Shown here in pieces: positions 1-64,000 of a stretch of DNA of 64,000 bases. The stretch's first letter is position 1, and each line of letters begins with the position of its first letter. Origin of the DNA: Bradyrhizobium sp. 170 (GTDB taxonomy: Bacteria; Pseudomonadota; Alphaproteobacteria; Rhizobiales; Xanthobacteraceae); assembly GCF_023101085.1 (NCBI RefSeq), contig NZ_CP064703.1:8060001-8124000 (forward strand), given 5' to 3'. Under the pieces are notes generated by a model. It ran no database searches. It saw only the letters and a program-made list of their open reading frames with translations, and was not told where the DNA came from. A program made the translations under genes and the position numbers.

Positions 1-646
1 GGGAAGCCGCGCTGGCCACCGTCGTGAACATCACCTGGATCTGTCCGCCGATCAGGTCGATGATCGCAGGCGCCGAGCCCTTGTAGGGGACCATCGTCAT
101 GTTGACCTTGGCCATATGCTTGAACATTTCGCCGGCGAGGTGCGCCGAGGTGCCGGTGCCGAACGTGCCGTAGGAGATCTTGTCGGGCTCGGCCTTCGCC
201 GCTGCGATCAGATCGGCGATGGCGCGGAACGACGATTTCGGATTGACGACGACGATGTTGGGGGAACGGGCGACCAGTGCTACGGGCGCAAAATCCTTGT
301 TCGGATCGAACGGCAGTTTGGCGTTCAGGCTGGGATTGACGGCATGGGCAAATGTTCCCATCAAGAGCGTGTAGCCATCGCCTTCGGCGACAGCGACCGC
401 CTGCGCGCCGATAATGGTGCCCGCGCCCGGCTTGTTTTCGATGATAATGCTGGCGCCGAGCTCCTTTGCCATCTCCTGCGCCAATACGCGCGCGATGGCG
501 TCCGTTCCGCCGCCCGGCGCAAAGGGAACGATGATCTTGATGACGCGGTCCGGATAGGCGGCGATTGCGGGAGAACCCGATATCACGACGCACGCTGCGA
601 GAACGAGCAGAGCGAACAGCTTCTTCGCATTTCGACGAAATTGCAT
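1..646 (-). CDS. TctC-family tripartite tricarboxylate transporter substrate-binding protein (partial)
   Basis: The gene reads leftward from an ATG at 646 and runs off the window, so only about the first 215 residues are visible. The protein begins with a hydrophobic secretion signal ending near SPAIAA. The family's typical opening follows, with YPDRVIKIIVPFAPGGG and then a run resembling IIIENKPGAGT. Such proteins are periplasmic receptors for carboxylates and related organic acids in TTT transporters. It starts 28 bp after the acyltransferase gene on the same strand, so it is probably the third gene of that operon. No TctA or TctB partner is visible here, although one could lie beyond the left edge. 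The family is secure; the ligand is unknown. Confidence 0.88.
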   Translation of the reverse strand, partial: MQFRRNAKKLFALLVLAACVVISGSPAIAAYPDRVIKIIVPFAPGGGTDAIARVLAQEMAKELGASIIIENKPGAGTIIGAQAVAVAEGDGYTLLMGTFAHAVNPSLNAKLPFDPNKDFAPVALVARSPNIVVVNPKSSFRAIADLIAAAKAEPDKISYGTFGTGTSAHLAGEMFKHMAKVNMTMVPYKGSAPAIIDLIGGQIQVMFTTVASAAS

Positions 647-674
647 GGCCGGAATCCACGGAGTTCAGATCGAT

Positions 675-1877
675 CTAGATCATTCTCGACACAATCGGAA
701 TTTTCCGCAACAGCGCCGTGACCGCCCAGCTCAGGGCCAGCGTGCCGGCGAAAACGACGGCAAACTTGACGAAGGCCGGCCAGGAATAATCGTAGACGGC
801 GTATTGCAGCCAGATGATGAAGATATAGTGCGCGAGAAAGATACCATACGCATTTGGCCGCATGGCATCGAGCAGCTTCATGCGCGATGAGGCGAAGGCC
901 AGAGACACGGTCAGCACCGTGAACGTCATCGCTGCACTGAACAGCGAGAAGGCAAGGCCATAACCGGCTTGCCAGGCTAGCGGCGGCGAATCGAAGTCCG
1001 CGATCCAGTTGTGATGGGCATAGACCTGCAGCAGGATCGCGCCGTAGAACAACGACGCAAAGGCAAGCCAAAGCGGCCAGCGCCTGGCCAGCGCACCTTC
1101 CTCGCTCAGGATTCCGGCGCGAAGGCTGACCGCGCCGATGCCGAAACCGGTCAGGAAATAGCCGGCATAGAGCAAGATCCGGCTGGTCTGGATCGGCAGC
1201 GGATAGCCGTCGGGCTCCAGCCAGCTCATATCGCCAACGATCAGCCGCATCGGCACGTAGATGACGACCGAGGCGGCGAGGAACGCCGCAAACGCCGTCC
1301 ACGGCCGGTCACGCAGCGAAAAGATCAGCAAGCCGGACGTCTTCAGCAGGCGCGGTGACACTGCCTGCAATACCGCGGCTGCGATGTTGAGCGCCAGCAG
1401 CACCCACAGGAACCATGCCGGACCCGAGGGCCAGGGGCCGACAGTGAGCGTGCGCCACCAGAAATGAAAGAAGCTAAAATCGGTAGTGCCAGGCAAATGA
1501 TAGCGCAGGAAGGTCGGATAATACGCAATCGGCATCAGCACGAAGATCGAAACCAGAAAGGGAATGCCGAGCCGCCACGCGCGGTTGCGCACGAAGTCCG
1601 CCGCTCCCCTGGGGGTCAGGCTGCCGTGAACGAACAGGCCCGAGATCAGGAACATGCAAGCCATGAAGAAGCTGTCGTTGAACAGCACGATGAGGTCGAA
1701 CCCCAGCCAGCGCATTTTGTCGCCGTTGCCGAAATGGGTGTAGTTGACCGCGGAGTGATGGATCAGCACCAATAGCGTGATGAAGGTGCGGGCGCGATCG
1801 AGCGCGACGATGCGCCCCCTCACCTTGAGGGTCCGGTCGCTCCGATCGGTCTTGCGCAGCATCTTGTTACTTCCCAT
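675..1877 (-). CDS. Acyltransferase 3 family membrane protein (OpgC-like)
   Basis: This 400-residue polytopic membrane protein has the layout of the acyltransferase 3 family. An N-terminal ALDRARTFITLLVLIHHS segment carries the family's Arg and the His of the first membrane helix, and about ten hydrophobic segments follow. Members transfer acyl groups such as acetyl or succinyl to sugars of envelope polysaccharides or glucans. OpgC, which succinylates periplasmic glucans, is one branch. It lies 15 bp downstream of a serine hydrolase gene and 28 bp upstream of a TctC gene, so the three are probably co-transcribed. The opgGH pair is about 39 kb away, so a role in glucan decoration is only a guess. 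The substrate cannot be read from the sequence. Confidence 0.8.
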   Translation of the reverse strand: MGSNKMLRKTDRSDRTLKVRGRIVALDRARTFITLLVLIHHSAVNYTHFGNGDKMRWLGFDLIVLFNDSFFMACMFLISGLFVHGSLTPRGAADFVRNRAWRLGIPFLVSIFVLMPIAYYPTFLRYHLPGTTDFSFFHFWWRTLTVGPWPSGPAWFLWVLLALNIAAAVLQAVSPRLLKTSGLLIFSLRDRPWTAFAAFLAASVVIYVPMRLIVGDMSWLEPDGYPLPIQTSRILLYAGYFLTGFGIGAVSLRAGILSEEGALARRWPLWLAFASLFYGAILLQVYAHHNWIADFDSPPLAWQAGYGLAFSLFSAAMTFTVLTVSLAFASSRMKLLDAMRPNAYGIFLAHYIFIIWLQYAVYDYSWPAFVKFAVVFAGTLALSWAVTALLRKIPIVSRMI

Positions 1878-1892
1878 CGAGCCTGCGCCCGG

Positions 1893-3176
1893 TCATTTCT
1901 CGAACGCGTCGTAAATCAGCTTCTTGACGTTCACCTGCACATGCAGGCGTCCGGATGGCGCGTTCTGCAGCACGACGAAGAACATGTCCTGCGCGCGGTC
2001 GACCACGAGGTAGGCGCCGGTCGCGCCATCCCATTTGATTTCACCGGGCGAGCCTGGCGGCGGCGGCATCGCATTGCCGGGATCGGTGCGGACGCCGAAG
2101 CCGTAGCCGAACCCGAAGCCGTCGCCAGGATAATAAAAGTAATTGCTTGCGACGCCCGAGCCCGGGCCGATATGGTCAGTCGTCATCGCCGCAAACGTGG
2201 CGGGGCTGAGATAGGTCCTGCCGTCGAGCGAGCCGCCGTTCAGGAGCATTTGCCCGTAGCGCGAGAGATCGGCGACGGTGGAGACCAACCCGCCGCCGCC
2301 GGATTCCCATCGCGTGACCTCGAGCGAAGTTCGCTCAACATGCTGGTCCTTGCGCAGCGGCCGGGCATAGCGGCCCCGTTCCGCCGGATCGGTCAAAAAG
2401 AATTTAGTCGTCGTCATCCCCAGGGGATCGAACAGTTCCGTCTTTTCGAACTGGTACAGCGACTGCCCGGACGCGACCTCGATCAGGCGGCCGAGCACGT
2501 CGATGGAGTGCCCGTAATCCCACAGCGTGCGCGGCTGCTCCGCCAGCGGCAGCCTGGCGATCCGCTCGGCAAATTCGGCGTTGTCGAAATCGCCGAGATA
2601 AATGCCGTCATACGCCGCCTTCACTGGTCCTCGCGGACCGTAGAAGCCATAGGTGATCCCCGATGTATGCAGCAGCAAATCCTCGATTGTGACGGGCCGG
2701 CGCAACGGCACGAGATCGAGCACAGCCTTGCCGGACTCATCCTTGCGCTCGACGCCGACCTTCATGCCGGCGAAGGACGGAATGTATTTGGCTACGGGAT
2801 CGTCGAGTTTGATCTTGCCGCGGTCGACCAGCATCATCGCGGCAAAGCTCGTAATGGTCTTGGTGAGCGAATGCAGCGGAAAGATCGCATCCGGCGTCAT
2901 GTCGATGCCGGCATCGACATTGCGCTTGCCGAACCATTTGAAATAGACCGGTTTGCCGCGGCGCTGGATCAGGATCACGGCGCCCGGAATCTCCCCTTGT
3001 GCGACCTGGTCGTTGAGAAAATCGTCGATCCGGGCAAGCTTTTCCGCCGACAACGGCGCGTTCGGCGGCGGGCCGAACTGGGCTGCGGGCAGAGGGGCGC
3101 TCAGCAAGACCGATGCGATCATCGCAACCAACGGCATCGTACAGCGGCCTGTCGACACCAACTTGCGCGATAACAT
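1893..3176 (-). CDS. Secreted serine hydrolase of the beta-lactamase class C/esterase family
   Basis: The 427-residue protein starts with a signal sequence ending near LPAA (residues about 14-32). The catalytic SxxK motif is SLTK (Ser103-Lys106). A Tyr-Gly-His at about 221-223 matches the YxN-type second motif, with His in the third position as in many esterase-like members. Members act in the periplasm as esterases, D-aminopeptidases or peptidoglycan-related enzymes, and are seldom true beta-lactamases. It is the first gene of a leftward operon with the acyltransferase. Its start lies across about 130 bp from a divergent AhpD-like gene. A second Met at residue 14 could be the true start, since it would give a more normal signal peptide length. 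Confidence 0.85.
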   Translation of the reverse strand: MLSRKLVSTGRCTMPLVAMIASVLLSAPLPAAQFGPPPNAPLSAEKLARIDDFLNDQVAQGEIPGAVILIQRRGKPVYFKWFGKRNVDAGIDMTPDAIFPLHSLTKTITSFAAMMLVDRGKIKLDDPVAKYIPSFAGMKVGVERKDESGKAVLDLVPLRRPVTIEDLLLHTSGITYGFYGPRGPVKAAYDGIYLGDFDNAEFAERIARLPLAEQPRTLWDYGHSIDVLGRLIEVASGQSLYQFEKTELFDPLGMTTTKFFLTDPAERGRYARPLRKDQHVERTSLEVTRWESGGGGLVSTVADLSRYGQMLLNGGSLDGRTYLSPATFAAMTTDHIGPGSGVASNYFYYPGDGFGFGYGFGVRTDPGNAMPPPPGSPGEIKWDGATGAYLVVDRAQDMFFVVLQNAPSGRLHVQVNVKKLIYDAFEK

Positions 3177-3306
3177 CCGCCAACTCCCCCATTGCGTCGG
3201 ATCACTTTATTGTATCTGGCAACATCGATCCATATCGTGACTATGATTCAGGTCGGAATACACTGACATTCGCCTCAAATTGAAAACGTCCAGAGAGGAG
3301 AATTGC
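3177..3306. promoter_or_regulatory. Divergent intergenic region between serine hydrolase and AhpD-like gene
   Basis: This 130-bp gap is AT-richer than its flanks and must hold promoters for both directions. A strong ribosome binding site, GAGAGGAG, sits just before the rightward ATG at 3307. I see no clear operator palindrome. Confidence 0.4.
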
Positions 3307-3768
3307 ATGAAGCCCCGGATGAACTACTACCAGGCTGCGCCTGACACCATCAAAGCGCTCGTCGCGCTCGAAGCCCAGATCCAGGCTTCCGGCCTGGAAA
3401 AATCGCTGATCGAGCTGGTCAAGACCCGCGCCTCGCAGATCAACGGCTGCGCTTATTGCATCAACATGCACACCCAGGACGCCCGCAAGCAGGGCGAGAC
3501 CGAGCAGCGGCTGTATCTGTTGAGCGCCTGGCACGAGTCGCCGCTCTACACCGACCGCGAACGCGCGGCGCTGGCCTGGACCGACGCACTGACACTGATT
3601 GCCGAAACGCATGCCCCTGACGATCTCTACGAAGACGTGCGCGCCCACTTCTCGGAAGCGGAGACGGTCAATCTGACCATGCTGATCGGGGCTATCAATG
3701 CCTGGAACCGGCTGGCGATCGCTTTTCGCGCGGTACACCCGGTCAAGGCCAAGGCAGCGGTGGCTTAA
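3307..3768 (+). CDS. Carboxymuconolactone decarboxylase/AhpD-like alkylhydroperoxidase family protein
   Basis: This 153-residue protein carries the AhpD-like active-site motif Cys48-Ala-Tyr-Cys51-x3-His55 (CAYCINMH). The redox-active cysteine pair and its proton relay His support a peroxide- or disulfide-reducing role in the cytoplasm. The start at 3307 was chosen over an upstream in-frame codon because GAGAGGAG lies 5-12 bases before it and MKPRMNYYQA is the usual N-terminus of this group. A cupin gene follows after 16 bp, and the two probably form one transcript. This AhpD/cupin pairing is common in soil proteobacteria, but its substrate is generally unknown. Confidence 0.9.
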   Translation: MKPRMNYYQAAPDTIKALVALEAQIQASGLEKSLIELVKTRASQINGCAYCINMHTQDARKQGETEQRLYLLSAWHESPLYTDRERAALAWTDALTLIAETHAPDDLYEDVRAHFSEAETVNLTMLIGAINAWNRLAIAFRAVHPVKAKAAVA

Positions 3769-3784
3769 AGGCGAGGAGGCTGAC

Positions 3785-4198
3785 ATGACAATAACGATGG
3801 GTCGTGTGGCAGCGATGGCCGTGGTTGCGCTGGCGATTGCCGCTGCACCGGCGGCTTACGCCGAAGGCGATAAGGTAACGCTGGTTCGTTCGGAGAAACT
3901 TCCGAATGTGCCCGGCAAGAGTCTGACCGCAGTCGTGGTCAACTACGCGCCGGGCGGCAAGTCGGCCAGCCATCATCACGCCGGCAGCGTGTTCGCCTAT
4001 GTGCTGTCGGGCAGCATCCGTTCGGAAAATTCGGCGACAGGCCCGGCGCGCGTCTACGAGGCGGGCGAAAGCTTCTTTGAGCCGCCCGGCAGCGAGCATC
4101 TCGTCAGCGAGAATGCGAGCACGACGGAGCCCGCAAGCCTGCTCGCGATTTTCGTTGCCGATGACGGCGCGCCACTGACGACGTTCGAGAAGAAGTAA
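3785..4198 (+). CDS. Secreted cupin-domain protein
   Basis: The 137-residue product has a signal peptide ending at AYA (about residue 26) and then a single small cupin barrel. The first cupin motif is visible as SHHHAGSVFAYVLSG, giving His63-His65 as metal ligands. The second motif contains FFEPPGSEH, giving His105. Export and a single metal site suggest a small periplasmic metal-binding enzyme or sensor. It follows the AhpD-like gene by 16 bp with its own GAGGAGG ribosome site and is probably co-expressed with it. Substrate and reaction are not inferable. Confidence 0.85.
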   Translation: MTITMGRVAAMAVVALAIAAAPAAYAEGDKVTLVRSEKLPNVPGKSLTAVVVNYAPGGKSASHHHAGSVFAYVLSGSIRSENSATGPARVYEAGESFFEPPGSEHLVSENASTTEPASLLAIFVADDGAPLTTFEKK

Positions 4199-4241
4199 GG
4201 GCTGGTGCGGCGGCGAACCGCGCGCACCACACACTCCGCTG

Positions 4242-4364
4242 TCGTGCCCCGCGTAGGCGGGGCATCCAGTACGCCGCGGCTTCTCGGCTCAAATGCTGAC
4301 GTCTCTGGAATACTGGATCGCCCGCCCCTGTGCGCAATTGCGCACAAGGCGGGCATGACGCCGC
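4242..4364. repeat. Palindromic intergenic repeat, convergent gap
   Basis: A GC-rich element starts near TCGTGCCCCGCG and ends near GGCGGGCATGACG, so its ends are roughly inverted. An inner inverted pair, CCAGTA/TACTGG, is also present. It fills the space between the convergent cupin and aminotransferase genes. I recognise the 'gcgggcatgac' type of end from dispersed Bradyrhizobium intergenic repeats. It may act as a bidirectional terminator, but no T-run is visible. Confidence 0.55.
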
Positions 4365-4372
4365 CCTCAGGC

Positions 4373-5233
4373 TTACACCGCCGTCGCCTTGGCGAACTCG
4401 ACATAGATCTCGCGCAGCCGGTTGGTCATCGGGCCGGGCTTGCCGTCGGCGACCGTTTTGCCATCGATCGACACCACCGCCTGCACGAATACGCTGGCGC
4501 TGGTGACGAAGGCTTCCTTGGCGGCCAGCGCTTCCTCGACCGAAAACGCCCGCTCCTCGACGCGAAGCTGGCGTTCTTCGGCGAGCGCAACCACGGCCTT
4601 GCGGGTGCAGCCGGGCAGGATCGCGCTGCCGTTCTGCCGCGTCACGATCACGTCGTCCTGGGTCAGGATAAAGCACGACGACGAGCCGCCCTCGGTCACC
4701 TTGCCGTCCTCGATCATCCAGGCCTCGCCGGCGCCGGCCACAGCCGCAGCCTGCTTGGCCAGCACCTGCGCCAGCAGCGCCACGCTCTTGATGTCGCGCC
4801 GCGCCCAGCGCAGATCGGGCACCGTGATCACCTTGATGCCGGTTCTGGCCGAGGGCGCGTTGATGATGTCCTTTGTGGACGTAAACATGATCAGCGTCGG
4901 CTTGACGTCGCCCTTGGGGAACGCGAAGTCACGTCCGGTATCGGCGCCGCGTGTCACTTCCAGATAGACCATGCCGTTGGCTAGATTGTTGCGCTTGACC
5001 AGCTCCTGCTGGATCTCCTGGATGCGCGCCGTGGTTTCCGGTAAGGCCAGTTCGATCTCGCCGACCGAGCGCTCCAGCCGCGCTAGATGCGAGGCATTGT
5101 CGATCAGCTTGCCGTCGAGTACGGCGGCGACCTCATAGATGCCGTCGGCAAACAGGAACCCGCGGTCGAGGATCGAGACCTTCGCCTCTGAAAGTGGCAC
5201 GAACGAACCATTGACGTAAGCGATCTGTTCCAA
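4373..5233 (-). CDS. Class IV aminotransferase, D-amino-acid transaminase type
   Basis: The 286-residue protein is a fold-type IV PLP enzyme. The Schiff-base Lys is Lys149 in RRDIKSVALL, and the Glu that contacts the PLP ring nitrogen is Glu181 in VTEGGSSS. The conserved SILDRGFLFADGIYE lies at 20-34. This pattern fits D-alanine/D-amino-acid transaminase, which swaps amino groups between D-amino acids and 2-oxo acids in the cytoplasm. The start codon is TTG at 5233, with AGGAG about eight bases upstream. It lies just before a glutamate-type importer and near dadA and a D-aminoacylase, which supports a D-amino-acid role. Branched-chain transaminase or aminodeoxychorismate lyase are less likely alternatives. 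Confidence 0.85.
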   Translation of the reverse strand: MEQIAYVNGSFVPLSEAKVSILDRGFLFADGIYEVAAVLDGKLIDNASHLARLERSVGEIELALPETTARIQEIQQELVKRNNLANGMVYLEVTRGADTGRDFAFPKGDVKPTLIMFTSTKDIINAPSARTGIKVITVPDLRWARRDIKSVALLAQVLAKQAAAVAGAGEAWMIEDGKVTEGGSSSCFILTQDDVIVTRQNGSAILPGCTRKAVVALAEERQLRVEERAFSVEEALAAKEAFVTSASVFVQAVVSIDGKTVADGKPGPMTNRLREIYVEFAKATAV

Positions 5234-5305
5234 AGTAGAGTCTCCTGTAGGAAAGCAAAGTGGTTGTGGCGGACGCTATGCGCAATGACGCGGAACCCTT
5301 GCCAC

Positions 5306-5388
5306 CGTCATTGCGAGGAGCGTAGCGACGAAGCAATCCATACTTTCAGTGTGGCGCTATGGATTGCTTCGCTTCGCTCGCAATGACG
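5306..5388. repeat. Palindromic intergenic repeat, 'cgtcattgcgag' family
   Basis: The element begins with CGTCATTGCGAGGAGC and ends with the near-inverse GCTCGCAATGACG. AGCAATCCAT and ATGGATTGCT form a second pair inside. A second member lies at 52435-52516 in this window. It sits between the aminotransferase and the end of the importer operon. The fold would be a long hairpin in either transcript. Confidence 0.8.
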
Positions 5389-5404
5389 GTGATAGACGGT
5401 CACC

Positions 5405-6136
5405 TCAATGCGACAGAATCTTCGACAAGAATTTCTGCGCGCGCTCGCTGCGGGGGCTACCGAAGAAATCGGTCTTCAGCGCATCCTCGACGATCTCGCC
5501 CTTGTCCATGAAGATCACGCGATTGGCGACCTTGCTGGCAAAGCCCATTTCGTGGGTGACGACCATCATGGTCATGCCCTCGTGGGCGAGATCGACCATG
5601 ACGTCGAGCACCTCGCTGATCATTTCGGGATCGAGCGCGGAAGTCGGCTCGTCGAACAGCATCGCGATCGGATCCATGGCGAGAGCGCGCGCAATCGCCA
5701 CGCGCTGCTGCTGGCCGCCGGACAGTTCGGCCGGGTATTTGTTCGCATGCACCGTCAACCCCACGCGCTCGAGCAGCTTTTCGCCCTTGGCCATGGCCTC
5801 GCCATGCGAGCGGCCCAGCACCTTCTCCTGCGCCAGGCACAGGTTTTCGATGATGCGCAGGTGCGGAAACAGCTCGAAGTGCTGGAACACCATGCCGACG
5901 CGGGCGCGCAGTTTCGGCAGATCGGTCTTGGGATCGTTGACCTTGATGCCGTCGAGAATAATCTGGCCTTCCTGGAACGGCTCCAGCGCGTTGACGCATT
6001 TGATCAGCGTCGACTTTCCCGAGCCCGACGGGCCGCAAACCACCACGACCTCGCCCTTGGCGACGCTGGTGGTGCAGTCCTTCAGCACCTGGAAGGTCGG
6101 CCCGTACCATTTATTGACGTGGCTGATTTCGATCAT
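5405..6136 (-). CDS. gltL: Amino acid ABC transporter ATP-binding protein (GltL/AapP type)
   Basis: The 243-residue ATPase shows Walker [10 protein letters not shown] (35-43), the ABC signature LSGGQQQR (138-145) and Walker B AMLFDEP (158-164), followed by the D-loop SALD. It is the typical length for the polar amino acid uptake family. It is the last gene of a four-gene set in the order receptor, permease, permease, ATPase, the same order as gltIJKL of E. coli. It starts 6 bp after the second permease, so translation is probably coupled. The protein drives import of acidic amino acids at the inner membrane. Specificity rests on the receptor and gene order, not on this protein. Confidence 0.93.
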
Positions 6137-6142
6137 GGGTTC

Positions 6143-6835
6143 TCACCGAACAATAGCAATGCGTGCCTGCAGGCGTCGGACGCCATAGGACGCGACACAG
6201 GAAATCACGAAATAGACCACCGCCGCGAACAGGTACATCTCGACCAGCCGTCCGTCGCGCTGCGCCACCTTGCTGGCGGCGCCGAGGAAATCCGGGATCG
6301 ACAGCACGTAGACCAGCGAAGTGTCCTGGAACAGCACGATAGTCTGGGTCAACAGCACCGGCAGCATGTTGCGGAACGCCTGCGGCAGCACAATGTAGCG
6401 CATGGACTGGCTGTAGGTCAGGCCGAGCGCGCTTGCGGCCGCGGGCTGCCCCTTGGAAATGGACTGGATGCCGGCACGCATGATCTCGGAGAAGTACGCC
6501 GCCTCGAACATGATGAAGGTGACGAGCGAAGAGGTGAACGCGCCGACGCGTATCGGCCGCGACGCGCCCGTCAGCCATTGCCCGATATAGGGCACCAGGA
6601 AATAGAACCAGAAGATCACCAGCACGAGCGGCAGCGAGCGCATGAAGTCGACATAGAGCCCGGCGATGCGGCCCATCAGTCTGTAGCTCGACAACCGCAT
6701 CAGCGCGATCATCGTGCCGAAGACCAGACCGCCCAGTGCCGACAGCCCGGTCAACATCAGCGTAAAGCTCATGCCGTCGAGGAACAGATAGGGCAGCGAG
6801 CGGCGGATAACGTCGAAATCGAGGTTGTCGAACAT
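6143..6835 (-). CDS. gltK: Amino acid ABC transporter permease (GltK type)
   Basis: This 230-residue inner-membrane permease belongs to the HisMQ/GlnP group. It has about five membrane segments and an EAA-like loop, seen as the ASALGLTYSQSMRYIVLPQA run near residues 135-155, which contacts the ATPase. It begins 3 bp after the preceding permease gene and ends 6 bp before the ATPase gene, as expected for a tightly coupled operon. It would form the channel with GltJ. Confidence 0.92.
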   Translation of the reverse strand: MFDNLDFDVIRRSLPYLFLDGMSFTLMLTGLSALGGLVFGTMIALMRLSSYRLMGRIAGLYVDFMRSLPLVLVIFWFYFLVPYIGQWLTGASRPIRVGAFTSSLVTFIMFEAAYFSEIMRAGIQSISKGQPAAASALGLTYSQSMRYIVLPQAFRNMLPVLLTQTIVLFQDTSLVYVLSIPDFLGAASKVAQRDGRLVEMYLFAAVVYFVISCVASYGVRRLQARIAIVR

Positions 6836-6838
6836 GGC

Positions 6839-7570
6839 CTATTTCCCCGTGATATAGCCGGGGATCGCCAGGCTGCGTTCGAGGAAGCGCATGCCGGTGA
6901 CGACGATGATGTTGATCGCGAGATACATCACGGTCGCGGCGGTGAAGGCCTCGAACACCTGGAACGAGAATTCCTGCATCGCCCGCGCCTGGCCGGTCAG
7001 TTCGATCAGGCCGATGGTGATCGCGACGGAAGTATTCTTCACGGTATTGAGAAACTCGGAAGTGAGCGGCGGCATGATGATGCGGAACGCCATCGGCAGC
7101 AGCACATAGCGATAGCCCTGCGCCGTCGTCAGCCCGAGCGCGGTCGCCGCCTGCTTCTGCCCGCGCGGCAGCGAGGCGATACCTGCGGCGAGCTGCACGG
7201 CGACGCGCGCCGACATGAACAGCCCCACCCCGATCGCCGCCGTCCAGAACGGCGCGTTGGGGAGCTGCTTCATCCACAACCCCGCGGCGCGCGGCAACAG
7301 TTCCGGCAGCACGAAGAACCAGAGAAAGAGCTGCACCAATAGCGGCATGTTGCGGAAGAATTCGACGTAGCCAAAGCCAACCCAGGATGCCGTCTTCGAC
7401 GGCAGCGAGCGCAAGATGCCGATGATCGTGCCGAAGATCAGCGCAATGACCCAGGCAAGAAGAGCCGTCTCGATGGTCAGCACCAGGCCCGACACCAGCA
7501 TGTCGAGATAATTGCCGGCCCCAGTCGGGTTCGGCTCGAAGAAGATGTGCCAGTTCCAGTTATAGTTCAC
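6839..7570 (-). CDS. gltJ: Amino acid ABC transporter permease (GltJ type)
   Basis: The 243-residue permease carries the EAA-like loop near 140-160 (ATALGLTTAQGYRYVLLPMA) and several membrane helices. The start is GTG at 7570, giving the N-terminus MNYNWNWHIF, as is usual for GltJ-like proteins. A perfect 14-bp inverted repeat separates it from the receptor gene. That feature often keeps receptor mRNA more abundant than permease mRNA. Confidence 0.92.
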   Translation of the reverse strand: MNYNWNWHIFFEPNPTGAGNYLDMLVSGLVLTIETALLAWVIALIFGTIIGILRSLPSKTASWVGFGYVEFFRNMPLLVQLFLWFFVLPELLPRAAGLWMKQLPNAPFWTAAIGVGLFMSARVAVQLAAGIASLPRGQKQAATALGLTTAQGYRYVLLPMAFRIIMPPLTSEFLNTVKNTSVAITIGLIELTGQARAMQEFSFQVFEAFTAATVMYLAINIIVVTGMRFLERSLAIPGYITGK

Positions 7571-7606
7571 GGGCCCCTACCGTCCACCGTGTCGCCGCAT
7601 AAAGTA

Positions 7607-7639
7607 CGCCCATGCAATGGCCGGGCCATTGCATGGGCG
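7607..7639 (-). promoter_or_regulatory. Intercistronic stem-loop between gltI and gltJ
   Basis: Two perfect 14-bp arms, CGCCCATGCAATGG at 7607-7620 and its reverse complement at 7626-7639, enclose a five-base loop. There is no run of T after it, so it is unlikely to be a full terminator. Such hairpins after a periplasmic receptor gene are known in other ABC operons to protect the upstream mRNA or to let only part of transcription through. That would fit the higher need for receptor than for permease. Confidence 0.85.
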
Positions 7640-7648
7640 CGGGAACGC

Positions 7649-8560
7649 TTACTTATACGAATCCGGATCCGGCGAGTCCGACGGCTTGGCGAACTCGTTC
7701 TTGAGTTCGGAGCTGATCGGAACGTTGAGATTCAGGTTCTTGGGCGGGATCTTCTGCGTGAACCACTTGTCGTAGATCTTCTGGCCCTCGCCGCCCGTGT
7801 AGAGCGCCGCAGTCGCGGCATCGACCACCTTCTTGAAGGCCGGATCGTCCTTGCGCAGCATGATGCCGTAGGGCTCGGGCTTGGAGAACGCATCCTTGGA
7901 GATCACATAATCATCCGGCGCTTTCGAACCGGCGATCAGGCTCGCCAGCAGGATGTCGTCCATCACGAAGGCCACCGCGCGGTCGGTCTCGACCATCAGG
8001 AACGCCTCGGCGTGATCCTTGGCCGGGATGATGTTGATGTTGAGGCTGCGCGCGCCGTTGGCCTCGGTGAGCTGCTTGATGTTGGTGGTGCCGGCGGTGG
8101 AGACCACCGACTTGCCCTTGAGGTCGTCGATCGAATTGATCTTGCCCGCCTTCTTGGTGACGTAGCGGCTCGCAGTCAGGAAGTGGGTGTTGGTATAGGC
8201 GATCTGCTTCTGGCGCTCGGCATTGTTGGTGGTCGAGCCGCATTCGAGATCGATGGTGCCGTTGGCGAGCAGCGGGATGCGGGTCGACGACGTCACCGGA
8301 TTGAGCTTGACCTCGAGCTTGTCGAGCTTGAGCTCCTTCTTCACGGCATCGACGATCTTGTAGCAGATGTCCATGGCGTAGCCGATCGGCTTCTGGTTGT
8401 CGTCAAGATAAGAGAACGGAATGGACGAGTCGCGGAAGCCGAGCGTGATGGCGCCGGTGTCCTTGATGTTCTTCAGCGTCCCGGTAAGTTCCTGCGCCAT
8501 TGCCGGCCCGGCGCACAGGACGCCGGCGAGCAGATAGCCGAAAATTTGACGATTTTTCAC
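7649..8560 (-). CDS. gltI: Glutamate/aspartate ABC transporter substrate-binding protein (GltI type)
   Basis: The 303-residue periplasmic receptor has a signal peptide ending at AMA (about residue 22). The mature domain starts with an SBP_bac_3 pattern, TLKNIKDTGAITLGFRDSS, and includes the region PFSYLDDNQKPIGYAMDIC and the GTTNIKQL stretch typical of GltI and DEBP. The start is GTG at 8560, with AAGGGAG about eight bases upstream. It is the first gene of the importer operon. The LysR gene ends only 34 bp upstream on the same strand, so the promoter may lie inside that gene's 3' end. The ligand is probably glutamate or aspartate, possibly including D-forms given the neighbourhood. Confidence 0.9.
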   Translation of the reverse strand: MKNRQIFGYLLAGVLCAGPAMAQELTGTLKNIKDTGAITLGFRDSSIPFSYLDDNQKPIGYAMDICYKIVDAVKKELKLDKLEVKLNPVTSSTRIPLLANGTIDLECGSTTNNAERQKQIAYTNTHFLTASRYVTKKAGKINSIDDLKGKSVVSTAGTTNIKQLTEANGARSLNINIIPAKDHAEAFLMVETDRAVAFVMDDILLASLIAGSKAPDDYVISKDAFSKPEPYGIMLRKDDPAFKKVVDAATAALYTGGEGQKIYDKWFTQKIPPKNLNLNVPISSELKNEFAKPSDSPDPDSYK

Positions 8561-8594
8561 GTAACTTCTCCCTTAAAAGGTTGCGGATGATTGC

Positions 8595-9596
8595 TCATCC
8601 GCCCGAACTCGACAACTTGCCGGGTAGCTTACGAAGTAACTTGTCAGATGGTTTCGTCGGCGGTCTCGAACCAGTCTTCGCAAGACCGCCCCCGGCGTGC
8701 GCGGCACTATACCTGCACAATTCGGACCAAAACAGATTTAGCGCCCGTTGACCATCATGCATTCGACCCCTGAATGCGACTAAAGACAAAGGCAACGCCC
8801 ATTTGTCGCCGCCGATCGGGGTCAGCCGCTTTCGGCCATAAGCGGCCACGGTGCCCTCGGTCAACCAGGCGATGCCCCGGCCGCCGAGCGCCATCCCGCA
8901 GAGCACATCGGACATATCGCTTTCGATCACCCGCACGCCGGAAATGGGGGCATTCTCCAGGATGAGATCGACCAGCCGGGCGAAATAGACGCCGGGCGAA
9001 TACATCAGAAGCGGCGCCGGATGCGACGCCCGCCCGGGCAGCGACGCGCCTCCCTTCGCCACCAGCGCTTCGCTGGCATAGGGCCGCAGGAATTCTGTGC
9101 CGAGCGTCACACGTTCGTAAAGATCCGGATCGAGATGGATCGGCTGCTGCGCGTGATGGTAGCAGATCATCAGGTCCACATTGTCTGACACCAGCGAGGT
9201 GACGAGATCGTGGATGTTGCCCACCACCACCGAACAGCTCAACCGCCGCTCCTGTGACCAGGCCTGCCACCAATGCGGCAGCCGTGCGGTGGCCATCGCG
9301 AACGGCAAGGCGATGCGGATATGTTCGTTGCGGTGAAGCGGCTTGCCGCCAAGCTCGCCGCGGCTGTCGAGCATCTGCCGCAGCAACTCGCCGGCATGTT
9401 CACGGAAACGCTCGCCTTGCGGCGTGAGCTGCGTCGGGTAGACACTGCGGTCGATCAAGTCGAAGCCGAGCCAGGCCTCCAGCGACTTGATCCGTCGGCT
9501 GAACGCCGCCTGAGACGTGTTTCGTTTCTCGGCGGCGCGGGTAAAATTGCCGGTCTCGGCCACCATCAGAAAATCCTGAAGCCAGCGAAGCTCCAT
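8595..9596 (-). CDS. LysR-family transcriptional regulator
   Basis: The 333-residue protein begins MELRWLQDFL and has the LysR winged helix-turn-helix in its first 60 residues, with the run FTRAAEKRNTSQAAFSRRIK. An effector-binding domain follows. It is about 30 residues longer than usual because of a Pro/Gly/Lys-rich C-terminal tail. Two adjacent ATG codons occur at 9599 and 9596. The GGGGAG site favours the second. It is divergent from dadA and directly upstream of gltI. A palindrome with LysR spacing lies in the dadA side of the gap, so it probably regulates dadA, the importer or both. Confidence 0.88.
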   Translation of the reverse strand: MELRWLQDFLMVAETGNFTRAAEKRNTSQAAFSRRIKSLEAWLGFDLIDRSVYPTQLTPQGERFREHAGELLRQMLDSRGELGGKPLHRNEHIRIALPFAMATARLPHWWQAWSQERRLSCSVVVGNIHDLVTSLVSDNVDLMICYHHAQQPIHLDPDLYERVTLGTEFLRPYASEALVAKGGASLPGRASHPAPLLMYSPGVYFARLVDLILENAPISGVRVIESDMSDVLCGMALGGRGIAWLTEGTVAAYGRKRLTPIGGDKWALPLSLVAFRGRMHDGQRALNLFWSELCRYSAAHAGGGLAKTGSRPPTKPSDKLLRKLPGKLSSSGG

Positions 9597-10019
9597 CATG
9601 CTCCCCGCTTTGATGCAGGCCGCGGCCGCCGCGCGGCCGCAAAGCCCGCCTCGGGGCAGCGCAAGGCCGCGGACGCCAGCCAGCGTTGGTTCTCGATACG
9701 CAATGTGAAGCCCCATGCCGGGAAACGTAGCGGATCGGCCGGCAGGCTGGCCAATGCAAGCTTTGCATCGCCACACCCCGCCGTTATCAGCGCGACAATC
9801 CCGATGATTCCTTGCCCAGTCATATAAGCCGGCTCGCGCTCACCCATGAGGTCCCGCCTTCATTAGCCTGCCACGCCGCGGGCAGGTTATGCAAATTTTG
9901 CATCATGCAGACTTGGCATCAATGGCGGCGTCCGGGGGCCTTAACCTGGTGCGCGACAACCCTTCGCCCGATCGGTTCTCGCGTTTCGATCGGACGATCA
10001 CCCAAGACGAGACCTAGAG
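9597..10019. other. Regulatory gap between LysR gene and dadA
   Basis: This 423-bp gap separates the divergent lysR-like and dadA genes. It holds the palindrome at 9889-9903. A leftward open frame of about 80 codons (to 9847) overlaps the LysR start by ATGA. It has no family I recognise and could be a leader peptide or chance, so it is not called as a gene. Confidence 0.4.
9889..9903. promoter_or_regulatory. Palindromic operator candidate upstream of dadA
   Basis: The sequence ATGCAAATTTTGCAT is a perfect palindrome of two 7-bp arms around one central T. It also fits the T-N11-A spacing of LysR sites (T at 9890, A at 9902). It lies 116 bp before the dadA start. The same 15-mer with one substitution occurs at 20887-20901 upstream of the D-aminoacylase. 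An Lrp/AsnC-type site would look similar. Confidence 0.7.
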
Positions 10020-11282
10020 ATGAAAATCTGTGTACTGGGCGCCGGCGTTATCGGACTGACGACCGCATGGTGCCTTGCCGAGGCCGGGCACGACGTCATC
10101 ATCGTCGACCGGCATGCTTCCACCGCGAAGGACGCCAGCGCCGCCAATGGCGGCCAGCTCTCTTACGCGTTCGTGGCGCCGCTGGCGTCTCCGGCAACCT
10201 TGCTGAAGCTGCCATCGCTGCTGCTGTCGCCGAATTCGCCGATGCGCATCCGCGCCGGCCTCGATCCTGCCCTGATTTCCTGGGGCACGCGATTCCTGCT
10301 CGCCTGCCGGCCGACAGCGGTGCGCGAGACCATTGCAGCGCAGCTCGCACTCGCCGCCCTGAGCCGGAGCGAGCTGGCGCGGATTTCCCACAGCTTGATG
10401 CTTTCGTTCGGGCTGCGAACCGCCGGCAAGCTTGTGGTGTTCCGCAGCCGGAGGCAATTCGACGCGGCGCGGCGCGCGATCACCGGAGAGACCGGCGAGG
10501 ACGGCCAGCAGGTGTTGACGCCGGCCGAATGCCTGGCGCTGGAGCCTGCGCTCAGGCTTGACGCCGCCAAACTCGCAGGCGGCATCTTCACGGCTTCCGA
10601 ACAGATCGGAGATTGCGCGGCGTTCTGTGCGGGGCTTACGTTCCGCCTGAGACGGCAACGCAATGTCGAATGGTTGCTCGGCACGGACGTGATCGGTCCG
10701 GTTCGCTCCGGCGGGCGGCTTGTCGCGGTCGAGATCAACAAGGGGCATGTGCAAGCAGAGCAGTTCGTCCTGTGTATGGGCGCGGCATCGAGCGCATTTG
10801 CGAGAGCGTGCGGATTCTATCTGCCGATCTATCCGCTCAAGGGTTACAGCATCACCCTGACACCGCCGCCCGATGCGCGCGTCATGAGGCACAGCGTGAC
10901 GGATATGGAACGCAAGCTGGTATTCGCCCCGCTCGCACGCGATGGACACACGGCGATCAGGATCGCCGGCATCGCCGATCTCGAAAGCAGCAACACGACG
11001 ATCGACACCAGACGCGTCGACATCCTGCGCCGCGCTTCGGCGGAGCTGCTCGGCATCGACGCCGCCGGCGACGTCAAGCCATGGTGCGGGCTTCGTCCCG
11101 CGACGCCGGACAGTCGGCCGATCATCGGCTGCTCGCCACTCGATGGCCTCTTCATCAACTCAGGCCACGGCATGCTCGGCTGGACGCTGGCCTGCGGCAG
11201 TGCGCGACTGACGGCCGATATGATCGATCGCAAGCCGGAGGCCAGCGAGGTGAGCGCGTTTACCCTGCGCCGCGCGGCATAA
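10020..11282 (+). CDS. dadA: D-amino-acid dehydrogenase, FAD-dependent
   Basis: The 420-residue flavoprotein starts with the dinucleotide-binding motif GAGVIG (residues 8-13) and has NGGQLSYA at about 45-52, the segment characteristic of DadA-type D-amino-acid dehydrogenases. The C-terminal GLRPATPDSRPIIG and GHGMLGWTLACGSARL runs are the second conserved FAD region. DadA oxidises D-amino acids to 2-oxo acids and ammonia, passing electrons to the membrane quinone pool. It is divergent from a LysR gene with a palindrome between them. A tctC gene follows after about 180 bp, probably a separate unit. The family is secure; the preferred D-amino acid is not known. Confidence 0.9.
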   Translation: MKICVLGAGVIGLTTAWCLAEAGHDVIIVDRHASTAKDASAANGGQLSYAFVAPLASPATLLKLPSLLLSPNSPMRIRAGLDPALISWGTRFLLACRPTAVRETIAAQLALAALSRSELARISHSLMLSFGLRTAGKLVVFRSRRQFDAARRAITGETGEDGQQVLTPAECLALEPALRLDAAKLAGGIFTASEQIGDCAAFCAGLTFRLRRQRNVEWLLGTDVIGPVRSGGRLVAVEINKGHVQAEQFVLCMGAASSAFARACGFYLPIYPLKGYSITLTPPPDARVMRHSVTDMERKLVFAPLARDGHTAIRIAGIADLESSNTTIDTRRVDILRRASAELLGIDAAGDVKPWCGLRPATPDSRPIIGCSPLDGLFINSGHGMLGWTLACGSARLTADMIDRKPEASEVSAFTLRRAA

Positions 11283-11462
11283 ATTCCGTACCTCGGGAGG
11301 CCGCGGCAGACTAATTGTCGCACGTCGCGTTTCCAGCCGGCCGCGGCGTCGCCCGTCGCAGTCAATATGCTTTTCTTCTCAGGCGATTTCGGGGAAGATC
11401 GACCCCAGAAAAAGAAGATAAGCGCGCCTCCCCGTCAATGAGGCCGCAGGGGAGTGTTCGAT

Positions 11463-12434
11463 ATGTCCAGAGCTCGCCGTTTGACGTTCGCCGTCGCCGC
11501 CGTTGGCATGCTGATTTCAGCAGCCGCCGGCGCGCAGGAATATCCCACCAAGCCGATCACGCTGATCGTCCCGTGGCCCGCGGGCGGCTCGACCGATATC
11601 TCGATGCGGGCGCTCGCCGAGAGCGCTTCCAAGGTGCTCGGACAGCCGATCGCCATCGACAACAAGGCCGGTGGCAGTGGCACCGTCGGCCCTGCCACCA
11701 TGGCAGCAGGCGCCAGGCCCGACGGCTACACCATCGCCCAGATCCCGATCACCGTGTTCCGCCTGCCCTTGATGCAGGAAGTCTCCTGGAATCCGGACAA
11801 GGACTTTACCTATATCATCCACCTCACCGGCTACACCTTCGGTGTCACCACCAGCGCGGAGTCGCCGTTCAAGACCTGGAAGGACGTTGTCGATTACGCC
11901 AAGCAGAATCCCGGCAAGGTGACCTATGCCACCCCGGGCGCCGGCACGTCGCTGCATATCGGCATGGAGCAGATCGCCGGCATGGCCGGCATCAAGCTGA
12001 CGCAGGTGCCTTTCAAGGGCGGCGCGGAAACCAATGCCGCGGTGCTGGGACAGCATACCATGCTGCAAGCGGACTCGACCGGCTGGCGGCCGCTGGTCGA
12101 CGCCGGCAAGCTGCGGCTATTGATGGTGTGGACCTCGGCGCGCTCGCCGAACTATCCCGATGTGCCGACGCTGAAGGAGCTCGGCTACCCCATGGTCTAT
12201 GACTCCCCGTTCGGCATCGCCGGCCCCAAGGGGATGGACCCGAAGATCGTCGCCAAGCTGCACGACGCCTTCAAGAAGGCGCTGGACGATCCGGCTGTGA
12301 TCGCCACGCTGGCCAAATTCGACATGGTGCCCAGTTACAAGAGCACCGAGGACTACAAGAAGTTCGTCGTCGAGGTCACCGAGTCCGAGCGCAAGGTGGT
12401 CGACAAGCTCGGGCTGGCGAAGAAGACGAACTGA
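11463..12434 (+). CDS. TctC-family substrate-binding protein of a complete TTT system
   Basis: This 323-residue periplasmic receptor has a signal peptide ending near AGAQ and the family opening YPTKPITLIVPWPAGGSTD. DNKAGGSGTVG is seen near residue 70. ATG at 11463 was chosen over a GTG nine bases earlier because GGGGAG lies eight bases before it. It is followed by tctB and tctA, so this receptor has its own membrane partners. It would capture a carboxylate in the periplasm and deliver it to TctAB for ion-driven uptake. Ligand unknown. Confidence 0.93.
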   Translation: MSRARRLTFAVAAVGMLISAAAGAQEYPTKPITLIVPWPAGGSTDISMRALAESASKVLGQPIAIDNKAGGSGTVGPATMAAGARPDGYTIAQIPITVFRLPLMQEVSWNPDKDFTYIIHLTGYTFGVTTSAESPFKTWKDVVDYAKQNPGKVTYATPGAGTSLHIGMEQIAGMAGIKLTQVPFKGGAETNAAVLGQHTMLQADSTGWRPLVDAGKLRLLMVWTSARSPNYPDVPTLKELGYPMVYDSPFGIAGPKGMDPKIVAKLHDAFKKALDDPAVIATLAKFDMVPSYKSTEDYKKFVVEVTESERKVVDKLGLAKKTN

Positions 12435-12442
12435 ATCGCCGT

Positions 12443-12592
12443 GTCCCGGACGCGACGCACCGCGCAAGCGCTGCTTCGCAGAACCGGGACCCATCTAGCC
12501 GCAGACACATGGGTCCCGGCTCTGCAGCGCATCACCATAGCGCGTCAAGACGCGCGTAAACGCGCTAATGGTGCAGCGCAGCGTCCGGGGAA
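12443..12592. repeat. Palindromic intergenic repeat between tctC and tctB
   Basis: The left part runs from GTGTCCCGGACGCG through GAACCGGGACCCAT. The right part mirrors it with ATGGGTCCCGGCTC and ends near GCGTCCGGGGAA. The whole can fold as a long imperfect hairpin with a smaller GCG-rich palindrome near 12540-12570. It sits inside the likely tctCBA transcript, where it may lower tctBA expression relative to the receptor. Confidence 0.7.
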
Positions 12593-12610
12593 TGGCTGAG
12601 AGAGTAATCG

Positions 12611-13096
12611 ATGAGTAACGACAGCGACGTCAAATTCCGCCTCAACAATTCCGAACTTTGGGGCGGGCTGATCGGGCTTGCGCTCGGCGGGTTCGTGATC
12701 TGGTCCGGGCTCAAGCTGAAGCTCGGCACCATCAACGACCCCGGCTCCGGGTTCGTGCTGTTCTATACCGGCATCCTGATGTGCCTGTTCGCCGCCTCGA
12801 TCATCATCGCCGCATTGACCGAGGGCGGGCCGACCTTTGGCTCGCGCTGGGTGAACACGCGCTGGACCAAGCCGCTGCTGGTGATCGTCTGCCTCATCGC
12901 TTTCTCCTTCGCCCTCAATCCGCTCGGCTTTCTGCTGTCCTCAATTCCGCTGATGTTGCTGCTGTTGCGCGTGGTCGACCCGGTCCGCTGGCCGCTGGCC
13001 GTTCCGGTTGCCGTGCTGGTTCCGCTCGGCATGTGGTGGGTCCTCAAACGCCTGCTCCTGATTCAACTGCCTTCGGGCATCTTCGAAATCGGCTGA
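12611..13096 (+). CDS. TctB-family small membrane subunit of TTT transporter
   Basis: The 161-residue protein has four predicted membrane segments: IGLALGGFVIWSG near 22, then FYTGILMCLFAASIIIA, LLVIVCLIAFSFAL, and a C-terminal pair around PLGMWWVL. This is the layout of TctB, the small inner-membrane subunit. It is followed after 8 bp by tctA. The family is poorly conserved in sequence, so the call depends partly on position. Confidence 0.9.
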   Translation: MSNDSDVKFRLNNSELWGGLIGLALGGFVIWSGLKLKLGTINDPGSGFVLFYTGILMCLFAASIIIAALTEGGPTFGSRWVNTRWTKPLLVIVCLIAFSFALNPLGFLLSSIPLMLLLLRVVDPVRWPLAVPVAVLVPLGMWWVLKRLLLIQLPSGIFEIG

Positions 13097-13104
13097 CCCG
13101 CACC

Positions 13105-14613
13105 ATGGACACACTCATCAATGTCGCGCATGGCTTCGGCGTCGCCCTTCAACCCGTCAACCTGATCTACTGCTTCATCGGCGTCTTCATCGGTACGCTG
13201 GTCGGGGTGCTGCCGGGCATCGGCCCGATCTCGGCGATGTCGCTGCTACTGCCGATCACGCTGTCGGGAACGCCGGAGTCCGGCATCATCATGATGGCCG
13301 GCATCTATTACGGCTCGATGTATGGCGGCTCCACCACCTCGATCCTGGTCAACATTCCCGGCGAGGCTGCTTCCGTCGTCACCTGTATCGATGGCCACCA
13401 GATGGCCAAGCAGGGCCGCGCGGGACCTGCGCTCGGCATCTCCGCATTCGGCTCGTTCTTCGCCGGCACCTTCGCGCTGATCGCGCTGATGCTGGTGGCG
13501 CCCAAGCTCGCCAGCGTCGCGATCGCTTTCGGTCCGGCCGAATATTTCAGCCTGATGGTGCTCGGCCTTGTGGTCCTCACCTTCCTGACGCAGGGCTCAA
13601 TGGCGAAGGCGTTGCTGATGGCCTGCATCGGCATCGTGCTCGGCGTGATCGGGCTCGACAGCATTACCGCGCAACCGCGCCTGACCTTCGGCCGCCTGGA
13701 ACTGATCGACGGCATCGGCCTCGTCCCCGTGGTGATGGGCCTGTTCGGCGTCGCCGAAGTCCTGTTCAACACCGAGCAGGTCATCAAGCGCGACGTCATC
13801 AACACGAAGATCACGCACCTGTTGCCGAGCCGGGAGGACTGGAAAGCCAGCGCCGGCCCGATGTCGCGCGGAACGATCCTTGGATTCTTCCTCGGCATCC
13901 TGCCCGGTGGCGGCGCAGTGATCTCGTCGTTCGCGTCCTATGCGCTGGAGAAGCGGCTGTCGAAAACGCCGGAACGCTTTGGCCATGGCGCGATCGAGGG
14001 TGTGGCGGGACCCGAAGCCGCCAACAACGCCGCGGCCGGCGGCGCCTTCATTCCGCTGATGACATTAGGCATTCCGCCAAACGTGGTGATGGCGCTGTTG
14101 CTCGGCGCTTTCGTCATTCACGGCCTGCAGCCCGGCCCGCTGATGATCACGCAGAACCCCGGCCTGTTCTGGGGCATCGTCGCCAGCATGTATATCGGCA
14201 ATCTGATGCTGCTGGTGCTGAACCTGCCGATGATCGGCATGTGGGTGCAGCTCCTCAAGCTGCCCTACAACATCCTGTTCCCGCTGATCATCCTGTTCAC
14301 CATCATCGGCGTCTATTGCTCCAGCAACAACGTGTTCGATGTCTATGTGATGATCGCGTTCGGCATTATCGGCTATTTCATGCGCAAGCTCGGCTACGAG
14401 CCGGCGCCGCTGGTGCTGGCCTTCGTGCTGGGGCCGATGCTGGAGAACAACCTGCGCAAGTCGCTGATCCTGTCGCAGGGCGACCTGATGACCTTCATCG
14501 AACGGCCGATCTCGGCCGTCTGCCTGGCGTTCGCAGTCGTGCTGTTGATCGGCCCGTTGCTGCCGGCGCTACGCAAGAAGCGCGAGATGGTCGCGCTGGA
14601 CGAAGGGGTGTGA
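13105..14613 (+). CDS. TctA-family large membrane subunit of TTT transporter
   Basis: The 502-residue polytopic protein carries the TctA glycine-rich motif [13 protein letters not shown] near residue 35, and a second copy, [17 protein letters not shown], near residue 260. These mirror-image half-repeats typify the family's transport core. The start [11 protein letters not shown] at 13105 was chosen because the open frame upstream overlaps tctB in another frame. TctA forms the carboxylate-conducting unit with TctB. The next gene on the right is convergent, with only 6 bp between stop codons. Confidence 0.95.
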
Positions 14614-14619
14614 CCGCAG

Positions 14620-16005
14620 CTAGAACGCCCGCTTCTTCTCGCCGAGATCCCAGAACAGCCCCGCCATGATGGCGAGCGCCTCTTCTGTCACCGGCAGAAG
14701 AATGTGTTCGTCCGGCGCGTGCTGCGAGCAGCCGGGATAGGAATGCGGCACCCAGATCGTCGGTAACCCCAACCCTTCGGCGAACACGTCGTTCGGCAGC
14801 GAACCGCCGAAATTCGGCAGGATCGCCGGCGCCTTGCCGGTGGTCTGCAGGATCGAGTTCGCCGTCCAGTTCACCCAGGGACTGTCGACATCGGTACGCG
14901 AAGCCGCGAAGCGCTGCGCGCCGCTGACCTCCACCATCGAAAAGCCGTTGGCATGCAAATGCGTGCGCACGGCGTCGACGACCTCTTCATATCTGGTGCC
15001 GACGACGAAGCGAAGCTGCAGCACGGCATTGGCGCGGCCGGGAATCGCGTTGGCCGGCTTCTCGATATTGCCTGACGACATCGCCAGGACTTCCAGCGTA
15101 TTCCAGGCAAACAGCCGCTCGGCCGGCGACAATCCCTCCTCGCCCCATTCGGGCGCCAGCGCCGGCTCGTCGGCGGTCGGCTCGATCTTCACATCCGCGA
15201 GCGCCGCGCGCACCGCGTTCGAGATCCGCGGCGGCTTGAGCGCCTCGAGCTTCATCCGCCCCTTGCCGTCGACGAGGCTCGCGATGGCGTTGCAAAGGAT
15301 CGTCGCGGGATTGGCGAGGACGCCGCCCCAATTGCCCGAATGGTTTCCGCCCTCGCGCAGGTTGACATCGAGATGGATGCGGTTGCCGCCGCGGCAGCCG
15401 AGGAAGATGGTCGGCCGGTCGGCTGAAAGCCGTGGTCCGTCGGAAGCCAGGAACAGATCGGCCTTCAGCTCCTCGCGATGGGCTTCGCACACCTGCCGCA
15501 GATCGGGCGAACCGATCTCCTCGCCGGTCTCGATGATGAATTTGACGTTGAAGCCGAGCTTGCCGCCGCGGGTCTCGCGCACGGCGCGCAATGCCGCGAG
15601 ATTGATGCTGTGCTGCCCCTTGTTGTCGGCGGTGCCGCGGCCATAGACGCGCTCGCCTTTGGTCGTGGCTTTCCAGGGATCGAGATTGTCGCGCCATTCG
15701 CCTTCCATGCCGTCGACGACATCGCCATGGCCATAGGTGAGCACGGTCGGCAACGAGGCATCCTCGCGATAATCGGCCAGCAGATACGGACCCTTGCCGC
15801 TCGGCGATTCGATCAGGCGGGTGGAGAAATCGAGCGCGGCGAAGGCGGGCTGGAGGTCATCGACGAGATAGGCGCGCAACGCCTCGCCGCTGCCGGGGTT
15901 CTGGCTTTCGGTCCGATAGCCGACCCTGCGGCCGAGCTCGGCGAGAAACGCGCCGGAATTCAGATGCTCACGTACCCGCGCAATCGCGTCGGCTCTATCA
16001 GCCAT
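14620..16005 (-). CDS. M20 family metallopeptidase
   Basis: This 461-residue enzyme shows the M20 metal site. THis93 and Asp95 lie in TYGHGDVVDG, followed by the Asp of GRGTADNKGQ and the catalytic Glu pair in IIETGEEIGS near residue 170. A C-terminal His ligand lies in the HAPDEHILL region. The larger size and GTADNKGQ motif resemble the dipeptidase/carnosinase branch. It hydrolyses peptides or N-acylated amino acids in the cytoplasm. Start 16005 was preferred to the upstream in-frame codon because a GGGAAAG site precedes it. It is divergent from the monooxygenase gene. Confidence 0.9.
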   Translation of the reverse strand: MADRADAIARVREHLNSGAFLAELGRRVGYRTESQNPGSGEALRAYLVDDLQPAFAALDFSTRLIESPSGKGPYLLADYREDASLPTVLTYGHGDVVDGMEGEWRDNLDPWKATTKGERVYGRGTADNKGQHSINLAALRAVRETRGGKLGFNVKFIIETGEEIGSPDLRQVCEAHREELKADLFLASDGPRLSADRPTIFLGCRGGNRIHLDVNLREGGNHSGNWGGVLANPATILCNAIASLVDGKGRMKLEALKPPRISNAVRAALADVKIEPTADEPALAPEWGEEGLSPAERLFAWNTLEVLAMSSGNIEKPANAIPGRANAVLQLRFVVGTRYEEVVDAVRTHLHANGFSMVEVSGAQRFAASRTDVDSPWVNWTANSILQTTGKAPAILPNFGGSLPNDVFAEGLGLPTIWVPHSYPGCSQHAPDEHILLPVTEEALAIMAGLFWDLGEKKRAF

Positions 16006-16189
16006 ATTTCTTTCCCTTGTTCGCAAACGTGTGGAGCGCAACCTATCGGGATAAGCCGCCCGCTGGAAGTGGTACGGCTACCGAATGAGGCCTTGCTAAA
16101 AACAGCGAGGATGCAACAATTTCGGGCAACAGCCCGGCGTTTAACCGGGCGAATGCGCAGGGAACCCTGCACGCACCGAGGTTCGCGTC

Positions 16190-17578
16190 ATGACAAAACA
16201 AATCCGGCTCAATGCCTTCGCCATGAACTGCGTGGCGCATCAATCGCCGGGGCTCTGGACCCATCCGCGCGACCGCACGCTGGGCTACAACCGCCTGCCC
16301 TACTGGCTCGACCTGGCGAAGACGCTGGAGCGCGGCCGGTTCGACGGGCTGTTTCTCGCCGATGTGCTCGGCGTCTACGACGTGTTCGGCGATAGCCCCG
16401 ACGCCGCGCTGCGCAATGCCGCGCAGACGCCGGCGAACGAGCCCCTGATGCTGATCCCGGCGATGGCGGCGGTGACGCAAAATCTCGGTTTTGGCGTCAC
16501 CAGCAATCTCTCGTTCGAGCCGCCCTACCCGTTTGCCCGACGGATGTCGACGCTCGATCACCTGACCGAAGGCCGGATAGGCTGGAACGTGGTGACCGGC
16601 TATCTCGACTCGGCCGCGCGCGGCGCCGGCAAGGACAAACAGACCGCGCATGACGACCGCTACGAGATCGCGGATGAATATATGGAGCTGGTCTACAAGC
16701 TCTGGGAAGGAAGCTGGGAGGACGACGCCGTTCTGCGCGACCGCGCGCGCGGCATTTTCGCCGACCCTTCCAAGGTGCATCGCATAGAGCACGAGGGAAG
16801 CAACTACCGGCTCAACGCCATTCATCTCAGCGAGCCATCGCCGCAACGAACGCCGGTGCTGTATCAGGCCGGCACCTCGCCGCGCGGACGGCAGTTCGCC
16901 GCAGAGCATGCCGAATGCGTGTTCATGTCGGGCCCGTCGGCCAGGATCATCGGCCCACGCGTGGCGGCGATCCGCGCGCTGGCGAAGGAGATCGGGCGCA
17001 ATCCGGCCGAAATCCTGATGTTCTCCATGATGACGATCATTCTCGGCCGCACCGAGGCCGAGGCGAAAGCAAAGTACGCCGACTATCGCCGCCACATCGC
17101 GCCCGAGGGCGCGCTGGCCTTGATGTCGGGCTGGATGGGTATCGATTTCTCGGGCTACAACCTCGACCAGCAGGTGCGCCACGTCCAGAACGATGCCGGG
17201 CGCACCGCGCTCGACAACGTCACCCGCGCCGATCCTGATAGGGTGTGGACCGTGCGCGAGGTCGTCGAGCACGTCGGCATCGGCGGCGCCGGGCCGGTCG
17301 TGGTCGGCACGCCGGAGAAGGTCGCCGACGATATCGAGGCCTGGTTCGAGCAGACCGATGTCGACGGCCTCAACGTTGCGTTTGCTACCTCGCCCGGCGA
17401 TTTCGAGGATATCGCAGACATGCTGGTGCCGGAGTTGACGAAGCGCGGGCGCTACAAGAGCGCGTATGCGGAAGGAACGCTGCGCGAAAAACTGTTCGGT
17501 GCCGGGCGCGCGCGGTTAACGGAGCAGCATCCGGCGACAAGGTATCGCGTGAAGCCACGCGCTGCGGCGGCGGAGTAA
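16190..17578 (+). CDS. FMN-dependent LLM-class monooxygenase, NtaA/SnaA/DmoA family
   Basis: The 462-residue protein has family marks of two-component flavin monooxygenases. ADVLGVYDVFG lies near residue 60, followed by TSNLSFEPPYPFARRMSTLD and GRIGWNVVTGY. These enzymes use reduced FMN made by a separate reductase to cleave substrates such as aminopolycarboxylates or organosulfur compounds. No flavin reductase gene lies next to it. It is divergent from the M20 peptidase across 184 bp, so the two may share regulation. The substrate is unknown. Confidence 0.92.
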   Translation: MTKQIRLNAFAMNCVAHQSPGLWTHPRDRTLGYNRLPYWLDLAKTLERGRFDGLFLADVLGVYDVFGDSPDAALRNAAQTPANEPLMLIPAMAAVTQNLGFGVTSNLSFEPPYPFARRMSTLDHLTEGRIGWNVVTGYLDSAARGAGKDKQTAHDDRYEIADEYMELVYKLWEGSWEDDAVLRDRARGIFADPSKVHRIEHEGSNYRLNAIHLSEPSPQRTPVLYQAGTSPRGRQFAAEHAECVFMSGPSARIIGPRVAAIRALAKEIGRNPAEILMFSMMTIILGRTEAEAKAKYADYRRHIAPEGALALMSGWMGIDFSGYNLDQQVRHVQNDAGRTALDNVTRADPDRVWTVREVVEHVGIGGAGPVVVGTPEKVADDIEAWFEQTDVDGLNVAFATSPGDFEDIADMLVPELTKRGRYKSAYAEGTLREKLFGAGRARLTEQHPATRYRVKPRAAAAE

Positions 17579-17581
17579 CTT

Positions 17582-17674
17582 GTAGGGTGGGCAAAGGCGC
17601 ACTTCGCGCCGTGCCCACCACCTATCCACATCGCTAATCTGAATGGTGGGCACGCTTCGCTTTGCCCACCCTAC
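17582..17674. repeat. Palindromic intergenic repeat, 'gtagggtgggc' family
   Basis: The element starts GTAGGGTGGGCAAAG and ends with the inverse CTTTGCCCACCCTAC. A second member lies at 25819-25906. It fills the gap between the convergent monooxygenase and ThDP-enzyme genes and would form a strong hairpin in both transcripts. Confidence 0.85.
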
Positions 17675-17690
17675 GATTTCGCAATGACGA

Positions 17691-19355
17691 TCAATTCACC
17701 GAATTGCTCACGACCACCTCGATCAGCTTCGCGCCGGGGCGGCTGAAGGCGGATGACAATACGGACTTCAACTGGGCAGGATCAGTGACCCGTGTCGCCT
17801 CAAGCCCCAGCGACTTCGCCACTCCCGTAAAGTCCACCGGCGGATCAATGAAATCCATACCGACATAATGATCGTCGTCGTGGAAGGCGAGCAGCCGCTG
17901 CTTGATGATGCGATAGCCGCCATTGTTGACGATCACGAATGTCAGCGGCAGCTTGTGGTTCGCCGCCGTCCACAGCGACTGGATCGAGTACATCGAGCTG
18001 CCGTCGCCGGAGTAGCACACGACCGGCCGATCCGGGTTGGCGAGGCTGACGCCGACGGACGCCGGCAATCCCCAGCCGATGCCGCCCGAAGCGAGCGCGT
18101 GATAGCCGTAGCGGTCGCGATGCGGGCGTAGCGCGATGATCTGCCGCGATGAGGTCAGTCCCTCGTCGACCAGGATCGCATTATCAGGCATCGCCTCGAC
18201 CACCTGCAATGCCAGCCAGTCCGGATCAATCGGCGAGGTTTTGCCCGCTTTCGATATCTGTTCGACCAGCGGCCTGCGCCGGGCCGTCCAGTTCTTCGAC
18301 GCCAGCGCATCCAGCCCCCGTCTCGCCCGCACTTCGAGCGCACCGCCGCCCGCGGCCTTCAACGCCGGCACCAGCGCGCGCAGCGTCTCCCTCACATCGG
18401 CCTTGAGCGCGATGTCGACGCCGTAATTCCTGGCGAGGTCGTGATCGACCAGGCCGATCTGAACGATCGACAGCCCATCCGGCAGCGGGTCCGTCTCGCT
18501 GTAGACCGACATCCGCAGCGGATCGCCGCCGAGCGCGATGATGAGGTCGTAAGGCGCCAGCGTCTCGCGGGCAAGCTTCTGGATGCGTGCCAGCGCGCCC
18601 ATGAAGCACGGGCTTTCGGACAGGAAATGCGCGCCGTAGGGCGTTGAAGACTGATACGCCGGACAGCCCAGCGTTTCCGCAAGTTGCGCCGCCTCCTGCA
18701 AGGCATCGCTCTTGACGATCTCGTCGCCGACGATGATCACGGGCCGCTCGGCCTTGAGGATGCGTGCAGTCAGCGCCTGCAGCGATTCGTCCGCCGGTTT
18801 GACGCGGGTATCGATCCGGGTCGAGCGGCCGAGTTCGATGCCGGCCTCGGCATTGAGGATGTCGCCCGGCAGCGAGATGAAGACCGGCCCGGTCGGCGGC
18901 GTGGTCGCGATCTTGGCGGCGCGGCGCACGATGCGCGGCAGGTCTTCCAGCCGCGTCACTTCGACCGCCCATTTCACCAGCGGCTGCGCCATCTGCACCA
19001 GCGGACCGTAAAGCACCGGCTCGGTCAGGCCATGGCCCTGCTCCTGCTGGCCCGCCGTCAGGATCAGGGGCGTGCCGGTGAAGCTTGCGTTGTAGAGCGA
19101 ACCCATCGCGTTGCCGAGGCCTGGCGCGACATGGACGTTGCAGGCGACGAGCTTGCCCGAGGCGCGGCTGAAACCGTCGGCCATGGCGACGACGAGGCTT
19201 TCCTGCATCGCCATCACATAGGTGAGGTCGGGATGGTCCTTCAGCGCATGCATGATCGGCAGCTCGGTGGTGCCGGGATTGCCGAACAGATGCGTGACGC
19301 CCTCGTCTTTCAGCAGTGCAAGGAATGCGGAGCGGCCGGTGATTTTGTTCTTCAT
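17691..19355 (-). CDS. Thiamine-diphosphate-dependent enzyme (acetolactate synthase/benzoylformate decarboxylase-like)
   Basis: The 554-residue protein has the three ThDP-enzyme domains. Glu52 in VMAMQESLVVAMADG is the cofactor-activating Glu. The ThDP/Mg motif begins GDGSSMYSIQSLW near residue 455 and ends at VNNGGY. The early FGNPGTTELP run is typical of benzoylformate decarboxylase-like proteins. Such enzymes decarboxylate or ligate 2-oxo acids in the cytoplasm. The start at 19355 has an excellent CAGGAGGAG site. The gene stands alone, with no small regulatory subunit as in true acetolactate synthase. The 2-oxo acid products of nearby D-amino-acid enzymes could be substrates, but that is inference. 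Confidence 0.85.
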   Translation of the reverse strand: MKNKITGRSAFLALLKDEGVTHLFGNPGTTELPIMHALKDHPDLTYVMAMQESLVVAMADGFSRASGKLVACNVHVAPGLGNAMGSLYNASFTGTPLILTAGQQEQGHGLTEPVLYGPLVQMAQPLVKWAVEVTRLEDLPRIVRRAAKIATTPPTGPVFISLPGDILNAEAGIELGRSTRIDTRVKPADESLQALTARILKAERPVIIVGDEIVKSDALQEAAQLAETLGCPAYQSSTPYGAHFLSESPCFMGALARIQKLARETLAPYDLIIALGGDPLRMSVYSETDPLPDGLSIVQIGLVDHDLARNYGVDIALKADVRETLRALVPALKAAGGGALEVRARRGLDALASKNWTARRRPLVEQISKAGKTSPIDPDWLALQVVEAMPDNAILVDEGLTSSRQIIALRPHRDRYGYHALASGGIGWGLPASVGVSLANPDRPVVCYSGDGSSMYSIQSLWTAANHKLPLTFVIVNNGGYRIIKQRLLAFHDDDHYVGMDFIDPPVDFTGVAKSLGLEATRVTDPAQLKSVLSSAFSRPGAKLIEVVVSNSVN

Positions 19356-19625
19356 GTCTCCTCCTGCCCGCCGGTCCGTTGGCCTGCGGGATGGAGGCAG
19401 ATGACCAAACTTCAACAACGCGCGCAATGGAGGGAGGTCATGGCTGCCCTGCGCGGCCACGCCCGCGTCCCGGACGCGGCGCAGATACTCTTCGGCGGTA
19501 CACCGCAGGCCCAGATACAAAATCGCGAAAACAACCCCATGCAAAGTAGAATGAGCCTGGGCGCGCAGCCCTCAGGCCGCTTGCGTCCGGGGCACGAGAT
19601 GGTCCGTCGTCACGGCCCAACCTAA
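19356..19625. other. Intergenic stretch without a recognisable gene
   Basis: About 270 bp of GC-rich DNA upstream of the ThDP gene contain its promoter and ribosome site. A leftward frame extends the ThDP frame upstream, but it has no recognisable domain. I call no gene here. Confidence 0.4.
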
Positions 19626-20016
19626 TCTCATCCTGCCCTAGGGCTTTCTTTAGAAGACTTTCAAAACCTCGCTGACCTGGAGCGGTCGACCGACTGGCTA
19701 AAGGAAGTAGATCAAGCAGAGTATAAGGGCCCACTAAACGAGTTCAGCAGCTACAATTGCTGGAACAAGAAAGGCCGCACTAGCCTCGCTTGTTCCAAAT
19801 TTCGAAGTCGGAGAATCGAAGCCGTCCTCCTCCCACGTTGTGATCTGCAACGAAGACCTTCTAGCCGCGCAAATCGGAACTATCGACGAGGCAATTCAAG
19901 TGCATCCACCGGGATGGCCGGCTGAATCGCTGGAGCCTTGGATGATGAGAACCGAGGTTCAAGTCGATCCGGTCTTAAGGGCAATGGCTAATCCAAACGA
20001 TCTAGATGAGGAGTGA
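19626..20016 (+). pseudogene. Remnant or frameshifted gene in an AT-richer island
   Basis: Two successive open frames look protein-like but are out of register. The first, from 19626, reads LSLEDFQNLADLERSTDWL and continues to about 19740. The second, after a TAA at 19735-19737, reads through LASLVPNFEVGESK and PPGWPAESLEPWMMRTEV to a TGA at 20014-20016. Neither has a good upstream start, except a GTG near 19830. The simplest reading is a gene truncated at its 5' end and frameshifted near 19738-19780. A shorter intact gene from the GTG is an alternative. Base composition is AT-richer than the flanks. The downstream gene starts 3 bp after the TGA. Confidence 0.4.
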
Positions 20017-20019
20017 CCG

Positions 20020-20745
20020 TTGCCAATTGCCTTTGACGTTCGGCTCATGCAGAGCGACTTAACTGCTTTTGCCAAGGCCAGTTCGAAATTTCTTGCGAAC
20101 ACCAATCGTTTAACTGAGTTGCAAGCGCAATTGGCAACGGCCGTGACGAATGCAAGACAGGGAGATGGAAAGGTACAATGGAACACGAACCACGGCGGGA
20201 CCGATCAACCGGTTAAAACGCGTCCTAGCACCAGTTATCGTAGCCACGGCACGTCAGCGAAACCTCTTGTTGCCGAAATCTCTTTCAATCTCGTAGGCGT
20301 GCTATCGGAAGACGATGATAACCGACTAATTGTTTCGTCCGGGGGTACATGCATCAAATTGATGTGGGCGGAGGACAATCCCAATTGCACCGAATGCCAT
20401 TTTGACATTCACCCCAATAAAATTGGACATCCAACATTGCATACTCAGTTCATAGGTGAGGTCAAAGAACTCCCTCGACTAATTTCTTTCTTTGCTCATC
20501 CGCTGGATATTGTTGAGTTCATACTGATGGAAGTCTTTCAGGATCGCTGGCGGCGCGTGCGAGCAGGTGTTACCTGCAAGACGCAGTTGCATAACTACCC
20601 AGTGAACCAACGTACTCGCTTGATTGCTGTTCTGCAGACGTACACCGGCTGGCTTCAAGCCGGCGACGCTCCACTAGTAAGCTTGCAGATGACCCCCGAT
20701 CCCTTTTTTGATCTCTATCCTCATGAGACGCGACCACAATTTTAG
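20020..20745 (+). CDS. Hypothetical protein, orphan in an AT-richer island
   Basis: The 241-residue protein belongs to no family I can name. Its first 50 residues (LTAFAKASSKFLANTNRL and onward) look helical and may form a short coiled coil. A central part has a His/Asp pattern, CHFDIHPN then HPTLHTQF, followed by PRLISFF and HPLDIVEFILMEVF. No signal peptide or membrane helix is seen. The start is TTG at 20020, with GAGGAG eight bases before it. It sits 3 bp after the stop of the preceding open frame, so translational coupling is likely. Lower GC and unusual codon use suggest horizontal transfer. Confidence 0.7.
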   Translation: MPIAFDVRLMQSDLTAFAKASSKFLANTNRLTELQAQLATAVTNARQGDGKVQWNTNHGGTDQPVKTRPSTSYRSHGTSAKPLVAEISFNLVGVLSEDDDNRLIVSSGGTCIKLMWAEDNPNCTECHFDIHPNKIGHPTLHTQFIGEVKELPRLISFFAHPLDIVEFILMEVFQDRWRRVRAGVTCKTQLHNYPVNQRTRLIAVLQTYTGWLQAGDAPLVSLQMTPDPFFDLYPHETRPQF

Positions 20746-20883
20746 TTGCGACTATCACCTTGAATCTTATTGTCGCTTCACCAAAATGGTACACACAGCA
20801 CACGCAACACTGACGACTAATTCCGCTGCGGTTCCCTCGGGCGCTCGCGCTCTTTTTTCCAATAGGCCGCGCCGGCGCCGCGT

Positions 20884-20904
20884 CCAATGCTAATTTTGCA
20901 TTGG
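20884..20904. promoter_or_regulatory. Palindromic operator candidate upstream of the D-aminoacylase gene
   Basis: CCAATGC (20884-20890) and GCATTGG (20898-20904) are perfect 7-bp inverted arms around TAATTTT. The inner 15-mer ATGCTAATTTTGCAT differs by one base from the dadA-side palindrome at 9889-9903. It ends 60 bp before the start codon at 20965, a common operator position. Confidence 0.7.
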
Positions 20905-20964
20905 ATGATGCAGATCACGAGAGCTACGCTGACAAGCGCCCGCCCTCGCGCCGGAGATTCCAGA

Positions 20965-22548
20965 ATGAACCGCAAATCGGTCCTGCTAGCCGCCATGTCA
21001 CTTGGACTCATGCTCAATCACGGAGCATCCGCGGCGGATGCGGCCGACCTCGTCATCAGCGGCGGGACCATCTACACCGGTGGCGACGAGGCGCCATTCG
21101 TGGGCGATATTGCGGTCACCGCAGACAAGATCGTCTATGTCGGCCCCCATGCCGGCGCACCGACCGCAAAAGCGAGCATCGACGCAAAGGGCATGATTGT
21201 CGCGCCCGGATTCATCGACGTTCACACCCATCCGGAGAGCTTTATCCGCTCGCCCGATGCGGCCAAACGCCTGAACGCGCCGTGGCTGATGCAGGGTGTT
21301 TCAACCACATTCATTGGCGTCGATGGCAGGGGGATACCCGATGTCGCAGCCGATCACGCACAGTTCGAAGCGCAGAAGATCGGCACCAACATTGTCAGCT
21401 ATGTCGGTTTTGGCGCCGTCCGCGAGGCGGTACTGGGCCAGGACGCCCGCGCGCCAACGCCTTCCGAACTGGAGCGCATGAAGGCGCTCGTCGCCAAGGG
21501 AATGTGCGAGGGCGCCATCGGCCTTTCCGCCGGTCTGTTCTACGCGCCGCAGAGTTTCGCCAAAACGGACGAGGTGGTGGCACTGGCCAGGGAGGCCGCC
21601 CGGCGCGGCGGCGTCTACGACACCCACCAGCGCGACGAAAGCTCTTATTCCATCGGCCTCATGAACTCGGTCAAGGAGGTGCTGCAAATCGGCCGCGAAG
21701 CCGAAATCCCCGTGCATTTCGCGCACCTCAAGGCGCTTGGCATCGATCTGCAAGGCCAGACCCCGGAAGTGATCCGCCTGATCGTCGAGGCGCGAGCGAC
21801 CGGTCAGAGGGTGACCGCCGACCAGTATCCGTGGCTGGCGTCGAGCACCAGCCTCGACGCAGCCCTGGTGCCGCGCTGGGCGGTCGATGGCGGCTATGCG
21901 GCGATGATCCGGCGCTTCGACGACCCGGCAACGATGGCCAAGATTCGCGGTGAGATGATCGAGAATTTGCGCCGCCGTGGCGGCGCGGAATCGATCCTGC
22001 TGACCAGCGTCGAGCGGCCCTGGACCGGCAAGCGGCTTTCGGAGATGGCGGACGCATGGAAGATCGAACCGATCGACGCCGCCATCCGAATTCTCCGAGC
22101 CAATGTCAGAGATTCGATCGCCTCGTTCAACATGATCGACAGCGACGTCGACCTCGTCATGAAGCAGCCATGGATCGTCACCGGTTCGGACGGCACCGAT
22201 GGCCATCCCCGCCAATACGCCACCTTTCCGCGCAAATACGCGGTCTATGTGCAAGAGCGGCAAGTCATCGACCTCAGGACTTTCATCCGCCAATCGACCG
22301 GCCTGTCGGCCGACATCTTCAAGCTCGATCGACGCGGTTACCTGCGGACCGGCTATTTCGCTGACGTCGTGGTGTTCGACCCTGCCGGCTACGCCCCCAA
22401 GGCCGACTATGTGCGCCCCCGCGAATTGACCGTCGGCGTGCAAACCCTGCTGGTCAACGGCGCGCCGGCCGTTCAGGACGGCAAACTGACCGCCGTCGCC
22501 GCCGGCCGCGCGCTCAAGCACACGCCGACGCCGGGGACTTGTCCCTAA
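20965..22548 (+). CDS. N-acyl-D-amino-acid deacylase family amidohydrolase (D-aminoacylase)
   Basis: The 527-residue protein has a signal peptide ending near ASAADA, then an amidohydrolase fold. The HxH metal pair is His87 and His89 in FIDVHTHPES. Further candidate ligands are His in YDTHQRDESS and HFAHLKA, and the Asp in TGSDGTDGHPR. These match D-aminoacylases, which free D-amino acids from N-acyl-D-amino acids. Export suggests action in the periplasm. Start 20965 was chosen over the longer frame because it gives a proper signal peptide and has GGAG upstream. Released D-amino acids could feed DadA and the transaminase. Dihydroorotase-like or other amidohydrolases are less likely. Confidence 0.87.
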   Translation: MNRKSVLLAAMSLGLMLNHGASAADAADLVISGGTIYTGGDEAPFVGDIAVTADKIVYVGPHAGAPTAKASIDAKGMIVAPGFIDVHTHPESFIRSPDAAKRLNAPWLMQGVSTTFIGVDGRGIPDVAADHAQFEAQKIGTNIVSYVGFGAVREAVLGQDARAPTPSELERMKALVAKGMCEGAIGLSAGLFYAPQSFAKTDEVVALAREAARRGGVYDTHQRDESSYSIGLMNSVKEVLQIGREAEIPVHFAHLKALGIDLQGQTPEVIRLIVEARATGQRVTADQYPWLASSTSLDAALVPRWAVDGGYAAMIRRFDDPATMAKIRGEMIENLRRRGGAESILLTSVERPWTGKRLSEMADAWKIEPIDAAIRILRANVRDSIASFNMIDSDVDLVMKQPWIVTGSDGTDGHPRQYATFPRKYAVYVQERQVIDLRTFIRQSTGLSADIFKLDRRGYLRTGYFADVVVFDPAGYAPKADYVRPRELTVGVQTLLVNGAPAVQDGKLTAVAAGRALKHTPTPGTCP

Positions 22549-22649
22549 AGCGCGATGCGATTGGGTTGAATCGTCATCGCGCTTTGGCTCCTTGTTTGAG
22601 CATGATCTTTTCGGAAAACCGCTCCACACTTTTCCGGATCATGCTCTAG
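22546..22649. repeat. Intergenic repeat carrying the stop codons of both flanking genes
   Basis: The element begins AAAGCGCGATG, has an inner TCATCGCGCTTT mirror, and ends with GAGCATGATCTTTTCGG facing CCGGATCATGCTC. It is a recognisable dispersed Bradyrhizobium repeat made of two hairpins. It overlaps the TAA of the D-aminoacylase and the TAG of the leftward GFA gene. Confidence 0.8.
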
Positions 22650-23158
22650 ACCATCCCCTCACGATCGGCACGCTTCTTCTTTTTCGAGCGCTGCCAGACC
22701 ACGCCGGGATATCCCTTCAACGGCACCAGCGGTTCGCCGGTGTAGGCCCACTCCTGCAATTCCTCGATCGCGATGTGATAGAACGGTTGCCGCCCGGTGC
22801 GGCCCGAAAACAGCGCGCGGGGGATGTTGACCATGTGCGGCGAGCGCGGACGCTCATAGGCGATCGGCGTGCCGCAGTGCGAGCAGAAGCTGCGTACGGT
22901 TTTGGTCGCCTTATCCTCGTAGCGCGTGAGGCTGGCCTCGCCCCTGGTGATACGAAAACGCTTGCGCCAGCTTCCGATGTAGGTCGCATACGCCGCGCCG
23001 TGCGCGCGGCGGCTCGACGGCGAATGATCGTGCCAGGCCCAGCGCGCCGGCACGTCGATCTCGAAGGCGACCTTGCCGCACAGGCATTGGCCGGCGGCGG
23101 GCTTGCCGAGCGCAACGGCCTTGGTTTTCTTCTTCTCGAATTCCTCTTCCGGAAACAT
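22646..23158 (-). CDS. GFA-family protein with altered zinc site
   Basis: This 170-residue protein is a glutathione-dependent formaldehyde-activating (GFA) family relative. It shows the first zinc motif Cys25-x-Cys27-Gly in QCLCGKVAFEID and the second Cys pair in FCSHCGTPIAYER. In usual members an H-C-x-x-C-R element follows the first motif. Here that place reads WHDHSPSSRR, so the central cysteines appear replaced by serines. The zinc chemistry may therefore differ or be lost. A basic C-terminal tail (RSKKKKR) is unusual. The cellular role of most GFA proteins is unknown. Confidence 0.82.
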   Translation of the reverse strand: MFPEEEFEKKKTKAVALGKPAAGQCLCGKVAFEIDVPARWAWHDHSPSSRRAHGAAYATYIGSWRKRFRITRGEASLTRYEDKATKTVRSFCSHCGTPIAYERPRSPHMVNIPRALFSGRTGRQPFYHIAIEELQEWAYTGEPLVPLKGYPGVVWQRSKKKKRADREGMV

Positions 23159-23170
23159 GATCGAGCCCTT

Positions 23171-23250
23171 GTAGCCCGGATGAGCGAAAGCGACATCCGG
23201 GAACGCTGTTGATACCGGCCCCGGATCTCGCTTCGCTCATCCGGGCTACG
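23171..23250. repeat. Palindromic intergenic repeat, 'gtagcccggatg' family
   Basis: Ends GTAGCCCGGATGAGCG and CGCTCATCCGGGCTAC are perfect inverses and would fold into a long hairpin. A relative lies at 60100-60186. It lies between two leftward genes. Confidence 0.88.
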
Positions 23251-23256
23251 ATCTAT

Positions 23257-24381
23257 TTACGCCTGCTCCAGTTCGTTATGCTCCGGATAATCCGTATAGC
23301 CCGCCACGTCGCCGCCATAGAACGTCGCGCGGTTGTAGGGCGTCAGCGGAAAACCGCGTTGCAGGCGGCGCGGCAGGTCCGGATTGGAAATGAAGATGCG
23401 GCCGAACGCGACCGCGTCGGCATGGCCATCCCGGATCGCGGCATTCGCGGTCTCGCCGGTGAAGCCGCCGGCAGCGATCAGAACGCCCTTCCAGATCGGA
23501 CGAAACAGAACCATCGCCGAAGGGACATTCTGATGATTGACCTCGGCGCGGCCGGCTCCGGAGGAGCGCGGCTCGATGAAATGCAGGTAGGCGAGGCCAA
23601 GCGGATTGAGTTGCTCAACAGCATACGTGTAGAGCGGCATCGGGTCCGGCTCGCCGCTGCCATTGGCGACGCCATAGGGCGACAGCCGCACGCCGACGCG
23701 ATCCGCGCCCCACACGTCCACCACCGCCTGCGTGACTTCCATCAGGAAGCGCACGCGGTTCGGAATCGAGCCGCCATATTGGTCGGTGCGAAAATTGGTG
23801 TGCGACTGCAGGAACTGCTCGATCAGATAGCCATTGGCGCCGTGCACCTCGACACCGTCGAAGCCGGCCGCAAGCGCATTCTTCGCCGCCTGCCGGTAGG
23901 CGTCGACCACCAGAGGGATTTCCGACGTCTCAAGGGCGCGCGGTGTCTCATAAGGTACCGCCTTGCCGTCCGCGGTCGCTGTTCTCAGGTCAGCGATCGG
24001 CACCGCCGATGGCGCCACCGGCAACACACCGCCCGGCTGGAACGAGGAATGCGAGACGCGTCCGACATGCCAGAGCTGCAGAAAAATGATTCCGCCCCTG
24101 GCGTGAACGGCGTCGACCACTTCGCGCCAGCCCGCGATCTGCTGCTCGGTATAGATGCCGGGCACGCCGGGGCTGCCGAAGCCCGTTTCCGTCACCGGCG
24201 AGGCTTCGGCGATCAGCAACCCGCCCGGCGTCGCGCGCTGCGCGTAATACTCGGCGTTCAACAGCCGCGGGGCGAGCGAGGGTTTTGCCGCCCGCATCCG
24301 TGTCAACGGCGCCAACGCGAGACGATGATTGAGCTGATAGGGGCCGACCTTGAGTGGCGAAAACAGCGATGGATAATTCAT
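23257..24381 (-). CDS. Old Yellow Enzyme family alkene reductase (NemA-like)
   Basis: The 374-residue FMN protein has family signatures: LAPLTRMRA near residue 25, LQLWHVGR near 100, the active-site EVHGANGYLIEQFL near 180 with the His-Gly-Ala-Asn segment, and AFGRIFISNPDL near 340. Such cytoplasmic enzymes reduce the C=C bond of enals, enones, maleimides and nitro compounds with NAD(P)H. It is divergent from a ModE-like regulator across about 100 bp. This layout suggests, but does not prove, control by that regulator. Confidence 0.93.
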   Translation of the reverse strand: MNYPSLFSPLKVGPYQLNHRLALAPLTRMRAAKPSLAPRLLNAEYYAQRATPGGLLIAEASPVTETGFGSPGVPGIYTEQQIAGWREVVDAVHARGGIIFLQLWHVGRVSHSSFQPGGVLPVAPSAVPIADLRTATADGKAVPYETPRALETSEIPLVVDAYRQAAKNALAAGFDGVEVHGANGYLIEQFLQSHTNFRTDQYGGSIPNRVRFLMEVTQAVVDVWGADRVGVRLSPYGVANGSGEPDPMPLYTYAVEQLNPLGLAYLHFIEPRSSGAGRAEVNHQNVPSAMVLFRPIWKGVLIAAGGFTGETANAAIRDGHADAVAFGRIFISNPDLPRRLQRGFPLTPYNRATFYGGDVAGYTDYPEHNELEQA

Positions 24382-24487
24382 GTCTATTCCAGAACCCCGT
24401 GTTGATACGGATATGTAACCGCTTCAGCTTGTTCGTAAAAGGTTTGGGACGCAACGTGTAGCCTCGAAGCGAGTGAGCACATCTTCC

Positions 24488-24868
24488 ATGCAAAAACCGA
24501 ACGGCAAGCCCCATCCTTCGCTCAGCGTCCGCATCGATATCGACGCCGGGGGGCGTATCGGTCCCGGCAAGATCGAGTTGCTCGAAACGATCCATCGAAG
24601 CGGTTCGATTTCCGCCGCCGGCCGCGCCATGGAAATGTCCTACAAGCGGGCCTGGGATCTGGTCGACGAGATCAACCGCATCTGCCGTCAGGCCGCCGTG
24701 GAGCGGCAGACCGGCGGCAAGAACGGCGGCGGCGCCGTACTGACGCCGTTCGGCCGCTCGCTGGTCGCGCGTTACCGCAAGATCGAGCGCACCGCGACAA
24801 GCGCGGCGCGCAAGGAGTTGCAGGCATTGCGATCCGATATCGGCCGGGCGAAGAAACGCGCGGGCTGA
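24488..24868 (+). CDS. ModE-like winged-helix transcriptional regulator
   Basis: The 126-residue protein matches the N-terminal DNA-binding domain of ModE. It has IGPGKIELLETIHRSGSISA near 25-45 and then the recognition-helix region AMEMSYKRAWDLVDEIN. The molybdate-binding (MOP) domains of full ModE are absent, so it may not sense molybdate. Start 24488 (ATG) is my choice. An in-frame GTG at 24473 is equally possible, since neither has a strong ribosome site. It is divergent from the Old Yellow Enzyme gene. Confidence 0.82.
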   Translation: MQKPNGKPHPSLSVRIDIDAGGRIGPGKIELLETIHRSGSISAAGRAMEMSYKRAWDLVDEINRICRQAAVERQTGGKNGGGAVLTPFGRSLVARYRKIERTATSAARKELQALRSDIGRAKKRAG

Positions 24869-24940
24869 TAAGAGGCGGAAAGTATGCGATAACTGGACGC
24901 GCTGAGGTCGCCCCTCCCCAAGCAGTCCAGGAAACTTTGC

Positions 24941-25792
24941 ATGCCCCATCCCGCCATGTCGCCGAACAATGTTGCCGTGATCACCGGAGGCGCGTCCGGC
25001 ATCGGGCTTGCCGCCGCCACACGCTTCGCCGCCATCGGCATGAAGGTCTGCATCGCAGATATCGGGGCTGACCGGCTCGCCGAGGCTGCCGCCACACTGG
25101 CGTCGGTCGCGAAGGGCGGCGCTGCCGATATCATGACCGCGGCCGCCGATGTCAGCCGCTTCGACGACGTAGCCGGCCTGGAAGCCGCGGTGCAAAAGCG
25201 GTTCGGCGGCACCGACATCCTGATGAACAATGCCGGCATCGGTCCCGACAGCACCAGCCTTGGTCCGCTGGAGAACTGGCAGCGTATCCTCGCCGTGAAC
25301 CTGTGGGGCGTCATTCACGGCACGCAGGCTTTTGCACCTCACATGGTTGAACGCGGGCGGCCCGGTCTCATCATCAACACCGGTTCCAAGCAGGGCATCA
25401 CGACGCCGCCCGGCAATCCCGCCTACAACGTCTCGAAGGCCGGCGTGAAAGCGCAGACGGAGGCGCTGCAGCACGAATTGCGGAACATACCGGGCTGCAG
25501 GATCAGCGCGCATCTGATGATCCCCGGTCACGTCTTCACCGCGCTCACCGCGCGCGGCCGCACCGAGAAGCCGCCCGGTGCCTGGACGGCCGAGCAGACG
25601 GTCGATTTCATGGTCGCGCGCATCGATGCCGGCGATTTCTATATTCTCTGCCCGGACAATGACGTGCCACGGCCGCTCGACGAACGGCGCATGCTGTGGG
25701 CTGCCGGCGATATCGTGGAAAATCGCCCCGCGCTGTCGCGCTGGCATCCGGACTACGCGGATGCGTTTGCGAGGTTTGTGAAGGGGGAATGA
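24941..25792 (+). CDS. Short-chain dehydrogenase/reductase (SDR)
   Basis: This 283-residue classical SDR has the cofactor motif TGGASGIG (15-22), NNAG near 102, and the catalytic Tyr and Lys in YNVSK near 165. An acidic Asp after the second strand (CIADIGADR) suggests NAD rather than NADP. The reaction is alcohol/carbonyl oxidoreduction on an unknown substrate. It starts 72 bp after the ModE-like gene and could share its transcript. Confidence 0.92.
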   Translation: MPHPAMSPNNVAVITGGASGIGLAAATRFAAIGMKVCIADIGADRLAEAAATLASVAKGGAADIMTAAADVSRFDDVAGLEAAVQKRFGGTDILMNNAGIGPDSTSLGPLENWQRILAVNLWGVIHGTQAFAPHMVERGRPGLIINTGSKQGITTPPGNPAYNVSKAGVKAQTEALQHELRNIPGCRISAHLMIPGHVFTALTARGRTEKPPGAWTAEQTVDFMVARIDAGDFYILCPDNDVPRPLDERRMLWAAGDIVENRPALSRWHPDYADAFARFVKGE

Positions 25793-25818
25793 GCGGGCGG
25801 TCACCGCGAGCACAGTTC

Positions 25819-25906
25819 GTAGGGTGGGCAAAGGCGCGCTTGCGCCGTGCCCACCATCACGCACTCCGCAAGGAATGGTGGGCACGCTTCGCTTTGCCCA
25901 CCCTAC
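25819..25906. repeat. Palindromic intergenic repeat, 'gtagggtgggc' family (second copy)
   Basis: GTAGGGTGGGCAAAGGCG at the left and the inverse GCTTTGCCCACCCTAC at the right match the element at 17582-17674. Both lie between convergent genes, consistent with a role as bidirectional terminator or simply insertion in tolerated sites. Confidence 0.88.
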
Positions 25907-25919
25907 AAACCGCGAATCC

Positions 25920-26126
25920 CTACAGCGTCACCTGCTTGTCGCCGCATTGCTTGCAGACGTATTTGACGCGGGTTGCACCCTTTTCCGCCTGGACACGGTT
26001 CGGCGCGCCGCATTTGCCGCAGACGGCTTCGATCCGGGTGTTGCCCTGCTTGACGACGAGGGCCTTCTTTTCCATCGTCTCGCGGATCAGGCGCTCGGCC
26101 TCCTCGCGCATCGCTTGTTTCGACAT
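25920..26126 (-). CDS. Small zinc-ribbon protein of unknown function
   Basis: The 68-residue protein has a helical charged N-terminus (MREEAERLIRETMEKK) and two CxxC knuckles, CGKCGAP and CKQCGDK, about 20 residues apart. This is the layout of a zinc ribbon. It may bind nucleic acid or act as an adaptor. No family name is assured. Confidence 0.75.
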   Translation of the reverse strand: MSKQAMREEAERLIRETMEKKALVVKQGNTRIEAVCGKCGAPNRVQAEKGATRVKYVCKQCGDKQVTL

Positions 26127-26219
26127 CGGCCTGTCCCGTCATGAACCGTTACGGCGGCGGTCTTATCACAGTCACGATGCATTTCGTAAGCCGGGCAAGA
26201 AAATTTGCGTGACGGAATG

Positions 26220-27419
26220 TCAGATGGTCTCCGGCGTCAGCGCCAGCAGGCGGCGCACCAGGGCCAGCGCCGTTTCCGTGGCCGGATCGGCCGAAATCAC
26301 GGGAACCGCCAACGCGATGACGTCGATCGGATCGTGCGACAGGACGATGAGATGCGTCGCGCTGTTGGCCGCCAGCAGCGACACGACGCGCTCGACGGCG
26401 GGATCGGACAATGACAGGCCCCACGGCGCGTCGGGGCGGCGTAACACCCGCCGGACCGACAGAAAATCGCGCAGCAGTGGCGGATCGTAGCTCAGAAGTT
26501 CGCTCTCGCGATAGCGCCGGGCGCTCTCGAAGATCGGGTGACGCGCGAGTTCCGCGATCAGCGCGTCGCGCGTTCTGGCCGGCGACGCCGCGACGGAATT
26601 GAGGACGCCGGGCACTTGCGATTCAAAATGCGCGCGCAGCGCGTCCACCATCAAGCCGATGGTGAGAACGCCGGCGATCGCAATCGCGCAAAATCGCATG
26701 ATTTGCGCCGCATCGACCTCCGGCGCGACAAACGCCGCGGCAATACCGAGAAGCGCCGAACTCGAGAGCCGCAGCGCCGTCATCAGAAGCGCCTGACGCT
26801 GCGTCTCCGCGCCGCGTTCCGCGATCAGGATCGCGGTGACGACCAGCAGTGCCCCCAATGCCCCGAGCCTGACCGGGATATCCGGCATCAGCACCCTGAA
26901 ATCGGTGACGATGAAGGGAATGACGAGGACGGCGCCGACGGCGAGGCGACCGATACTGCGATTCTCGGACGCCATCAGCTTGGTCCGGTCGCGCCTCGCC
27001 AGCAGCCAGGCGCAGATTGCAAAGCTGCCAAGCTGGAAAAGCACAAGCAAGATGGCAAAGGGCGCCGCAAAGCGCTCCGATCCGACGGCGCCGGCGAGAC
27101 CGAGTGCGATGCCGCCGGTCAGAATAGCGATCTTGGCCGGGCGCGGGGCATGACGCCGCAGGATACCTTCGGTCACGATCAAGGCGCCGAGCGGAATCAG
27201 CGCCGCCGGAATCATCGACAGGTTGTCGAGCACCCCGCTGCCGCTCCACCACGCCGTCCCGCGTACCAGGAACAGCAATGCGATGATGCCAAGCGCCACC
27301 AGCAGGCGCCGGGTCAGCGGGCTCCTGGGATCACGCCGGTAGAGCGTGGCCATGGCGACGCCAAGGCCGATCGCGCCGCACAGGTTGACGATGGAATCGG
27401 CGATCATCCCCGGCGTCAT
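26220..27419 (-). CDS. Polytopic membrane protein of unknown function
   Basis: The 399-residue protein has about seven to nine hydrophobic segments over its first 270 residues, then a soluble C-terminal part of about 120 residues (SARRYRESELLSYDPP and onward). The start at 27419 overlaps the stop of the upstream GNAT-like gene by ATGA, so the two are almost certainly translationally coupled. The architecture recalls sensor or scaffold proteins with a membrane-embedded N-terminal domain, but I see no catalytic motif. Confidence 0.8.
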   Translation of the reverse strand: MTPGMIADSIVNLCGAIGLGVAMATLYRRDPRSPLTRRLLVALGIIALLFLVRGTAWWSGSGVLDNLSMIPAALIPLGALIVTEGILRRHAPRPAKIAILTGGIALGLAGAVGSERFAAPFAILLVLFQLGSFAICAWLLARRDRTKLMASENRSIGRLAVGAVLVIPFIVTDFRVLMPDIPVRLGALGALLVVTAILIAERGAETQRQALLMTALRLSSSALLGIAAAFVAPEVDAAQIMRFCAIAIAGVLTIGLMVDALRAHFESQVPGVLNSVAASPARTRDALIAELARHPIFESARRYRESELLSYDPPLLRDFLSVRRVLRRPDAPWGLSLSDPAVERVVSLLAANSATHLIVLSHDPIDVIALAVPVISADPATETALALVRRLLALTPETI

Positions 27420-28465
27420 GGGCCGCCCCCATTTCCGGATGTCCGCGGCCGCAAGACGCCGAAGGGCCGCGTATCGTCCATCCAGTGAACGGCGGGAAGC
27501 ACCAGCCGCTGCAGGGCCAGCGCGGTGCCGGTACCAAGCAGCGCCGGCAGCGAACCGGAGGGCACTTCGCTCAACAGATAACGGCGCGCTCCGGCAAGGT
27601 CGATGCGGCCGAGCTGCAGGACATCGTCGCCCCTGGCGTAGTCCAGCTCGCGGGCGCAAAACGCGTTGTACTGCTCGTCGCGATGTTTTGGCGCGGCTTC
27701 GAAGGTCTTCTTCAGCGCGTCCGATCCGCCGGTATAGGCATTGGTGATGACGAATCTGACTTCATCGAAGCCGGCTTCCTCGCCCACGCCGAACACGGCG
27801 CGATGACGGGACATGATGCCGCGCGCGAGTTGGAGATGGGCAAAGCTCTGGCGTGCGTCCGGATGCGGCGACGGAAAGACATCCGAAAAGGTCTGGCTGA
27901 CCATGCCGACGACCGACGGCACCTGGGTGACGTTCGAAATCCATTTCGGACGCAGCCCGTCACGGGCGAAGAGAACGAGCGCCGTCAGGCCATAGAGGAC
28001 CCAGGACAGCCCCCGCCCCCGCTCGTCGGGATCGACCATAACCAGACCGAGATGGGTGACCTCCGCAGGTTCCCCATCGAGTTCGACCTCCATCACTGAC
28101 AGCGCATTGAAGGCGATCGGCCGCCCGGTCGCTTCCTCGGAGATCAGCGTGACAATGGCCCGTGACAGCCGTTCGCGGTCGCCGGAGAAAATGCCGTAGG
28201 TGAGGCTTTCCTCAGGCAGCGTTTTGGCGGCCACGACGCGCAGTTGCGCGACCAGTTCGCCGAGTTCGGCCTCGGAAAGCGACAGGCCGGGAGTTTCGAC
28301 GATGCGCGTGATCAGCCCGGCATGGGTGCGAATGGTGAGATCGATGGTCGGCTGGCGCAGCGCCTTCAGCCAGAACACGCCATAGCCGCCCAAACGTCCG
28401 GCCGCGGAGCGAACCTGCCCCAAAGCACGACGGATCGCCGAATTGCCGCTCGAGATAAACGCCAT
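27416..28465 (-). CDS. GNAT-like N-acyltransferase-fold protein coupled to a membrane protein
   Basis: The 349-residue protein contains THLGLVMVDPDERGRGLSWVLYG near residue 140. This resembles the acetyl-CoA binding motif A of GNAT enzymes (V-x-P-x-x-R-G-x-G). The rest does not match a family I recognise. The stop overlaps the start of the downstream membrane protein by ATGA, suggesting the two work together. A GTG 15 bases upstream (28480) is an alternative start. The substrate is unknown, and the GNAT call rests on one motif. Confidence 0.6.
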   Translation of the reverse strand: MAFISSGNSAIRRALGQVRSAAGRLGGYGVFWLKALRQPTIDLTIRTHAGLITRIVETPGLSLSEAELGELVAQLRVVAAKTLPEESLTYGIFSGDRERLSRAIVTLISEEATGRPIAFNALSVMEVELDGEPAEVTHLGLVMVDPDERGRGLSWVLYGLTALVLFARDGLRPKWISNVTQVPSVVGMVSQTFSDVFPSPHPDARQSFAHLQLARGIMSRHRAVFGVGEEAGFDEVRFVITNAYTGGSDALKKTFEAAPKHRDEQYNAFCARELDYARGDDVLQLGRIDLAGARRYLLSEVPSGSLPALLGTGTALALQRLVLPAVHWMDDTRPFGVLRPRTSGNGGGP

Positions 28466-28593
28466 GCCACTTGCCCGCACTCGGTCCGGATTTGTGCGCC
28501 GGGCCCGTTAAGGAGCCATGAGTGCGACACGTTACGGTGGCAGGAGGGTAAACGATGTATTGGCGACGTCAAACATCACAGCCAGACAGGAAA

Positions 28594-28620
28594 ACGGCGG
28601 ATGCCCGAAGCATCCGCCGC
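28594..28620 (-). terminator. Rho-independent terminator of the first YiaA-type gene
   Basis: Read leftward, the stem GGCGGATGC and its mirror GCATCCGCC surround a short TTCGG loop, followed by GTTTT. It is about 130 bp after the stop codon. A related hairpin follows the next gene at 29333-29356. Confidence 0.75.
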
Positions 28621-28651
28621 CTGCCTTCGCCAGCACCGCGTCACAGGTTAC

Positions 28652-28769
28652 GCGGCCTTGGAAATGATGAAGCCTTGAAGTCACGAAGCCTTGGAAACTA
28701 CGAAGCCTTGGAAACTAGGAAGCCTTGGAAACTACGAGGACCTGGAAACTACGAGCCCTTGGAAACTTC
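28652..28769. repeat. 17-bp tandem repeat, seven copies, at the 3' end of a YiaA-type gene
   Basis: Seven near-identical units of the form GAAGCCTTGGAAACTAC follow one another with a 17-bp period (one unit is 16 bp). The rightmost unit and part of the next encode the last residues of the gene (EVSKGS) and its TAG. The other units lie beyond the stop. The paralogue at 30012 has only about three imperfect units. This looks like slipped-strand expansion of a gene's 3' end. Confidence 0.9.
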
Positions 28770-29024
28770 CATCAGCAGCCGTTCGGCCTTGGCATCCTCG
28801 ATGCGGTTCACAAAGCGGCTGCTCTCATGCACGTCGCGCACGGTCTTGGTCAGGGTGACGCAGGACTGAACGAGCATCACGATGCCCATCGCAAGGTAGC
28901 CCTTGATCCACAGGTCGACGGGGAGAAAGTAGACGCCGATCGCGACCAGGAAGGCCGAGGTGCCGAACGAAGCGTAGGTAAAGGTGACCCAGGCGTTACT
29001 GTGATGCTGGATATTCTGATTCAT
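28749..29024 (-). CDS. YiaA/YiaB-type inner-membrane protein (copy 1)
   Basis: This 91-residue protein has two hydrophobic segments, WVTFTYASFGTSAFLVAIGV and LWIKGYLAMGIVMLVQSCV. This is the YiaAB domain found in small inner-membrane proteins of unknown function. A charged tail (TKTVRDVHESSRFVNRIEDA) follows. The start at 29024 gives MNQNIQHHS, aligning with the paralogue 1 kb away. The stop codon lies inside a 17-bp tandem repeat. Together with PspA and a second copy nearby, this suggests a membrane-stress locus. Confidence 0.9.
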   Translation of the reverse strand: MNQNIQHHSNAWVTFTYASFGTSAFLVAIGVYFLPVDLWIKGYLAMGIVMLVQSCVTLTKTVRDVHESSRFVNRIEDAKAERLLMEVSKGS

Positions 29025-29410
29025 GGCGCCATCCTGCAAATGAGATCATGCGATGAAATATCGGTCTCAGACGGGCAGCATGCGCTTCGCGAAGCCGCGC
29101 CGCAACCTGATCCGCCCGGCATTTCTGCGCCCGCGCCAGTTAACGAGCTATGAGTAGAGCACCTTTAGGTTGCGGCAGGGTAAACGACGCATTTAGCGGC
29201 GACGCCAAATGATTCATGACAGAGAATGGCGGATGCCAATCAGCTTGATCTTCGGATGCGCTGGACTACCCCTGATTTGAGGAAGGCTTCAAACGGCATG
29301 GGCATTCCTTTTGATTTGCTGTGTCAAGCAAACGGCGGATGCTGAGACATCCGCCGTCCGCGCTCGCCGGCGCCGCGCGTCAAAGGTTACGCGGTCCGCA
29401 CATCGGTTCT
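29025..29410. other. Gap holding a duplicated non-coding block
   Basis: This stretch of about 390 bp has no gene I can support. Its part from 29118 to 29240 is similar to 28485-28605. Shared pieces include GGGTAAACGA, a GGCGACG(C/T)CAAA run and GGCGGATGCC. Copies of the upstream region and terminator of one cassette thus seem to have been duplicated around the YiaA-type gene. Confidence 0.5.
29333..29356 (-). terminator. Hairpin terminator of the DUF5413-like gene
   Basis: CGGCGGATG and CATCCGCCG are perfect 9-bp arms around a six-base loop, followed leftward by TTTG. It resembles the hairpin at 28594-28620, with the same flanking CGTAACCT(G/T)TGACGCG upstream. Confidence 0.65.
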
Positions 29411-29826
29411 TCACGCGCAGGCCGGTTCAATCGAATGCCGTTGCCGGTCGATCTCATTCGACAACAGCGAGCACACGCCCATCGGCAGCAACAGGAAAAG
29501 GCCGGCGCAGAACGCGCCATTCATGACCTCTGGCGGCACTGGCCTTGAGAACATCATGGTGAACAAGGTGAGAAACAGGCCGCTGGCCAAAGCCGCGCCG
29601 ACAGCTGCGGTCAGAGGCGCCCTCAAGAGCGCCGGCAAGGTCGGTGCAAGATATCCGTCCACGAGCCCCGCGATCGCCGATACAGGCAAGGTAAGCAGAA
29701 AGGACGCTGTTGTGCATAGTGCAACGAATGCGTCGTCGATCCGCCCCGCGATGGCAACAGCAACCATCCACACCGCAAGCGCGACAAGCGAGGGCCCAGC
29801 AGAAGAAACATCACGGTTCGTTTCAT
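29411..29826 (-). pseudogene. Frameshifted small membrane protein, DUF5413-like
   Basis: From an ATG at 29826 the product begins MKRTVMFLLLGP, a good start of an inner-membrane protein. The hydrophobic continuation SLVALAVWMVAVAIAGR lies in the neighbouring frame. The switch falls at a GGGCCC run at 29792-29797, so one extra base there would restore a single protein of about 139 residues with four membrane segments, ending RHSIEPACA. Either the gene is broken or the base call is wrong at this run. I associate the MKRxxxFLLLGP start with the DUF5413 family of Bradyrhizobium. It lies between the two YiaA-type genes. Confidence 0.65.
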
Positions 29827-30011
29827 TGAAGTCGATCCTTCCTTTGAGTCTTCCGACGTGAAGCCGGACCGCAGGGATTTCTGAATCATGCCGGCCAGCG
29901 AATCTGTAGCTATGGCCGCCGACGGACGGCGGATGCCGAGGCACCCACCGCCCGCCTTCGCCAGCACCGCGTCACAGGTTACGCGGCCTTGGAAATCAGG
30001 CAGCCTTGAAA

Positions 30012-30287
30012 TCAGGCAGCTTTGGAAACTTCCATCAGCAGCCGTTCGGCCTTGGCGTCTTCGATGCGGTTCACCATCTTGCCGCTCTCATGCATGTCGC
30101 GCACGGTCTTGGTCAGGGTGACGCAGGACTGGACGAGCATGACGATGCCCATCGCCAGGTAGCCCTTGATCCAGAGATCGAGCGGCAGGAAGAACACGCC
30201 GACGGCGACCATGAAGGCCGAGGCGGAAAACGAAACGTAAGTAAAGGTAACCCAGGCACCGCTGTGGGGTTGGACGTTCTGGTTCAT
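30012..30287 (-). CDS. YiaA/YiaB-type inner-membrane protein (copy 2)
   Basis: This 91-residue paralogue of the gene at 28749 is near-identical in the second membrane segment and tail (LWIKGYLAMGIVMLVQSCV, then RIEDAKAERLLMEVSK). It ends EVSKAA. Only about three degenerate 17-bp units lie at its 3' end. It is 43 bp downstream of the PspA-like gene and probably in the same transcript, hence under the TetR-type operators at 31045-31115. Confidence 0.92.
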   Translation of the reverse strand: MNQNVQPHSGAWVTFTYVSFSASAFMVAVGVFFLPLDLWIKGYLAMGIVMLVQSCVTLTKTVRDMHESGKMVNRIEDAKAERLLMEVSKAA

Positions 30288-30330
30288 GACAATCTCCTGT
30301 TGATATGGGTTAAATCGATCAAGTTCAGTT

Positions 30331-31026
30331 TCAGGCAGCTTGCGTGCGTTTGGCGTTCAGCCGCGCGAGCACGTCGTCCGCGGTTGATTTCAGTCGTGGG
30401 CCAAAGCCCTGTTCGGCGAGTTTCTCGGCGGTCGCCTGCGGTCCGCTGGCGGCATCGAGTTCGATCAGGGCGTCGGCGGCGGCCTGGGCCTCGATCTGCC
30501 GTTCGCGCAGGCGCTTCAGCGTGTTCTCCGCTTCCGGCAGCGTGGATTCGTAGGGACGCGCGGCTTCGACACCGCCCCGGCGCAGTGCGCGAACTGCTTC
30601 CGACGCGCGGGCGATGCGACGGCCGCGATCGAGTTCGGTGATCCGCGCCTCGGCACTGGCGACCTGCCGCTTCATGCGCGTGATTTCGGACGCGAACAGG
30701 GTTCGCGCGGTCATCGCAGCATCGCGGTCGGCCTCGAGGTTGGCGATCGACTGCGCCGCCTCGCGGGCGAGGTCTTCCCGGCCGCCATCGAGCGCGGCAG
30801 TGGCGCGGACTTCGAGGTCGGCGATCCGGGCGTTGGTGGCGTCGAGCCGGCGGCCTTCCTGCTGGTCGCCTGCGATCGCCAGCGCCAGCGTGCGCTTGGA
30901 ACGTTCGACGGCCGCGGCCGCGTCGCGCATCTGCTGGTCGAGAATAAGAAGGGCCGAGCGGTCTTCCAGTTCTTCCCCCGCGGCAGCCACGCTGCCCCGG
31001 AAGAGCGTCAAAACAGTTTTGAACAT
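30331..31026 (-). CDS. PspA/IM30-family protein
   Basis: The 231-residue protein is almost wholly helical and charged. It starts with an amphipathic MFKTVLTLFRGSVAAAGEEL like PspA helix 0, and then LILDQQMRDA, the family's conserved early segment. Long coiled coil follows (to about 180). PspA-like proteins coat and repair the inner membrane under stress. The gene is divergent from a TetR regulator across three palindromic operators and precedes YiaA copy 2, forming a compact envelope-stress unit. Classical pspF and pspBC are absent here. Confidence 0.88.
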   Translation of the reverse strand: MFKTVLTLFRGSVAAAGEELEDRSALLILDQQMRDAAAAVERSKRTLALAIAGDQQEGRRLDATNARIADLEVRATAALDGGREDLAREAAQSIANLEADRDAAMTARTLFASEITRMKRQVASAEARITELDRGRRIARASEAVRALRRGGVEAARPYESTLPEAENTLKRLRERQIEAQAAADALIELDAASGPQATAEKLAEQGFGPRLKSTADDVLARLNAKRTQAA

Positions 31027-31043
31027 TGGTAGCTCCCTGTGTT

Positions 31044-31115
31044 ATGAGCGTTGCTCATGAATTAGCTGTAGCACCAACGTGAGCGTTGCTCAAGAACTAT
31101 TTTGAGCATCGCTCA
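31044..31115. promoter_or_regulatory. Three palindromic operators between pspA-like and tetR-like genes
   Basis: TGAGC-N3-GCTCA occurs three times: 31045-31057 (spacer GTT), 31080-31092 (spacer GTT) and 31103-31115 (spacer ATC). Each is followed on the right by (A/T)(A/T)GAA-like bases. Such repeated palindromes in a divergent gap are typical operators for the adjacent TetR protein. The third site ends 15 bp before the tetR start, so autorepression is likely. Confidence 0.88.
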
Positions 31116-31130
31116 AGAAATTGGTAGATA

Positions 31131-31745
31131 ATGTCTAAGGCACTGGAAAGACGAGCAAAACTTCGAGAATCCCTGATCCAGACAGCTGAGAAAAGCATGT
31201 CGGTGGGCGGATTGACCGGCCTGAAGACGCGGGAGCTGGCGCGGGAAATCGGCGTCGCCAACGGCGCGGTCTATAATCTCGTCGACGATATGGATGAGCT
31301 GATCCTGCGGGTGGGATCGCGGACGCTTGCGCGGCTGGATGCTTCCCTCACCGCCGCAGAAAGCAATGGCCCGGCCTTACCGCAGGAAACACTCGTTCGC
31401 ATTGCGGTGGCCTATTGCGACTTCGCCGCTGAAAATCTCGAACTGTGGCGCGCGCTGTTCGAACACAGGATGGCGCCGGGCAAGCCCGTTCCGGAATGGG
31501 CGATCAGCGAACAGATGAATCTGTTTCGCCATATCTACCAGCCGCTCGCCGACCTCTTTCCAGAGCGAACGCCGGCCGAACTGGGCGTGACGGCGCGCAG
31601 TCTTTTCTCCGCCGTTCACGGCATGGTGCTGCTCGGCCTCGAGCAGAAATTGATCGCCGTGCCGGTCGACGCCTTGCGCAAGGAGATTGCGGTCATCGTG
31701 GGCGCCATGGTCGATGGGCTGACCGAGCCCTCGAAGACGAAGTAG
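31131..31745 (+). CDS. TetR-family transcriptional regulator
   Basis: The 204-residue protein has a TetR helix-turn-helix near 25-60, with TRELAREIGVANGAVYNLVDD. The ligand-binding domain contains the WHG/TetR_C-like run YCDFAAENLELWRALFEHRM. It is divergent from the PspA-like gene and almost certainly binds the three TGAGC palindromes in the gap. It ends 3 bp before the stop of the convergent GGDEF-EAL gene. The effector is unknown. Confidence 0.9.
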   Translation: MSKALERRAKLRESLIQTAEKSMSVGGLTGLKTRELAREIGVANGAVYNLVDDMDELILRVGSRTLARLDASLTAAESNGPALPQETLVRIAVAYCDFAAENLELWRALFEHRMAPGKPVPEWAISEQMNLFRHIYQPLADLFPERTPAELGVTARSLFSAVHGMVLLGLEQKLIAVPVDALRKEIAVIVGAMVDGLTEPSKTK

Positions 31746-31748
31746 CTG

Positions 31749-34292
31749 TCAGGCTCTCGCGGCCGCCATCAACTTTCTTTGAGCGCGCCGCCTGGGAGCG
31801 TTTGCATCTGTCCGGACCAATCCCTGCAGCATTCGCGCCACTTCGGGGCCGGGTATCGGTCGACTGACGTAATAGCCTTGCATCTCGGCGCATACCTCTT
31901 CGCGCAAGATATCCAGCTGTTCCTTCGTTTCCACCCCTTCGGCCGTCGTTGTCTTGCCGAGGCTGACGGCAAATCGAACCACGGCACGCGCGAACAGGCG
32001 CGCCTCTTCATTTGCACCTGATAATTCACTGACGAAGCTGCGATCGATCTTGATCTTGTCGAATGCGAACTTTTGGAGAAAGCTCAGGGATGAATAGCCG
32101 GTGCCGAAGTCGTCCAGGGCAATGCGCGCGCCCAGTTGGCGCAGCTGTCCCACAGCAGCGAATACCGCTTCGCTATCATCCATAATGGCCGTTTCGGTTA
32201 CCTCGAGCTCAAGTCGTTGTGGCGTAAGTCCCGCGGTTGCGAGGGCGTCGAGAACGACGGGAACCAACTTTTTGCTTCTGAACTGAGCAGGTGACAGATT
32301 TACAGCTATCTTGAGATTGGCGGGCCATTTTGCCGCCTCGTCACAGGCCGTTCGCAATACCCATTCTCCGATCGGCACGATCAAACCCGTTTCTTCTGCA
32401 AGCGGAATAAATTCCGCCGGCATGACCAACCCGCGCTGGGGATGACGCCAGCGCAACAGCGCCTCAAAGCCGCAAATTTCGCCGCTCTTGACGTCGACGA
32501 ATGGCTGGTAGTGGAGTTCGAACTCACCATTAACGAGTGCGCTGCGCATATCCCGTTCGAGGTTGCGCCGGGCGTGCATGAACTGGTCCAGCTCGGGCTC
32601 GAAGAAACGGCATGTCCCTCGTCCGCCGTTTTTGGCGGAGTAGAGAGCGAGATCCGCGCTCTTCAATATCTTTTCGGAATTGTTGCCATCGCCCGGCGCG
32701 ATGGCAATGCCGATGCTTGTTCCGGTTGTCACCTGGTGGTCGCCAAGATCGAAGGGCTCGCAAAGCGCCACCAGAATTCTATCGGCGAGTGCCGCGGCTT
32801 CGGCAGCCGGATTTGTCACGTATTCGATGACGGCAAACTCATCGCCGCCCAGGCGTGCGATGAACGTCGTTTCTCTGACACAGCCACGCAAACGCCCGGC
32901 TACGGCTTGCAGCAGGGCGTCGCCTGTCGGATGTCCAAGCGTGTCATTGATCTCCTTGAAGCGATCGAGATCGAGCATCAGTACCGCCAGGTCGGGCCCT
33001 CCCCGAACCGTGATTGCAAGGTCGTGCTCCAACCGCTCCCTGAGCAATAGGCGATTCGGCAGATCCGTCAGCGCGTCATGCTGGGCCATATGGGTGATCT
33101 TGGCTTCAGACCTGTGTTGCTCGGTAACGTCGAGATGCGTCGCGACCCAGCCGCCGCCAGCCATCGGCTGCCGGGTAACCCGGATCAATCTGCCATCCGC
33201 CAACTCGTCGATCCGGCTCGAAGCTGCGTCGGTTGGCAGCGCCGCCAACGTCGAAATCACCTGCTTCACGGCGTTATCGCTGGTTACAGCCTTGAGGATA
33301 CCGCTCGCAATACGATGCGTGATGATCTCGCGATGAGATGTCCCCGGCCTCAACAGTTCCGGCGGCAGCCGATACATGCTGGCGTAACGGTCATTGCAGA
33401 CGACAAGTCGTTTTTCCGCATCGAACATGCAAAGGCCGTCGCCCATGTTGTTGATGGCCGTATCCAGCCTGAGTTTTTGCTCCTGCAGTTCTCTCTGGGA
33501 GCCCTCGACCTGCTGTCGAGCACGCGAAAGCTCGCTGATGATTTCTTCAAACCTGCGGGTCCGGTTGGCAAGGCGGCGATCCGCCAGCACGCCGATCAGG
33601 CTCATGCCAAGCACCGATAAAGCCACGCCGGCTATCGCCAAAGCGAGGAAGCCGGGGGAAAGAGACGAGGTGTCAGGCCCCCGCGTCGGATCGGGAACGA
33701 TCCCCACCGCGCCCATTGCGGTGAAATGATGCGAGACAATTGCAAGCGTCAGCAAAAGCGCGGCCGCAAATGTTACCCATCTACCAGTATGGCGTACCGC
33801 GACCGCGAGCGCGGCATAACCGAACATCATCCCGAGAACGACGGAAGCCAACACAAGGTCCAACGACCAGGTCACGCGGCCGGGCACTTCGAGGGCCCAC
33901 ATGCCAAGATAGTGCATGCTGGCAATGCCTGCACCAATGATCCCGCCGCCAATGGGCGCACGCCATCGACCGGGATCACTTGCAGCAAAGCCAAGACCGG
34001 TGGAAGTCAACAACATCGCCATGGTGAGCGACAGAGCCGTCAGAGCGATGCCATATCCGGTCGAAACGCCGGGCTCATAGGCAAGCATGGCGATGAAGTG
34101 CGTCGCCCAGATCCCATACCCGATCGCGGCACCTGCAATCGCAATCCAGATGAGGCGCGTCCTCGCCTGCGACGCGATCGCACGATGAAAAATATTGACG
34201 GCAACAACGCTGGAGACGAAACAAACAAGCCCGGCGAGCAAGACCAACCGCCAGTCGTGCTCACCAGTAAGACAGGTAAGAACGCGGAACAT
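31749..34292 (-). CDS. MHYT-PAS-GGDEF-EAL cyclic-di-GMP signalling protein
   Basis: The 847-residue protein has an N-terminal MHYT sensor of about seven helices. Motifs are ATHFIAM at 63, SMHYLGMW at 125 and SHHFTAMG at 187. A PAS-like segment follows (residues about 270-395), then GGDEF (482-486) and EAL (610-612 in FEALLRWRHP). MHYT domains are thought to bind copper and sense gases. Both output motifs are intact, so it could make and break c-di-GMP. The inhibitory RxxD site before GGDEF reads RETT, so product inhibition is probably lost. Its stop nearly abuts the convergent tetR gene. Confidence 0.93.
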   Translation of the reverse strand: MFRVLTCLTGEHDWRLVLLAGLVCFVSSVVAVNIFHRAIASQARTRLIWIAIAGAAIGYGIWATHFIAMLAYEPGVSTGYGIALTALSLTMAMLLTSTGLGFAASDPGRWRAPIGGGIIGAGIASMHYLGMWALEVPGRVTWSLDLVLASVVLGMMFGYAALAVAVRHTGRWVTFAAALLLTLAIVSHHFTAMGAVGIVPDPTRGPDTSSLSPGFLALAIAGVALSVLGMSLIGVLADRRLANRTRRFEEIISELSRARQQVEGSQRELQEQKLRLDTAINNMGDGLCMFDAEKRLVVCNDRYASMYRLPPELLRPGTSHREIITHRIASGILKAVTSDNAVKQVISTLAALPTDAASSRIDELADGRLIRVTRQPMAGGGWVATHLDVTEQHRSEAKITHMAQHDALTDLPNRLLLRERLEHDLAITVRGGPDLAVLMLDLDRFKEINDTLGHPTGDALLQAVAGRLRGCVRETTFIARLGGDEFAVIEYVTNPAAEAAALADRILVALCEPFDLGDHQVTTGTSIGIAIAPGDGNNSEKILKSADLALYSAKNGGRGTCRFFEPELDQFMHARRNLERDMRSALVNGEFELHYQPFVDVKSGEICGFEALLRWRHPQRGLVMPAEFIPLAEETGLIVPIGEWVLRTACDEAAKWPANLKIAVNLSPAQFRSKKLVPVVLDALATAGLTPQRLELEVTETAIMDDSEAVFAAVGQLRQLGARIALDDFGTGYSSLSFLQKFAFDKIKIDRSFVSELSGANEEARLFARAVVRFAVSLGKTTTAEGVETKEQLDILREEVCAEMQGYYVSRPIPGPEVARMLQGLVRTDANAPRRRAQRKLMAAARA

Positions 34293-34686
34293 GTCATTCG
34301 TCCATAATTATTCTTCCGACAAATAATCCGACTAAACACTTTCCGGATTAAACGTTCACAACTATCAGTGGCATTAGTTATCGGGCGGTGAAGATCGACG
34401 CTGCGTCAAAATCGCGTTGTCCCGTACTTCTACGGAAGCCGCTTGCTATTCACGTTTGCGACAGACAAGAGTGCAACGCGGGGATCGAATGGATTGCAGC
34501 TTAAGCACGTTGTCGGGCTTAAGTTTGATGATCAGGCACGAGCGGAATTTCTGCGCGGTCAAAAGGCGTGATCGCAGTTCACGGGGCGGACGCAACACGC
34601 TCCGCGCAGCCGCTTTCGCCGCGACATTCGGAATCAGATTAAATCTGCAACACCGTCGCATCATCAGCGCCAGCAGGATGGACGCA
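34293..34686. other. Gene-free stretch of about 390 bp
   Basis: The right end of this leftward-facing region (near 34293-34380) is AT-rich (AATTATTCTTCCGACAAATA) and is the likely promoter of the GGDEF-EAL gene. The rest has open frames only in shadow form, with no recognisable domain. I see no gene in it. Confidence 0.45.
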
Positions 34687-35100
34687 CTACGTCTCGATGA
34701 TGACGTAGCTGTCTTCGACGTGCACCGGAAAGGTCTCGGCCACATAAGGCCCCTTCTGCAATTCCTCGCCGCTCTCGACCGCAACCGGATAGGAGCGGAC
34801 CTTTACGCGCTTCGGATCGAAAAACGATTGGCCGTTGCGCATGTCGAATTCCCAGCCGTGCCACGGGCAGCGCAGAAGTTCGCCAACGCGCGAGCGCTGG
34901 TAGATTCCGGGCTCCGGCGAGGTCAGCCGCGCGACGCAGGCGGCCTTTTCCAGCGGCGCTCCCTCATGCGGGCAGCGATTGAGCAGCGCAAAGAATTCGC
35001 CGTTGACGTGGAACACGACGATGTCGCGGCCGTCGACGCCGAAGACCTTGTTGCCGCCGGGCGGGATATCTGACGTGCGGGCGACGATGTGACGGGCCAT
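34687..35100 (-). CDS. Rieske [2Fe-2S] ferredoxin-like protein
   Basis: The 137-residue protein has both Rieske cluster motifs, Cys43-x-His45 in NRCPHEGAPL and Cys78-x2-His81 in RCPWHGWEFD. The length fits a stand-alone ferredoxin of the oxygenase type or a nitrite-reductase small-subunit type, not an oxygenase large subunit. It is the last gene of a three-gene operon, 17 bp after an amidohydrolase. It probably passes electrons to an oxygenase encoded elsewhere. The start at 35100 was chosen because upstream codons overlap the preceding gene. Confidence 0.9.
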   Translation of the reverse strand: MARHIVARTSDIPPGGNKVFGVDGRDIVVFHVNGEFFALLNRCPHEGAPLEKAACVARLTSPEPGIYQRSRVGELLRCPWHGWEFDMRNGQSFFDPKRVKVRSYPVAVESGEELQKGPYVAETFPVHVEDSYVIIET

Positions 35101-35117
35101 GTTATCCCTGTCGTCGC

Positions 35118-36230
35118 TCAGAGCTTGTAGAGCGCACGCGCATTGCCGTTGAAGATCTTTCGGCGCTCGGCCTCGGTGAGCGGCGTCTTGAAGGCAAAGC
35201 GCGGATCGTCGAAATCCCAGTGCGGATAATCCGACGAAAACAGCAGGCGATCGGCGCCGACCCACTCGATCAGCGAGCGCAGATGTTTTGCTTCATCGGG
35301 CTCGTCGATCGGCTGCGTCGTGAACCAGAAATGCTGCTTCACATATTCCGACGGCCGGCGCTTGAGATGCGGCACCTCGCTGCGGAACGCATCAAAGTGC
35401 CGGTCCATCCGCCAGGTGGCCGACGGGATCCAGCCGAAGCCTCCTTCGATGAAGACGATCTTGAGGTCAGGGAAGCGTTCGGGGACGCCTTCGAGCACGA
35501 GGCTCGTAAGCTGCGCCGCCATGGTGTGCGCGTTGCTCTGGTGTTCCTCGACATAATAAGACGGCCAGCCGCCGCCGGTCGGCGCATGGCCGCCATAGCC
35601 GCCGACGTGAATACCGAGCGGCAGGCCGAGTTCTTGCGCGCGTGCGTAGATCGGCCAGTAGCGGCGGCGGCCGAGCGGCTCGTTGGCGCGCGGGCAGACG
35701 TTGATCTGCACATAGCGGCCGATTTTTGCGCAGCGCTCGATCTCGGCGATCGCGAACTGCGTATCGTCCTGGCCGGCGAGGATCGAGGCCTTCAGCCGCG
35801 GATCGCGATCGGACCAGAAGGCGAGCTGCCAGTCGTTGATGGCGCGCTGGATCGCGGCGCCGAATTCGAGGTTCTGCTGCGAGAAGATGAAGAGATCGAG
35901 CACCTGCAAAATGCCGTACTCGACATCGAGCGGATCGAGATGCTGCTTGCGCATGAAATCGAGATCCGAACCGGGCGGCCCGCCGGTCGGCGGCCAGGCA
36001 TCGCGCCGCGCAATCAGCGGCGAGGAACGCGGGTATGGCGTGGTGCCGATATAGGGCGTGCGCAGATGGCTGCCATAGGTGCGCAAATGCTGCTGCCAGC
36101 GTTTTGGCAGGAACTGATCGAGGTCGGTGTGCGCATGGATGCTCGGATGCACGTCGCAATCGATGATGCGCAACCGGCTTTTGGCGGCTTCTTCCTCTGC
36201 GAGGATGGGGCGGTCGATGACGTCACTCAT
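35118..36230 (-). CDS. Amidohydrolase family protein (amidohydrolase 2), copy 2
   Basis: The 370-residue protein starts with the family metal motif in IIDCDVHPS and ends with a conserved LLFSSDYPHWDFDDP run near 335, whose Asp is the catalytic metal ligand. Members are metal-dependent decarboxylases or hydrolases of aromatic and related acids (ACMSD, gamma-resorcylate decarboxylase and others). It lies between a similar amidohydrolase (25 bp upstream) and a Rieske ferredoxin (17 bp downstream). The pair may form a hetero-oligomer or act one after another. Confidence 0.9.
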   Translation of the reverse strand: MSDVIDRPILAEEEAAKSRLRIIDCDVHPSIHAHTDLDQFLPKRWQQHLRTYGSHLRTPYIGTTPYPRSSPLIARRDAWPPTGGPPGSDLDFMRKQHLDPLDVEYGILQVLDLFIFSQQNLEFGAAIQRAINDWQLAFWSDRDPRLKASILAGQDDTQFAIAEIERCAKIGRYVQINVCPRANEPLGRRRYWPIYARAQELGLPLGIHVGGYGGHAPTGGGWPSYYVEEHQSNAHTMAAQLTSLVLEGVPERFPDLKIVFIEGGFGWIPSATWRMDRHFDAFRSEVPHLKRRPSEYVKQHFWFTTQPIDEPDEAKHLRSLIEWVGADRLLFSSDYPHWDFDDPRFAFKTPLTEAERRKIFNGNARALYKL

Positions 36231-36255
36231 GCGATCCTCCTTAGGTGTTCGAATT

Positions 36256-37317
36256 CTATGCCGCGAGCTTCAGCCGCGGAAAAGTCTCTAACGGGTTGTC
36301 GGCGCACATGCGCGAGACAATGCTCGCCGGCAGATGCGGCGGCAACGGATCGTCGCCGTCGAACTGCCAGTGCGGATAGTCCGACGCGAACAGGAACATC
36401 TTGTCGGAGCCGATCTGCTCGATCACATCCGCGACGCCTGCGGCATCCGGCGGACTGTCGAACGGCTGCATGGTGACGCGGACATGATCACGAATGATCG
36501 AGGCCGGCTCGCGCTTGACCCACGGCACCTCGACGCGCACGCCGCGCCAGGTCTTGTTGGCGCGCCACATGAAGGCCGGCAGCCAGCTCACGCCTGACTC
36601 CATCAGCACGACCTTGAGGTCAGGGAATTTGCCGAACACGCCTTCATAGATCAGGCTCAATATCTGGGCCTGAAACGCCTGCGCTTCCGCCAGATAATAT
36701 TCGTAACGATAGGACGGCCAGCCGATCGAACTCGGCGCGCCGCGATAGGCGCTGCCGGCATGGATCGCGACCGGGAGCTTGTGCTTCGCGGCCGCCTGCC
36801 ACACCGGCCAGTAATGCCGCCGTCCGAGTAGGGTCTCGCCCTGCGCCAGCACCAGCACGGAGACGAAGCGGTTGTCGCCGGCGCGCCGCTCGATTTCCTC
36901 CACCGCCAAATCAGGCGCCTGCAAGGGCAACACGATCGAGGCGCTCAGCCGCGGATCCTTTGCCAGCCATTCAGCGGCGATCCAGTCGTTGATGGCCTTG
37001 CAGAAGCCTGCCGCCATATAGGAATCGAACACCGCCTGCGCGCCGTAGACGACGTTGCAGATCGCATGACTTGAACCGAGCTGGTCGAACGCGCCGCGCT
37101 GCACCATCGCAAGTTCGCTGCCCGGCTTGCCGTTCGCGGGCCGCCAGTCGGTGCGGCCGGAGAACGGCATGTTGGGCGGATAGGAGTTGAGATCGAGGCC
37201 GTCGATGGCGCGGCTGACCACCTGTTCTTTCCAGTGGTCGTCGAGGTAGGGCAGCAGCGTCGTGCGGGTTCCGCCCACCGCGGGATGAATATCGCAGTCG
37301 ATCCGCGTGGCCGCCAT
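36256..37317 (-). CDS. Amidohydrolase family protein (amidohydrolase 2), copy 1
   Basis: This 353-residue paralogue opens MAATRIDCDIHP and has FLFASDYPHWQFDGDDP near residue 325, the same metal-site run as its neighbour. Start 37317 has GAGGAAG nine bases upstream. It is the first gene of the operon. Two tandem divergent paralogues with a Rieske protein suggest breakdown of an aromatic or sulfonated compound, but the substrate is not evident. Confidence 0.9.
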   Translation of the reverse strand: MAATRIDCDIHPAVGGTRTTLLPYLDDHWKEQVVSRAIDGLDLNSYPPNMPFSGRTDWRPANGKPGSELAMVQRGAFDQLGSSHAICNVVYGAQAVFDSYMAAGFCKAINDWIAAEWLAKDPRLSASIVLPLQAPDLAVEEIERRAGDNRFVSVLVLAQGETLLGRRHYWPVWQAAAKHKLPVAIHAGSAYRGAPSSIGWPSYRYEYYLAEAQAFQAQILSLIYEGVFGKFPDLKVVLMESGVSWLPAFMWRANKTWRGVRVEVPWVKREPASIIRDHVRVTMQPFDSPPDAAGVADVIEQIGSDKMFLFASDYPHWQFDGDDPLPPHLPASIVSRMCADNPLETFPRLKLAA

Positions 37318-37379
37318 GAGCTTCCTCGGGTTTTCGTCTCGGCGATCTTGATGTCGCGCTTGCAAATGTGCCGCCGATA

Positions 37380-37419
37380 GCAGGGCGGCACAAGCGCTTT
37401 ACTGAGGGGGCCGCCCTGC
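37380..37419. repeat. Inverted repeat in divergent gap
   Basis: Ten-base arms GCAGGGCGGC and GCCGCCCTGC enclose 20 bases. The position, 63 bp before the amidohydrolase start and 114 bp before the rightward gene, fits an operator or a hairpin in the leader of the rightward gene. Confidence 0.5.
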
Positions 37420-37532
37420 CCGAACTGCACACCGCATCAGGCCTACCGTTCGCGACACGAAATATTCGCCGCTGGCGAAGCAAGCCTTCTGTGGTACGGA
37501 GGGGCGAGCGCGCATCACCCAAGGAGATGAAA

Positions 37533-38018
37533 ATGAAATCCGGCAGGCTGGCGATTCTCGCCGTCTCGCTTCTTACCGCCGGCGCTTCCACCGCATCGGC
37601 TGCCCCGGCAACGGCCAGCGGGCCGGCGGCCTTGGCGCTTGCCGGCGTCGTTGCGCTGTATTCGCCGCTGCTGACTGCGGATGAGCGGGAAGCCGTCTCG
37701 GCGTTCTTCGTCGGACAGAGCGGCGTGCGTTACACCAAGAAAATATCCGTCACCGCGGACAAGATTGTCTGCCGCGTCAGCAATGTCGACATCACCGCGC
37801 GCTCCTGCGAACTGACCTTCAAGGGCGCCAAGCAGACCATCACCGGACGGCGAGCGAGCGAAATCTTCGCGACCGAAGCCATGGCCGGCATTCCCCCCGA
37901 CGGCGCCGCCGGATCGGTGTTCGAAAGCCTCTCGAAGCTCAACTGCACGCTCGACCCTGCCGAGATCAGGCAGAAGGCCGGCGGCGGCGCGAATTGCTCG
38001 TTCGAGACGGGCAATTGA
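37533..38018 (+). CDS. Secreted protein of unknown function
   Basis: The 161-residue product has a signal peptide ending at ASAA (about residue 25) and a mature part with three to four cysteines (VCRVSNV, RSCELTF, LNCTL, NCSFE) that may pair in the periplasm. ATG 37533 was chosen over the ATG at 37527 because AAGGAG is six bases before it. No family is recognised. Confidence 0.75.
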   Translation: MKSGRLAILAVSLLTAGASTASAAPATASGPAALALAGVVALYSPLLTADEREAVSAFFVGQSGVRYTKKISVTADKIVCRVSNVDITARSCELTFKGAKQTITGRRASEIFATEAMAGIPPDGAAGSVFESLSKLNCTLDPAEIRQKAGGGANCSFETGN

Positions 38019-38053
38019 GCGGCGCAGCCTCTGTATTTCGGTTACTGGGATCG

Positions 38054-38278
38054 CTAGCTACGGTGCCGCCGTATGTAACATCTGATCACTTGCCGGTCGC
38101 AGCGCACGCATGTGCTCTGATGGCCTCCCCAGTCGCCTGCCCCTCCCGCCTTGTCGAAACACCTGCCCAGGCAATTCGCGGCTCTATCCTCACACACCCA
38201 TTGCTGTGCTTGTGCCGGTGAGTTGAGGAGCACTCCGGTGCCTATGAGGGTGATCGCGAAAAAAAGGTGCCGTGTCAT
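38054..38278 (-). CDS. Small Cys-rich secreted protein
   Basis: The 74-residue protein has a clear signal peptide (MTRHLFFAITLIGTGVLLN, cleaved near AQA) and a mature peptide of about 50 residues with six cysteines, including CVRC. The start has an ideal AGGAGGT site. The even number of cysteines suggests three disulfides or a metal site. It is convergent with the secreted protein at 37533. Function unknown. Confidence 0.75.
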   Translation of the reverse strand: MTRHLFFAITLIGTGVLLNSPAQAQQWVCEDRAANCLGRCFDKAGGAGDWGGHQSTCVRCDRQVIRCYIRRHRS

Positions 38279-38527
38279 GGTCGAACCTCCTGAGAAAGGT
38301 GCGGGCCGCTTTGAATCCTAACCTCTCGACGGGACAATGCCGTCGCGATGATAACACTTAAAACCAATCTCTGGCCATGCGCGCGTCGGGGTTATGTTTC
38401 CCCGCTGGAGCGCGCAGCCGATGGCCGATCTATCCGGTCGAACACCGCATAGCCCTGCCCAAGAGAGGTCGACCGGGACGTCGACCGTATCGCGGCACGA
38501 TTGACAGGCAAATCTTTCCCCATCCAA

Positions 38528-40276
38528 ATGACCGCCCAACGAACAACGGCAGAGGCAGAGCGCGTGGCGGGCAGCGAACAAGAAACTTACGAATGCGACG
38601 TGCTGGTGGTCGGCTCGGGCTGTGCGGGGATGTCGGCAGCGGTCACCGCGGGGCATCACGGCCTCAATGTTCTGATCGTCGAGAAGGAACCGCGCTTTGG
38701 CGGCACCACCGCCCGCTCCGGCGGCTGGCTGTGGATCCCCGGCACCTCGCTGGCGCGCGACTGGGGTATCACTGAGAGCCCCGACCAGGCGCGGACCTAT
38801 CTGCGGCATGAGGCCGGCAACAGCTTTGACGCCGCACGCGTCGATGCGTTTCTCGCCGCCGGCCCCGAAGCGGTGGATTTTTTCATCAGCAAGACGGCGG
38901 TGCGCTTCGACATGCCGCTGACCTTTCCGGATTATCATGCGGAAGCACCCGGCGGCGCGCAGGGCGGCCGCTCAATGGTGACGCGGCCGTTCGACGGCCG
39001 CGAACTGGGCGAGCACGTCAAGACTCTCGGCAGTCCCCTGCCCGAACTCACGGTGTTCGGCATGATGCTGGGATCGGGCAAGGACATCGTCCACTTCATG
39101 CGCGTGACCAAATCGCTGACCTCGGCGATCTATGTCGCGAAGCGCCTGTCGAAGCATGCCATCGACGTCATGCGCAACGGCCGCGGCATGACGCTGACCA
39201 ACGGCAATGCGCTCGCGGGCCGCCTCGCCAAATCGGCGTTCGACCTGAAGATACCGCTGTGGCTGTCATCACCGGTGCACGAACTGGTCGTCGAGGACGG
39301 CGCGGTGCGCGGCGCGGTCGTCGAACGCCATGGAAAGCTGATCCGCGTCCATGCCAAGCGCGGCGTCGTGCTGGCCTGCGGCGGCTTCCCGCACGACGTT
39401 GCAAGACGCAAGGCGATGTTCCCGCACGCGCCCAGCGGCGCCGAGCATTTCTCGCCGGGTCCTGCCGGCAACACTGGTGACGGCTTGCGATTGGCGGAGG
39501 CCGCGGGTGGACGCATCGAGGACAATTTGCCGAATGCCGCGGCCTGGGTGCCGGTCTCGATCACCGAGCGCAAGGACGGCAGCAAGGGCGTGATGCCGCA
39601 TTTCATCGACCGCGCCAAACCCGGCGTCATCGCCGTGATGCGCGACGGCAGGCGTTTTGCCAATGAAGGCAATTCGTACCATGACTTCGTGCAGGCGATG
39701 GTGAAGGCGGCCAAACCCGGCGAGGAGATCACGGCGTATCTCGTGTGCGATCACCGCGCCTTGCGAAAATATGGCCTTGGATGCGTGCCGCCGTTTCCGA
39801 TGCCGCTGCGCCATCATCTCGCGACCGGCTATCTCAAGCGCGGAAGCACGCTGGCCGAACTCGCCGACTGCACCGGCATCGACCGGCAAGGGCTCGAGTC
39901 CACGATCGCCGAGTTCAACGTCTCAGCCGCGGAAGGCCGCGATCCCGCCTTCGGCAAGGGCTCGCGCGCCTATAACCGCTACCAGGGCGATGCGCTGCAC
40001 GGGCCCAACCCCTGCGTTGCGCCGATCAAGGACGGGCCGTTTTACGCGATCAAGCTGGTGATCGGCGATCTCGGCACCTATGCCGGCATCAGGACCGACG
40101 AACATGCGCGTGCGCTGGACGAACACGGCCAGCCGATCGCAGGCCTTTATGCCGCCGGCAACGACATGGCGAGCATCATGGGCGGCAACTATCCCGGCGC
40201 CGGCATTACGCTCGGCCCTGCGCTGACGTTCGGATATATCGCAGGCAAGCATATCAGCGAAAAAACTGCGCCCTAG
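38528..40276 (+). CDS. FAD-dependent dehydrogenase, fumarate reductase/3-ketosteroid dehydrogenase family
   Basis: The 582-residue flavoprotein has the FAD motif VVGSGCAGMSAA near residue 30, EKEPRFGGTTARSGGWLW near 60, and C-terminal AAGNDMASIMGGNYPGAGITLG, where the family closes the flavin site. The latter run is typical of 3-ketosteroid-delta-1-dehydrogenase-like proteins. Start 38528 (ATG) is preferred over a TTG 27 bases upstream. It probably removes hydrogen from a cyclic ketone or similar substrate. No steroid genes are nearby, so the substrate is open. Confidence 0.88.
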   Translation: MTAQRTTAEAERVAGSEQETYECDVLVVGSGCAGMSAAVTAGHHGLNVLIVEKEPRFGGTTARSGGWLWIPGTSLARDWGITESPDQARTYLRHEAGNSFDAARVDAFLAAGPEAVDFFISKTAVRFDMPLTFPDYHAEAPGGAQGGRSMVTRPFDGRELGEHVKTLGSPLPELTVFGMMLGSGKDIVHFMRVTKSLTSAIYVAKRLSKHAIDVMRNGRGMTLTNGNALAGRLAKSAFDLKIPLWLSSPVHELVVEDGAVRGAVVERHGKLIRVHAKRGVVLACGGFPHDVARRKAMFPHAPSGAEHFSPGPAGNTGDGLRLAEAAGGRIEDNLPNAAAWVPVSITERKDGSKGVMPHFIDRAKPGVIAVMRDGRRFANEGNSYHDFVQAMVKAAKPGEEITAYLVCDHRALRKYGLGCVPPFPMPLRHHLATGYLKRGSTLAELADCTGIDRQGLESTIAEFNVSAAEGRDPAFGKGSRAYNRYQGDALHGPNPCVAPIKDGPFYAIKLVIGDLGTYAGIRTDEHARALDEHGQPIAGLYAAGNDMASIMGGNYPGAGITLGPALTFGYIAGKHISEKTAP

Positions 40277-40342
40277 AAATGTCTGGAGCTGGAACGAACA
40301 TAGATCGATTCGATTGTCTCGAATCGAACCGGAGATCGTTCA

Positions 40343-40813
40343 ATGCGTGCGCCGCGCCTGTCTGCTGCTCTCGTCCTGTTGGTCTTCCTTCCGCCGCTCG
40401 CCTTTGCCGGCGACACGGAATGGCGGCGATATGTAATCCCGAGCACCGGCACCAGCGTCGACATGCCGGTCTCGATCTTCACCAGCGACGCCGGGCCGCC
40501 CGAGGGAGGAACCGGGCGACGGTTTTTCACCGAAGACCGCCGCGCCGACCTGACGGTGCAGTCCGTTCCCAATCCTGAGAACGATTCGCCCGCCACGTTC
40601 CTGGCCAAGCAACGCCCGCCTGCCGGCATCATCTACCAACGGATCACATCTGATTTCTTTGTCGTGTCCAGCATTCGCAAGGACCGGATCTGGTACAACC
40701 GCTGCAACCGCGGCAACGGCACCATGAACTGCGTGCTGATCAATTATCCCGCCACGGAGAAGCGCCAGTGGGACAGCGTGGTCACACGCATAAGCCACAC
40801 GCTGCGAGGGTAA
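40343..40813 (+). CDS. Secreted protein of unknown function
   Basis: The 156-residue product has a signal peptide ending at AFAG (about residue 23). The mature part begins WRRYVIPSTGTSVDMPVSIF and ends with WDSVVTRISHTLRG, a pattern shared by small periplasmic proteins of Rhizobiales that I cannot name. Two cysteines (NRCN and NCVL) may pair. GGAG precedes the start. Confidence 0.72.
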   Translation: MRAPRLSAALVLLVFLPPLAFAGDTEWRRYVIPSTGTSVDMPVSIFTSDAGPPEGGTGRRFFTEDRRADLTVQSVPNPENDSPATFLAKQRPPAGIIYQRITSDFFVVSSIRKDRIWYNRCNRGNGTMNCVLINYPATEKRQWDSVVTRISHTLRG

Positions 40814-40933
40814 CCCGGCCCGTGACCGGATTTTAGGCAATCGGGAAAAAACGGCAATCAGTTCCGAAGTGAGGAACCACCGCGCGTGCACTGCGTTGCC
40901 GAGGGTCGATGTTCGTAATCGCGAGGTTGTTTC

Positions 40934-42442
40934 GTGAATCGTAGAGATTTCCTCGCTGCTTCAGCGTTGCCATTGGTATCCGGGGTGGCGCCGGGGCTTT
41001 TGTCCCCCGCCCGTGCCCAGCCGGCGCCGTTCGACCGATCCATTGTGCGGCAAATAGCGCGCGAACTCGCAAGCAAGCCGTACAAGGCTCCGAGCGAGAA
41101 GCTGCCCGACAATCTCGCTAACATCGACTACGACCATTATCGGGCGATCCGGTTCTTGCCCGAGCGCGCGCTCTGGCGCGGCGAAAAACTTCCCTTCGAG
41201 GCGCAATTCTTCCATCGCGGGTTCTTCTACAAGAACAGGGTCGATATCTTCGAGGTGAAGAACGGCCAGGCATCAAAAATTGCCTACCAGCCCGAGCTGT
41301 TTTCGTTCGGCGATACGCCGCCGCCGGGCCCGGCCGTAGACCTCGGCTTTGCCGGCTTTCGGCTGCATGCGCCGATCAACAAGCCCGACTATTATGACGA
41401 GGTCTGCGTGTTTCTCGGCGCGAGCTACTTCCGCGCAGTGGCCAAGGGACAACTATACGGACTCTCGGCACGCGGCCTGTCGATCAACACCGGCGAAGCC
41501 AAGGGCGAAGAATTTCCGTTCTTCAAGACGTTCTGGATCGAGAAGCCGGCATCAGGCGCAAATTCCATCGTCGTGCATGCGCTGCTCGACAGCGAGAGCG
41601 CCGCGGCGGCCTATCGTTTCACCATTCGGCCCGGCGACACCACCGTGTTCGATGTTGAAATGGCGATCTATCCGCGCGTGGATCTGGACCACGCCGGCCT
41701 CTCACCGATGACCAGCATGTTCTTCTTCGGACCGAACGACCGCAAGGACGTCGAGGACTTCCGCCCCTCGGTCCACGATTCGGATGGGCTTGCGATCTTC
41801 AATGGCCGCGGCGAGGAACTTTGGCGGCCACTGCATAATCCGAGGGATCTGCAGGTCTCTTCGTTTTCCGATCTCAACCCGCGCGGCTTCGGCCTGATGC
41901 AGCGTCAGAAGGATTTTGCCGCCTACCAGGATCTGGAATCGAATTTCGAGCGTCGGCCGAGCCTGTGGGCGGAGCCGATCGGCAATTGGGGCGAAGGCGC
42001 GGTGAAGCTGCTCGAAATCCCCACCAAGGAAGAGATTCACGACAACATTGCCTCGTTCTGGCTTCCCAAGGCTGCCTTGGCCGCCAAGGGCGAGCACACT
42101 TACACCTATCGTTTGCACTGGGGACCGGATGCGCCGAAGTCCACCTCGCTCGCGCGATTTTCCCGAACCGGCATCGGCGCGCGAGGCGACAACGCCACGA
42201 TCTTCGTACTCGACGTGACCGGCGAGCGGCTGAAATCGGTCGATCCGAAAATCCTGCGCGGTGTTGTAACGGCCGAGAAGGCGAAAATCCAGAACATCGT
42301 CACCCAGCCAAATCCGGCGACCGGCGGCTGGCGATTCAGCTTCGAGCTGTTGAAGGAAAAGACCCCCGTCGAAATCCGCGCATCGCTCATGCAGGACAAT
42401 GAGCCGGTATCGGAGGTCTGGGTCTATCGATGGACACCTTAG
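40934..42442 (+). CDS. opgG: Glucan biosynthesis protein OpgG/MdoG (Tat-exported)
   Basis: The 502-residue periplasmic protein begins with a twin-arginine signal, MNRRDFLAASALPLVSG, cleaved near ARAQ. The MdoG domain follows, with RDLQVSSFSDLNPRGFGLMQ near 310. OpgG is needed to make beta-glucan backbones in the periplasm, working with the OpgH synthase. The Tat signal is more like E. coli OpgD than OpgG. The start is GTG at 40934. The gene overlaps opgH by 13 bp. Confidence 0.94.
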   Translation: MNRRDFLAASALPLVSGVAPGLLSPARAQPAPFDRSIVRQIARELASKPYKAPSEKLPDNLANIDYDHYRAIRFLPERALWRGEKLPFEAQFFHRGFFYKNRVDIFEVKNGQASKIAYQPELFSFGDTPPPGPAVDLGFAGFRLHAPINKPDYYDEVCVFLGASYFRAVAKGQLYGLSARGLSINTGEAKGEEFPFFKTFWIEKPASGANSIVVHALLDSESAAAAYRFTIRPGDTTVFDVEMAIYPRVDLDHAGLSPMTSMFFFGPNDRKDVEDFRPSVHDSDGLAIFNGRGEELWRPLHNPRDLQVSSFSDLNPRGFGLMQRQKDFAAYQDLESNFERRPSLWAEPIGNWGEGAVKLLEIPTKEEIHDNIASFWLPKAALAAKGEHTYTYRLHWGPDAPKSTSLARFSRTGIGARGDNATIFVLDVTGERLKSVDPKILRGVVTAEKAKIQNIVTQPNPATGGWRFSFELLKEKTPVEIRASLMQDNEPVSEVWVYRWTP

Positions 42443-44571
42443 CGAAAACCGGCGGAACGACCGGCGCTGCCGATATTCCGCTGAACGATTTCCTTCCTCG
42501 GGAATCGCCAACGGATATGGCGGTACAGGCGTTGCGGCGATTCGAGCCGCCATCGGCGCCCGACTTTGCGCCGCTGTGGTTCCGGCGCGGCTTGGTGCTG
42601 ACCGGCACCGCGATCCTGACCGCGGCGGGCTGTTACGAGATGTACCGGGTGCTTCAGGTCGGCGGTGTCACGGTCCTGGAGTCGATCATCCTGGTCTTGT
42701 TCGTGCTGCTGTTTGCATGGATCGCCTTCTCCTTCATGTCGGCGCTGGCCGGTTTCTTCGTCCTGCTAGCCAGGAAAAAGGACGAACTCGGCATCGATCC
42801 CAGGGCTCCCTTGCCCGCGATCCACGGCCGCACGGCGATGCTGCTGCCGACCTACAACGAGGACCCCCATCGTGTCCTCGCGAGATTGCGCGCAACTTAT
42901 GAATCGGTCCAGGAGACCGGACACGGCGCGCGGTTCGACTGGTTCGTGCTAAGCGACTCCACCGATCCCGCGACCTGGATCGCCGAGGAAAAATGCTTTC
43001 TCAAGCTGCGACAGGACGTCGGCAGCGTGGCCGCGATCTTCTATCGCCACCGCCCCGAGAACACCGCGCGCAAGTCGGGCAATATCGAGGAATGGGTCAG
43101 GCGGTTCGGCTCCAATTATGAGTGCATGCTGATCCTGGACGCCGATAGTCTGATGACCGGCGACAGCGTCGTTCGCCTCGTAGCTGCCATGGAGACGCAC
43201 CCGAAGGCCGCGCTGATTCAGACGCTGCCCGTTATCGTCAATGCGGGATCGCTGTTCGCGCGCTGGCAGCAATTCGCTGGGCGGCTGTACGGCCCGATGC
43301 TGGCCGCGGGGATCGCGTGGTGGCACGGCTCCGAAGGCAATTACTGGGGGCACAACGCCATCATTCGCGTGCGTGCCTTTGCGCAATATGCGGGGCTGCC
43401 CGAACTCAGGGGACGCAAGCCGTTCGGCGGGCATATTATGAGCCACGACTTCATCGAGGCGGCGTTGATGCGACGGGGTGGCTGGGCGATCCACATGGCG
43501 CCGACGCTTCGCGGCAGCTACGAGGAATCTCCGCCGACGCTATCGGATTTCGCCGCCCGCGACCGTCGCTGGTGCCAGGGCAATCTGCAGCATCTGGCGC
43601 TGCTGCCGACCCGCGGCTTTCACTGGGTATCTCGGCTTCATCTGCTGACGGGAATTGGATCGTACCTCACCGCGCCGCTCTGGCTGATTTTTCTCGTATT
43701 CGGCATTCTGGTTTCGCTGCAGGCGCAATTCGTCCGGCCCGAATATTTCCCGAAGGGATATTCGCTGTTCCCGCAATGGCCGGCACAGGATCCGGTCCTG
43801 GCGGCCTGGGTGTTCGCAGGCACGATGGGCATGCTGATCGCGCCGAAGCTGCTCGCCTTCGCCGTACTGCTGACCGACGCCGACACGCGGAGAAAATTCG
43901 GCGGCGGTCTGCAGGTGTTGACCGGCATCATCGCCGAGACCATCCTTTCGGGCCTGACCGCGCCTGTCATGATGATCTTCCAGTCGTCCGCCGTCGGGGA
44001 AATCCTGTTCGGGCGCGACGCCGGATGGCAGGTTCAGCGCCGGGACGATGGCGCGGTCTCGCACCGTGACACGGTCAACACCTATGCGGTGCCGACGTTG
44101 GTCGGGGTCGCCATGGCGGTGGCCGCCTATGCCGTCTCGCTGCCATTGCTGCTCTGGATGACGCCGGTAATCCTCGGCCTGCTGCTTTCCATTCCGATCG
44201 CAATATTGTCGTCATCGCCGGGCCCGAACCGCAGGTCCGGATTGTTCAAAACCCCGGAGCAGACCGCGCCGCCATCGGTACTGACAAGGGCCAATGAACT
44301 GGCCAGCGCGCCGCATTCGCCGCTCACCTGCCCGCTGTACGAATTGCGCAGCGATGCCGGTCTGCTCGAAGCGCATTTGAACAATCCTTCCGGGCAGCGG
44401 CCACGAAAGCGCGGCGAGGTCGATCCGCAGCTCGCGATTGCACGCGCGAAAATCGAAGATGCTGAAACCTTCGAGGAGGCGGCGGGCTTTCTCAGCGCGC
44501 GAGAGAAGTTCGCGGTGCTCAAGTCACCTTCGGTTCTCGCCGTTCTACTCGCCCTGCCAGATCCGGCGTAA
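42430..44571 (+). CDS. opgH: Glucans biosynthesis glucosyltransferase OpgH/MdoH
   Basis: The 713-residue inner-membrane family 2 glycosyltransferase shows AMLLPTYNEDP near 140, the acceptor Asp pair DADSLM near 237, and RDRRWCQGN near 380, matching the Q/RxxRW motif. Several membrane segments flank this core. OpgH polymerises UDP-glucose into the linear glucan that OpgG matures. It is co-translated with opgG (13-bp overlap). The C-terminal 100 residues are soluble and may be regulatory. Confidence 0.95.
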   Translation: MDTLAKTGGTTGAADIPLNDFLPRESPTDMAVQALRRFEPPSAPDFAPLWFRRGLVLTGTAILTAAGCYEMYRVLQVGGVTVLESIILVLFVLLFAWIAFSFMSALAGFFVLLARKKDELGIDPRAPLPAIHGRTAMLLPTYNEDPHRVLARLRATYESVQETGHGARFDWFVLSDSTDPATWIAEEKCFLKLRQDVGSVAAIFYRHRPENTARKSGNIEEWVRRFGSNYECMLILDADSLMTGDSVVRLVAAMETHPKAALIQTLPVIVNAGSLFARWQQFAGRLYGPMLAAGIAWWHGSEGNYWGHNAIIRVRAFAQYAGLPELRGRKPFGGHIMSHDFIEAALMRRGGWAIHMAPTLRGSYEESPPTLSDFAARDRRWCQGNLQHLALLPTRGFHWVSRLHLLTGIGSYLTAPLWLIFLVFGILVSLQAQFVRPEYFPKGYSLFPQWPAQDPVLAAWVFAGTMGMLIAPKLLAFAVLLTDADTRRKFGGGLQVLTGIIAETILSGLTAPVMMIFQSSAVGEILFGRDAGWQVQRRDDGAVSHRDTVNTYAVPTLVGVAMAVAAYAVSLPLLLWMTPVILGLLLSIPIAILSSSPGPNRRSGLFKTPEQTAPPSVLTRANELASAPHSPLTCPLYELRSDAGLLEAHLNNPSGQRPRKRGEVDPQLAIARAKIEDAETFEEAAGFLSAREKFAVLKSPSVLAVLLALPDPA

Positions 44572-44623
44572 TTGCAGGACCCATCTTCCTGCTGCTTGAG
44601 ATTGAACTGCGGCTGCCGTCATC

Positions 44624-44676
44624 CCGGATGCATACTTGCGTCCGGATGCACACTTGCATCCCGGATGCATCCTTGG
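44624..44676. repeat. 18-bp direct repeat, three copies, upstream of the first cyclase
   Basis: Copies begin at 44624, 44642 and 44661, each starting CCGGATGCA(T/C) and continuing (A/C)CTTGC-like. The inner GGATGCATCC is palindromic. They end 45 bp before the start codon of the cyclase gene at 44721. They could be tandem operator sites or a simple satellite. Confidence 0.75.
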
Positions 44677-44720
44677 CCCATGCAACAAATCTGCTAGACT
44701 GCTTGCTGGAGAGGCGGAAA

Positions 44721-46484
44721 ATGGAAGCGCCCGGACCCGAGCGAAGACTCGCTGCGGTCCTTGCCGCCGACATGGTCGGCTATAGCCGGCTAATGGAGGT
44801 TGACGAGGCGGGGACGCTTGCACGCCTCAAGACCCATCGCCTTGAGCTCATCGATCCCTCCATTGCCAAGAACCGCGGCCGCATCATCAAAACGACCGGC
44901 GACGGCATGCTGGTGGAGTTCCACAGCGTCGTAGACGCGGTGACGTGCGCAGCCGAAGTCCAGCGCCGGATGGCGCGGCGCAATGCCGATGTGTCGCCGG
45001 CGCGGTGGATCCAGTTCCGCATCGGCATCAACCTCGGCGACGTGATCGTCGAGGAGAACGATATTTTCGGCGACGGCGTCAACGTCGCGGCGCGCCTCGA
45101 GGCGCTCGCCGAACCGGGTGGCATCTGCATCTCGGGCGCGGTGCGCGATCAAGTCGGTGATCGGCTGGACGAGATCGCATTCGAGGATCTCGGCGAGCAG
45201 AGCGTCAAGAATATCACCCGCCCGATCCATGTCTTCCGGGTGCGGCTCGAGTCAGCCACGATCGCAGCGCTCGAAAGTAGCAAGGAGGCTTCGGCGACGT
45301 CAGTTACCAGAAAGCCATCCATCGCCGTGCTGCCGCTGGTCAACATGAGCGGCGATCCGGAGCAGGAATTCTTTGCCGACGGCCTCACCGAGGACATCAT
45401 CACCGAGCTGTCGCGCTTCCGCGACCTGCTCGTCATCTCGCGCAACTCGACCTTCGTGCACAAGGGCAAAGCCGTAAAGGTGCAGGAGGTCGCGCGCGAG
45501 CTCGGCGTTGAATATGTCCTCGAAGGCAGCGTGCGCAAGGTCGGCGATCGCGTTCGCGTCACCGTGCAGCTGATCGATGCGCAAACCGACCGGCACGTCT
45601 GGGCCGAACGCTATGACCGCAAGCTCGAGGATATCTTCGCGATCCAGGACGAGGTGACCGGCGCGATCGTCAGCACGCTTCCTGGCCGCGTCGAGGCCGC
45701 CACGCAGGAACGCGCGAAGCGCCAGCGAACCGACAACATGGCGGCCTATGAATGCGTGCTCGCCGCCAAAGTGCTGCACCACCGCTCGCGACGGGAAGAC
45801 AATGCGGAGGCGCAGTCTCTCCTCGACCGCGCCATCGCGCTCGACCCAAATTACGCACACGCGCATGCCTGGAAGGCCTGCGTGCTGGGACAGACCTGGG
45901 TCTATGGATGGTGCGCGGATCGCGACGCCACCTTTCAGCAGGTGGCTGACGAATTGCAGATCGCGCTGGCGCTCGATGACAACGACAGCGACGTACACCG
46001 CATCCTGGCCGCGGTGAACCTGACGCGCGACGATCATGACAGGGCCGCCTACCATCAGGAGCGGGCACTCGCGCTCAATCCCAACTACGATATCGTCGTG
46101 GTGCAGCAGGGCGAGTTTCTGACCTGGCTGGGGCGGCCGGAAGAGGGGATCGACTGGATCAGGAAGGCGATGCGCCTCAATCCGTACCACCCGGAACGCT
46201 TCTGGAATCACCTGGGTCGCGCCTGCTACTGCGCCGAGAAATTCGCGGAAGCCGCTGAAGCTTTCGCGCGGATCACGCGGCCCGACTACACGCATCACGC
46301 CTTCCTCGCAGCGACGTTCGCACAAATGGGTAACGGCGTTGCGGCCGCCGCACATGCCGCAGAGGTCGTGAAGCTCGAACCGGGTTTCTCGGTGGCGACG
46401 TATCTCACCACCCAGCACTACAAGCAGGAGGCGGATCGCGCGCGACACGAGGCCGGGCTGCTCAAGGCGGGGCTGCCGGCGTGA
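44721..46484 (+). CDS. Class III adenylate/guanylate cyclase with FlgO-like and TPR domains (copy 1)
   Basis: The 587-residue protein has a cyclase domain at 8-185. Asp18 in ADMVGYSRL and the Asp of TTGDGML are the metal ligands, and the Asn and Arg in GVNVAARLE are the transition-state residues. A FlgO/TolB-like segment starts at SIAVLPLVNMSGDPEQEFF near 200. Tetratricopeptide repeats fill the last 230 residues. No membrane helix is seen, so it is probably cytosolic. Such cyclases are greatly expanded in rhizobia. A paralogue lies at 54257. The start at 44721 has GAGAGGCGG upstream. Confidence 0.92.
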   Translation: MEAPGPERRLAAVLAADMVGYSRLMEVDEAGTLARLKTHRLELIDPSIAKNRGRIIKTTGDGMLVEFHSVVDAVTCAAEVQRRMARRNADVSPARWIQFRIGINLGDVIVEENDIFGDGVNVAARLEALAEPGGICISGAVRDQVGDRLDEIAFEDLGEQSVKNITRPIHVFRVRLESATIAALESSKEASATSVTRKPSIAVLPLVNMSGDPEQEFFADGLTEDIITELSRFRDLLVISRNSTFVHKGKAVKVQEVARELGVEYVLEGSVRKVGDRVRVTVQLIDAQTDRHVWAERYDRKLEDIFAIQDEVTGAIVSTLPGRVEAATQERAKRQRTDNMAAYECVLAAKVLHHRSRREDNAEAQSLLDRAIALDPNYAHAHAWKACVLGQTWVYGWCADRDATFQQVADELQIALALDDNDSDVHRILAAVNLTRDDHDRAAYHQERALALNPNYDIVVVQQGEFLTWLGRPEEGIDWIRKAMRLNPYHPERFWNHLGRACYCAEKFAEAAEAFARITRPDYTHHAFLAATFAQMGNGVAAAAHAAEVVKLEPGFSVATYLTTQHYKQEADRARHEAGLLKAGLPA

Positions 46485-46519
46485 GGTTGGCGGGATCACG
46501 TTGTGGTGGCTGAGTTCTC

Positions 46520-46668
46520 GTCGCTTGCCGGGCCGTAGCTCGCGAATGAGCATTACGGATGGAGCCCGGCTTCGCCCTTCGGGCTACGCCGCGGCAGCCT
46601 TCGCTTGCTTCGCTACGATAGAGTTCGGTGTGGCTTGCCGAGCCGTAGCTTGCGAAGCAAGCGAAGGC
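46520..46668. repeat. Repeat-derived sequence beside the tRNA gene
   Basis: Two related pieces, TTGCCGGGCCGTAGCTCGCGAA and TTGCCGAGCCGTAGCTTGCGAA, occur about 110 bp apart, with GCCCGGC-TTCGCCCTTCGG-GCTAC between. It appears to be fragments of dispersed repeats accumulated at the tRNA 3' end. Confidence 0.5.
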
Positions 46669-46743
46669 TGGTGGGCGCGACAGGGATCGAACCTGTGACC
46701 CCTACCATGTCAAGGTAGTGCTCTCCCGCTGAGCTACGCGCCC
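46669..46743 (-). tRNA. tRNA-Val (anticodon GAC), CCA encoded
   Basis: Read leftward it begins GGGCGCG and ends with CGCGCCC-A-CCA, giving a seven-bp acceptor stem. The anticodon stem CTACC/GGTAG encloses the loop TTGACAT, so the anticodon is GAC (Val). The T arm GTTCGATCC is normal. The 75-nt length includes the CCA. It is a possible integration site, but no integrase is next to it. Confidence 0.97.
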
Positions 46744-46877
46744 CGGAATGGGATGACCGATCATCCCGCTCCAGCTTTATTCGTATTGGGTGGGGTCCGT
46801 ATATCGGCTCCAAAGCGCCCCCGCAAGGATGCTTGGACGTAATTTCTGGAGTGATTTCGAGCGAAATTGACGCCGAA

Positions 46878-47237
46878 TCAGGCCGCCAGCATCTTGTTCA
46901 CTTCGCTGACCAGTTCGCGGAGGTGAACCGGCTTGGCGAGCACCTTGGCGTTCTTGGGCGCTTCCGAATCGGAATTCAGGGCGACGGCGGCAAAACCGGT
47001 GATGAACATGATCTTGATGTCGGGGTCGAGTTCCGAGGCGCGGCGCGCCAGTTCGATGCCGTCCATTTCCGGCATCACGATATCGGTCAGCAGCATCTCG
47101 AACGGCTCCTCGCGCAGCCGCTGATAGGCCGACATGCCGTTGTCATGCGAGGAGACCTGAAACCCCGCGTTTTCCAGCGCCTTGACCAGGAAGCGGCGCA
47201 TGTCGTTGTCGTCTTCGGCGAGCAGGATCTTGTGCAT
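46878..47237 (-). CDS. cpdR: Single-domain response regulator CpdR
   Basis: The 119-residue receiver has the acidic pocket Glu8-Asp9-Asp10, the phospho-acceptor Asp52 in LLTDIVMP, Thr80 and Lys102. There is no output domain. Sequence runs such as ALENAGFQVSSHDNGMSAYQ and KNAKVLAKPVHLRELVSEV are those of CpdR, which in alphaproteobacteria delivers substrates to ClpXP and takes phosphate from CckA/ChpT. It is divergent from N-formylglutamate amidohydrolase, an arrangement I believe is conserved in Bradyrhizobiaceae. Confidence 0.95.
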   Translation of the reverse strand: MHKILLAEDDNDMRRFLVKALENAGFQVSSHDNGMSAYQRLREEPFEMLLTDIVMPEMDGIELARRASELDPDIKIMFITGFAAVALNSDSEAPKNAKVLAKPVHLRELVSEVNKMLAA

Positions 47238-47554
47238 GGCGGTCGGTCGTCGCTTCCGGCTTGGAGGATCGTTCCGCCCACTAAGCCCGACAGAGGGTAA
47301 ATTTCAGTTAAAAGGTAACGGCTTCTTGGCGGCGAGCGGCGCTGTTTCTGCAGCGGAATGTACCAAGATCGATCAAGGCGGCGCTTTTCGGGCGTTTGCG
47401 ACACCTTCCAGTAGTTCGGCGGTTTTTTTCGCTTGGCAGAATGATTACGATTACGGACAATACATCCTTACAAACCCTGCCCTTCGGCAGAATCGGTCGC
47501 ATGATCGCGATCGGGCCGAAGGGAATGCGGACATTCAAGGGACGGCGCCCCACG
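47238..47554. other. Divergent gap between cpdR and N-formylglutamate amidohydrolase
   Basis: About 317 bp hold the promoters of both genes. An AT-rich stretch near 47400-47465 (GATTACGATTACGGACAATA) may be the rightward promoter. An upstream extension of the amidohydrolase frame exists but is not needed. Confidence 0.45.
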
Positions 47555-48442
47555 ATGACCCAGTTTGATGGCGAGCTGTCGCCCCCGTTCGAGATCGTGG
47601 AGCCGGCGCATTGGCGGGCGCCGATCATCTTCAACTCGCCCCATTCCGGCTCGGTCTATCCGCTCGAATTTCTCAACGCCTCCCGGATCGACCTCGCCGC
47701 GCTGCGCCGCTCCGAGGATTCGTTCATGGACGAGTTGATCGGAGGCCTGAGCGAACAAGGCTTTCCGACGGTGCGGGTCAATTTCCCCCGCTCCTATGTC
47801 GACGTGAACCGCGAGCCCTATGAGCTCGATCCGCGGATGTTCACCGGGCGCCTGCCGAGCTTCGCCAATACCCGCTCGATGCGGGTGGCCGGCGGCCTCG
47901 GCACCATCCCGCGCGTGGTCGGGGACGGGCAGGAAATCTATCGCGAGCGGCTTTCGGTCGACGACGCGCTGGGGCGGATCGAGGCGCTCTACAAGCCGTA
48001 TCACCGGGCGCTGCGGCGGCTGATCAACAAGGCCCATCAGGCATTCGGAACCGTGATCCTGGTGGATTGCCATTCGATGCCGTCGGTCGGCGTGTCGCGC
48101 GACGAGCCGCGGCGGCCCGATATCGTGATCGGCGACCGCTACGGCACCAGTTGCGCGAGCCTTTTGCCCGATGTCGTTGAGGAAATCATGAGCGGGCTCG
48201 GCTATTCGATCGGCCGCAACAAGCCCTACGCCGGCGGCTTCATCACCGAGCATTACGGCAACCCGGCGAGCGGACTGCACACCGTGCAGCTTGAGCTCAA
48301 CCGGGCGATCTATATGGACGAGCGGCGGCGCGAGCGCAGCCCGCGCTTTGCGCAAGTGGCCGCCGATTTCGTCGCGCTCGCCGACGCGCTGGCCCAGGTG
48401 CCGCTCGGGGATCTCGGACCGTTCCAGGCAGCGGCGGAGTAG
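47555..48442 (+). CDS. N-formylglutamate amidohydrolase family protein
   Basis: The 295-residue enzyme shows the zinc/active-site pattern FNSPHSGSVYP near 28, DVNREPYELDPRMF near 90, VDCHSMPS near 170 and GGFITEHYGNP near 230. It hydrolyses N-formyl-L-glutamate to formate and glutamate in histidine breakdown, or related N-formyl substrates. No other hut genes are nearby. Start 47555 (MTQFDGEL) was chosen; an in-frame ATG at 47525 has an AAGGGA close before it and is an alternative. Confidence 0.92.
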   Translation: MTQFDGELSPPFEIVEPAHWRAPIIFNSPHSGSVYPLEFLNASRIDLAALRRSEDSFMDELIGGLSEQGFPTVRVNFPRSYVDVNREPYELDPRMFTGRLPSFANTRSMRVAGGLGTIPRVVGDGQEIYRERLSVDDALGRIEALYKPYHRALRRLINKAHQAFGTVILVDCHSMPSVGVSRDEPRRPDIVIGDRYGTSCASLLPDVVEEIMSGLGYSIGRNKPYAGGFITEHYGNPASGLHTVQLELNRAIYMDERRRERSPRFAQVAADFVALADALAQVPLGDLGPFQAAAE

Positions 48443-48450
48443 ATTCTGCT

Positions 48451-48560
48451 TCGTCATTCCGGGGCGCGCGAAGCGCGAGCCCGGAATCCATTTAACTGCC
48501 CGCGCGTGTGGCCCGATGGATTCCGGGCTCGCGCCAAGTGGCGCGCCCCGGAATGACGAA
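48451..48560. repeat. Palindromic intergenic repeat, 'cgtcattccggg' family
   Basis: Ends TTCGTCATTCCGGGGCGCG and CGCGCCCCGGAATGACGAA are perfect inverses; an inner GGAATCCAT/ATGGATTCC pair is also present. It lies between the amidohydrolase and the small RNA and would form a very long hairpin. Confidence 0.9.
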
Positions 48561-48591
48561 GAAAGAAATCCGGAATGACAAAGCGCCCAAA

Positions 48592-48682
48592 GAAAAAAGG
48601 GCCGCTTGAATGAACAAGCGGCCCAAGTCTAGGGAGGAAACGCCCAAGGAGGGCAGCGATAGGGCGAGGCCCTACCGCACCG
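48592..48682 (-). ncRNA. Small RNA candidate, suhB/alpha-r14 (mmgR)-like
   Basis: A complete small transcription unit reads leftward. The -35 TTGCGT (48710-48715), a 17-bp spacer and the -10 CATATT (48687-48692) place the start near 48680. The RNA contains two C-rich runs, CTGCCCTCCTTGGG and TTTCCTCCC. It ends in a terminator with 10-bp arms GGGCCGCTTG/CAAGCGGCCC and six T (to 48593). The length is about 88 nt. Exposed CCUCC loops that mimic anti-Shine-Dalgarno are the mark of the alpha-r14/suhB family, and the next gene is an inositol-monophosphatase relative, as the Rfam name suggests. The RNA call is firm; the family assignment is less so. Confidence 0.82.
48593..48624 (-). terminator. Terminator of the small RNA
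   Basis: A 10-bp GC-rich stem (48599-48608 with 48615-48624), a six-base loop and a run of six T on the minus strand form a textbook intrinsic terminator. Confidence 0.9.
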
Positions 48683-48686
48683 CAAC

Positions 48687-48715
48687 AATATGCGGCCGCG
48701 CTGCACAAAACGCAA
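48687..48715 (-). promoter_or_regulatory. Housekeeping promoter of the small RNA
   Basis: TTGCGT at 48710-48715 and CATATT at 48687-48692, read leftward, are separated by 17 bp. This is close to the alphaproteobacterial sigma-70 consensus. Confidence 0.75.
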
Positions 48716-49045
48716 GGGTTTTTGGCTTAGTTCCGGTCCAAAGTGGAACAGGCTGGCGGATCGGCAACACCATCGATGCACGGCGTTTATACAAGTTAAA
48801 TCAATGACTTGAATGGGATACCCGGCCAAGCCCCGGTCCCACTGCAGTGCTGGTATGCCAAAACTCGCAACTTCGTGATGGCAGGGCTAACCAAAAATCC
48901 ACGCTTAAACGAAGCCTTCTCGAAAGCCGATTCGAAAGCCAGCTCGCAATACGAATGGGAATAACGCGCCGTTGGCGGTGCGCGACGGTGCGGATTGGGC
49001 TAGGCAAGAGGCAGTATTCTTCCTCCAGTGCGGTAAGGGACAGCC

Positions 49046-49825
49046 GTGACGGTCATCGATTTCACAGCCTTCATCGGGCGCCTCGCGACTGCGTCCGGCG
49101 AAACCATCCTGCCGTTCTTCCGGACCTCGCTCTCCATCGACAACAAGAGCGCGAGCGATTTCGATCCGGTCACCGAGGCCGACCGCGCCGCCGAAGCGGT
49201 GATGCGCCGCCTGATCAAGGCCAATTTTCCCCAGCACGGCATCGTCGGCGAGGAGTTCGGCAACGAGCGCGAGGACGCCGAATATGTCTGGGTGCTGGAT
49301 CCGATCGACGGCACCAAATCCTTCATCGCGGGATTTCCGATCTGGGGCACCCTGATCGCGCTGTTGCACAAGGGCACGCCGGTGTTCGGCATGATGCACC
49401 AGCCCTATATCGGCGAGCGCTTTTCCGGCGATAGCGGTTCGGCGCAGTATTCCGGACCATCCGGCGAGCGGCGGCTGACGGTGCGCCGCTGCACGTCCCT
49501 GAAGGAAGCGACCTCGTTCACCACCAGCCCCCTGCTGATGAACGCCGCCGATCGCGAGATCTTCAGCCGGGTCGAGAGTTCGGTAAAGCTGTCGCGCTAT
49601 GGCGGCGACTGCTATTCCTACTGCATGCTGGCGGCAGGCCATCTCGACCTCGTGGTCGAGACCGAACTAAAGCCCTATGACATCGCGGCATTGATCCCGA
49701 TCGTTACGGGCGCCGGCGGCGTCGTCACCAACTGGGAAGGCAAGCCCGCCCAGAGCGGCGGCCGCATCGTCGCCGCCGGCGACGCCCGCGTGCATGAGGC
49801 GACGCTGAAACTGCTGAACAGTTAG
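49046..49825 (+). CDS. hisN: Histidinol-phosphatase, inositol monophosphatase family
   Basis: The 259-residue protein carries IMPase motifs: Glu in GIVGEEFG near 70, WVLDPIDGTKSFIAGFP near 90, and YGGDCYSYCMLAAGHLDLVVE near 190, with KPYDIAALIPIVTGAGG near 215. The form DPIDGTKSFIxGxPxWGT points to HisN-type histidinol-phosphatases rather than SuhB. It would remove phosphate from histidinol phosphate in histidine synthesis. The start is GTG at 49046 with AAGGGA upstream. An isochorismatase-fold gene follows after 8 bp. Confidence 0.88.
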   Translation: MTVIDFTAFIGRLATASGETILPFFRTSLSIDNKSASDFDPVTEADRAAEAVMRRLIKANFPQHGIVGEEFGNEREDAEYVWVLDPIDGTKSFIAGFPIWGTLIALLHKGTPVFGMMHQPYIGERFSGDSGSAQYSGPSGERRLTVRRCTSLKEATSFTTSPLLMNAADREIFSRVESSVKLSRYGGDCYSYCMLAAGHLDLVVETELKPYDIAALIPIVTGAGGVVTNWEGKPAQSGGRIVAAGDARVHEATLKLLNS

Positions 49826-49833
49826 GGGCCCCG

Positions 49834-50361
49834 ATGGACGCGATGCTGGTCGTCCATATGCAGGTCGGGCTCCTCAGCGGCATGCCCAAACATGATTTGC
49901 ACGGCGTCGTGGATCGCATCAACCGGCTAACCGCCAGGGTCCGTGCCCAAGCCGGCAAGGTGATTTTGATCCAGCACTGCGGTGGCAAGGGAGACGCCTT
50001 TGAGCCGCAGACGCCCGGATGGCAGTTTCTTCCCGAACTTGTCCGCGAACCTGCCGACATTATCGTCCCGACTACACTGAACGATCCTTTTGCCGGCACG
50101 GACCTGCAGGCGCGTTTGAAGGAGCTCCAGCCGGACCGGATCCTGATCACCGGATGGGCAACTGATTTCTGCGTTGATTCCACGGTTCGCTCGACGGTCG
50201 CACATCATTACGATGTCGTGGCGGTAGCCGACGGTCACACCTTGGGCGACCGTCCTCACCTCGATGCCCTCAGCATCATTCGCCATCACAATTGGGTCTG
50301 GAGCAACCTGATCACCCGGCGTTCCATCAAGGTCGCCGCGACAGACGAATTGCTGCCCTGA
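49834..50361 (+). CDS. Isochorismatase-fold protein with altered catalytic triad
   Basis: The 175-residue protein has the cysteine hydrolase fold. The nucleophile Cys113 is kept in GWATDFCVDSTVR, and the FAGTDL run near 86 is normal. The catalytic Asp of the usual DMQ motif is His8 here (VVHMQVG), and the Lys expected before the second motif reads PTTLNDPF. Two of three triad residues therefore seem changed, so it may be inactive, altered or non-hydrolytic. It is 8 bp after hisN and probably co-transcribed. The N-terminus starts directly with the first strand, so no missing segment explains the change. Confidence 0.8.
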   Translation: MDAMLVVHMQVGLLSGMPKHDLHGVVDRINRLTARVRAQAGKVILIQHCGGKGDAFEPQTPGWQFLPELVREPADIIVPTTLNDPFAGTDLQARLKELQPDRILITGWATDFCVDSTVRSTVAHHYDVVAVADGHTLGDRPHLDALSIIRHHNWVWSNLITRRSIKVAATDELLP

Positions 50362-50514
50362 TCCACGCATCGCGGGACGGGGTGCAACCGGCTGAATCGG
50401 CCGCAACCTCTAGCACCGAAGCGCTACAAGCGGCATACTCGCCCCATCACGGACGAACGCGCGGCGCTTCTTGCGAGCCCCGTGCCGAAACAGATCCGGA
50501 TCAGGGGGGCTTGC

Positions 50515-51483
50515 ATGAAAACGGCACGCACGCTGTTGGCCGCATTGACGCTGTCGCTGGTGCCGGTAGCGGCAACCGCACAGGATTTTCCCAACAAACC
50601 GATCCGCCTGATCGTGCCATTCCCGGCCGGCGGACCCAACGACATCATCGCGCGCCTGGTCGGCCAGCGCATGTCCGAGATCACGAAGCAGCCGGTTCTG
50701 ATCGACAATCGCGGCGGCCAGGCCGGCGTGCTCGGCACCGATGCGGTCGCGAAGGCAGCCCCCGACGGCTACACGATCGGCATCGTGAGCGCGAGCGCGC
50801 TGGTCATCAACCCGACGATGGAAAAAGTGCCCTACGACGTGACGAAGGACTTTGCGCCCGTCACGCTGGTGACCACGGTGCCGGAAATGCTTGTTGTCGC
50901 CAGCAACGTTCCCGCCGGCGATATGAAAGAGCTGGTCGCGCTCGCCAAGGCCCAGCCGGGAAAACTCAATTTCGCATCGGCCGGCGTCGGCGGCCTGCCG
51001 CACCTCGCCGGTGAACTGTTCAAGCTGACAGCCAGCATCGACATCGTGCACGTGCCCTACCGCGGCGCTGCGCCGGCGGTGAACGATCTGCTCGGCCAGC
51101 AGGTGCAGATGGCGTTCCTCGATTTGCCGGTGCTGCTGCCGCATATCAAGGCCGGCACCCTGCGCCCGATTGCCCTCGGTGCTCCGAAACGCGCGCCCAC
51201 CTCGCCTGACGTGCCGACCACCGCGGAGGTCGGCATGCCGGACCTCCTGATCGAAAACTGGTACGGCATGATCGCACCGGGCGGAACGCCCGAGCCGACC
51301 GTCGCTACCTTGAATCGCATCGCCAACGAGGCGATGCACGACCCGCAGGTCAAGCAGAAGCTCGCCGATCAGGGACTGACAGTCGCCGGCGACACGCCGG
51401 GACATTTTCGCAACTACATAGCAAGCGAGACCCAGAAGTGGGCGCGCGTCATCAAGGCCGCCGGCCTTGCCACGGGCAAGTAA
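50515..51483 (+). CDS. TctC-family substrate-binding protein without membrane partners
   Basis: The 322-residue receptor has a signal peptide ending near ATAQ, then FPNKPIRLIVPFPAGGPND, and VLIDNRGGQAGVLG near 65. It is a normal full-length TctC protein. No tctA or tctB follows; the next gene is a convergent LysR regulator. Orphan TctC receptors are common in Bradyrhizobium and Bordetella and may share a TctAB pair or serve in signalling. The start 50515 has AGGGGGG upstream. Confidence 0.92.
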   Translation: MKTARTLLAALTLSLVPVAATAQDFPNKPIRLIVPFPAGGPNDIIARLVGQRMSEITKQPVLIDNRGGQAGVLGTDAVAKAAPDGYTIGIVSASALVINPTMEKVPYDVTKDFAPVTLVTTVPEMLVVASNVPAGDMKELVALAKAQPGKLNFASAGVGGLPHLAGELFKLTASIDIVHVPYRGAAPAVNDLLGQQVQMAFLDLPVLLPHIKAGTLRPIALGAPKRAPTSPDVPTTAEVGMPDLLIENWYGMIAPGGTPEPTVATLNRIANEAMHDPQVKQKLADQGLTVAGDTPGHFRNYIASETQKWARVIKAAGLATGK

Positions 51484-51507
51484 CGTCCGGCTTCCTGTCA
51501 GGCCTCT

Positions 51508-52401
51508 TCAACGCGGCGCCGATTTGCGCAGATGCTCGGCCAACTGCTGCGCAGGCCTTGGCAGCGACTTGAAACTGCGGGCACAGATCACGAGCCGCCG
51601 GTTGGCCCAGGAATCCCTGATCCTGATGACATTGATCTTCATTGATCGCGCGCATCGTTTTGCCGCCACTTCAGGCATCACGCCAATCCCGATGCCGGCG
51701 GCGACCATCTGGCCGATCGCATCGAAACTGTTCAGCCGCGCACGAAAGCGCAGACGCGCGCCGAGACGGGCCGCATGTCCGCTGATATGGGTGTGCAGCG
51801 CGATCGAGCTGATCAGGCCGACGAATTCGCGCTCCACCACTTCGCCGAAATCGACCTGCCGCCGGTTCGCCAGTTCGTCGTCGCGCGCGGTGACCAGCAC
51901 CAGGCGGTCTTCGCTGAACGGGATCCGCTCGATATTGTCCGCAAGCGCGTGTTCGGCGGCTAGTCCGAGATCGGCGGCGCCGGTCAGAATCGCGCGGGCG
52001 ATGTCGGCGCTTTCGCGTTCCTCGACGTCGATCGAAATGCGAGGATGCGCGGCCAGAAAGGCAGCCAGTGCCTTCGGCAGATATTCCGAAAGCCCCGACG
52101 TGTTGGCGAGGAAGCGAACGGTGGCCTTCACACCGCGGGCAAAGGCGGCCAGATCGCCGCGCATCGCCTCGACATTGTGGATCACGACCCTTGCATGATC
52201 GAGCAGGCTTTCGCCGGCCGGCGTCAGTTCGACGCCGCGGCGGCCGCGCGTCAGCAGCGAAACGCCAAGCGCCTCTTCCAGCCCCTTGATCCGCGCGCTC
52301 GCCGAGGCCAAGGCCAGATGAACCCGCTCAGCGCCGTTGGTGATGCTGCGCGTCTCGGCTACCGCGATGAAGAGCTGAAGATCGACGAGATCGAAGCGCA
52401 T
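51508..52401 (-). CDS. LysR-family transcriptional regulator
   Basis: The 297-residue protein has a LysR helix-turn-helix in residues 1-60 (LVDLQLFIAVAETRSITNGA, then LALASASARIKGLEE) and a substrate-binding-like effector domain. It is convergent with the TctC gene and divergent from the TauE/SafE gene, so the exporter is its likeliest target. No clear T-N11-A palindrome was picked out in the gap, which is partly filled by a repeat. Confidence 0.92.
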   Translation of the reverse strand: MRFDLVDLQLFIAVAETRSITNGAERVHLALASASARIKGLEEALGVSLLTRGRRGVELTPAGESLLDHARVVIHNVEAMRGDLAAFARGVKATVRFLANTSGLSEYLPKALAAFLAAHPRISIDVEERESADIARAILTGAADLGLAAEHALADNIERIPFSEDRLVLVTARDDELANRRQVDFGEVVEREFVGLISSIALHTHISGHAARLGARLRFRARLNSFDAIGQMVAAGIGIGVMPEVAAKRCARSMKINVIRIRDSWANRRLVICARSFKSLPRPAQQLAEHLRKSAPR

Positions 52402-52434
52402 CGGGATTCCTTACGACGTGATCGGCGTTGAGGC

Positions 52435-52516
52435 CGTCATTGCGAGCGAAGCGAAGCAATCCATGCCGCCACAGCAAGAAAGAATGGATTGCTTCGTCGC
52501 CGCTCCTCGCAATGAC
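52435..52516. repeat. Palindromic intergenic repeat, 'cgtcattgcgag' family (second copy)
   Basis: CGTCATTGCGAGCGAAGCGA at the left and TCGCAATGACA at the right, with AGCAATCCAT/ATGGATTGCT inside, match the element at 5306-5388. Here it lies in a divergent gap, so it separates two promoters. Confidence 0.85.
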
Positions 52517-52596
52517 AGACTGCCTTCGCCTTCTCCGAAGGCTGTCTCCGTAACCTCCAGATTGTGCCCATTGTGCCGATAGGTCAATGTCGCCCC

Positions 52597-53349
52597 ATGT
52601 TCGATTCCCTGCTTCTCCTCGTCGCCGCCACCTTCCTGCTCGCGGGCCTCGTGAAGGGCGCACTCGGGCTCGGCCTGCCGACGGTATCGATGGGCCTGCT
52701 TGCGGTGTCGATGCCGCCGGCGCAGGCGATCGCCATCGTCATCGTGCCGGCGATCGTCACCAACATCTGGCAAACCTTCGGCGGTCCTTACTTGCGCGAC
52801 ATTTTCCGGCGGCTATGGCCGTTGCTGGCCGGAACGGCCGCCGGCATCTGGCTGAACGCGGGGTCGCTGACCGGGCCCTATGCGCGCTACACCACCATCG
52901 CGCTCGGCCTGTTGCTGGCGATCAATGCCATCATCGGCCTGTGCAAATTCGATTTCACCATTGCCCGCCGAAACGAAAAATGGGTCGGCGGCATCGTCGG
53001 GCTGATCACCGGTATGATTTCGGCGGCAACCGGCGTGCAGGTCATTCCATCGGTGCCGTTCCTGCAGGCGATCGGCATGGAGAAGGAAGAGCTGATCCAG
53101 GCATTGGGCGTATTCTTCACGGTCGCGACCCTGGCGCTTGGCCTCAACCTCACCGGCGCCGGTCTGCTGACGGCCGCAACCGCACTGCCTGGTGCGGTCG
53201 CCCTGGCGGCGTCCTTTGCCGGCATGTTTATCGGACAGGCGGTGCGGACGCGGCTGCAGCCGGATATCTTTCGGCGCTGGTTCCAGATCGGCATGATTGT
53301 TCTCGGCCTCTATCTGGCCGGCAATGCGCTGGCGAAACTGATGGCGTAA
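52597..53349 (+). CDS. TauE/SafE-family membrane transporter
   Basis: The 250-residue protein has about eight membrane segments and the family's glycine-rich half-repeats, GLVKGALGLGLPTVSM near 18 and ITGMISAATGVQVIPSVP near 140. Members export sulfite, sulfoacetate or other organosulfur anions. The start 52597 (MFDSLLLLVAATFLL) was chosen because it begins at the first membrane segment. It is divergent from a LysR regulator. Confidence 0.92.
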   Translation: MFDSLLLLVAATFLLAGLVKGALGLGLPTVSMGLLAVSMPPAQAIAIVIVPAIVTNIWQTFGGPYLRDIFRRLWPLLAGTAAGIWLNAGSLTGPYARYTTIALGLLLAINAIIGLCKFDFTIARRNEKWVGGIVGLITGMISAATGVQVIPSVPFLQAIGMEKEELIQALGVFFTVATLALGLNLTGAGLLTAATALPGAVALAASFAGMFIGQAVRTRLQPDIFRRWFQIGMIVLGLYLAGNALAKLMA

Positions 53350-53421
53350 CGTCCCCGAAGCCGCTCAAGAAGCCCGCGAGTTCCTTGCGATGGAATTCTC
53401 CAGATAGGCGGACAGCCGTAC

Positions 53422-54069
53422 CTAGCGCGCCTCCAGCATCGCGACGCGGATGCCGAGATAGACGAACAGCCCACCGAGTACGCGGTTGATCCAGGCCATC
53501 ACGTTAGCCGATTGCCTGATGCGGCGGGCCGCCCTTGCCGCGAAAGCAGCAACCCCGAGGCACCAGAGCGTGCCGTTGAAGATGAAGATCATGCCCAGGG
53601 CCAGAAAGGCCAGCGTCTTGTGGCCAGAGTCCGCCGCCACGAATTGCGGCAGGAAGGCCAAGAAAAACAGCGCCACCTTCGGATTGAGCACGTTGGTCAG
53701 GGCGCCCTGCCAGAACACGCGGGAAAGCGAGGCCTCGTTGCCCTCCAGGGCCGCCTCCGCCAGCGGACGCGAATGTGACAGCAGCATCTGGACGCCCGTG
53801 AACAACAGATAGGCGGCACCGGCCCATTTCAGCACCGTGAAGGCGGCAGATGACGCCATCAACAGCGCCGACAGGCCGATAGCGGCGCCGAATACATGGA
53901 CCAGACAGCCACAGCAGATGCCGATCGCCGCCGCCGCACCGCCGCGCCAGCCCAACTGGATGCTGCGGCCGATAATATAGGCCGTGTCCGGCCCCGGGGT
54001 GATGTTGAGCAACAGTCCGGAGAGGATGAAAAGCCAGAGTTCGTGAATGCCGAGTGTCTCAACCATCAT
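53422..54069 (-). CDS. LysE/RhtB-family amino acid exporter
   Basis: The 215-residue protein has six membrane segments and the family signature LNITPGPDTAYIIGRSI near 20, plus NPKVALFFLAFLPQFV near 130. Members export amino acids such as homoserine, threonine or lysine. Two adjacent ATG codons (54069 and 54066) are possible starts; the longer upstream frame has no family sequence. It is divergent from the second cyclase gene. Confidence 0.92.
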   Translation of the reverse strand: MMVETLGIHELWLFILSGLLLNITPGPDTAYIIGRSIQLGWRGGAAAAIGICCGCLVHVFGAAIGLSALLMASSAAFTVLKWAGAAYLLFTGVQMLLSHSRPLAEAALEGNEASLSRVFWQGALTNVLNPKVALFFLAFLPQFVAADSGHKTLAFLALGMIFIFNGTLWCLGVAAFAARAARRIRQSANVMAWINRVLGGLFVYLGIRVAMLEAR

Positions 54070-54256
54070 TTGACCGGTTCCCTGGCCCTGCCTGCCCTTA
54101 ATTTCCGCATGTGCCAATTCTTGACGGTTTGCAGTACTATCATGAGCAAATCGGGCTTCCACCAGATTGCGCATATTTTATAAACATTGGAATCGTTTGA
54201 GCGACCGCGTAGTGGTTATCCGCGCATTCCGGCGCCGTTGAGGATATACTGGGGAC

Positions 54257-56071
54257 ATGGAGAGACGCCTGGCAGCCATCGTCTGCGCTGACGTCGCCGG
54301 CTATTCCCGCATGATGGGGGCCGACGAGGCGGGGACGCACGCCACGTTCAAGGCGCACAGGTCCGCGATCTATCCGATCATTCTCAATCACGGCGGCCGC
54401 CTGGTGAAGAACACCGGCGACGGCTTCCTCCTGGAATTTCCCTCTATCGTCGGCGCCATCGAGGCCGCGGTTGCGATGCAGATGGTGATGGCGGAGCGCA
54501 ACGAGCACCTCCCCGCCGACCGCCTCATGCAGTTCCGCATGGGCATCCACATGGGCGACGTGATGGCCGACGAGGACGAGGTGTTCGGCGACGACGTCAA
54601 CATCGCCGTCCGCCTCGAATCGGTTGCCGCCCCCGGCGGCGTGGCGGTTTCGGGCAAGGCCTGCCACGAGGCCGGCAAGCGCCTCAGCGTCGCGCTGGCC
54701 GATGCCGGCCCCCACCGGTTCAAGAACATCGACGAGCCGATCCAGGTCTGGACCTGGCAACCCGCCGGCGCCGATGCCAGCGGCCCTGCGCACAAAGCCT
54801 CGACCGAAACATCGGTCACCAATCTTCCGGCCCAGTATCGAACGGCGATCGTGGGCGTGCTGCCGTTCGCGAATCTGAGCGAGAGCGCCGACGAGTATTT
54901 TTCCGACGGACTGACCGAGGACCTGATCCACGCGCTTTCGCTGCAATCGTTCTACCGGGTGCTGAGCCGCAACTCGACATTCTCGTTCAAAGGCAAGAGC
55001 GTGAGCACGCGCCTGATCGCGCGCGAGATCGATGCGAGCTACCTGATCCAGGGCTCCGTACGCCGCGCCGCCAACAAGATTCGCGTCACCGCCGAGCTGA
55101 TCGCACCCGAGACCGGCGAGCAATTATGGACCGGCCGGTTCGACCGGGACATCGGCGACCTGTTCGCGATGCAGGACGAACTCACCACCAGCCTGTCGGC
55201 GGCGATTGCGGCTGAAATCTACCGGGCGGAAGCCTCGGCCCCGCCGCGCTCGAACTCGAACGACCTCACCGCCTGGGATCGCTTCCTTAAGGGACTGTCC
55301 TACTATTATCTGCAGACGCAGGCCGATCTCGAAACCTCGATCAGCCTGTTCAAGGAAGCCATCGCGCTCGATCCGACGTTGTCGATCGCCCGTGCCTATC
55401 TCGCCACGATCCAGATCCAGGGCATCCAGTTCGGATGGATCCGGAGCACGCGCGAAATGTTTGACTACGCAATGAGTCTTGCGGAAAGCAGTGTCCGGCT
55501 CGATCCCCGTTCGTCCTTTGCGTTCCAGACCCTCGCCTATCTGAACGCGGCGGAAGGGCACCACGAGACGGCGATGGATGCCGCCAAGCGGGCGGTCGGG
55601 CTCAATCCGTACGATATGGGCGCCCGCGGCGTGCTTGGGATTTGTCATCTCGTGTCCGGCCAACACCGGCCCGCAATCGAACTGTTTACGATGGCGGCGC
55701 AGAGCGGCAACAACGATCCCCGGTATCAATGGGCGGCCGTGAACGCGTTCAGCCACTACCTGCTCGGACAATATGACGCGTCGCTGTCCTGGGCTCGGGA
55801 GCAGCTCTATACCAATCCCAATATGCTTCAGGCACTCGCGATCCGCGCGGCAGCGCTCGCCCAATTGGGACGAACTTCGGAGGCGGCAACGGCGGCCGAG
55901 GCTCTGCTCAGCAACTATCCCGGCCTCACTGTCGAACGGCATTTACGGAACTTCCACTGGAAGATGCCTGAGGACCTCGCCCATTACCGTGACGGCCTTG
56001 TGAAGGCCGGCATCCCCTTCAGTAGATTGACCCTCGTCGAATCCTCTCCAAGGCTTGCCGCAGATTCCTGA
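54257..56071 (+). CDS. Class III adenylate/guanylate cyclase with FlgO-like and TPR domains (copy 2)
   Basis: The 604-residue protein is a paralogue of the gene at 44721. The cyclase domain (3-170) has Asp12 in CADVAGYSRMM, the second Asp in NTGDGFLLEF, and Asn and Arg in DDVNIAVRLE. A FlgO/TolB-like segment starts at IVGVLPFANLSESADEYFS near 195, and TPRs fill the C-terminal 250 residues. Shared order of domains shows common ancestry, but the sequences have diverged widely, so they probably answer to different signals. Confidence 0.92.
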   Translation: MERRLAAIVCADVAGYSRMMGADEAGTHATFKAHRSAIYPIILNHGGRLVKNTGDGFLLEFPSIVGAIEAAVAMQMVMAERNEHLPADRLMQFRMGIHMGDVMADEDEVFGDDVNIAVRLESVAAPGGVAVSGKACHEAGKRLSVALADAGPHRFKNIDEPIQVWTWQPAGADASGPAHKASTETSVTNLPAQYRTAIVGVLPFANLSESADEYFSDGLTEDLIHALSLQSFYRVLSRNSTFSFKGKSVSTRLIAREIDASYLIQGSVRRAANKIRVTAELIAPETGEQLWTGRFDRDIGDLFAMQDELTTSLSAAIAAEIYRAEASAPPRSNSNDLTAWDRFLKGLSYYYLQTQADLETSISLFKEAIALDPTLSIARAYLATIQIQGIQFGWIRSTREMFDYAMSLAESSVRLDPRSSFAFQTLAYLNAAEGHHETAMDAAKRAVGLNPYDMGARGVLGICHLVSGQHRPAIELFTMAAQSGNNDPRYQWAAVNAFSHYLLGQYDASLSWAREQLYTNPNMLQALAIRAAALAQLGRTSEAATAAEALLSNYPGLTVERHLRNFHWKMPEDLAHYRDGLVKAGIPFSRLTLVESSPRLAADS

Positions 56072-56229
56072 GCGTGTGTAAGCCGGTCGGTTGACACGGC
56101 GTTGGATTCCGCCAAACTTGCCTACACGCTGAAGTAGCGCGCCGCCGAACTCCCTTTTCAGAACCATCATCCGCTGCGCGGCGGGTACAGGCCATTTTTC
56201 ATATTCGGCGCCTTTTAAGGATTTGAACC

Positions 56230-56901
56230 ATGTCAGACGACCGCATTGCCACGGCCCCGGGCGCTGCGCCTGCCGGGCAGATTCCCGTTTCACCCAATAA
56301 CCCATGCCCGTTTTTGCGCGCGCTGGTCGCCAACGGATATGTCGGCGGCCACGACGTTCCGCTCGAAAAGCTCACCGAAATGATCGGCCTCGCAAGCGGC
56401 GAAACCGGCTCGGCCCAAAAGAATGTGCGGATGAAAACCTGGCTGGTCGCCGTCATTGCGAACGGTCTCGGGCCGCTGCGCGTGCTGAAAAGCGCAACCT
56501 CCGGCGCGGTGCTCGACGAACTGCGCGATGGCCCTCTCGACAAGCACGGCGGCGGTTCGCGCATTCTCGACGTCGATGCGAAGGTTCATGAGGACGAAAT
56601 CGCCCGGCTCGCCGGCTTCGGCAAGGACTACAAGGATCCTTCAGGGGGCGTAGAGCGCGGGCTGACGGCGAAAGAGATCGACACCTTCATGAAGGCCAAT
56701 ATCAAGCGCGACGGCGATGCCGCGCACTGGTACTACCCCATGCTCATGAAGGGCGAATGGCCTGTGCTGCTGAAAATCCTCGGCAAGGGCGAAGGCGAGG
56801 CGCGCTATCTCAGCGTCGCCGAAGTCAGGACGCTGTTCGTCGAACGCCGGCTGCCCGAGCGGATCACCGCTCGGCTGCCGAAGCCTTCGGCTGGAAGATA
56901 A
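56230..56901 (+). CDS. Possible heme-thiolate peroxidase (Peroxidase_2-like) relative
   Basis: The 223-residue protein has NNPCPFLRALVANGYVGG near 23-40, resembling the PCP motif region of fungal chloroperoxidase and unspecific peroxygenases, in which the Cys (here Cys26) binds heme. Further on, KVHEDEIARLAGFG (His120-Glu-Asp122) resembles the EHD/EGD acid-base region with its downstream Arg. The length is close to that of short peroxygenases. No signal peptide is seen, which is unlike the fungal enzymes. An unrelated protein with chance PCP is possible. Start and frame are secure; the function is tentative. Confidence 0.75.
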   Translation: MSDDRIATAPGAAPAGQIPVSPNNPCPFLRALVANGYVGGHDVPLEKLTEMIGLASGETGSAQKNVRMKTWLVAVIANGLGPLRVLKSATSGAVLDELRDGPLDKHGGGSRILDVDAKVHEDEIARLAGFGKDYKDPSGGVERGLTAKEIDTFMKANIKRDGDAAHWYYPMLMKGEWPVLLKILGKGEGEARYLSVAEVRTLFVERRLPERITARLPKPSAGR

Positions 56902-56931
56902 CTGCCGAAGGTGCGTCCGGCCACGCATTCA

Positions 56932-57342
56932 CTACGGCTTCGGCTCGTAGCCCGGAACCCATTTTTCATGCTGGGGCAAGTCGTCCTGAATCGTCCACCA
57001 GGGCACACGCGACGACGTAAATACGTGCAGGCGCGGCCGAACCTTGGGATCGTCGTCGAACAAACCGGCGGGGATACTGACCGTCTCCAGATAACTTGCC
57101 TTGCCTGGCGTCAGGCAGCCGCAGATCTTGCAACGATACCGGAAACTGCCGGGCGCGGATTCATAGCGCACGGTCATGTCCTCGCCGGCCAAAAATCGGA
57201 ACTTGTCGACTTCGACATGAGCGTACGTTGCGAATGCCGCGCCGGTAAGCTTGCGGCAATTGGCACAATGGCAGTGTGTGATCGATCGTACCTCATCGAC
57301 TTCAAACCTGACGGCACCGCACAGGCAGCTTCCACGAATCAT
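56932..57342 (-). CDS. GFA-family protein (canonical zinc sites)
   Basis: The 136-residue protein has the three zinc motifs: CLCG (7-10 region), HCHCANCRKLTG and YRCKICGCLTPG. It is therefore a complete GFA (formaldehyde-activating-like) protein, unlike the one at 22646. The true substrate is unknown for most members. It stands alone between a rightward gene and a leftward hydrolase. Confidence 0.92.
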   Translation of the reverse strand: MIRGSCLCGAVRFEVDEVRSITHCHCANCRKLTGAAFATYAHVEVDKFRFLAGEDMTVRYESAPGSFRYRCKICGCLTPGKASYLETVSIPAGLFDDDPKVRPRLHVFTSSRVPWWTIQDDLPQHEKWVPGYEPKP

Positions 57343-57418
57343 GACGGCATTCTCCAGACCCGAAGTATCGCCGGCGCCGTTCGCGTCCGATTGAACCGGA
57401 TCAAATCACGGCAAGCAA

Positions 57419-58366
57419 CTATTTGAACAGCGGCGTGCCCGGCACGAAGGCGTCGAATGCCGCCCAGAACTGCCCGCGGTAGCGGTCCTGCTCCTGCAGG
57501 ATCTCGTGCCTGGAGCCCGCGATCACCAGATGCGAACCGGCGCGCAGGTGATAGGCGAACTCCTCGATCGCGGCGGTGGAAACGATGGTGTCGTTGCTGG
57601 CGGCCAGCATCAGGATCGGCTGGCGGATTTCGGACGGGTAGTTCATGCCACGAAAGGTGTTCATCGCCCTGAACGCGGTATCGGCCCACGCCACCGTCGG
57701 CGAGCCGATGCCCAGCGTCGGATCTTCTTCCAGGATCGCGGCGTTGCGGGCGTAGCGCACGGGATCGCTGGTGAAGGGGTTGTTGATGAAGGATTCCGTT
57801 CCGGTCAGCGCGTCGCTGCCGCCGGGCACGTAGCGGCCGCCCTGCCCCATCAGCCGCATGACCCGCAGCAACGCCCGCGACGGAAGCGCCGTCCTGCGCC
57901 CCGGCAGGTCGATCATCGGCGCCGACAGCACCATGCGGTCGAACCAGCGTTTTCCCGCACGCGCCACCCGCAGCATGACCGCCCCGCCCATTGAATGCGC
58001 CAGCGCGAAATAGGGCGGCGGGCAATCCGGCAGCACCACCTGCTGCACGAAGGTTTCGACGTCGACCTCGAAATCGGAGAAGTCGCGGACATAGCCCTTG
58101 CGCGGATCGCGCAGGCGGCGCGAGGAATGCCCCTGGCCGCGCCAGTCGATCATCGCCACCGCAAATCCGCGATCGCGCAAGTCCCGCACCGTCTCGAAAT
58201 ACTTTTCGATCTGCTCGCTGCGCCCGGTGAAGACGCAGACCGTGCCCTTGCGCCCCGCCGGCGGCGCCCAGCGCGCGAACCGCAATTCCGCGCCATCGGG
58301 CGTCTTGATGGTACCTGAGACGACGTCCTCCGGAACCGGATTGGCGGGGATGGAGACAAGCGTCAT
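57419..58366 (-). CDS. Alpha/beta hydrolase, lysophospholipase/monoglyceride lipase type
   Basis: The 315-residue protein has the nucleophile elbow AHSMGGAVML near 115 (Ser in GHSMG-like context), FTGRSEQIEKYFE near 48 giving the oxyanion region, and SNDTIVSTAAIEEF and GSRHEILQE toward the end, which hold the catalytic Asp and His. This fits the PldB/lysophospholipase L2 group. The start at 58366 (MTLVSIPANP) is my choice; a longer frame to 58465 would overlap the heat-shock promoter on the other strand. Confidence 0.88.
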   Translation of the reverse strand: MTLVSIPANPVPEDVVSGTIKTPDGAELRFARWAPPAGRKGTVCVFTGRSEQIEKYFETVRDLRDRGFAVAMIDWRGQGHSSRRLRDPRKGYVRDFSDFEVDVETFVQQVVLPDCPPPYFALAHSMGGAVMLRVARAGKRWFDRMVLSAPMIDLPGRRTALPSRALLRVMRLMGQGGRYVPGGSDALTGTESFINNPFTSDPVRYARNAAILEEDPTLGIGSPTVAWADTAFRAMNTFRGMNYPSEIRQPILMLAASNDTIVSTAAIEEFAYHLRAGSHLVIAGSRHEILQEQDRYRGQFWAAFDAFVPGTPLFK

Positions 58367-58439
58367 GAGGAGGAACCGGCTAGGTGAAAAGGGCTTGAAA
58401 TCAAGGCGGGGGCGCCAAAAAGGGGCTGGTTTCGCCCCT

Positions 58440-58467
58440 CTTGAACGCCGTTTCACCCCTCCCATAT
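58440..58467 (+). promoter_or_regulatory. Sigma-32-type promoter of hsp20
   Basis: CTTGAA (58440-58445) and CCCATAT (58461-58467) are spaced by about 15 bp. This resembles the RpoH consensus CTTGAA-N13/15-CCCCATxT. It precedes an RNA thermometer and the small heat shock gene. Confidence 0.75.
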
Positions 58468-58497
58468 CATTTCTGTGCAGGCCGCTACCAGTGTTTC

Positions 58498-58603
58498 GGA
58501 ACCGAAACCCAACGCTCCAAAACCCTGAGGCTGCACAAGTGCGAAAGCCCGGCCCGATGGCGGGCGGGTTACTTGAAACAGTCGCTCAATGGAGGACTAC
58601 CCT
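58498..58603 (+). promoter_or_regulatory. ROSE-type RNA thermometer in the hsp20 leader
   Basis: The leader ends in a small hairpin that hides the ribosome site. AGTC (58580-58583) pairs with GACT (58595-58598), and CTC (58585-58587) pairs with GAG (58592-58594) around the loop AATG, leaving G58584 bulged opposite the Shine-Dalgarno stem. A bulged G in a TCGCTC/GGAGGA hairpin just before ATG is the mark of ROSE elements, which melt on heat shock. An upstream GC hairpin (GCCCGGC... GGCGGGC near 58545-58567) completes the usual layout. Confidence 0.82.
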
Positions 58604-59071
58604 ATGCGTACCTACGATCTCACTCCGTTCTATCGTTCCACCGTCGGCTTCGACCGCTTCTTCAACCTGCTCGATCAGGTGACGTCAGACGGCAGCCCCG
58701 GTTATCCCCCCTACAATATCGAGCGCACCGGCGAGAACGCCTACCGCATCAGCGTTGCGGTCTCCGGCTTCTCGCAAGGCGAGCTTTCGATCGTCGCGAA
58801 GGAAAACACGCTGACGATCAAGGGTGAGAAAACCGCCAACGAGAACGGCAAGGACAATGCCGAAGTGCTCTACCGCGGCATCGCCGCGCGTGCCTTCGAG
58901 CGCATCTTCCAGCTTGCCGATTTCGTGCAGGTGAAGAACGCCTCGCTCGAGAACGGCCTGCTCCACGTCGATCTCGTCCGCGAGATCCCCGAGGCCAAGA
59001 AGCCGCGCAGCATTCCGATCAATTCCGGCGCGCAGGCCCCGCAAGTGGTCGACGCTTCGGTCGCCGCGTAA
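58604..59071 (+). CDS. Small heat shock protein, Hsp20/alpha-crystallin family
   Basis: The 155-residue chaperone begins MRTYDLTPFYRSTVGFDRFF, has PPYNIERTGENAYRISVAVSG near 40, the alpha-crystallin motif ASLENGLLHVDLVREIPE near 115-132, and a C-terminal IPIN for oligomer contacts. The class A rhizobial Hsp20 layout fits. It binds unfolding proteins in the cytoplasm. ATG 58604 follows GGAGGA by about eight bases, and that site is masked in the thermometer hairpin. A terminator follows 40 bp after the stop. Confidence 0.95.
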   Translation: MRTYDLTPFYRSTVGFDRFFNLLDQVTSDGSPGYPPYNIERTGENAYRISVAVSGFSQGELSIVAKENTLTIKGEKTANENGKDNAEVLYRGIAARAFERIFQLADFVQVKNASLENGLLHVDLVREIPEAKKPRSIPINSGAQAPQVVDASVAA

Positions 59072-59110
59072 GGCGGTCAAGTTTTCGGCCGGGATTGGCT
59101 GACTGCGAAA

Positions 59111-59138
59111 ACGCCCCGGGAAACCGGGGCGTTTTTTT
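59111..59138. terminator. Intrinsic terminator after hsp20
   Basis: ACGCCCCGG and CCGGGGCGT enclose a short GAAA loop and are followed by seven T. A-residues precede the left arm, so it could work in both directions. Confidence 0.92.
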
Positions 59139-59277
59139 GCGCGCATTCCTGACCCGCAATTTTGAAGGCCTCACGCGGCTCACGTCGCCGTGAGGTTGGG
59201 TAACGATGCCGGCGCTCTCCTCGAATTTCGAACTGAAGCGGGCGAGCCGCTTATCAGGCCGATCATGGAGCAGACCG

Positions 59278-60051
59278 ATGAGCATCTTACGAACACTGAC
59301 AATCGTTGCCGGCGTCCTTGCGGGATCGCTCGGCGTGCAAGCCGCGCCGGCGCTGGCCGCTGACCCCGTCAAGGCGAAGAATGTCGTGCTGGTGCACGGC
59401 GCGTGGGCCGACGGATCAAGCTGGTCGCAGGTTATTCCAAAGCTTCAGGCGGCGGGCCTTCACGTCACTGCCGTGCAGAATCCGCTGACCTCGCTGGCAG
59501 ATTCCGTTGCCGAGACACGCCGCGTTTTGGCGCAACAGGACGGCCCGACGGTGCTGGTGGCGCATTCCTGGGGCGGCACCGTGATCAGCGAAGTCGGCAC
59601 CGACCCGAAGGTCACGGGGCTGGTCTATGTCGCCGCGCGCGCGCCTGATGCGGGCGAGGATTTCGTCGCACTTTCGCAGAAGTTTCCGGCAGGCCCCGCG
59701 CGAGCCGGCGTCCAGGAGCATGACGGTTTCACCAAATTATCCGAGGACGCCTTCCTGAAATATTTCGCCAATGGCGTCGATCCGACGACCGCGAAAGTCC
59801 TCTATGCCGTGCAATGGCCGACCGCGGCTTCAATCTTCACCGGCCGCACCACCGCGGCCGCCTGGCGCAGCAAGCCGAGCTGGTACGCGGTGTCGAAGCT
59901 CGACTACACCATCAATCCCGACCTCGAGCGATTTCTGGCCAAGCGCATGAACGCGACGACGGTCGAACTGGAGGCCGGTCACCTGTCGCTGGTCTCGCAG
60001 CCCGACAAGGTCGCCGACCTGATCCTGGCCGCCGCAGGTCAGCGCGAATAG
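59278..60051 (+). CDS. Secreted alpha/beta hydrolase
   Basis: The 257-residue protein has a signal peptide ending near ALAAD and then KNVVLVHGAWADGSSWSQVI, the oxyanion strand of the family. The nucleophile is in VAHSWGGTVISE near residue 95, and the His is in LEAGHLSLVSQPD near 235. It resembles periplasmic esterases annotated as alpha/beta hydrolase without known substrate. The start 59278 was chosen since it begins the signal peptide. Confidence 0.9.
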   Translation: MSILRTLTIVAGVLAGSLGVQAAPALAADPVKAKNVVLVHGAWADGSSWSQVIPKLQAAGLHVTAVQNPLTSLADSVAETRRVLAQQDGPTVLVAHSWGGTVISEVGTDPKVTGLVYVAARAPDAGEDFVALSQKFPAGPARAGVQEHDGFTKLSEDAFLKYFANGVDPTTAKVLYAVQWPTAASIFTGRTTAAAWRSKPSWYAVSKLDYTINPDLERFLAKRMNATTVELEAGHLSLVSQPDKVADLILAAAGQRE

Positions 60052-60066
60052 CTCGCCCCAATGAAA

Positions 60067-60094
60067 ACGCCCCGGGAAGACCGGGGCGTTTTTT
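60067..60094 (+). terminator. Intrinsic terminator after the secreted hydrolase
   Basis: ACGCCCCGG and CCGGGGCGT form the stem around GAAGA, followed by six T. It is almost identical to the terminator at 59111-59138, about 950 bp upstream. Confidence 0.92.
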
Positions 60095-60099
60095 GGTTC

Positions 60100-60186
60100 G
60101 TAGCCCGGATGGAGCGCAGCGCAATCCGGGACCCTTGCTCGCGGATAAAGTCACCCCGGATTACGCTTCGCTACATCCGGGCTACG
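60100..60186. repeat. Palindromic intergenic repeat, 'gtagcccggatg' family (second copy)
   Basis: GTAGCCCGGATGGAGCGCAG at the left and CGCTACATCCGGGCTAC at the right form the inverted ends, with ATCCGGG/CCCGGAT inside. It matches the element at 23171-23250. It lies between convergent genes. Confidence 0.88.
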
Positions 60187-60191
60187 GTGCT

Positions 60192-60911
60192 TCACTCCAG
60201 CCCCTGCATCGTGGGCATGTCCTGGGTCGGTGCAATCTGCGGCGCGGGCTTGGCTGGAACCGAGCCTGTTGTCACCGGGGCGGCCGCCGGCACCTCGGCC
60301 GGCTTCGGCGCAGGTGCTGCCGCCTGCTTGATCGGCGCCGGCACGGGCGCGGGTCTGGCGGCAAGCGGCTTTGCCTTCGGCACCGGCACGGTACGGCTCG
60401 CAACATGAGGGGCTGGCTGTGACGGCCGCGGCGCAGCCTCGACATGGGTCGGCGCATGCGCCTGCGGCGGTGGAGCCGCAGAGGGTCCACCGAGGGCGCT
60501 CTGATCCTCGTAGTAATTGTCACCCATCCCGCGGGCCGGCATGAAACGGATAATCCGGCCGTTGCGCGCGTCGATCACCAGCCGGCCATCCTCGCCACCG
60601 CGGTCGATCACCGCAATCGTGTAGACGAAGCCGCGCAGCCTCGGGATGCCGAGCGGCGAGAATCCGTTGTCGCGCAGCACGGAGTAGACTTCCGTCGACG
60701 GCAACAAGCCGGGGCCAGGGCCGTATCCGTGCTGCGGCCCGGGTGCATAGTGTGGGCCGGGTAGGTATTGCGGTCCGGGAACCTCGCGCGGTGCCACCGC
60801 ATAAGGCGCGTCGACATCCGATGCCGCCGTGTAAGGCCCTCGCACCTGCGCCTGCGCGCCGCCCGCCAGAAGGACCAGTCCCGCCGCCAAAGATCCCGTG
60901 AAAAACTTCAT
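60192..60911 (-). CDS. Proline-rich secreted protein of unknown function
   Basis: The 239-residue protein has a signal peptide ending at AQA, a short proline/glycine/tyrosine-rich stretch (PGPQYLPGPHYAPGPQ), and then a small folded part (YSVLRDNGFSPLGIPRLRG and IDARNGRIIRFMPAR) that recalls a PepSY-like fold. The last 110 residues are rich in Pro and Ala (PAPVPAPIKQAAAPAPKP). Such tails often span the periplasm or wall. ATG at 60911 was preferred; a GTG directly before it is possible. Confidence 0.8.
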   Translation of the reverse strand: MKFFTGSLAAGLVLLAGGAQAQVRGPYTAASDVDAPYAVAPREVPGPQYLPGPHYAPGPQHGYGPGPGLLPSTEVYSVLRDNGFSPLGIPRLRGFVYTIAVIDRGGEDGRLVIDARNGRIIRFMPARGMGDNYYEDQSALGGPSAAPPPQAHAPTHVEAAPRPSQPAPHVASRTVPVPKAKPLAARPAPVPAPIKQAAAPAPKPAEVPAAAPVTTGSVPAKPAPQIAPTQDMPTMQGLE

Positions 60912-61392
60912 CACCGAAAGCTCCTGTAAGCCCCGCAGCCGCCGGCCCGAGCGGGAGCATTTTCGCGCCCTCGCCTGCCGGCCCGGGCCAATATTTCATT
61001 GCGAAATCCGGCGGTCCTTGGGCCGGATCGGGGCGCCGCTGCCGCAAACCCGCGCCGGCGGTTTTTTCCCCCGCCGCCAAGCGCCAATCCGCATGCGGGC
61101 GAGGACTTTCACGCGCTTGTGTGATAGACAAAAATTTGGCATGGTCGGAGTTAGGACAGTATCACTGTCTCAATTGCGGGGCGGTCCCGGCACAGGGATT
61201 GCAACGAAACCGTGGCGCCACGAGCTCCAGGGCAGTGCAGGCAAGGCCGTTCCTCAGGGACGTTGAACGCCCAGGCCTGAATTTAAGAAATTGCGGCTCG
61301 CGGAGGACGAGCGGTGGCCCGGTGGGTGCCGCAAGCGTCCAAGGTGCGCCGACGATGCGGTGAGGCCCTTAGCCTTTTTTGAGAGGAATGAG
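60912..61392. other. Upstream region of gltB, no gene seen
   Basis: About 480 bp without a supported gene. It should contain divergent promoters for the proline-rich protein and gltB. An AT-rich segment near 61120-61142 (TGTGATAGACAAAAATTTGG) is the most promoter-like. GAGAGGA precedes the gltB start. No sigma-54 pattern is clear. Confidence 0.5.

Positions 61393-64000
<2,608 letters not shown>

Follow-up and report, generated by a model that had tools for sequence, protein, structure and literature searches.

Two nearly identical 15-mers, ATGCAAATTTTGCAT (9889-9903) and ATGCTAATTTTGCAT (20887-20901), lie upstream of two D-amino-acid genes in the 64-kb stretch of Bradyrhizobium DNA analysed here (the window), which raises the question of which protein recognizes them and in response to which compound. 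The original prediction proposed the LysR-type regulator encoded next to dadA as the binder of both sites, within a D-amino-acid regulon, with an Lrp/AsnC regulator encoded elsewhere as the alternative.

Palindromic sites in the two intergenic regions

Both 15-mers were found where the original prediction had placed them, with a single-base difference between them. Both fit a T-N11-A palindrome and precede a proposed target gene, and the regulator gene is divergent from dadA. As the LysR gene starts at about 9599 and dadA at 10020, the first site lies in the gap between the two genes, as had been proposed. The predicted pair was nevertheless incomplete, since two further sites of the same class, ATGCAAGCTTTGCAT (9754-9768) and ATGCAGACTTGGCAT (9905-9919), flank the first one on either side (Table 1).

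Table 1. Genes, predicted operators and proposed promoter elements in the window
Feature	Position	Strand	Remarks
LysR-type regulator gene, proposed binder	8595..9599	-	Pfam HTH_1 + LysR_substrate; divergent from dadA
-10-like TACGTT, proposed lysR promoter	9724..9729	-	24 nt beyond O1; inferred from sequence
O1, ATGCAAGCTTTGCAT	9754..9768	.	predicted operator, lysR side; 17/17 intact loci
O2, ATGCAAATTTTGCAT	9889..9903	.	predicted strong dadA operator; first site of the original prediction
O3, ATGCAGACTTGGCAT	9905..9919	.	predicted weaker dadA operator, adjacent to O2
-10-like TAACCT, proposed dadA promoter	9942..9947	+	22 nt after O3; inferred from sequence
dadA-like D-amino-acid dehydrogenase gene	10020..11282	+	Pfam DAO
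P, CCAATGCTAATTTTGCATTGG	20884..20904	.	core 20887-20901; predicted D-aminoacylase operator; second site of the original prediction
-10-like TACGCT, proposed D-aminoacylase promoter	20925..20930	+	23 nt after P
D-aminoacylase (N-acyl-D-amino-acid deacylase-like) gene	20965..22548	+	Pfam Amidohydro_3

Allowing up to three mismatches, the window contains eight strand-matches at four places, compared with a mean of 1.7 in shuffled sequences, none of which (0/100) reached eight. The two intergenic stretches (639 bases) hold four copies of ATGC-N7-GCAT, against a mean of 0.04, a density reached in 0/20,000 first-order resamples. In the whole genome (9,195,219 bases), matches with at most one mismatch occur at only the two places of ATGCAAATTTTGCAT and ATGCTAATTTTGCAT, with none for the reversed control; the many copies outside promoters that would have spoken against the original prediction are therefore not found genome-wide at this threshold. 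In full, P (20884-20904) reads CCAATGC-TAATTTT-GCATTGG and lies upstream of the likely D-aminoacylase start at 20965, the longest open frame starting at the palindrome's own ATG, at 20887. The centres of O2 and O3 are 16 bp apart, both sites being conserved among LysR-dadA loci.

The LysR protein belongs to the HTH_1 (69.6 bits, cut-off 26.6) and LysR_substrate (60.5 bits, cut-off 28) families, and its residues 1-69, which include the DNA-binding domain, are invariant in 9/9 aligned orthologs save position 25. The gene adjoining the gap is thus of the LysR type. The dadA product scores slightly under the cut-off of NCBIfam PRK00711 (380.9 bits against 383), and the D-aminoacylase remains well under that of the PRK09061 amidohydrolase (179 bits against 340), so that the substrates of both enzymes are tentative. 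The best solved relative of the latter is the D-aminoacylase 1rjp (E 8e-60), ahead of the N-acyl-D-glutamate deacylase 3gip (E 3e-44). By eye, its N-terminus resembles a signal peptide.

Conservation within Bradyrhizobium

Intact LysR orthologs are present in 17 of the 146 genomes of the genus. O1 and O2 are kept in all 17 intact LysR-dadA loci, and both arms of O3 are exact in 15 of them. Among the 16 loci that were aligned, the invariant columns amount to 14/15 in O1, 14/15 in O2 and 7/15 in O3, that is, 35/45 in the three sites together compared with 62/372 outside (p 1.5e-16). The arms ATGC and GCAT are almost constant, while the centre ranges over AAATTTT, AAGCTTT and AGACTTG. A loop between O1 and O2 in helical phase was considered and rejected, their spacing varying from 122 to 137 bp over the 17 loci without strict phase.

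A P-type site precedes all six D-aminoacylase orthologs, with exact arms in five and one base changed in the sixth (L110), and their upstream DNA is of about four kinds (the window; L110; L108 with L111; L109 with L112). A TAnnnT element is located 23 nt from the site in 6/6 by manual count; outside Bradyrhizobium, no shared -10 distance is evident by eye. The six genomes are all among the 17 of 146 with an intact LysR (hypergeometric 1.0e-6, kinship ignored), and in G141 the D-aminoacylase gene lies immediately 3' of dadA. As 11 of the 17 LysR genomes have no D-aminoacylase ortholog, a common dadA/D-aminoacylase regulon is observed in a minority. Two further genomes, G056 and G051, carry a broken LysR, with dadA reduced to a fragment in the former and not found in the latter; no ATGC-N7-GCAT remains in the 9 kb examined, and the neighbouring TctC and most of TctA are still 92% and 94-95% identical, respectively.

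The palindrome follows the LysR clade outside the genus

An AT-centred ATGC-N7-GCAT was present with 5/5 LysR homologs from outside the genus (44-56% identity, from three samples). It is located in the lysR-dgcN gap in G226, before lysR in G209, and at the start of the row of genes that includes lysR in G342 (with a second copy within the row), G695 (two copies) and G598. In three of these (G226, G695 and G598), the relative, at 48-56% identity, lies in or beside a dgcN/dgcA gene row. In a midpoint-rooted tree with flagged long branches, 11 of the 69 rows (six of the 17 genus orthologs and the five outside homologs) fall on one side of a branch supported by 100/100, which places the window's LysR in one clade with DgcN/DgcA-linked LysR proteins. 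DgcN, DgcA and a binding protein of the glutamate/aspartate type are among the neighbours of this clade, and glutamate dehydrogenase is among those of the sister clade. DgcN itself was found in none of the 146 genus genomes, the one studied here included.

In the sister clade, ATGC ranks first of the 256 possible arms 3' of lysR, in 10/17 loci (next best 3/17), although these rows are not independent, being related to one another, and 7/17 have no exact palindrome there. The view that homologs under 43% identity are devoid of the motif, which considered upstream DNA only, was therefore rejected. In a far group of 41 loci, ATGC is third-ranked upstream (5 loci) and occurs downstream in one. As a control, 30 dgcN promoter regions were inspected, seeking LysR up to a distance of about 1.5 kb from dgcN and the palindrome in the 400 bases before this gene (one region comprising 59 bases only). 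The AT-centred site was found exclusively in L237, the one with a linked LysR; in the DNA examined, 0/29 regions without LysR had such a copy, one showing a GC-centred match only.

The palindrome thus tracks the LysR clade from one family to another and among different gene contexts, which, together with its absence from these 29 promoters, supports the LysR protein as the candidate binder that the original prediction had named. On present evidence, the LysR encoded at 8595-9599 is the putative binder of the palindromes.

Proposed regulation and ligand

We consider it probable that the four palindromes are operators of this LysR, which would recognize ATGC-N7-GCAT, with the promoters, control and ligand proposed here. 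O1, at the proposed promoter of the regulator gene itself, would mediate autoregulation. O2 and O3 may act as a strong and weak pair before dadA, in the way that LysR regulators use a recognition and an activation site, and P, at a distance of 11 kb, would serve the D-aminoacylase gene. A -10-like element is located 22-24 nt from each of O1, O3 and P, so that these three sites would lie immediately upstream of the -35 region. From this position, the LysR would most likely activate dadA and the D-aminoacylase gene in response to the inducer and repress its own gene.

For the inducer, the best candidate is D-glutamate or another glutamate-family compound, with roughly even chances, as LysR relatives are found in DgcN-DgcA operons and beside genes for glutamate dehydrogenase and glutamate/aspartate-type binding proteins. 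Because these neighbours suggest a glutamate-type ligand, the two target enzymes may convert N-acyl-D-glutamate to D-glutamate and then to 2-oxoglutarate. The D-amino-acid regulon of the original prediction fits both target genes, but a narrower range, glutamate and D-glutamate, is indicated by the wider clade. A LysR responding instead to a neutral D-amino acid, or to a broad range of them, would agree with the dehydrogenase resembling general DadA and with 1rjp (E 8e-60) ranking ahead of 3gip (E 3e-44) for the D-aminoacylase; we regard this as the less probable reading, given the links of the clade relatives to DgcN, DgcA and the glutamate/aspartate-type binding protein and of the sister clade to glutamate dehydrogenase. 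Tentatively, a phylum-wide LysR subfamily could sense glutamate or D-glutamate through a common ATGC-N7-GCAT operator, its Bradyrhizobium branch, where DgcN was not found, having been rewired to a second route for D-glutamate, consisting of an N-acyl-D-glutamate deacylase and a D-glutamate dehydrogenase at unlinked loci, by the gain of an operator before each gene.

It is unlikely that the LysR acts as a repressor of dadA and the D-aminoacylase gene, lifted by the inducer: a protein bound at P or O3, sites that would adjoin the proposed -35 region, could act as a block, but the O2-O3 pair upstream of this region resembles the usual activator layout.

Other binders and copies elsewhere

In other systems, dad genes are known to be under Lrp-type control, and the O2 centre GCAAATTTTGC fits the AT-rich core of the E. 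coli Lrp consensus. Nevertheless, a regulator of the Lrp/AsnC type encoded elsewhere is a very improbable binder and is disfavoured. The arms are near-constant and the centre variable, the site accompanies the LysR clade even where the surrounding genes are unrelated, and none of the 29 dgcN promoters without a linked LysR has an AT-centred copy. Since the site follows LysR, this alternative was set aside.

Copies away from the LysR gene nevertheless exist. Sixteen of the 129 genus genomes without an intact LysR carry a copy of the ATGCWARNTTTGCAT class. In the 14 examined (G062 and G103 were left out; about half were assigned by Pfam and the others by similar layout), eight copies lie between two kup-type genes, three upstream of a periplasmic-binding-protein gene and three inside genes, and none of these 14 loci contains the LysR, dadA or D-aminoacylase gene. 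The same sequence can therefore arise or serve elsewhere, and we take these copies as background. In the genome studied here, ATGCNRNNNYNGCAT occurs at 53 places; among the 50 matches listed, eight besides the four window sites have at most three G or C in the centre, six of them inside open frames of at least 248 residues. Of the other two, L210 is in a short doubtful frame that by eye looks coding in the opposite direction, and L206 is apparently intergenic, a possible further target. The looser ATGC-N7-GCAT occurs at 156 places, 50 of them listed, and weak additional targets may exist. That the palindromes reflect chance or mobile-repeat similarity is next to impossible: the class does recur at unrelated places in 16 other genus genomes, but here it is genome-unique at up to one mismatch, footprinted across species and of a density reached in 0/20,000 resamples.

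Comparison with known systems

A LysR regulator hitherto without a name thereby gains a predicted operator, predicted targets and a candidate ligand class, and in other families the operator may allow sequence-based prediction of the regulons of related LysR proteins. In the 146 genomes of the genus, no DgcN, and hence not the known route to D-glutamate, was found; D-glutamate derives from peptidoglycan, and the ability of bacteria in soil and nodules to use it therefore bears on nitrogen turnover. Among the literature matches listed, in which subscription papers were mostly outside the scope, there is no paper on this LysR regulator or operator.

In kind, the system is an ordinary LysR regulon, albeit a well-supported one. 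DgcR is the regulator of the DgcN-DgcA D-glutamate operon, in contrast to which the targets here would be dadA and the D-aminoacylase gene. DadR, of the Lrp family, exemplifies another type of control of dadA; common to both systems is the control of a D-amino-acid dehydrogenase gene, the regulator here being of the LysR type. The best named NCBIfam model for this LysR and the three relatives scanned is that of HypT (YjiE), the hypochlorite regulator. However, the LysR reaches only 100.7 bits against the cut-off of 301 of NF007488 and is therefore not HypT, and its neighbours, unlike those of HypT, are amino-acid genes. Within the available text of PMC5002191, there is a close likeness to LysR T-N11-A regulators: the HTH_1 and LysR_substrate domains, the divergence from the target, the 15-bp T-N11-A palindrome, the AT-rich centre in most sites and the adjacent, putatively strong and weak sites are all shared. 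In contrast to the consensus given there, CTATA-n9-TATAG, the arms here are ATGC/GCAT, and, unlike in the regulators that this text describes, the second target has a separate site and lies at a distance of 11 kb.

Palindromes in the window and in the genome

The two palindromes of the original prediction, O2 in the lysR-dadA gap and P before the D-aminoacylase gene, lie at the coordinates claimed for them and differ by a single base, and the genome search proposed with them, at up to one mismatch, found these as the only two places in 9,195,219 bases (reversed control, 0). Beyond these, the same class is represented by O1 and by O3, a weaker site adjacent to O2, so that 639 intergenic bases hold four ATGC-N7-GCAT palindromes, against a resampled mean of 0.04 (20,000 resamples). 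The full sequence of P is CCAATGC-TAATTTT-GCATTGG. Taken at its longest, the D-aminoacylase reading frame starts at the palindrome's own ATG (20887), and an automatic start call could thus bury the operator within the gene. For the encoded Amidohydro_3 protein, the nearest solved structure is the D-aminoacylase 1rjp (E 8e-60), with the N-acyl-D-glutamate deacylase 3gip ranking below it (E 3e-44).

Other copies in the same genome deserve mention. ATGCTGACTTGGCAT differs from O3 at a single base and is flanked by a nifQ-type gene and an HMGL-like (homocitrate-synthase-type) gene, with a possible ATG about 60-70 bp on; it is possibly a further target or a chance copy. Weak further targets may also exist beyond the copies listed. 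ATGCTGTCTCCGCAT occurs at at least 8 places (G000:C1:5740172 to 7960773), perhaps as part of a repeated element.

Features and their coordinates (window positions unless a locus is named)
Feature	Position	Strand	Basis
LysR protein	8595-9599	minus	HTH_1, LysR_substrate
O1	9754-9768
Conserved block TTAGCCTGCCACGCC, immediately 5' of O2	9863-9877
O2	9889-9903
O3	9905-9919
DAO-family protein, nearest D-amino-acid dehydrogenase	10020-11282	plus	profile matches
P	20884-20904 (core 20887-20901)
Amidohydro_3 protein (D-aminoacylase gene)	20965-22548	plus	profile match
ATGCTGACTTGGCAT, L206	2458-2472 (G000:C1:1887757-1887771)
ATGCWAATTTTGCAT or complement, gap of kup-type pair, L049, L051, L052, L054, L058, L060, L062, L065	1501-1515		kup type by Pfam (L054, L058, L060) or like layout (other five)
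ATGCAAATTTTGCAT, L050, L063, L066	1501-1515		Pfam for L050 and L063
Remnant of D-aminoacylase locus with its palindrome (G030), L117	3542-3780

Conservation within Bradyrhizobium

Counting the genome studied here, 17 of the 146 genus genomes hold an intact LysR ortholog (84-95% identity in the others), and the 13 named orthologs at 85% identity or more all belong to Bradyrhizobium. The single TAG in five of the 17 is the normal protein end, past residue 323-331 in each. O1 and O2 are kept at all 17 loci and the arms of O3 are exact in 15; all three sites are also present in three further named loci (L120, L127, L131), and none of them in the broken locus L133. In the 16 intergenic regions aligned (L024 was left out, its dadA start being unmatched from residue 1), invariant columns number 35 of 45 within the sites versus 62 of 372 elsewhere (p 1.5e-16). 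At the block 5' of O2, TTAGCCTGCCACG is present in 13/17 loci.

Three genomes (G056, G051, G049) retain the LysR as broken remains or fragments only. In G056 (L115) and G051 (L116), lysR and dadA have decayed jointly between well-preserved neighbours: the former has five stops in LysR and a dadA cut down to residues 347-420, the latter LysR in pieces only and no dadA found, while identity stays at 92% in the adjoining TctC and at 94-95% over most of TctA. ATGC-N7-GCAT is absent from both 9-kb stretches.

The D-aminoacylase ortholog is present in 6/146 genomes, own included (84-89% identity, own aside), all within the 17 with LysR (hypergeometric 1.0e-6, kinship ignored); in G023 the match is split in two pieces. 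Among the other matches listed, none exceeds 45% apart from that in G030, where a remnant of 53 residues is 75% identical. The palindrome stands upstream of all six; its arms are perfect in five, L110 having one altered base. The upstream DNA of the six is of about four kinds, and TAnnnT follows exactly 23 nt past the palindrome in each (manual count). In G141, the D-aminoacylase gene is directly 3' of dadA. G030 lacks a LysR ortholog (its best match has E 6e-24), and there the palindrome persists before the remnant, residues 452-526, the last part of the gene.

The candidate regulator

Sixteen of the 129 genus genomes that lack an intact LysR carry the 15-mer class too, and so sequence alone is no proof of the regulator. 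Eight of the 14 loci fetched from such genomes carry it in the gap of a tandem pair of kup-type potassium-transporter genes, and in three others ATGCAAATTTTGCAT precedes the gene for a periplasmic-binding protein (Peripla_BP_6) by about 140-155 bp.

Outside the genus, three partly overlapping samples (297, 385 and 398 genomes) yielded five LysR homologs with 44-56% identity, and an AT-centred ATGC-N7-GCAT accompanies all five. In G226 it separates lysR from dgcN, in G209 it precedes lysR, and in G342, G695 and G598 it stands where the gene row that includes lysR begins. In the LysR tree (69 rows), a 100/100 branch separates these five, together with six genus orthologs, from all other rows, with long branches flagged. 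The converse control started from DgcN, which scored above cut-off in 76 of 318 class genomes; 30 loci were retrieved, covering LysR within about 1.5 kb of dgcN. The sole AT-centred site in these promoter regions (one of which, L235, spans 59 bases only) belongs to L237 (G598), which is also the sole locus where the retrieved DNA includes the candidate LysR; the match in L219 is GC-centred. Within the earlier sample of the class, LysR matches at E 1e-50 or better, besides own, came only from G226, G582, G598, G644 and G695, those of G582 and G644 lying on a different contig from dgcN. The AT-centred site thus tracks the LysR and not the D-amino-acid gene, in favour of the LysR as the candidate binder of both palindromes.

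For the 17 loci of the sister clade (37-42% identity; all 256 four-base arms scanned), ATGC is the top arm in the 500 bases 3' of lysR (10/17 loci, runner-up 3/17) and occurs upstream in 1/17. Among 41 more distant loci, it is found upstream in five (third among arms) and downstream in one. Two loci (L041, L046) have TTATGC-N7-GCATAA just 5' of a more distant lysR (30% identity) adjoining an aconitase-family gene (leuC-like in L041), hinting at an operator common to a wider part of the LysR branch.

Putative inducer and mode of action

Neighbours in the LysR clade include DgcN (526 and 532 bits; 541 in G598; cut-off 480), DgcA (472, cut-off 400) and a glutamate/aspartate-type binding protein below cut-off (308, cut-off 375); the G598 row also includes an MR_MLE protein. 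In the literature, dgcN is called the key gene in a pathway that irreversibly racemizes acidic D-amino acids (PMC12363236), and DgcN-DgcA are described as converting D-Glu to L-Glu (PMC10845958). In the sister clade, L174, L177 and L184 have a gene for a Glu/Leu/Phe/Val dehydrogenase past the site (nearest models for the first two, glutamate dehydrogenase, below cut-off), and L176, L182 and L183 have one for a family-3 binding protein (nearest model for the last two, glutamate/aspartate, below cut-off). The row of G342, headed by an M20 peptidase, and the polysaccharide deacetylase after lysR in G209 give no pointer to glutamate. DgcN was found in 0/146 genus genomes. As the economical reading, we infer a glutamate-type inducer and, in the genome studied here, a deacylase-dehydrogenase route.

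Target activation and lysR autorepression are the likeliest actions predicted from the site layout: the LysR would activate the dadA-like and D-aminoacylase genes and repress its own. A -10-like element lies 24 nt from O1, 22 nt from O3 and 23 nt from P, and the block 5' of O2 may, together with O2, form a leftward promoter. A T-N11-A motif with an AT-rich spacer is described for the LysR family (PMC5002191). LysR activators have strong and weak sites, and the O2-O3 pair 5' of the proposed dadA -10 is similar.
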